Shown: positions 1 through 10,482 of the stretch, one piece after another
How the letters are laid out: each line of letters starts with the position of its first letter
Numbering within the stretch: the first letter of the stretch is position 1
DNA from: Paenibacillus sp.
Lineage (GTDB): Bacteria; Bacillota; Bacilli; Paenibacillales; Paenibacillaceae
Reading direction: 5' to 3'
DNA length: 10,482 nucleotides
NCBI GenBank assembly: GCA_029256665.1
Contig: JAQSXN010000082.1
Location: forward strand, 1 to 10,482
Program-made: the position numbers and the translations under genes
Notes under the pieces: model-generated
What the model saw: only the letters and a program-made list of their open reading frames with translations
Told to the model about the DNA's origin: nothing
Database searches by the model: none

Positions 1-1136
1 ATTCTTGCAAAAGGAACTCCATCCCAAACGACATCCCCCGTTTTTGCGTCCCATGCAAACCATACTCCCGACTTCCCGCCTTGCACCACGATTTTTTGTT
101 GTTTCCCGTTTACGGTTGCATTAAGAATCATCGGCGAGGCAGCGGCATCATAATCCCAGAGATCGTGGCTAACTTCTTGCTTCGCCCATATGAGCTTGCC
201 ATTCGCGGCATCGACGGCAACTACCGAGTCCGTATACGGGTTATCGCCCGGCCTGGATTCGCCATAAAAGTCAGGCGCCGGGTTGCCGACCGCAAAATAC
301 ATCATACCCGTCTCTTCGTCGATGGCCGGCGGGTTCCATACCGCGCCTCCGCCTTGGAAATTGCTGTTTGCCAACCAATCTTGCCCTTTTGGAGGAACTG
401 TCCAGAATGGCGTATCCCAAGCCGGCGAAAGGTCGCTCGCTTTATAAGCGTTAACGAATCCGCGAACGCCATTGTCCCCTCCGCTGCTGCCAATATATAT
501 ATTCCCCTTATAATAAACGGGAGCCGTCGTTTCATAATAGCCGTTCTCCAGCGTAACCCCATCGATGGAGTCGGAGATCGGCACCATTTTGATAAGCTCC
601 CCCGTCTTTTGATCCAGGGATACAATTTGATTGTCGATGGTGAGCATGAACACTTTGCCTTCCCCTACAGCAACACCGCGGTTGGCGATAATCCCTGACT
701 TGCTGAAAGTTGCGGCTTGCTCGGCGGAAGGCTTCCAGTGCCAGATTTGATTGCCGGTTGCGCCATCGAAGGCAAATACCTGATTCCCGGCAGTCGTAAT
801 GTATACCACGCCGTCAACGACAACAGGATAACATTGATTTCCGTTCTTGACGTCTTTGTCCAACTCTTTGAGGTCTGCGGTCCATATCATGCCCAATTCC
901 GAAACGTTCTCAGCCGTTACCTCCGAATAAGGCACATGACGGGTATTGTTTAAATCAAAGCCATAGGTGCCAAAATTTTTAAAGGAGGTTCCCGTTACCT
1001 TCCCCGGTTGCGCGGAAGGAGCACTTTCGGTTGGACTGGGAGCCGGCGCCGGTTCATTGGTATTATTACTGCAGGCGCTTAACACGAGGCTTGTACTTAA
1101 AATGGCGACACCAATTGCTGCGTGAGTTTTTTTCAT
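1..1136 (-). CDS. PQQ-dependent (quinoprotein) alcohol dehydrogenase-like lipoprotein, 3' end outside window
   Basis: Translating the minus strand from the ATG at 1136-1134 gives 378 residues without a stop to the left edge, so the C-terminus is missing. An AGGGA ribosome binding site lies a few bases upstream. The N-terminus is a lipoprotein signal (lipobox L19-S-A-C22) followed by a Pro/Ser/Ala linker, placing the enzyme on the outer face of the cytoplasmic membrane. Quinoprotein blades are recognisable: VVYITTAGNQVFAFDGATG (about 110-128), GVAVGEGKVFMLTIDNQIV (154-172) and SVVAVDAANGKLIW (304-317). By family knowledge (MxaF, ExaA, PedH), W267 in GGGAVW should stack on PQQ, N285 in VGNP is a metal ligand, and D328 in HDLWDYD is the catalytic base. 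D221 sits where the family normally has Glu as a metal ligand, and D330 is the extra Asp of lanthanide enzymes. The vicinal Cys pair of ExaA/MxaF is absent. No cytochrome domain is visible in the part present. The substrate cannot be read from the sequence. Confidence 0.9.
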   Translation of the reverse strand, partial: MKKTHAAIGVAILSTSLVLSACSNNTNEPAPAPSPTESAPSAQPGKVTGTSFKNFGTYGFDLNNTRHVPYSEVTAENVSELGMIWTADLKELDKDVKNGNQCYPVVVDGVVYITTAGNQVFAFDGATGNQIWHWKPSAEQAATFSKSGIIANRGVAVGEGKVFMLTIDNQIVSLDQKTGELIKMVPISDSIDGVTLENGYYETTAPVYYKGNIYIGSSGGDNGVRGFVNAYKASDLSPAWDTPFWTVPPKGQDWLANSNFQGGGAVWNPPAIDEETGMMYFAVGNPAPDFYGESRPGDNPYTDSVVAVDAANGKLIWAKQEVSHDLWDYDAAASPMILNATVNGKQQKIVVQGGKSGVWFAWDAKTGDVVWDGVPFAR

Positions 1137-1203
1137 TTGAACGATCCCTTCATGTTTTCATTTGAAATTTCATGTTAGTACAAGTTTGAACATCCTTTGT
1201 AAG

Positions 1204-1231
1204 ATAATATTTCCAACATATTTAAAAACAA
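1204..1231 (-). promoter_or_regulatory. Candidate promoter for the quinoprotein dehydrogenase gene
   Basis: On the minus strand TTGTTT (1231-1226) and TATTAT (1209-1204) are separated by 16 bases. The -10 box matches the vegetative consensus at 5 of 6 positions; the -35 keeps only TTG. A start near 1197 would leave a leader of about 60 bases before the ATG at 1136. The surrounding sequence is strongly A/T rich, so a chance match is possible. Confidence 0.4.
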
Positions 1232-1334
1232 TGCAAACACATCCGCTATCTTTGATAATCGCCAACTTCGGTTCCATCGCATCAATTTCTCAGTCATTTA
1301 AGGTATAAAAGAACGTCCTCAAGGTCATCTTTAT

Positions 1335-1354
1335 GGAGAGGGATTATCCCCTCC
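1335..1354 (+). promoter_or_regulatory. Hairpin/dyad in the leader of the CuA lipoprotein gene
   Basis: GGAGAGGGATTATCCCCTCC can fold into an 8-bp stem (GGAG + GGGA against TCCC + CTCC) with one bulged A and a TTA loop. It also contains the 11-base DNA dyad GGGATTATCCC (1340-1350). It lies 14 bases before the ribosome binding site GAGGAGG (1368-1374) and downstream of a possible -10 box TATAAA (1304-1309) that has no good -35. It could be an operator or a leader structure; no regulator family is recognised. Confidence 0.35.
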
Positions 1355-1380
1355 CAATTTACATATCGAGGAGGACATGC

Positions 1381-1776
1381 ATGAAACAGAAATCTCGTCT
1401 GATCTTTGCGGCAGCGATGCTGACTATCGTTCTGATGTTAAGCGCTTGCGGTAATAACGCTAACAATTCGGGCAATCCGTCTACTAATACAGACCCTTCC
1501 AATGCTGGCGGACAAACCAAAGAAATTACCCTGTCGGCGACAAACTTCGCCTTTGATCCACCGGAAATAAAACTGAATGTCGGCGATACCGTCAAGCTGA
1601 CTCTCAAGAACACGGACGGCAATCATGGCGTGGAAATACCTGATCTTAATATCAACTTGCAAAACGATCAAACGGTTACTTTCACGGTAGACAAAGCCGG
1701 TACTTACGATTATTATTGCTCGATTCAATGCGGCTCGGGCCATGATAATATGACGGGTACAATCACTGTTTCCTAA
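1381..1776 (+). CDS. CuA-type cupredoxin lipoprotein (COX2-like copper domain, stand-alone)
   Basis: The product is 131 residues from the ATG at 1381, chosen because GAGGAGG (1368-1374) sits 6 bases upstream and the lipoprotein signal starts there; an in-frame ATG at 1333 would add 16 residues ahead of the signal. The lipobox is L20-S-A-C23, followed by an Asn/Ser/Gly linker and one cupredoxin domain (about 46-131). The C-terminal motif C113-SIQ-C117-GSG-H121-DN-M124 has the spacing of the dinuclear CuA site of cytochrome oxidase subunit II, and H82 in GNHGVEIP supplies the second His. All five side-chain ligands are therefore present. There is no subunit II transmembrane hairpin, so this is a tethered electron carrier or sensor rather than an oxidase subunit. 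Divergent orientation to the quinoprotein dehydrogenase suggests it may accept that enzyme's electrons; this is inference. A nitrous-oxide-reductase-related or Sco-unrelated CuA carrier is the alternative. Confidence 0.85.
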   Translation: MKQKSRLIFAAAMLTIVLMLSACGNNANNSGNPSTNTDPSNAGGQTKEITLSATNFAFDPPEIKLNVGDTVKLTLKNTDGNHGVEIPDLNINLQNDQTVTFTVDKAGTYDYYCSIQCGSGHDNMTGTITVS

Positions 1777-1808
1777 AGTCCGGAGGTTGACCGGTGTCAG
1801 TGCGCAAC

Positions 1809-1850
1809 AAAAAAGGAGTTCCATGCGATCATGGAGCTCCTCCGTTTTTT
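1809..1850. terminator. Bidirectional rho-independent terminator between the CuA gene and pqqE
   Basis: GGAGTTCCATG (1815-1825) pairs with CATGGAGCTCC (1830-1840) over 11 bp with one T-G wobble, around a CGAT loop. For the minus strand the stem is followed directly by six T (A1809-1814). For the plus strand six T lie at 1845-1850 after four spacer bases. The pqqE stop codon (1831-1829) lies inside the hairpin, so translation should run into it. Confidence 0.85.
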
Positions 1851-2962
1851 ATTAAGCTGCCGCGATAAGAATAAGCAGGGATTAATGGATCGTTGTCACA
1901 CCCCGATCGTTTATGGTCCGCTTCATTAATAAACGAAATGATTTCAGTTATCTTATGGTGATGAGGTGACCACTTGCATACAGGATCTGCTTGCTGCGAG
2001 TCGCCTGTTAACAGATAAGCCTGGCACCGGCATCCCCCAAAATCACGGAAACGATGATCGCAGCTCCGGCAAGGCTCAGCCATCCAATCAAACCCGCGGT
2101 AGGCATTAAAGGCAGCGGATTCCTGCCATATCCATTGCAAATTCCGTTCTTTAACGGATTCGAATTTCAAGGTTTTAATACTCGATGCCGCAGTACAGGG
2201 CAATACTTTACCATCGGGAGCCACGGTCATGGAGATTTCTCCCCACCCTCCCATACAGGGCTTAGGGTATTCCTCATAATAGTCCGGCAGGACCCAGATC
2301 AGCTCTAGCTTTTGACCAAAACGCGCTTTGGCCCGTATATAGGCTTCTTCCGCGGCCGTAAGCTGCGCCCTGGTTGGCAGCAGATGCTGACGGTTCAATA
2401 GCGCCCAGCCATAATATTGGGTATTGGCAAGTTCCAGCCGATTAGCTCCCCACGACACGCAAAGCTCGATCATATCTTCAACTAAATGAATATTCTGTCG
2501 GTGCAGAACAACGTTCATATGTAAGGAAAGACCCGCATCACGAATCATTTTTGCCGTTCGTTCTTTGAATTCATGGGATTTGGAACCTGCAATGGTATCC
2601 GCTAGATCAGACTCGGAAGCTTGAACGCTTAGTTGTATGCTATCAATCCCCGCCTTAATCAGCTGCTGAAGACGTTTTTCCGTAACTCCTACACCGCTTG
2701 TAATTAAATTTACAAACAGGCCTAATTCGCGAGCGCGCCTGATTAGCTGGTCTACATCCGGTCTTAAGAGCGGCTCGCCGCCCGTTAGGTGTATCTGTAC
2801 GATGCCTAGCTCGCTGGCCTCTTCGAATACTCTGATCCAATCCTCCGTAGTCAGTTCATTCTCTCTTTTGGTAAGCTCTATCGGATTTGAACAGTAGACG
2901 CAATGCAGGGGGCAACGATGAGTGATTTCTGCGGACAGCGCATACGGTATGCTTGCTTCCAC
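1829..2962 (-). CDS. pqqE: PqqE, PqqA peptide cyclase (radical SAM/SPASM enzyme)
   Basis: PqqE is the radical SAM enzyme that, with PqqD, forms the carbon-carbon bond between the Glu and Tyr of PqqA. Numbered from the GTG at 2974 (381 residues), C21-x3-C25-x2-C28 binds the SAM cluster and TGGEP (64-68) is the SAM-binding motif. In the SPASM domain the auxiliary-cluster ligands known from Methylorubrum PqqE all align by spacing: C240, C260, C315, C317 for one cluster and C302, C305, D311, C333 for the other. A second in-frame GTG at 2962 shares one base with the pqqD TAG stop and has G-rich sequence just upstream, whereas the GTG at 2974 has no good binding site. I prefer 2962 (377 residues), with translational coupling to pqqD. 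It is the last gene of the operon and ends inside a terminator. Confidence 0.95.
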   Translation of the reverse strand: MEASIPYALSAEITHRCPLHCVYCSNPIELTKRENELTTEDWIRVFEEASELGIVQIHLTGGEPLLRPDVDQLIRRARELGLFVNLITSGVGVTEKRLQQLIKAGIDSIQLSVQASESDLADTIAGSKSHEFKERTAKMIRDAGLSLHMNVVLHRQNIHLVEDMIELCVSWGANRLELANTQYYGWALLNRQHLLPTRAQLTAAEEAYIRAKARFGQKLELIWVLPDYYEEYPKPCMGGWGEISMTVAPDGKVLPCTAASSIKTLKFESVKERNLQWIWQESAAFNAYRGFDWMAEPCRSCDHRFRDFGGCRCQAYLLTGDSQQADPVCKWSPHHHKITEIISFINEADHKRSGCDNDPLIPAYSYRGSLIKNGGAP

Positions 2963-3231
2963 TATTCCACCCACCCCCGATCTGCTGCTTGAGTAAGAAA
3001 CTCGAGGATATCCGCTTTCAGGTCTGTTTGATGAAATTTAGTCTCTAATTCCTCGATGATTTGAGCAATTGTCCGCTCTCCGTCGCATAACCAAAGAATA
3101 GCCCCGGCTGTTGGATTCAGACGAATGACCCGTTCAGGAAGAAGAAGTAAATCCGTTTGCCTTGCCTTATCGAATTTCATGCGGGCCGGACTGCGCAACC
3201 TGATCTGCTCCGATAACTCCCATGCTATCAT
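2962..3231 (-). CDS. pqqD: PqqD, PqqA-binding peptide chaperone
   Basis: The 89-residue product matches the PqqD family in length and pattern: an N-terminal strand region (IRLRSPARMKFDKARQ), the core LLPERVIRLNPTAGAILWL (30-48), CDGERTIAQIIEEL (49-62) and a C-terminal helix ending in ADRGWVE. By family knowledge PqqD is a winged-helix-like RiPP recognition element that binds the PqqA leader and presents it to PqqE. Its ATG overlaps the pqqC stop as ATGA (3231-3228), and GAGG sits 7 bases upstream, so it is co-translated with pqqC. It is a separate protein here, not fused to PqqC or PqqE as in some species. Confidence 0.94.
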   Translation of the reverse strand: MIAWELSEQIRLRSPARMKFDKARQTDLLLLPERVIRLNPTAGAILWLCDGERTIAQIIEELETKFHQTDLKADILEFLTQAADRGWVE

Positions 3232-3938
3232 CGCTCATCCTCGCGATTGGGGAACGCCAGACTTAACGCATCAAGAATGGACCAAAGCACATCGCACTTG
3301 AAATGAAGCGCAGCTATAGCCTGATCTTGTTCCCTGCGGTCCTTGCATTCGCGCAATACGAGCTCCATTCCATGGTCGGCGTCGCGGGGGGCCTGATGCA
3401 GCCTTGCTTGAAAATATGCCAGACCTTCTGGTCGAATCCAGGGATACAACTGCTCAAATACGGCAATTCTCCGCGAAATAAGCACAGGGGCGAACAATTC
3501 CGTCAAAGAGGAGGCAACGGCAATAAGCCAAGGCTGAAGACGGCAGAAGTTCACATACGCGTCAACCGCGAAACGAACGGCTGGAAGGACATGACGCTCA
3601 TCCAGCATTTCCTCTCTCGATATGCCGGTTGCTTCGCCAAGACGGATCCAGGCTTCGATTCCGCCCTCGTCCCCCTCCGTTCCATCATGGTCAATAATAC
3701 GCTGAATCCAGTTGCGCCGATCTTCCCTGGTTGGGAGCTTCGAGAGAATGAGCGCATCTTTGACGGGGATGTTCTTTTGATAATAGAACCGATTCGCAAC
3801 CCAAGCCCGAAGTTGTTCCGGACTCAGCTTACCTTCATGCATCCGTATGTGAAAGGGATGTTTATCGTGGTAGCGCAACTCCCCGACTTCCCGTAATCTG
3901 ATTGTTAATTGTTCATTTGACAGCAAGTGCTGACTCAT
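3228..3938 (-). CDS. pqqC: PqqC, pyrroloquinoline-quinone synthase (cofactorless oxidase)
   Basis: PqqC performs the last step, ring closure and an eight-electron oxidation of AHQQ to PQQ using O2. The start is the ATG at 3938: GGAGGTC lies a few bases upstream (overlapping the end of pqqB), while the in-frame ATG at 3968 lies inside pqqB and lacks such a site. The resulting 236 residues align without gaps, from my memory of Klebsiella PqqC, over the active site: Y23-H24, R50, Q54, K60, H84, E147, R157, Y175, R179 and K214 are all at the same numbers. The exception is position 154, Ile here and His in Klebsiella. Signature stretches include NRFYYQKNIPVKDA, VRFAVDAYVNF and SSLTELFAP. It starts 2 bases after the pqqB stop and overlaps pqqD by 4 bases. 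Confidence 0.95.
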   Translation of the reverse strand: MSQHLLSNEQLTIRLREVGELRYHDKHPFHIRMHEGKLSPEQLRAWVANRFYYQKNIPVKDALILSKLPTREDRRNWIQRIIDHDGTEGDEGGIEAWIRLGEATGISREEMLDERHVLPAVRFAVDAYVNFCRLQPWLIAVASSLTELFAPVLISRRIAVFEQLYPWIRPEGLAYFQARLHQAPRDADHGMELVLRECKDRREQDQAIAALHFKCDVLWSILDALSLAFPNREDER

Positions 3939-3940
3939 GC

Positions 3941-4867
3941 TCAGACCTCCAATTCCATACCATCGCAACCCACTTCAATTCCCTGCTCCTTTAGGCAGCG
4001 GTACTCCTTAGAATCTTCGTCGAGGATCGGGTTCGTGTTGTTGATATGAATATATATTTTACGCTGTGCCGATATTCGGGTAAGGCGTTCCAGGCTGCCA
4101 TTGCGGCCCGCGATCGGGATATGTCCCATTTCAGATGCCGCCAGATCCGAAATCCCCAGATTTATGAGCTCGTCTGAATGCCAGAAGGTCCCATCGATCA
4201 ATATACAATCCGCATTCTCCAATTGCCGCTCCAGCTCTTTCGTCCATGACTCAACTCCGGGTGCATACACAGCCTTGCCGCCCGTCCATTGGTCGACGAG
4301 CCGGTAACCGATCACCCAAGGAGAACAATACTCTGCTCCCTTTAAGCGATTATGGTAGACGGACGCGTATCGAGGTGGCTTAGAGCCCATAAAAAAAGGA
4401 TATACCAATATTCTCCCCCCAAATAGTGGAAAGCATTCCTGCGGCCGCGCTTCCAACCATCGAAACTTCGCATAAGGCCCCAGGATTTGTTGGATAGGGA
4501 AGGGTTCTTGAAGTGCGCTTAATACAGGGGCAGCGGCATAAACGTCGATTTCCGCCGATTCTCTTAAATGAAGCAATCCCATCGTGTGATCCAGTTCAGC
4601 ATCCGTAAGCAGCACGCCAAGTATAGGCGTATGGCGTATCTCCGACGAACCCGGTTGAAGCTCGGAGTGGGATTCGATCTGTGCGCTTACGTCGGGGGTG
4701 GCATTAATTAGATACCATGACTCTCCGTTATCGCTTAAGGCCAACGAATTATGCATTCGGGGTTGAAGAGACGCATCATTGGTCCGAGCACGACGGCAGT
4801 TTGGACAGTCGCAGTTCCACTGAGGGAAACCGCCTCCTGCGGATGACCCCAGTATCTTCAAATACAT
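3941..4867 (-). CDS. pqqB: PqqB, metallo-beta-lactamase-fold PQQ biosynthesis hydroxylase
   Basis: The product is 308 residues from the ATG at 4867, preceded by AGAGGGGGA; this is the usual family start (MYLKILGSSAGGGFPQWNC) and length. An upstream in-frame ATG at 4891 lies by the intercistronic hairpin and is less likely. PqqB has the metallo-beta-lactamase fold and is described as an iron-dependent hydroxylase acting on the cross-linked Glu-Tyr intermediate. Visible family marks are C19-D-C21-PN-C24, INATPDV (54-60), the degenerate metal motif TDAELDHTMGLLHLRE (88-103), IDGTFW (224-229), MGHIPI (247-252) and IHINNTNP (273-280). It is the second pqq gene, 56 bases after pqqA, and ends 2 bases before pqqC. 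Confidence 0.95.
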   Translation of the reverse strand: MYLKILGSSAGGGFPQWNCDCPNCRRARTNDASLQPRMHNSLALSDNGESWYLINATPDVSAQIESHSELQPGSSEIRHTPILGVLLTDAELDHTMGLLHLRESAEIDVYAAAPVLSALQEPFPIQQILGPYAKFRWLEARPQECFPLFGGRILVYPFFMGSKPPRYASVYHNRLKGAEYCSPWVIGYRLVDQWTGGKAVYAPGVESWTKELERQLENADCILIDGTFWHSDELINLGISDLAASEMGHIPIAGRNGSLERLTRISAQRKIYIHINNTNPILDEDSKEYRCLKEQGIEVGCDGMELEV

Positions 4868-4892
4868 GTTGTATCCCCCTCTAAATAACATA

Positions 4893-4910
4893 TGCCGGAT
4901 TTCTCCGGCA
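4893..4910 (-). promoter_or_regulatory. Intercistronic hairpin with GAAA loop between pqqA and pqqB
   Basis: The minus-strand transcript reads TGCCGGA-GAAA-TCCGGCA, a perfect 7-bp stem (8 with a flanking G-U) closed by a GNRA-type tetraloop. It begins 13 bases after the pqqA stop and ends before the pqqB ribosome binding site. No T-run follows, so it is not a simple terminator. Stabilising or processing structures behind a small precursor gene can raise its transcript above the downstream genes; that role here is inference. Confidence 0.6.
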
Positions 4911-4923
4911 CGTTGTATTCCAT

Positions 4924-4995
4924 TTACTTCTGATACGCGTATGCGGTAACCTCGGCACAAACCTCTATGACTTCAAAATCAGGCTTAACCCACAT
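4924..4995 (-). CDS. pqqA: PqqA, 23-residue PQQ precursor peptide
   Basis: A short reading frame from the ATG at 4995-4993 to TAA at 4926-4924 encodes 23 residues that begin MWVKPDF and contain EVTAY near the C-terminus. This matches the PqqA family in length, in the conserved N-terminal M-W-x-K-P and in the E-V-T-x-Y core. E15 and Y19 are at the numbers of the Glu and Tyr that become PQQ in the Klebsiella peptide. GGGAGGTGA (5008-5000), close to a perfect ribosome binding site, ends 4 bases before the ATG, which fits high expression of a substrate peptide. It is directly upstream of pqqB in the canonical order. C13 next to the core and a second Tyr (Y21) two residues after Y19 are unusual details. 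A frame this short is often skipped by automatic gene calling. Confidence 0.93.
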   Translation of the reverse strand: MWVKPDFEVIEVCAEVTAYAYQK

Positions 4996-5017
4996 GCCCT
5001 CACCTCCCGCTATGGAA

Positions 5018-5036
5018 TGTTCAAAAAGTTCGGTTC
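5018..5036. repeat. TGTTCAAAAAGT repeat, copy 1 (single arm)
   Basis: The sequence TGTTCAAAAAGT (5018-5029) recurs exactly at 9183-9194. Continuing to 5036 versus 9201, 17 of 19 bases agree. At this site no matching inverted arm is found nearby. It lies in the 51-base gap between the small membrane protein gene and pqqA, so it is transcribed with the operon. Confidence 0.6.
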
Positions 5037-5046
5037 AGGCTGGGTC

Positions 5047-5298
5047 TTATGATCGAGATTCCAAGTTGGCCGCACTTTTGGCGTCGATGGCTCTGGCCCC
5101 GGTTTCCTCGGTCTCCCGCTGATCGAACATTTTGCCGAGCTTCCACCCGAGTCCTATATTCATAATCGCCATGGCCGAAAATAAGGCAACGTCGCCCCAC
5201 GGTTCCGGAAGAAGCAGGTCGGCCAGTAACCAACCACCGGTCATCGAGGCTCCTAGCATGACGCCTTTCGTGGAAGATTTCATGTGAATTTTCCCCAT
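5047..5298 (-). CDS. Small two-helix membrane protein of unknown function
   Basis: The product is 83 residues. The start at 5298 is supported by AGGGAGGTG about 8 bases upstream. After a short basic N-terminus, residues 13-30 (VMLGASMTGGWLLADLLL) and about 36-53 (DVALFSAMAIMNIGLGWK) form two hydrophobic segments joined by a turn (PEPWG), with a charged tail (FDQRETEETGARA) that is probably cytoplasmic. I recognise no family. It lies 51 bases upstream of pqqA on the same strand with no terminator between, so it is likely the first gene of the pqq transcript. A role in export, assembly or membrane attachment of the PQQ system would be guesswork. A second frame over the same stretch (5329-5021) has no membrane or domain character and is taken as a shadow. 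Confidence 0.7.
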   Translation of the reverse strand: MGKIHMKSSTKGVMLGASMTGGWLLADLLLPEPWGDVALFSAMAIMNIGLGWKLGKMFDQRETEETGARAIDAKSAANLESRS

Positions 5299-5347
5299 AA
5301 TCGCACACCTCCCTATCGAATTGGTTCATACCTTCCTTCTAAAATCG

Positions 5348-5353
5348 ATTATA
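5348..5353 (-). promoter_or_regulatory. Candidate -10 box of the pqq operon
   Basis: The minus strand carries a perfect TATAAT at 5353-5348, about 50 bases before the ATG of the small membrane protein. A TTGAAC lies upstream but only 12 bases away, too close for a normal -35; no good -35 is seen at 16-18 bases. The site may depend on an activator or another sigma factor, or may be a chance match. Confidence 0.35.
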
Positions 5354-5430
5354 TGTTCGGGACAAGTTCAATTATTCCGTTGAATTAATCACGACACTCA
5401 CTCCTTGGTCAATGCGCTGCCAAGCGCGCC

Positions 5431-5465
5431 AAAAAGCCCGACCGGATTAGAATCCCGGACGGGCT
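5431..5465 (-). terminator. Rho-independent terminator of thrC
   Basis: On the minus strand AGCCCGTCCGG pairs with CCGGTCGGGCT (5465-5455 with 5445-5435), an 11-position stem with one internal mismatch, around a nine-base loop and followed by a T-run (A5431-5435). It starts about 19 bases after the thrC stop codon and separates thrC from the upstream end of the pqq operon. Confidence 0.85.
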
Positions 5466-5483
5466 TAGCATCAAAGTCGCTTG

Positions 5484-6881
5484 TTACGCGCGATAGAACT
5501 TGATCAGTTCCTTGGTAATGTCTTCAAGCTTGCCGTCAACGAACGTTTGGCGCTGCGGCTTGTCGAACAGCGAAGCGATCTGCGACGGGAATTTCTGCTC
5601 GATGCCGCACAGGCGGATCGCTTCGTCGAACTTGGCGGGATGCGCCGTCGCCAGCGAGATGTTGATCTCGCCTTCTTGACCGCAACGGTCGGCCGCCGCT
5701 ACGCCGCATGCCGAGTGCGGATCCAGAAGGTAACCGAATTTCGCTTGGTAGTCGGAGATCGTGTCGAGGCATTCTTGACCGCCGACGCCGTGCGCGGCGA
5801 ACTCGGCCTGCACCTTGCGGAGCGCATCCTCCGGAATGCTGATTTCGCCTTCCGTCTTGAACTGCTCCATCAGGCGGCTCACTTCGGCGGCGTCCTCGTT
5901 CAGAACATAATACAGATAACGTTCGAAGTTGCTCGCGACTTGGATGTCCATGGACGGGCTGTACGTCATGCGGAAGTCGCCCGGCATATATACGCCCTCG
6001 TGGATGAAACGCTCCAGGATGTTATTCTCGTTAGTGGCGAGAATCAACTTGCCCACCGGCAATCCCATTCGCTTCGCTACATAACCGGCGAAGATGTCGC
6101 CGAAGTTGCCCGTCGGCACGCTGAAGTTGACCGGCTCCCACTTGCCCGTCGATTTCGCCGCTTGGAAGTACGAATAGAAGTAATAGACCGTCTGCGCCAG
6201 AATGCGCACGAAATTGATGGAATTGATCGCCGCCAGATGGTTGGCCGACTTAAAGTCCAGGTCCGCGAACAGCTCCTTGATCATCCGCTGGCAATCGTCG
6301 AAATTGCCCTCCACGGACAGATTAAGCACATTGTCGTCCTGAACGGTCGTCATCTGCAGTTCTTGCACCTTGCTGACTTTGCCCGTCGGATGCAGAATGC
6401 AGATTTTGATCCCTTCCTTGCCCTTAACGCCTTCGATCGCGGAAGCGCCGGTATCGCCGGACGTCGCGCCTAATATATGAATTTTTTTGCCCGTTTTCTT
6501 AGCGACGTACGAGTAGAACTGGCCCATGAATTGCAGCGCGATGTCCTTGAACGCGAACGTCGGACCGTGGAACAGCTCCAGCAAATACAGATCTTCGCGG
6601 ATGCGGCGCACCGGCGTGACTTCGGGGTCGCGGAACGTGCCGTAGCTCGCTTCGACCAACTCCTTCAGCTCGTCTTCCGGAATTTCGCCGTTCGTGTAAT
6701 GCGAGAATATCGCAAGCACCAGCTCTTGGTAGCTAAGCGATTGCCACTCTTTCAGCGTTGCTTCGGATATGACCGGAATTTCCTTCGGCACGAGCAGACC
6801 TCCGTCATCCGCCAGTCCCATCATAAACGCGTCGATAAAGCCGATTGAACCTATCTTGCCCCTAGTGCTGATATACTCCAT
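5484..6881 (-). CDS. thrC: Threonine synthase (PLP-dependent, long form)
   Basis: Threonine synthase converts O-phosphohomoserine to threonine and phosphate in the cytoplasm. The product is 465 residues from the ATG at 6881, which has AGGAGG 6 bases upstream and gives the family N-terminus MEYISTRG...DGGLLVP. The PLP lysine is K112 in LFHGPTFAFKDIALQFMGQ, and GATSGDTGASAIEG is the phosphate/PLP-binding loop; PTGNFGDIFAGYVAKRMGLP is also typical. Length and the GPTFAFKD motif place it with the longer Pseudomonas/E. coli/yeast type rather than the roughly 350-residue Bacillus subtilis type. It stands alone between its own promoter region and a terminator, with no hom or thrB beside it in the window. 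Confidence 0.95.
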   Translation of the reverse strand: MEYISTRGKIGSIGFIDAFMMGLADDGGLLVPKEIPVISEATLKEWQSLSYQELVLAIFSHYTNGEIPEDELKELVEASYGTFRDPEVTPVRRIREDLYLLELFHGPTFAFKDIALQFMGQFYSYVAKKTGKKIHILGATSGDTGASAIEGVKGKEGIKICILHPTGKVSKVQELQMTTVQDDNVLNLSVEGNFDDCQRMIKELFADLDFKSANHLAAINSINFVRILAQTVYYFYSYFQAAKSTGKWEPVNFSVPTGNFGDIFAGYVAKRMGLPVGKLILATNENNILERFIHEGVYMPGDFRMTYSPSMDIQVASNFERYLYYVLNEDAAEVSRLMEQFKTEGEISIPEDALRKVQAEFAAHGVGGQECLDTISDYQAKFGYLLDPHSACGVAAADRCGQEGEINISLATAHPAKFDEAIRLCGIEQKFPSQIASLFDKPQRQTFVDGKLEDITKELIKFYRA

Positions 6882-6933
6882 TGTCGTCCTCCTACTTGCC
6901 GGCGCTTCTCGCGCGGAATTGCTCTTAGTATGC

Positions 6934-6942
6934 ATTCTAACA
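6934..6942 (-). promoter_or_regulatory. Candidate extended -10 promoter of thrC
   Basis: The minus strand reads TGTTAGAAT (6942-6934), an extended -10 (TG-N-TAGAAT, 5 of 6 in the hexamer). The sequence at the -35 position (CGCAGA) is poor, which extended -10 promoters tolerate. A start near 6927 would leave a leader of about 45 bases. No T-box or threonine leader peptide is visible. Confidence 0.35.
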
Positions 6943-7098
6943 CAGATGGGACGTGATCTGCGACCCCTTTGAAAGCCACCCGTCGGCCCATAACAAAAAA
7001 ATCCAATGCAAACTTGCATGCAACCTTCCGGAGAAGGGACTCGTCAGAACCGGTAAGCGCATAGCGCAAATACTACCACGATCGACAAGGAGATGGAC

Positions 7099-7722
7099 AT
7101 GATGAAAAAAAGAGTTGCAAACATGATGATGGTTTTAGCGATGGGTTTCGCGCTTGCCGCTTGCGGCGCAGATGACAATAAAGGTAACGCGGAACCAACC
7201 GCAACGGAATCGGCAACGGTCGCTCCAACGGAGACGCCGGATGCGGGGAGCGGAACAAATGCCGGCAACGGCGGGGAAGAACCGGACGGCGGCAACGGCG
7301 GGGCGGAAGGCGGAGAAAGCAAGGAACCCGCGAAGGAAGGCACGTCGCGATTCGTGATGGAGGCGCTCGTCGACGAAGCCGATCGTCCCGCGTTTATCGA
7401 AGCCGACGATACGATGCTGAAGGATATGTATGGTCTTGACGCGGCTTTATTCCAGGACTACGTCGTCATGATGCCCATGATGAACATTTCCACGACCGAA
7501 TTCGCCGTCTTCCAATTGAAGGATGCCAAGGATCTTCAGACGGTCGAAGAAGGCATCAAGAAACGCGCAGCAGCCGTGCAGAAGTCGTTCGAGGAGTACT
7601 TGCCGGATCAGTACGAGAACGCCAAAAACTACAAGCTGGTCACCAAAGGGAACTTCGTCTTGTTCGCCATCGCCAAAGACGCGGCCGATGTCGCCGCAAA
7701 GTTCGAACAAACCGTAAAGTAA
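7099..7722 (+). CDS. DUF4358-type lipoprotein of the MBOAT/DHHW cluster
   Basis: The start is taken as the ATG at 7099 because AAGGAG (7087-7092) touches the in-frame ATG at 7093 and stands 6 bases before 7099; the ATG at 7102 is also possible. The 207-residue product begins with a lipoprotein signal (lipobox L19-A-A-C22), then a long Gly/Glu/Asn/Thr/Pro linker to about residue 80, then a small folded domain (about 83-205) with FVMEALVDEADRP, QDYVVMMPMMNISTTEFAVF and a C-terminal DAADVAAKFEQTVK. This pattern fits DUF4358 lipoproteins, which I recall often standing beside MBOAT and DHHW genes in Paenibacillus and clostridia; their activity is unknown. It ends 10 bases before the acyltransferase gene and is the first gene of the operon. 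Confidence 0.75.
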   Translation: MMKKRVANMMMVLAMGFALAACGADDNKGNAEPTATESATVAPTETPDAGSGTNAGNGGEEPDGGNGGAEGGESKEPAKEGTSRFVMEALVDEADRPAFIEADDTMLKDMYGLDAALFQDYVVMMPMMNISTTEFAVFQLKDAKDLQTVEEGIKKRAAAVQKSFEEYLPDQYENAKNYKLVTKGNFVLFAIAKDAADVAAKFEQTVK

Positions 7723-7732
7723 GCTAACCCTC

Positions 7733-9178
7733 ATGGTATTCAGCAGCCTGCTGTTTCTGTTTCTGTTCCTGCCTGTCGTCCTGTTGCTCTATAACCTGTC
7801 GCCTTGGCGGGTGAAAAACTTGCTGCTATTCCTGGCAAGCCTAGTGTTTTACGCATGGGGCGAGCCGATTTACATCCTTTTAATGTTATTTTCCACGCTG
7901 GCGGATTATTTATTCGGCTTGATCCTAGACAAGCCGGGGAGGAGCGAACGCAGCCGCAAGGCGGTGCTCGCGTCTTCCGTCATCGTGAATCTTGGCATGC
8001 TCGGTTTCTTCAAATATGCCGACTTTCTGATCGGCAACGTCAACGCTTTGCTCGGCACGTCTATTCCGCCGACCGATCTGCCGTTGCCCATCGGAATCTC
8101 CTTCTATACGTTCCAGTCGATGAGCTATATCATCGACATCTACCGGAGGCAGGCCAAAGCGCAGCGCAACTGGATCGATTTCGCGACGTTCGTCTCTCTT
8201 TTCCCGCAGCTTGTCGCCGGACCGATCGTGCAATACAACACGGTTGCCAAGCAGCTGCGCGAGCGGCGCGTCGATGCGGCCATGTTCGCCGAAGGCATTA
8301 GGCGCTTCACGATCGGACTCGCCAAGAAGGTGCTGCTGGCCAACAATATCGGACTGCTATGGCACGACGTCTCGTCGGGCGGAGGCTTCGAAGGGCTGCC
8401 GGCTCTAACCGCTTGGCTTGGAATTATCGCGTTTGCGTTCCAAATTTATTTCGACTTCAGCGGATACTCCGACATGGCGATCGGACTCGGCCTGATGTTC
8501 GGCTTCCGGTTCAACGAAAACTTCAATAAACCGTACACGGCAACCAGCATGACGGATTTCTGGCGGAGATGGCATATTTCGCTAGGCGCCTGGTTCAGGG
8601 ATTATGTCTATATTCCGCTCGGCGGCAATCGGCTCGGACTCCCCAAGCAGCTTCGCAACATCCTGATCGTATGGCTGCTGACGGGCATCTGGCACGGCGC
8701 GAGCTGGAACTTTCTATTGTGGGGACTGTATTTCGGCATCATCCTGATCGCGGAAAAGCTGTTTATGCTCCGGCTGCTGCGGGGATTGCCTAGGTGGATC
8801 AGCCATCTGTACGCGATCGCGCTTATTTTGGTCGGATGGGTATTATTCGCTTTTGAAGAGACGAGCCAGATCATGGCCTATCTGGGAGCGATGTTCGGAG
8901 GAAGCGGGGTATGGGCCGATCGTCATACCGGCTATTTGCTCTACACGAACGCCATTCTGCTTGTATTGCTCGTCCTGGCTTCGCTCCGTTGGCGCCGGCT
9001 TCGGCCGGATTCCGCGGCTGCGCTAGGCGGATCAACAACGGAGAAGGGCGGCGACACCGGGAGCCTATCCAGTCTCTATCCGTTAGTCGGACTCGTCTGG
9101 CACGCATTGCTGCTGCTCATGTCCGTCGCCTATCTCGTCGATGCCACTTTTAATCCGTTTCTTTATTTCCGCTTTTAG
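7733..9178 (+). CDS. MBOAT-family O-acyltransferase (AlgI/DltB-like)
   Basis: The product is 481 residues, a polytopic membrane protein with hydrophobic segments from the N-terminus (LLFLFLFLPVVLLLY) to the C-terminus. Family marks are NLLLFLASLVFYAWGEP (29-45), PLPIGISFYTFQSMSYIID (117-135), FPQLVAGPI (157-165), FQIYFDFSGYSDMAIGLG (236-253), DFWRRWHISLGAWFRDYVYIPLGGNR (275-300) and LTGIWHGASWNF (316-327). H321 in the last motif corresponds to the catalytic His of AlgI (about 322), and H281 is the second conserved His. By analogy it passes acyl, usually acetyl, groups across the membrane to an extracellular acceptor. No clear ribosome binding site precedes the ATG; the gene begins 10 bases after the lipoprotein stop, so translational coupling is likely. 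Residues 436-455 form a polar Gly/Ser-rich loop before the last helix. Confidence 0.93.
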   Translation: MVFSSLLFLFLFLPVVLLLYNLSPWRVKNLLLFLASLVFYAWGEPIYILLMLFSTLADYLFGLILDKPGRSERSRKAVLASSVIVNLGMLGFFKYADFLIGNVNALLGTSIPPTDLPLPIGISFYTFQSMSYIIDIYRRQAKAQRNWIDFATFVSLFPQLVAGPIVQYNTVAKQLRERRVDAAMFAEGIRRFTIGLAKKVLLANNIGLLWHDVSSGGGFEGLPALTAWLGIIAFAFQIYFDFSGYSDMAIGLGLMFGFRFNENFNKPYTATSMTDFWRRWHISLGAWFRDYVYIPLGGNRLGLPKQLRNILIVWLLTGIWHGASWNFLLWGLYFGIILIAEKLFMLRLLRGLPRWISHLYAIALILVGWVLFAFEETSQIMAYLGAMFGGSGVWADRHTGYLLYTNAILLVLLVLASLRWRRLRPDSAAALGGSTTEKGGDTGSLSSLYPLVGLVWHALLLLMSVAYLVDATFNPFLYFRF

Positions 9179-9183
9179 AGGTT

Positions 9184-9215
9184 GTTCAAAAAGTCCGCTT
9201 CTCAACTTTTTGAAC
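9184..9215. repeat. Perfect 11-bp inverted repeat (copy 2 of the TGTTCAAAAAGT element)
   Basis: GTTCAAAAAGT (9184-9194) and ACTTTTTGAAC (9205-9215) are perfect inverted copies around a 10-base loop, directly after the acyltransferase stop codon and before the ribosome binding site of the next gene. The left arm matches the copy at 5018-5029. No terminator-type T-run follows the closed stem. It may be a small dispersed intergenic repeat or the remains of a mobile-element end, or a hairpin that lowers expression of the downstream gene. Confidence 0.65.
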
Positions 9216-9245
9216 TCGTATTTCTAGCAAGGAGGAGCTTCGCCT

Positions 9246-10415
9246 ATGACTGCCAAATGGATAGATCGCGTTTATATAGGGGGCTTCCTCTCGTTGCTTG
9301 CCGGCTTGCTTCTCTTGTTCGCGTTCCAGCCCAAAACGATCTTCTCGGAACTGGAGAACCGCAGCCTGCAGAGCAAGCCGGAGCTGTCCTGGGACCGCAT
9401 CCGGTCCCAACAATACGCCAAGGACGCGGAGTTGTACGTGACCGACCACTTCCCGTTCCGTAACGGCTTCATCGCGGCGAAGTCGAAGCTGGAGCAGCTT
9501 CGTTTGCAGAAGGAGAACAACGGCGTCTTCCTCGGCGACGATGACTATTTGTTCGAGAAATTCGAACGGCCCGACTACGAGGAGCTTGGCTCTTACGTGG
9601 ATGCCTTGGGACAATTCGCCGCCAATCATCCCGCAACAAACCTTTCGTTTATGCTGGCGCCCAACTCCATCGGCTTGTATCCGGACCGGCTGCCTTGGCT
9701 GGCGGACGCTTACCCGCAGAAGGACGTACACGAGTGGATCGGCGAGCGGCTGGGCAGCGACATAACGTTCTTGGACGGCTTCGATTTTTTATCCGGGGAA
9801 GGGAATAGCGGGGACGGCGTAAGCGCGGAGAGGCCGCTCTATTACCGTACCGATCATCACTGGACCAGCTACGGCGCCTACATCGCTTATCGGGCGTATG
9901 CCGAGTCGATGGGCTGGGAGCCGCTCGCGGAGGAGGATTTTCGGATCCGCAAGGTGACGGACTCCTTCCTAGGCAGCTACCATACGAAGAGCCAATTCGG
10001 CGGAGTCGACCCGGATTCCATAGAAATCTACGAGCCTAAGCAGTCCGTCGCCACCGAACTGTATATCGCCGATACAGACGAGACCAGAGACGGTCTCTAT
10101 GACGAGAGCTACCTTGAGAAGAAGGACAAATACGCCTACTTCCAGGGCGGCGTGCACTCGCTCGTCACCGTGAAGAGCGAGCTCTCCGAAGAGGAAGCGG
10201 ACCTCGGAAAGCTGCTGATCGTCAAGGACTCTTACGCGCACAGCATGCTGCCTTTCCTGACCAGCCACGTGGAGGAAATCCACATGATCGACGTTCGTTA
10301 CTACAACGGCAACATCGGCGATTACATGGAGCAGAACGGCATCGGCGACGCGTTGTTCCTGTTCAATACTTCGACGTTTGTCGAGGAACGGGGCTTGCTG
10401 AAGCTAAAGTATTAG
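9246..10415 (+). CDS. DHHW-family protein (AlgX/AlgJ-like, SGNH-type acylation partner)
   Basis: The product is 389 residues. AAGGAGGAG (9230-9238) lies about 7 bases before the ATG. A single N-terminal hydrophobic segment (about 11-27, GGFLSLLAGLLLLFAF) acts as a membrane anchor or uncleaved signal, with the rest outside. FSELENRSL (33-41) and YVTDHFPFRNGF (64-75) are typical of the family. The naming motif D203-H-H-W206 in YYRTDHHWTSYGAY and the Ser motif KDSYAHSML (S329) match the D-x-H plus Ser arrangement of AlgX, so D203, H205 and S329 are the likely catalytic triad. By analogy it transfers acyl groups supplied by the upstream MBOAT protein to an exopolysaccharide or wall polymer; the polymer is unknown. 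It is the last gene of the operon, followed by a strong hairpin. Confidence 0.9.
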   Translation: MTAKWIDRVYIGGFLSLLAGLLLLFAFQPKTIFSELENRSLQSKPELSWDRIRSQQYAKDAELYVTDHFPFRNGFIAAKSKLEQLRLQKENNGVFLGDDDYLFEKFERPDYEELGSYVDALGQFAANHPATNLSFMLAPNSIGLYPDRLPWLADAYPQKDVHEWIGERLGSDITFLDGFDFLSGEGNSGDGVSAERPLYYRTDHHWTSYGAYIAYRAYAESMGWEPLAEEDFRIRKVTDSFLGSYHTKSQFGGVDPDSIEIYEPKQSVATELYIADTDETRDGLYDESYLEKKDKYAYFQGGVHSLVTVKSELSEEEADLGKLLIVKDSYAHSMLPFLTSHVEEIHMIDVRYYNGNIGDYMEQNGIGDALFLFNTSTFVEERGLLKLKY

Positions 10416-10416
10416 A

Positions 10417-10450
10417 ATAAAGCCTGCGATCTCTCGATCGCAGGCTTTAT
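10417..10450. terminator. Terminator-type hairpin after the DHHW gene
   Basis: ATAAAGCCTGCGATC (10417-10431) and GATCGCAGGCTTTAT (10436-10450) form a perfect 15-bp stem around a TCTC loop, one base after the TAG stop. The A/T ends of the stem supply only a short U stretch (CTTTAT), so efficiency is uncertain; the symmetry could let it act on both strands. The remaining 32 bases to the right edge hold no recognisable feature. Confidence 0.75.
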
Positions 10451-10482
10451 CTATAATGGCCGAACAAACTTCCTGATTAATC

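Follow-up and report, generated by a model that had tools for sequence, protein, structure and literature searches.

A cassette carried by Paenibacillus and related Bacillota probably both makes PQQ and uses it on the external side of the only cell membrane, by means of a lanthanide-type quinoprotein dehydrogenase (DH), a CuA electron acceptor and a two-helix protein linking synthesis and use (probability about 0.7). This reading is based on the genes observed and their linkage, on homology and conserved residues, and on fusions, phylogeny and co-distribution, starting from a Paenibacillus sp. window (the whole 10,482 nucleotide stretch of DNA that was analysed; Table 1). Quinoprotein and lanthanide metabolism have been studied mainly in Gram-negative bacteria. 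The cassette described here is compact, has relatives in named strains of Paenibacillus and Cohnella, and leads to the prediction of quinoprotein respiration outside the cell that needs no cytochrome c. A preliminary description of the DNA had proposed a self-contained module for PQQ synthesis and use in a Gram-positive bacterium. Gene content, homology and linkage support such a module, but it cannot be called self-contained, since the DH is truncated in the window and relatives carry further recurrent partners, namely the two-helix open reading frame (ORF), an Ig-like secreted protein encoded after the DH and an M19 dipeptidase encoded after pqqE. The genes do neighbour one another, as had been described, but the CuA gene is divergent from the DH gene and convergent with pqqE, and the ORF of the two-helix protein had gone unmentioned, although the region described ended at the same coordinate as this ORF (5298).

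Table 1. Location of the cassette features and of the cassette border in the Paenibacillus sp. window
Feature	Position	Strand	Basis
Whole window, Paenibacillus sp.	1-10,482	forward	GCA_029256665.1, contig JAQSXN010000082.1
Quinoprotein DH lipoprotein, N-terminal 378 aa	1..1136 (frame 3-1136)	-	PF01011, PDB matches
CuA-type cupredoxin lipoprotein, presumed electron acceptor	1381..1776	+	PF13473, Thermus CuA match, ligand motif
Terminator-like hairpin between convergent CuA and pqqE genes	1814..1841	.	Consensus scan only
pqqE, radical SAM/SPASM PqqA-crosslinking enzyme	1829..2974	-	TIGR02109 510 bits (cut-off 381)
pqqD, PqqA chaperone	2962..3231	-	TIGR03859 83.5 bits (cut-off 46)
pqqC, final oxidase of PQQ synthesis	3228..3938	-	TIGR02111 325 bits (cut-off 240)
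pqqB	3941..4867	-	TIGR02108 382 bits (cut-off 245)
Hairpin between pqqA and pqqB, possible attenuator	4892..4911	-	Consensus scan only
pqqA precursor peptide	4924..4995	-	TIGR02107 24.1 bits (cut-off 20; computed without the final residue); PF08042 29.3 (21.1)
83-aa two-helix membrane protein, candidate PQQ export/loading factor	5047..5298	-	Co-distribution with pqq and DH
Synteny end against G001 (thrC side), likely border of acquired cassette	5483..5484	.	

The biosynthetic genes are arranged in the order pqqA-B-C-D-E, all on the minus strand, and the five proteins score above the NCBIfam equivalog cut-offs, which bears out the earlier claim of a complete set. The same five genes occur in the same order in the pqqABCDE operons of Proteobacteria, and the curated cut-offs are all passed here. 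PqqA (MWVKPDFEVIEVCAEVTAYAYQK; positions 4927-4995, with the stop codon at 4924-4926) contains the core E-x3-Y. When PqqC was compared with its Klebsiella counterpart at twelve positions, which we take to be those of the active site, eleven were conserved; position 154 is Ile in the window and Ile or Val in the Paenibacillales rows, as opposed to His in Klebsiella. On the basis of these genes, the cassette appears to be capable of PQQ synthesis.

In the PQQ pathway, PqqE together with PqqD crosslinks the Glu and Tyr residues of PqqA, peptidases trim the product, and PqqB and PqqC finish the cofactor. Neither a PqqF/PqqG-type protease nor a cytochrome c gene was found in the window within the family scans run, as had been noted previously, and it had been proposed that PqqA maturation relies on an unlinked or general protease. 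The window contains no linked peptidase, but a linked peptidase does exist at 17/29 loci, because the M19 dipeptidase gene follows pqqE there. The window thus differs from the Proteobacterial operons in lacking the PqqF/G protease, while its relatives have the linked dipeptidase. One M19 dipeptidase was found in the host assembly, sharing 51 % identity with a pqq-linked copy; the best copies in seven other genomes searched reach 49-52 %, and the pqq-linked copies are 63-100 % identical. As the assembly is 64 % complete, a copy of the pqq-linked kind may lie in its missing part. Nothing on a role of M19 dipeptidases in PQQ synthesis was found in the literature passages searched.

The DH has a lipobox (LSAC) and scores 232 bits against PF01011 (cut-off 26.7), with both the Pfam cut-off and the fold placing it among these propellers. 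It matches the solved PQQ alcohol dehydrogenases 1YIQ, 8GY2, 1KB0, 1KV9 and 6ZCV (best E 3.5e-42), in agreement with the quinoprotein blades described earlier for the dehydrogenase beside the pqq genes. In the window the protein ends at 378 aa, the C-terminal part lying beyond the contig start, while relatives are about 570-600 aa long; it shares 88 % identity over 382 residues with the DH of P. cellulositrophicus. Lanthanide quinoproteins are recognised by an Asp two residues past the catalytic Asp. This residue (D334) is present in the window and in 120/120 DH relatives among the matches listed, all of which also share the Asp/Asn/Asp/Asp metal site and the catalytic Asp, Asn and Lys, have the metal-binding Glu replaced by Asp, and lack the adjacent Cys-Cys pair. 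The fold is held in common with the lanthanide alcohol and methanol dehydrogenases PedH (6ZCV) and XoxF (6DAM), and in the alignment PedH likewise has an Asp at the second position past the catalytic one, whereas the window DH differs from both in being about 25 % identical, lipid-anchored, without the Cys-Cys pair and with Asp in place of Glu. It is predicted to be, and is probably, a dehydrogenase of the rare-earth (lanthanide) type. Its best PDB matches in both sequence and fold are the quinohemoprotein alcohol dehydrogenases 1KB0, 1YIQ and 1KV9, which are fused to their own electron carrier, as are some DH relatives. However, no heme motif occurs among the 23 DHs examined, and the adjoining carrier is a copper protein.

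The DH co-occurs with PQQ synthesis. PqqC scores above its cut-off in 29/394 genomes of the family, and the DH is present in 27 of these 29, in contrast to 13/365 PqqC-negative genomes (Fisher p 1e-29, uncorrected for descent). A DH of "empty" or calcium type that does not make classical use of PQQ, or does not use a lanthanide, with the PQQ serving other enzymes or being released, is considered unlikely. The missing Cys-Cys pair, the replacement of Glu by Asp and the thirteen family genomes with DH but without PqqC, two of which have a broken DH, would fit such an enzyme, as would the scores of a full-length relative, for which the PQQ alcohol dehydrogenase model (TIGR03075, methanol/ethanol family; 304 bits, cut-off 480) and the "acido-empty-quinoprotein" model (267 bits, cut-off 650) are in a near-tie below both cut-offs. 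Against it stand the conserved catalytic residues and the presence of the DH in 27/29 PqqC-positive family genomes, in most of them within about 10 kb. The DH-only genomes could import external PQQ, as many Gram-negative bacteria do according to a passage of PMC12124388.

The CuA lipoprotein combines a lipobox with an H...CSIQCGSGHDNM motif and aligns with the Thermus CuA protein (E 2.8e-8), which confirms the earlier identification of a CuA lipoprotein at this locus. With a lipobox in both proteins, the suggestion that enzyme and presumed acceptor are both lipid-anchored is also supported. Ligand motif and sequence match are shared with the CuA domain of cytochrome oxidase subunit II and N2O reductase, whereas the window protein is a free lipoprotein of 131 aa that falls far under both the CoxB and NosZ cut-offs (34 bits against CoxB TIGR02866; cut-off 147.7). 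It is presumed to accept the electrons of the DH in place of a cytochrome, since in some relatives the DH is fused to an electron carrier, which is CuA in eight cases, cytochrome c in two and a different cupredoxin in four (of 120 relatives among the matches listed). In the CuA fusions, to the CuA domain of one of which the window CuA shows 44 % identity, the enzyme and its copper carrier form a single chain. A CuA gene lies within the stretch at 28/37 named Bacillota loci, at 13/13 DH loci of pqq-negative genomes and at 12/23 DH loci of pqq-positive genomes. Its absence from the stretch at the other 11/23 loci, a count for the locus only, and its divergent transcription, which precludes a shared operon with the DH, would suit a CuA protein engaged in, for example, copper handling, with the electrons passing to menaquinone or cytochrome c instead. 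There is little likelihood of this given the eight DH-CuA and six other one-electron-carrier fusions, the adjoining position in all thirteen pqq-negative genomes that have the DH and the H...CxxxCxxxHxxM ligand set, complete in 16/16 CuA rows checked.

A route for PQQ and electrons can be proposed, in which all biochemical steps, the metal, the acceptor role and the role of the two-helix protein are predicted from sequence. As judged from family membership, PqqE with PqqD would crosslink the Glu and Tyr of PqqA, peptidases would trim the crosslinked peptide, and PqqB and PqqC would complete PQQ in the cytosol. The PQQ would then be moved outside and loaded, together with a metal, into the lipid-anchored eight-bladed DH, the metal site of which (Asp, Asn, Asp, Asp) would be of the lanthanide type. 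Oxidation of an alcohol- or sugar-like substrate by the DH would release single electrons to the lipid-anchored CuA protein, which would take the place of cytochrome cL and pass them on to a terminal oxidase. Synthesis may be coupled to use by the two-helix protein, through PQQ export or loading into the DH.

We know of no identified factor by which PQQ reaches an external enzyme, and the small membrane protein is a testable candidate for this delivery. Its gene precedes pqqA by 51 bases and is read in the same direction. Within the family it occurs in 27/394 genomes, the very ones that have pqq together with the DH, and all 365 pqq-negative genomes lack it; outside the family it occurs in exactly the three of thirteen pqq-positive genomes that have the DH. 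Altogether it is present in 30/30 genomes with pqq and DH, 0/13 with the DH only and 0/12 with pqq only. The likelihood that the protein is unrelated to PQQ, and is for instance a holin-like hitch-hiker of the cassette, falls only a little short of even. Shared descent alone could produce the pattern, with few independent evolutionary events behind the co-distribution and a single independent pair in the DH-tree test, which thus had no power (p 1). Furthermore, the gene is linked to pqqC in 24/27 family genomes and some database entries name the protein "Holin". A hitch-hiker would not, however, be expected to stay with pqq and DH where it is unlinked (3/27 family genomes; 2/3 outside), to vary in its position within the cassette, or to be missing from every pqq-negative family genome. 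The complete proposal, that monoderm Bacillota respire through a lanthanide-dependent module with CuA for cytochrome c, and that the two-helix protein takes newly made PQQ to the cell exterior or delivers it to the enzyme, is rather doubtful. The predicted structure of the two-helix protein has a pLDDT of 60. One of the twelve pqq-only genomes (G706) has a remote quinoprotein.

Gram-positive PQQ synthesis as such is already known, and is not new here because a passage of Haft (2011; PMC3023750) describes, in Mycobacterium smegmatis, a PQQ cassette that includes a single PQQ alcohol dehydrogenase. As in that cassette, PQQ genes lie beside a quinoprotein DH in the Gram-positive Streptomyces and Paractinoplanes loci (L171 and L116), while the actinomycete DHs are about 33-35 % identical to the window DH, and L171 and L116 gave no tblastn match for the CuA, two-helix or Ig-like partners. 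No paper on the present cassette was found by title or abstract start among the matches listed. The features that appear to be new are the predicted lanthanide-type site, the probable CuA acceptor backed by fusions, the co-distributed two-helix protein, the likely horizontal acquisition and the linked M19 dipeptidase. The lanthanide-type site, the fusions, the two-helix protein and the horizontal transfer had not been raised in the preliminary description.

The host is a true Gram-positive. A Gram-negative or contaminant contig, named in the preliminary description as the outcome that would speak against it, is ruled out, as thrC and the three genes that follow it show synteny with a genome of the same genus (G001; thrC identity 91 %), PqqC clusters with its Paenibacillales counterparts and away from those of Proteobacteria and Actinomycetota, and closely related cassettes are present in the genomes of named Paenibacillus and Cohnella, in part on contigs several megabases long. 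A plasmid location was rejected (best identities in a plasmid collection: DH 35 %, PqqC 64 % in Streptomyces, CuA 41 %), and no RNA families score above the gathering thresholds in the window. At position 5483 the GC content shifts (0.495 vs 0.553; four other contigs of the assembly 0.545-0.573), and the nearest genus is g9 for the cassette and g1 for the flank. Since the assembly comprises 630 contigs and is as incomplete as stated above, these breaks could also reflect a chimera or misbinning in which positions 1-5483, from another Paenibacillaceae genome, were joined to thrC of this genus by the assembler; the host would then still be a Gram-positive Paenibacillaceae. This is improbable, as the cassette is near-identical to that of no compared genome (maximum 79 % for PqqBCDE; DH 88 %), Paenibacillus sp. 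HB172176 (G040) of the same genus has its own pqq-DH-CuA set, and horizontal transfer explains the same pattern. Vertical inheritance of pqq with HB172176 was rejected as a clade for PqqBCDE (AU p 0.0007), as was a separate clade of the seven g9 rows (p 0.0004). The g9 rows enclose the window and a g2 row (L035) in the PqqBCDE tree, and the cassette looks to have been acquired horizontally and apparently passed between genera.

The window, which is the entire contig C10 of a 4.14 Mb assembly in 630 contigs (63.9 % complete), encodes the pqqA-B-C-D-E set, quinoprotein dehydrogenase (DH) and CuA lipoprotein claimed for it in the preliminary description, with all five Pqq proteins exceeding curated cut-offs. 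The interpretation as a PQQ module was right in its core, and is extended here by further partners and distribution data. A consensus scan located one hairpin in the gap from pqqA to pqqB and a terminator-like one separating the CuA gene from pqqE, and detected ten terminator-like sites in the window (shuffled mean 5.6; sd 2.6), with no excess of promoter-like sites over shuffled sequence. Positions 7093-10415 encode a DUF4358 lipoprotein (PF14270), followed by an apparent MBOAT acyltransferase and an AlgX/DltX-like partner, the last two named by eye. Of five thrC stretches compared, two (genomes G001 and G036) have this set next to thrC.

Features of the PQQ cassette in the window
Feature	Position	Strand
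83-aa ORF (predicted two-helix membrane protein)	5047-5298	minus
pqqA	4924-4995	minus
pqqB, pqqC, pqqD, pqqE, in that order after pqqA	down to 1829	minus
pqqC	3228-3938	minus
CuA lipoprotein	1381-1776	plus
Quinoprotein dehydrogenase (DH)	1136 to beyond the contig end	minus

A search of Bacillota genomes with inspection of neighbourhoods, proposed earlier as a check, identified PqqC over the cut-off in 29/394 genomes of the family and showed that the module recurs. PqqC was likewise found in 21/344 genomes drawn from the order, some shared with the family set, and in 3/348 drawn from the phylum, the own genome included. The cassette is thus a real, recurring module. Comparison of 29 loci, comprising the window and 28 further pqq neighbourhoods, showed the DH within the stretch in 23, the 83-aa ORF in 24 and CuA in 12, the last count leaving out a weak match to another cupredoxin in locus L062. 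An Ig-like secreted protein adjoins the DH in 20/29 loci, an M19 dipeptidase adjoins pqqE in 17/29 and a WGxxGxxG-type secreted protein occurs in 20/29. None of these three is encoded in the window, where the contig ends inside the DH. A putative manganese efflux protein of the MntP type (PF02659) is found near the cassette in eleven of the 29 loci (e.g. L058:7129-7683). The pqq-positive genome G031 of the own genus lacks both the DH and the two-helix protein; in its locus L062 (positions 6160-8400) the product of the gene ahead of pqqB resembles, by eye, a soluble secreted protein of the glucose/sorbosone dehydrogenase type. Scanning named genomes yielded 55 loci with a DH relative, of which 37 (L073-L109; identity at least 54 %) belong to Bacillota, most of them to Paenibacillus and Cohnella, with single loci from Robertmurraya and Oceanobacillus. 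These stretches carry pqq genes in 21/37, CuA in 28/37 and the 83-aa ORF in 19/37 cases, and all nineteen with the 83-aa ORF also carry pqq genes. Among the papers listed in full-text searches, none is concerned, by its title or the opening of its abstract, with Bacillota that combine PQQ synthesis and a DH coupled to CuA. Haft 2011 (PMC3023750) describes a PQQ cassette in Mycobacterium smegmatis. PMC12124388 concerns PQQ import in Gram-negatives, its main text containing none of the words Gram-positive, Bacillota and Firmicutes.

The 83-aa ORF product has two predicted helices (pLDDT 60, indicative only) and matches no family in NCBIfam or Pfam. A profile search retrieved 102 relatives among 7990 scored candidates; those named derive from Cohnella, Paenibacillus or Paenibacillaceae and are labelled hypothetical or, in UniRef, 'Holin'. 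Across the 394 family genomes the ORF occurs in 27/27 that combine PqqC over the cut-off with the DH, in 0/13 with the DH only, 0/2 with pqq only and 0/352 with neither. Outside the family, thirteen pqq-positive genomes include three with the DH, all with the ORF, and ten others, none with it. One of these ten, G706, encodes a distant quinoprotein (E 2.8e-68; 230 bits), which would pass the E-value limit applied to the family genomes (1e-60) but was not counted as this DH because whole orthologues in the family score at least 829 bits. At most 7.6 kb separates the ORF from pqqC in 24/27 family genomes; in 3/27, and in 2/3 genomes outside the family, it is on another contig. Its position varies, from before pqqA (window) or before the DH (many Cohnella loci) to after pqqE or downstream of the DH. 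Since the ORF, pqq and DH stay together despite this rearrangement, the distribution speaks for a functional tie. Shared descent alone may also account for it; two changes of the pqq label suffice on the 40-row DH tree, so that well-supported branches provide a single independent pair (p 1). In L105 (Paenibacillus cymbidii) a pqqA-like peptide adjoins the two-helix gene, at least about 5.6 kb from pqqB.

Sequence and fold matches of the DH are PQQ alcohol dehydrogenases; the structure model has a pLDDT of 66, with low values in the active-site loops. No CxxCH heme motif occurs in any of 23 DHs checked, including the full-length relative from P. cellulositrophicus (L036; 578 aa). Aligned with solved enzymes, the DH carries Asp in place of the GAE/GGE-motif Glu and retains the Asn. 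A second Asp, the mark of lanthanide enzymes, follows two residues after the catalytic Asp (WDYD). PedH (6ZCV) has the same Asp in the alignment. Residues D225, N289, D332, D334 and K359 (L036 numbering) are present in 120/120 DH relatives listed of 2564 found, and the Cys-Cys pair is absent from its usual place in these best 120. Because it scores below the cut-off of TIGR03075 and close to a model for 'empty quinoprotein', the DH is treated as a distinct subfamily. In two pqq-negative genomes (G059 and G073; loci L199 and L200) the DH gene is in pieces in different frames, and CuA and the Ig-like gene still adjoin it.

Fourteen of the best 120 of the 2564 DH relatives exceed 630 aa, and their C-terminal domains carry a CuA motif (eight), cytochrome c (two) or another cupredoxin (PF06525; four). 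The window CuA protein shares 44 % identity with the domain fused to the enzyme in one relative (P0100), and CuA lies beside the DH in all thirteen DH loci from pqq-negative family genomes. The pairing of a single enzyme type with three different one-electron carriers, together with CuA encoded next door elsewhere, points to CuA as the probable acceptor of DH electrons. A point against this is that 11/23 DH loci among the 29 pqq loci have no CuA within the stretch, to which the count is confined.

His154 of the Klebsiella PqqC, an important residue, aligns with Ile in the window PqqC. His occurs there in 6/46 PqqC rows, with Ile or Val in Paenibacillales, Met in two Actinomycetota and Ile in Sphingomonas. 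The M19 dipeptidase beside pqqE may be the enzyme that trims modified PqqA. The own genome encodes one M19 dipeptidase (51 % identity to a pqq-linked one) outside the window, and seven other genomes without a pqq-linked M19 have their own copies at 49-52 % identity. Two further PqqD-domain matches on another contig of the own genome (G000:C39; L064) perhaps belong to a separate radical-SAM peptide cluster.

Synteny with G001, a genome of the own genus lacking PqqC, covers thrC (91 % identity) and the three genes that follow it, and ends at position 5483. A search of eight g9 genomes for the window thrC gave matches of at most 29 %. The GC content is 0.495 in the cassette, 0.553 in the flank and 0.545-0.573 in four other contigs of the genome. 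In the PqqBCDE tree the window belongs to a group of nine rows (100/100), the others being seven of genus g9, which includes P. cellulositrophicus, and one of g2, which includes Cohnella; in the DH tree it and seven g9 rows make up a group of eight (100/99). The simplest reading is horizontal acquisition of the cassette. The contig may instead be an assembly chimera of two Paenibacillaceae.

A PqqBCDE clade of the window with Paenibacillus sp. HB172176 (G040), one of 50 other own-genus genomes in the comparison set, was rejected (p 0.0007). In the PqqC tree, 35 Paenibacillales rows group together with moderate support (88/77), next to the phylum rows G825 (98/92) and G706 (86/86), and the Proteobacteria and Actinomycetota lie outside this group. 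The tree, also proposed as a check, thus places the window with the Paenibacillales.
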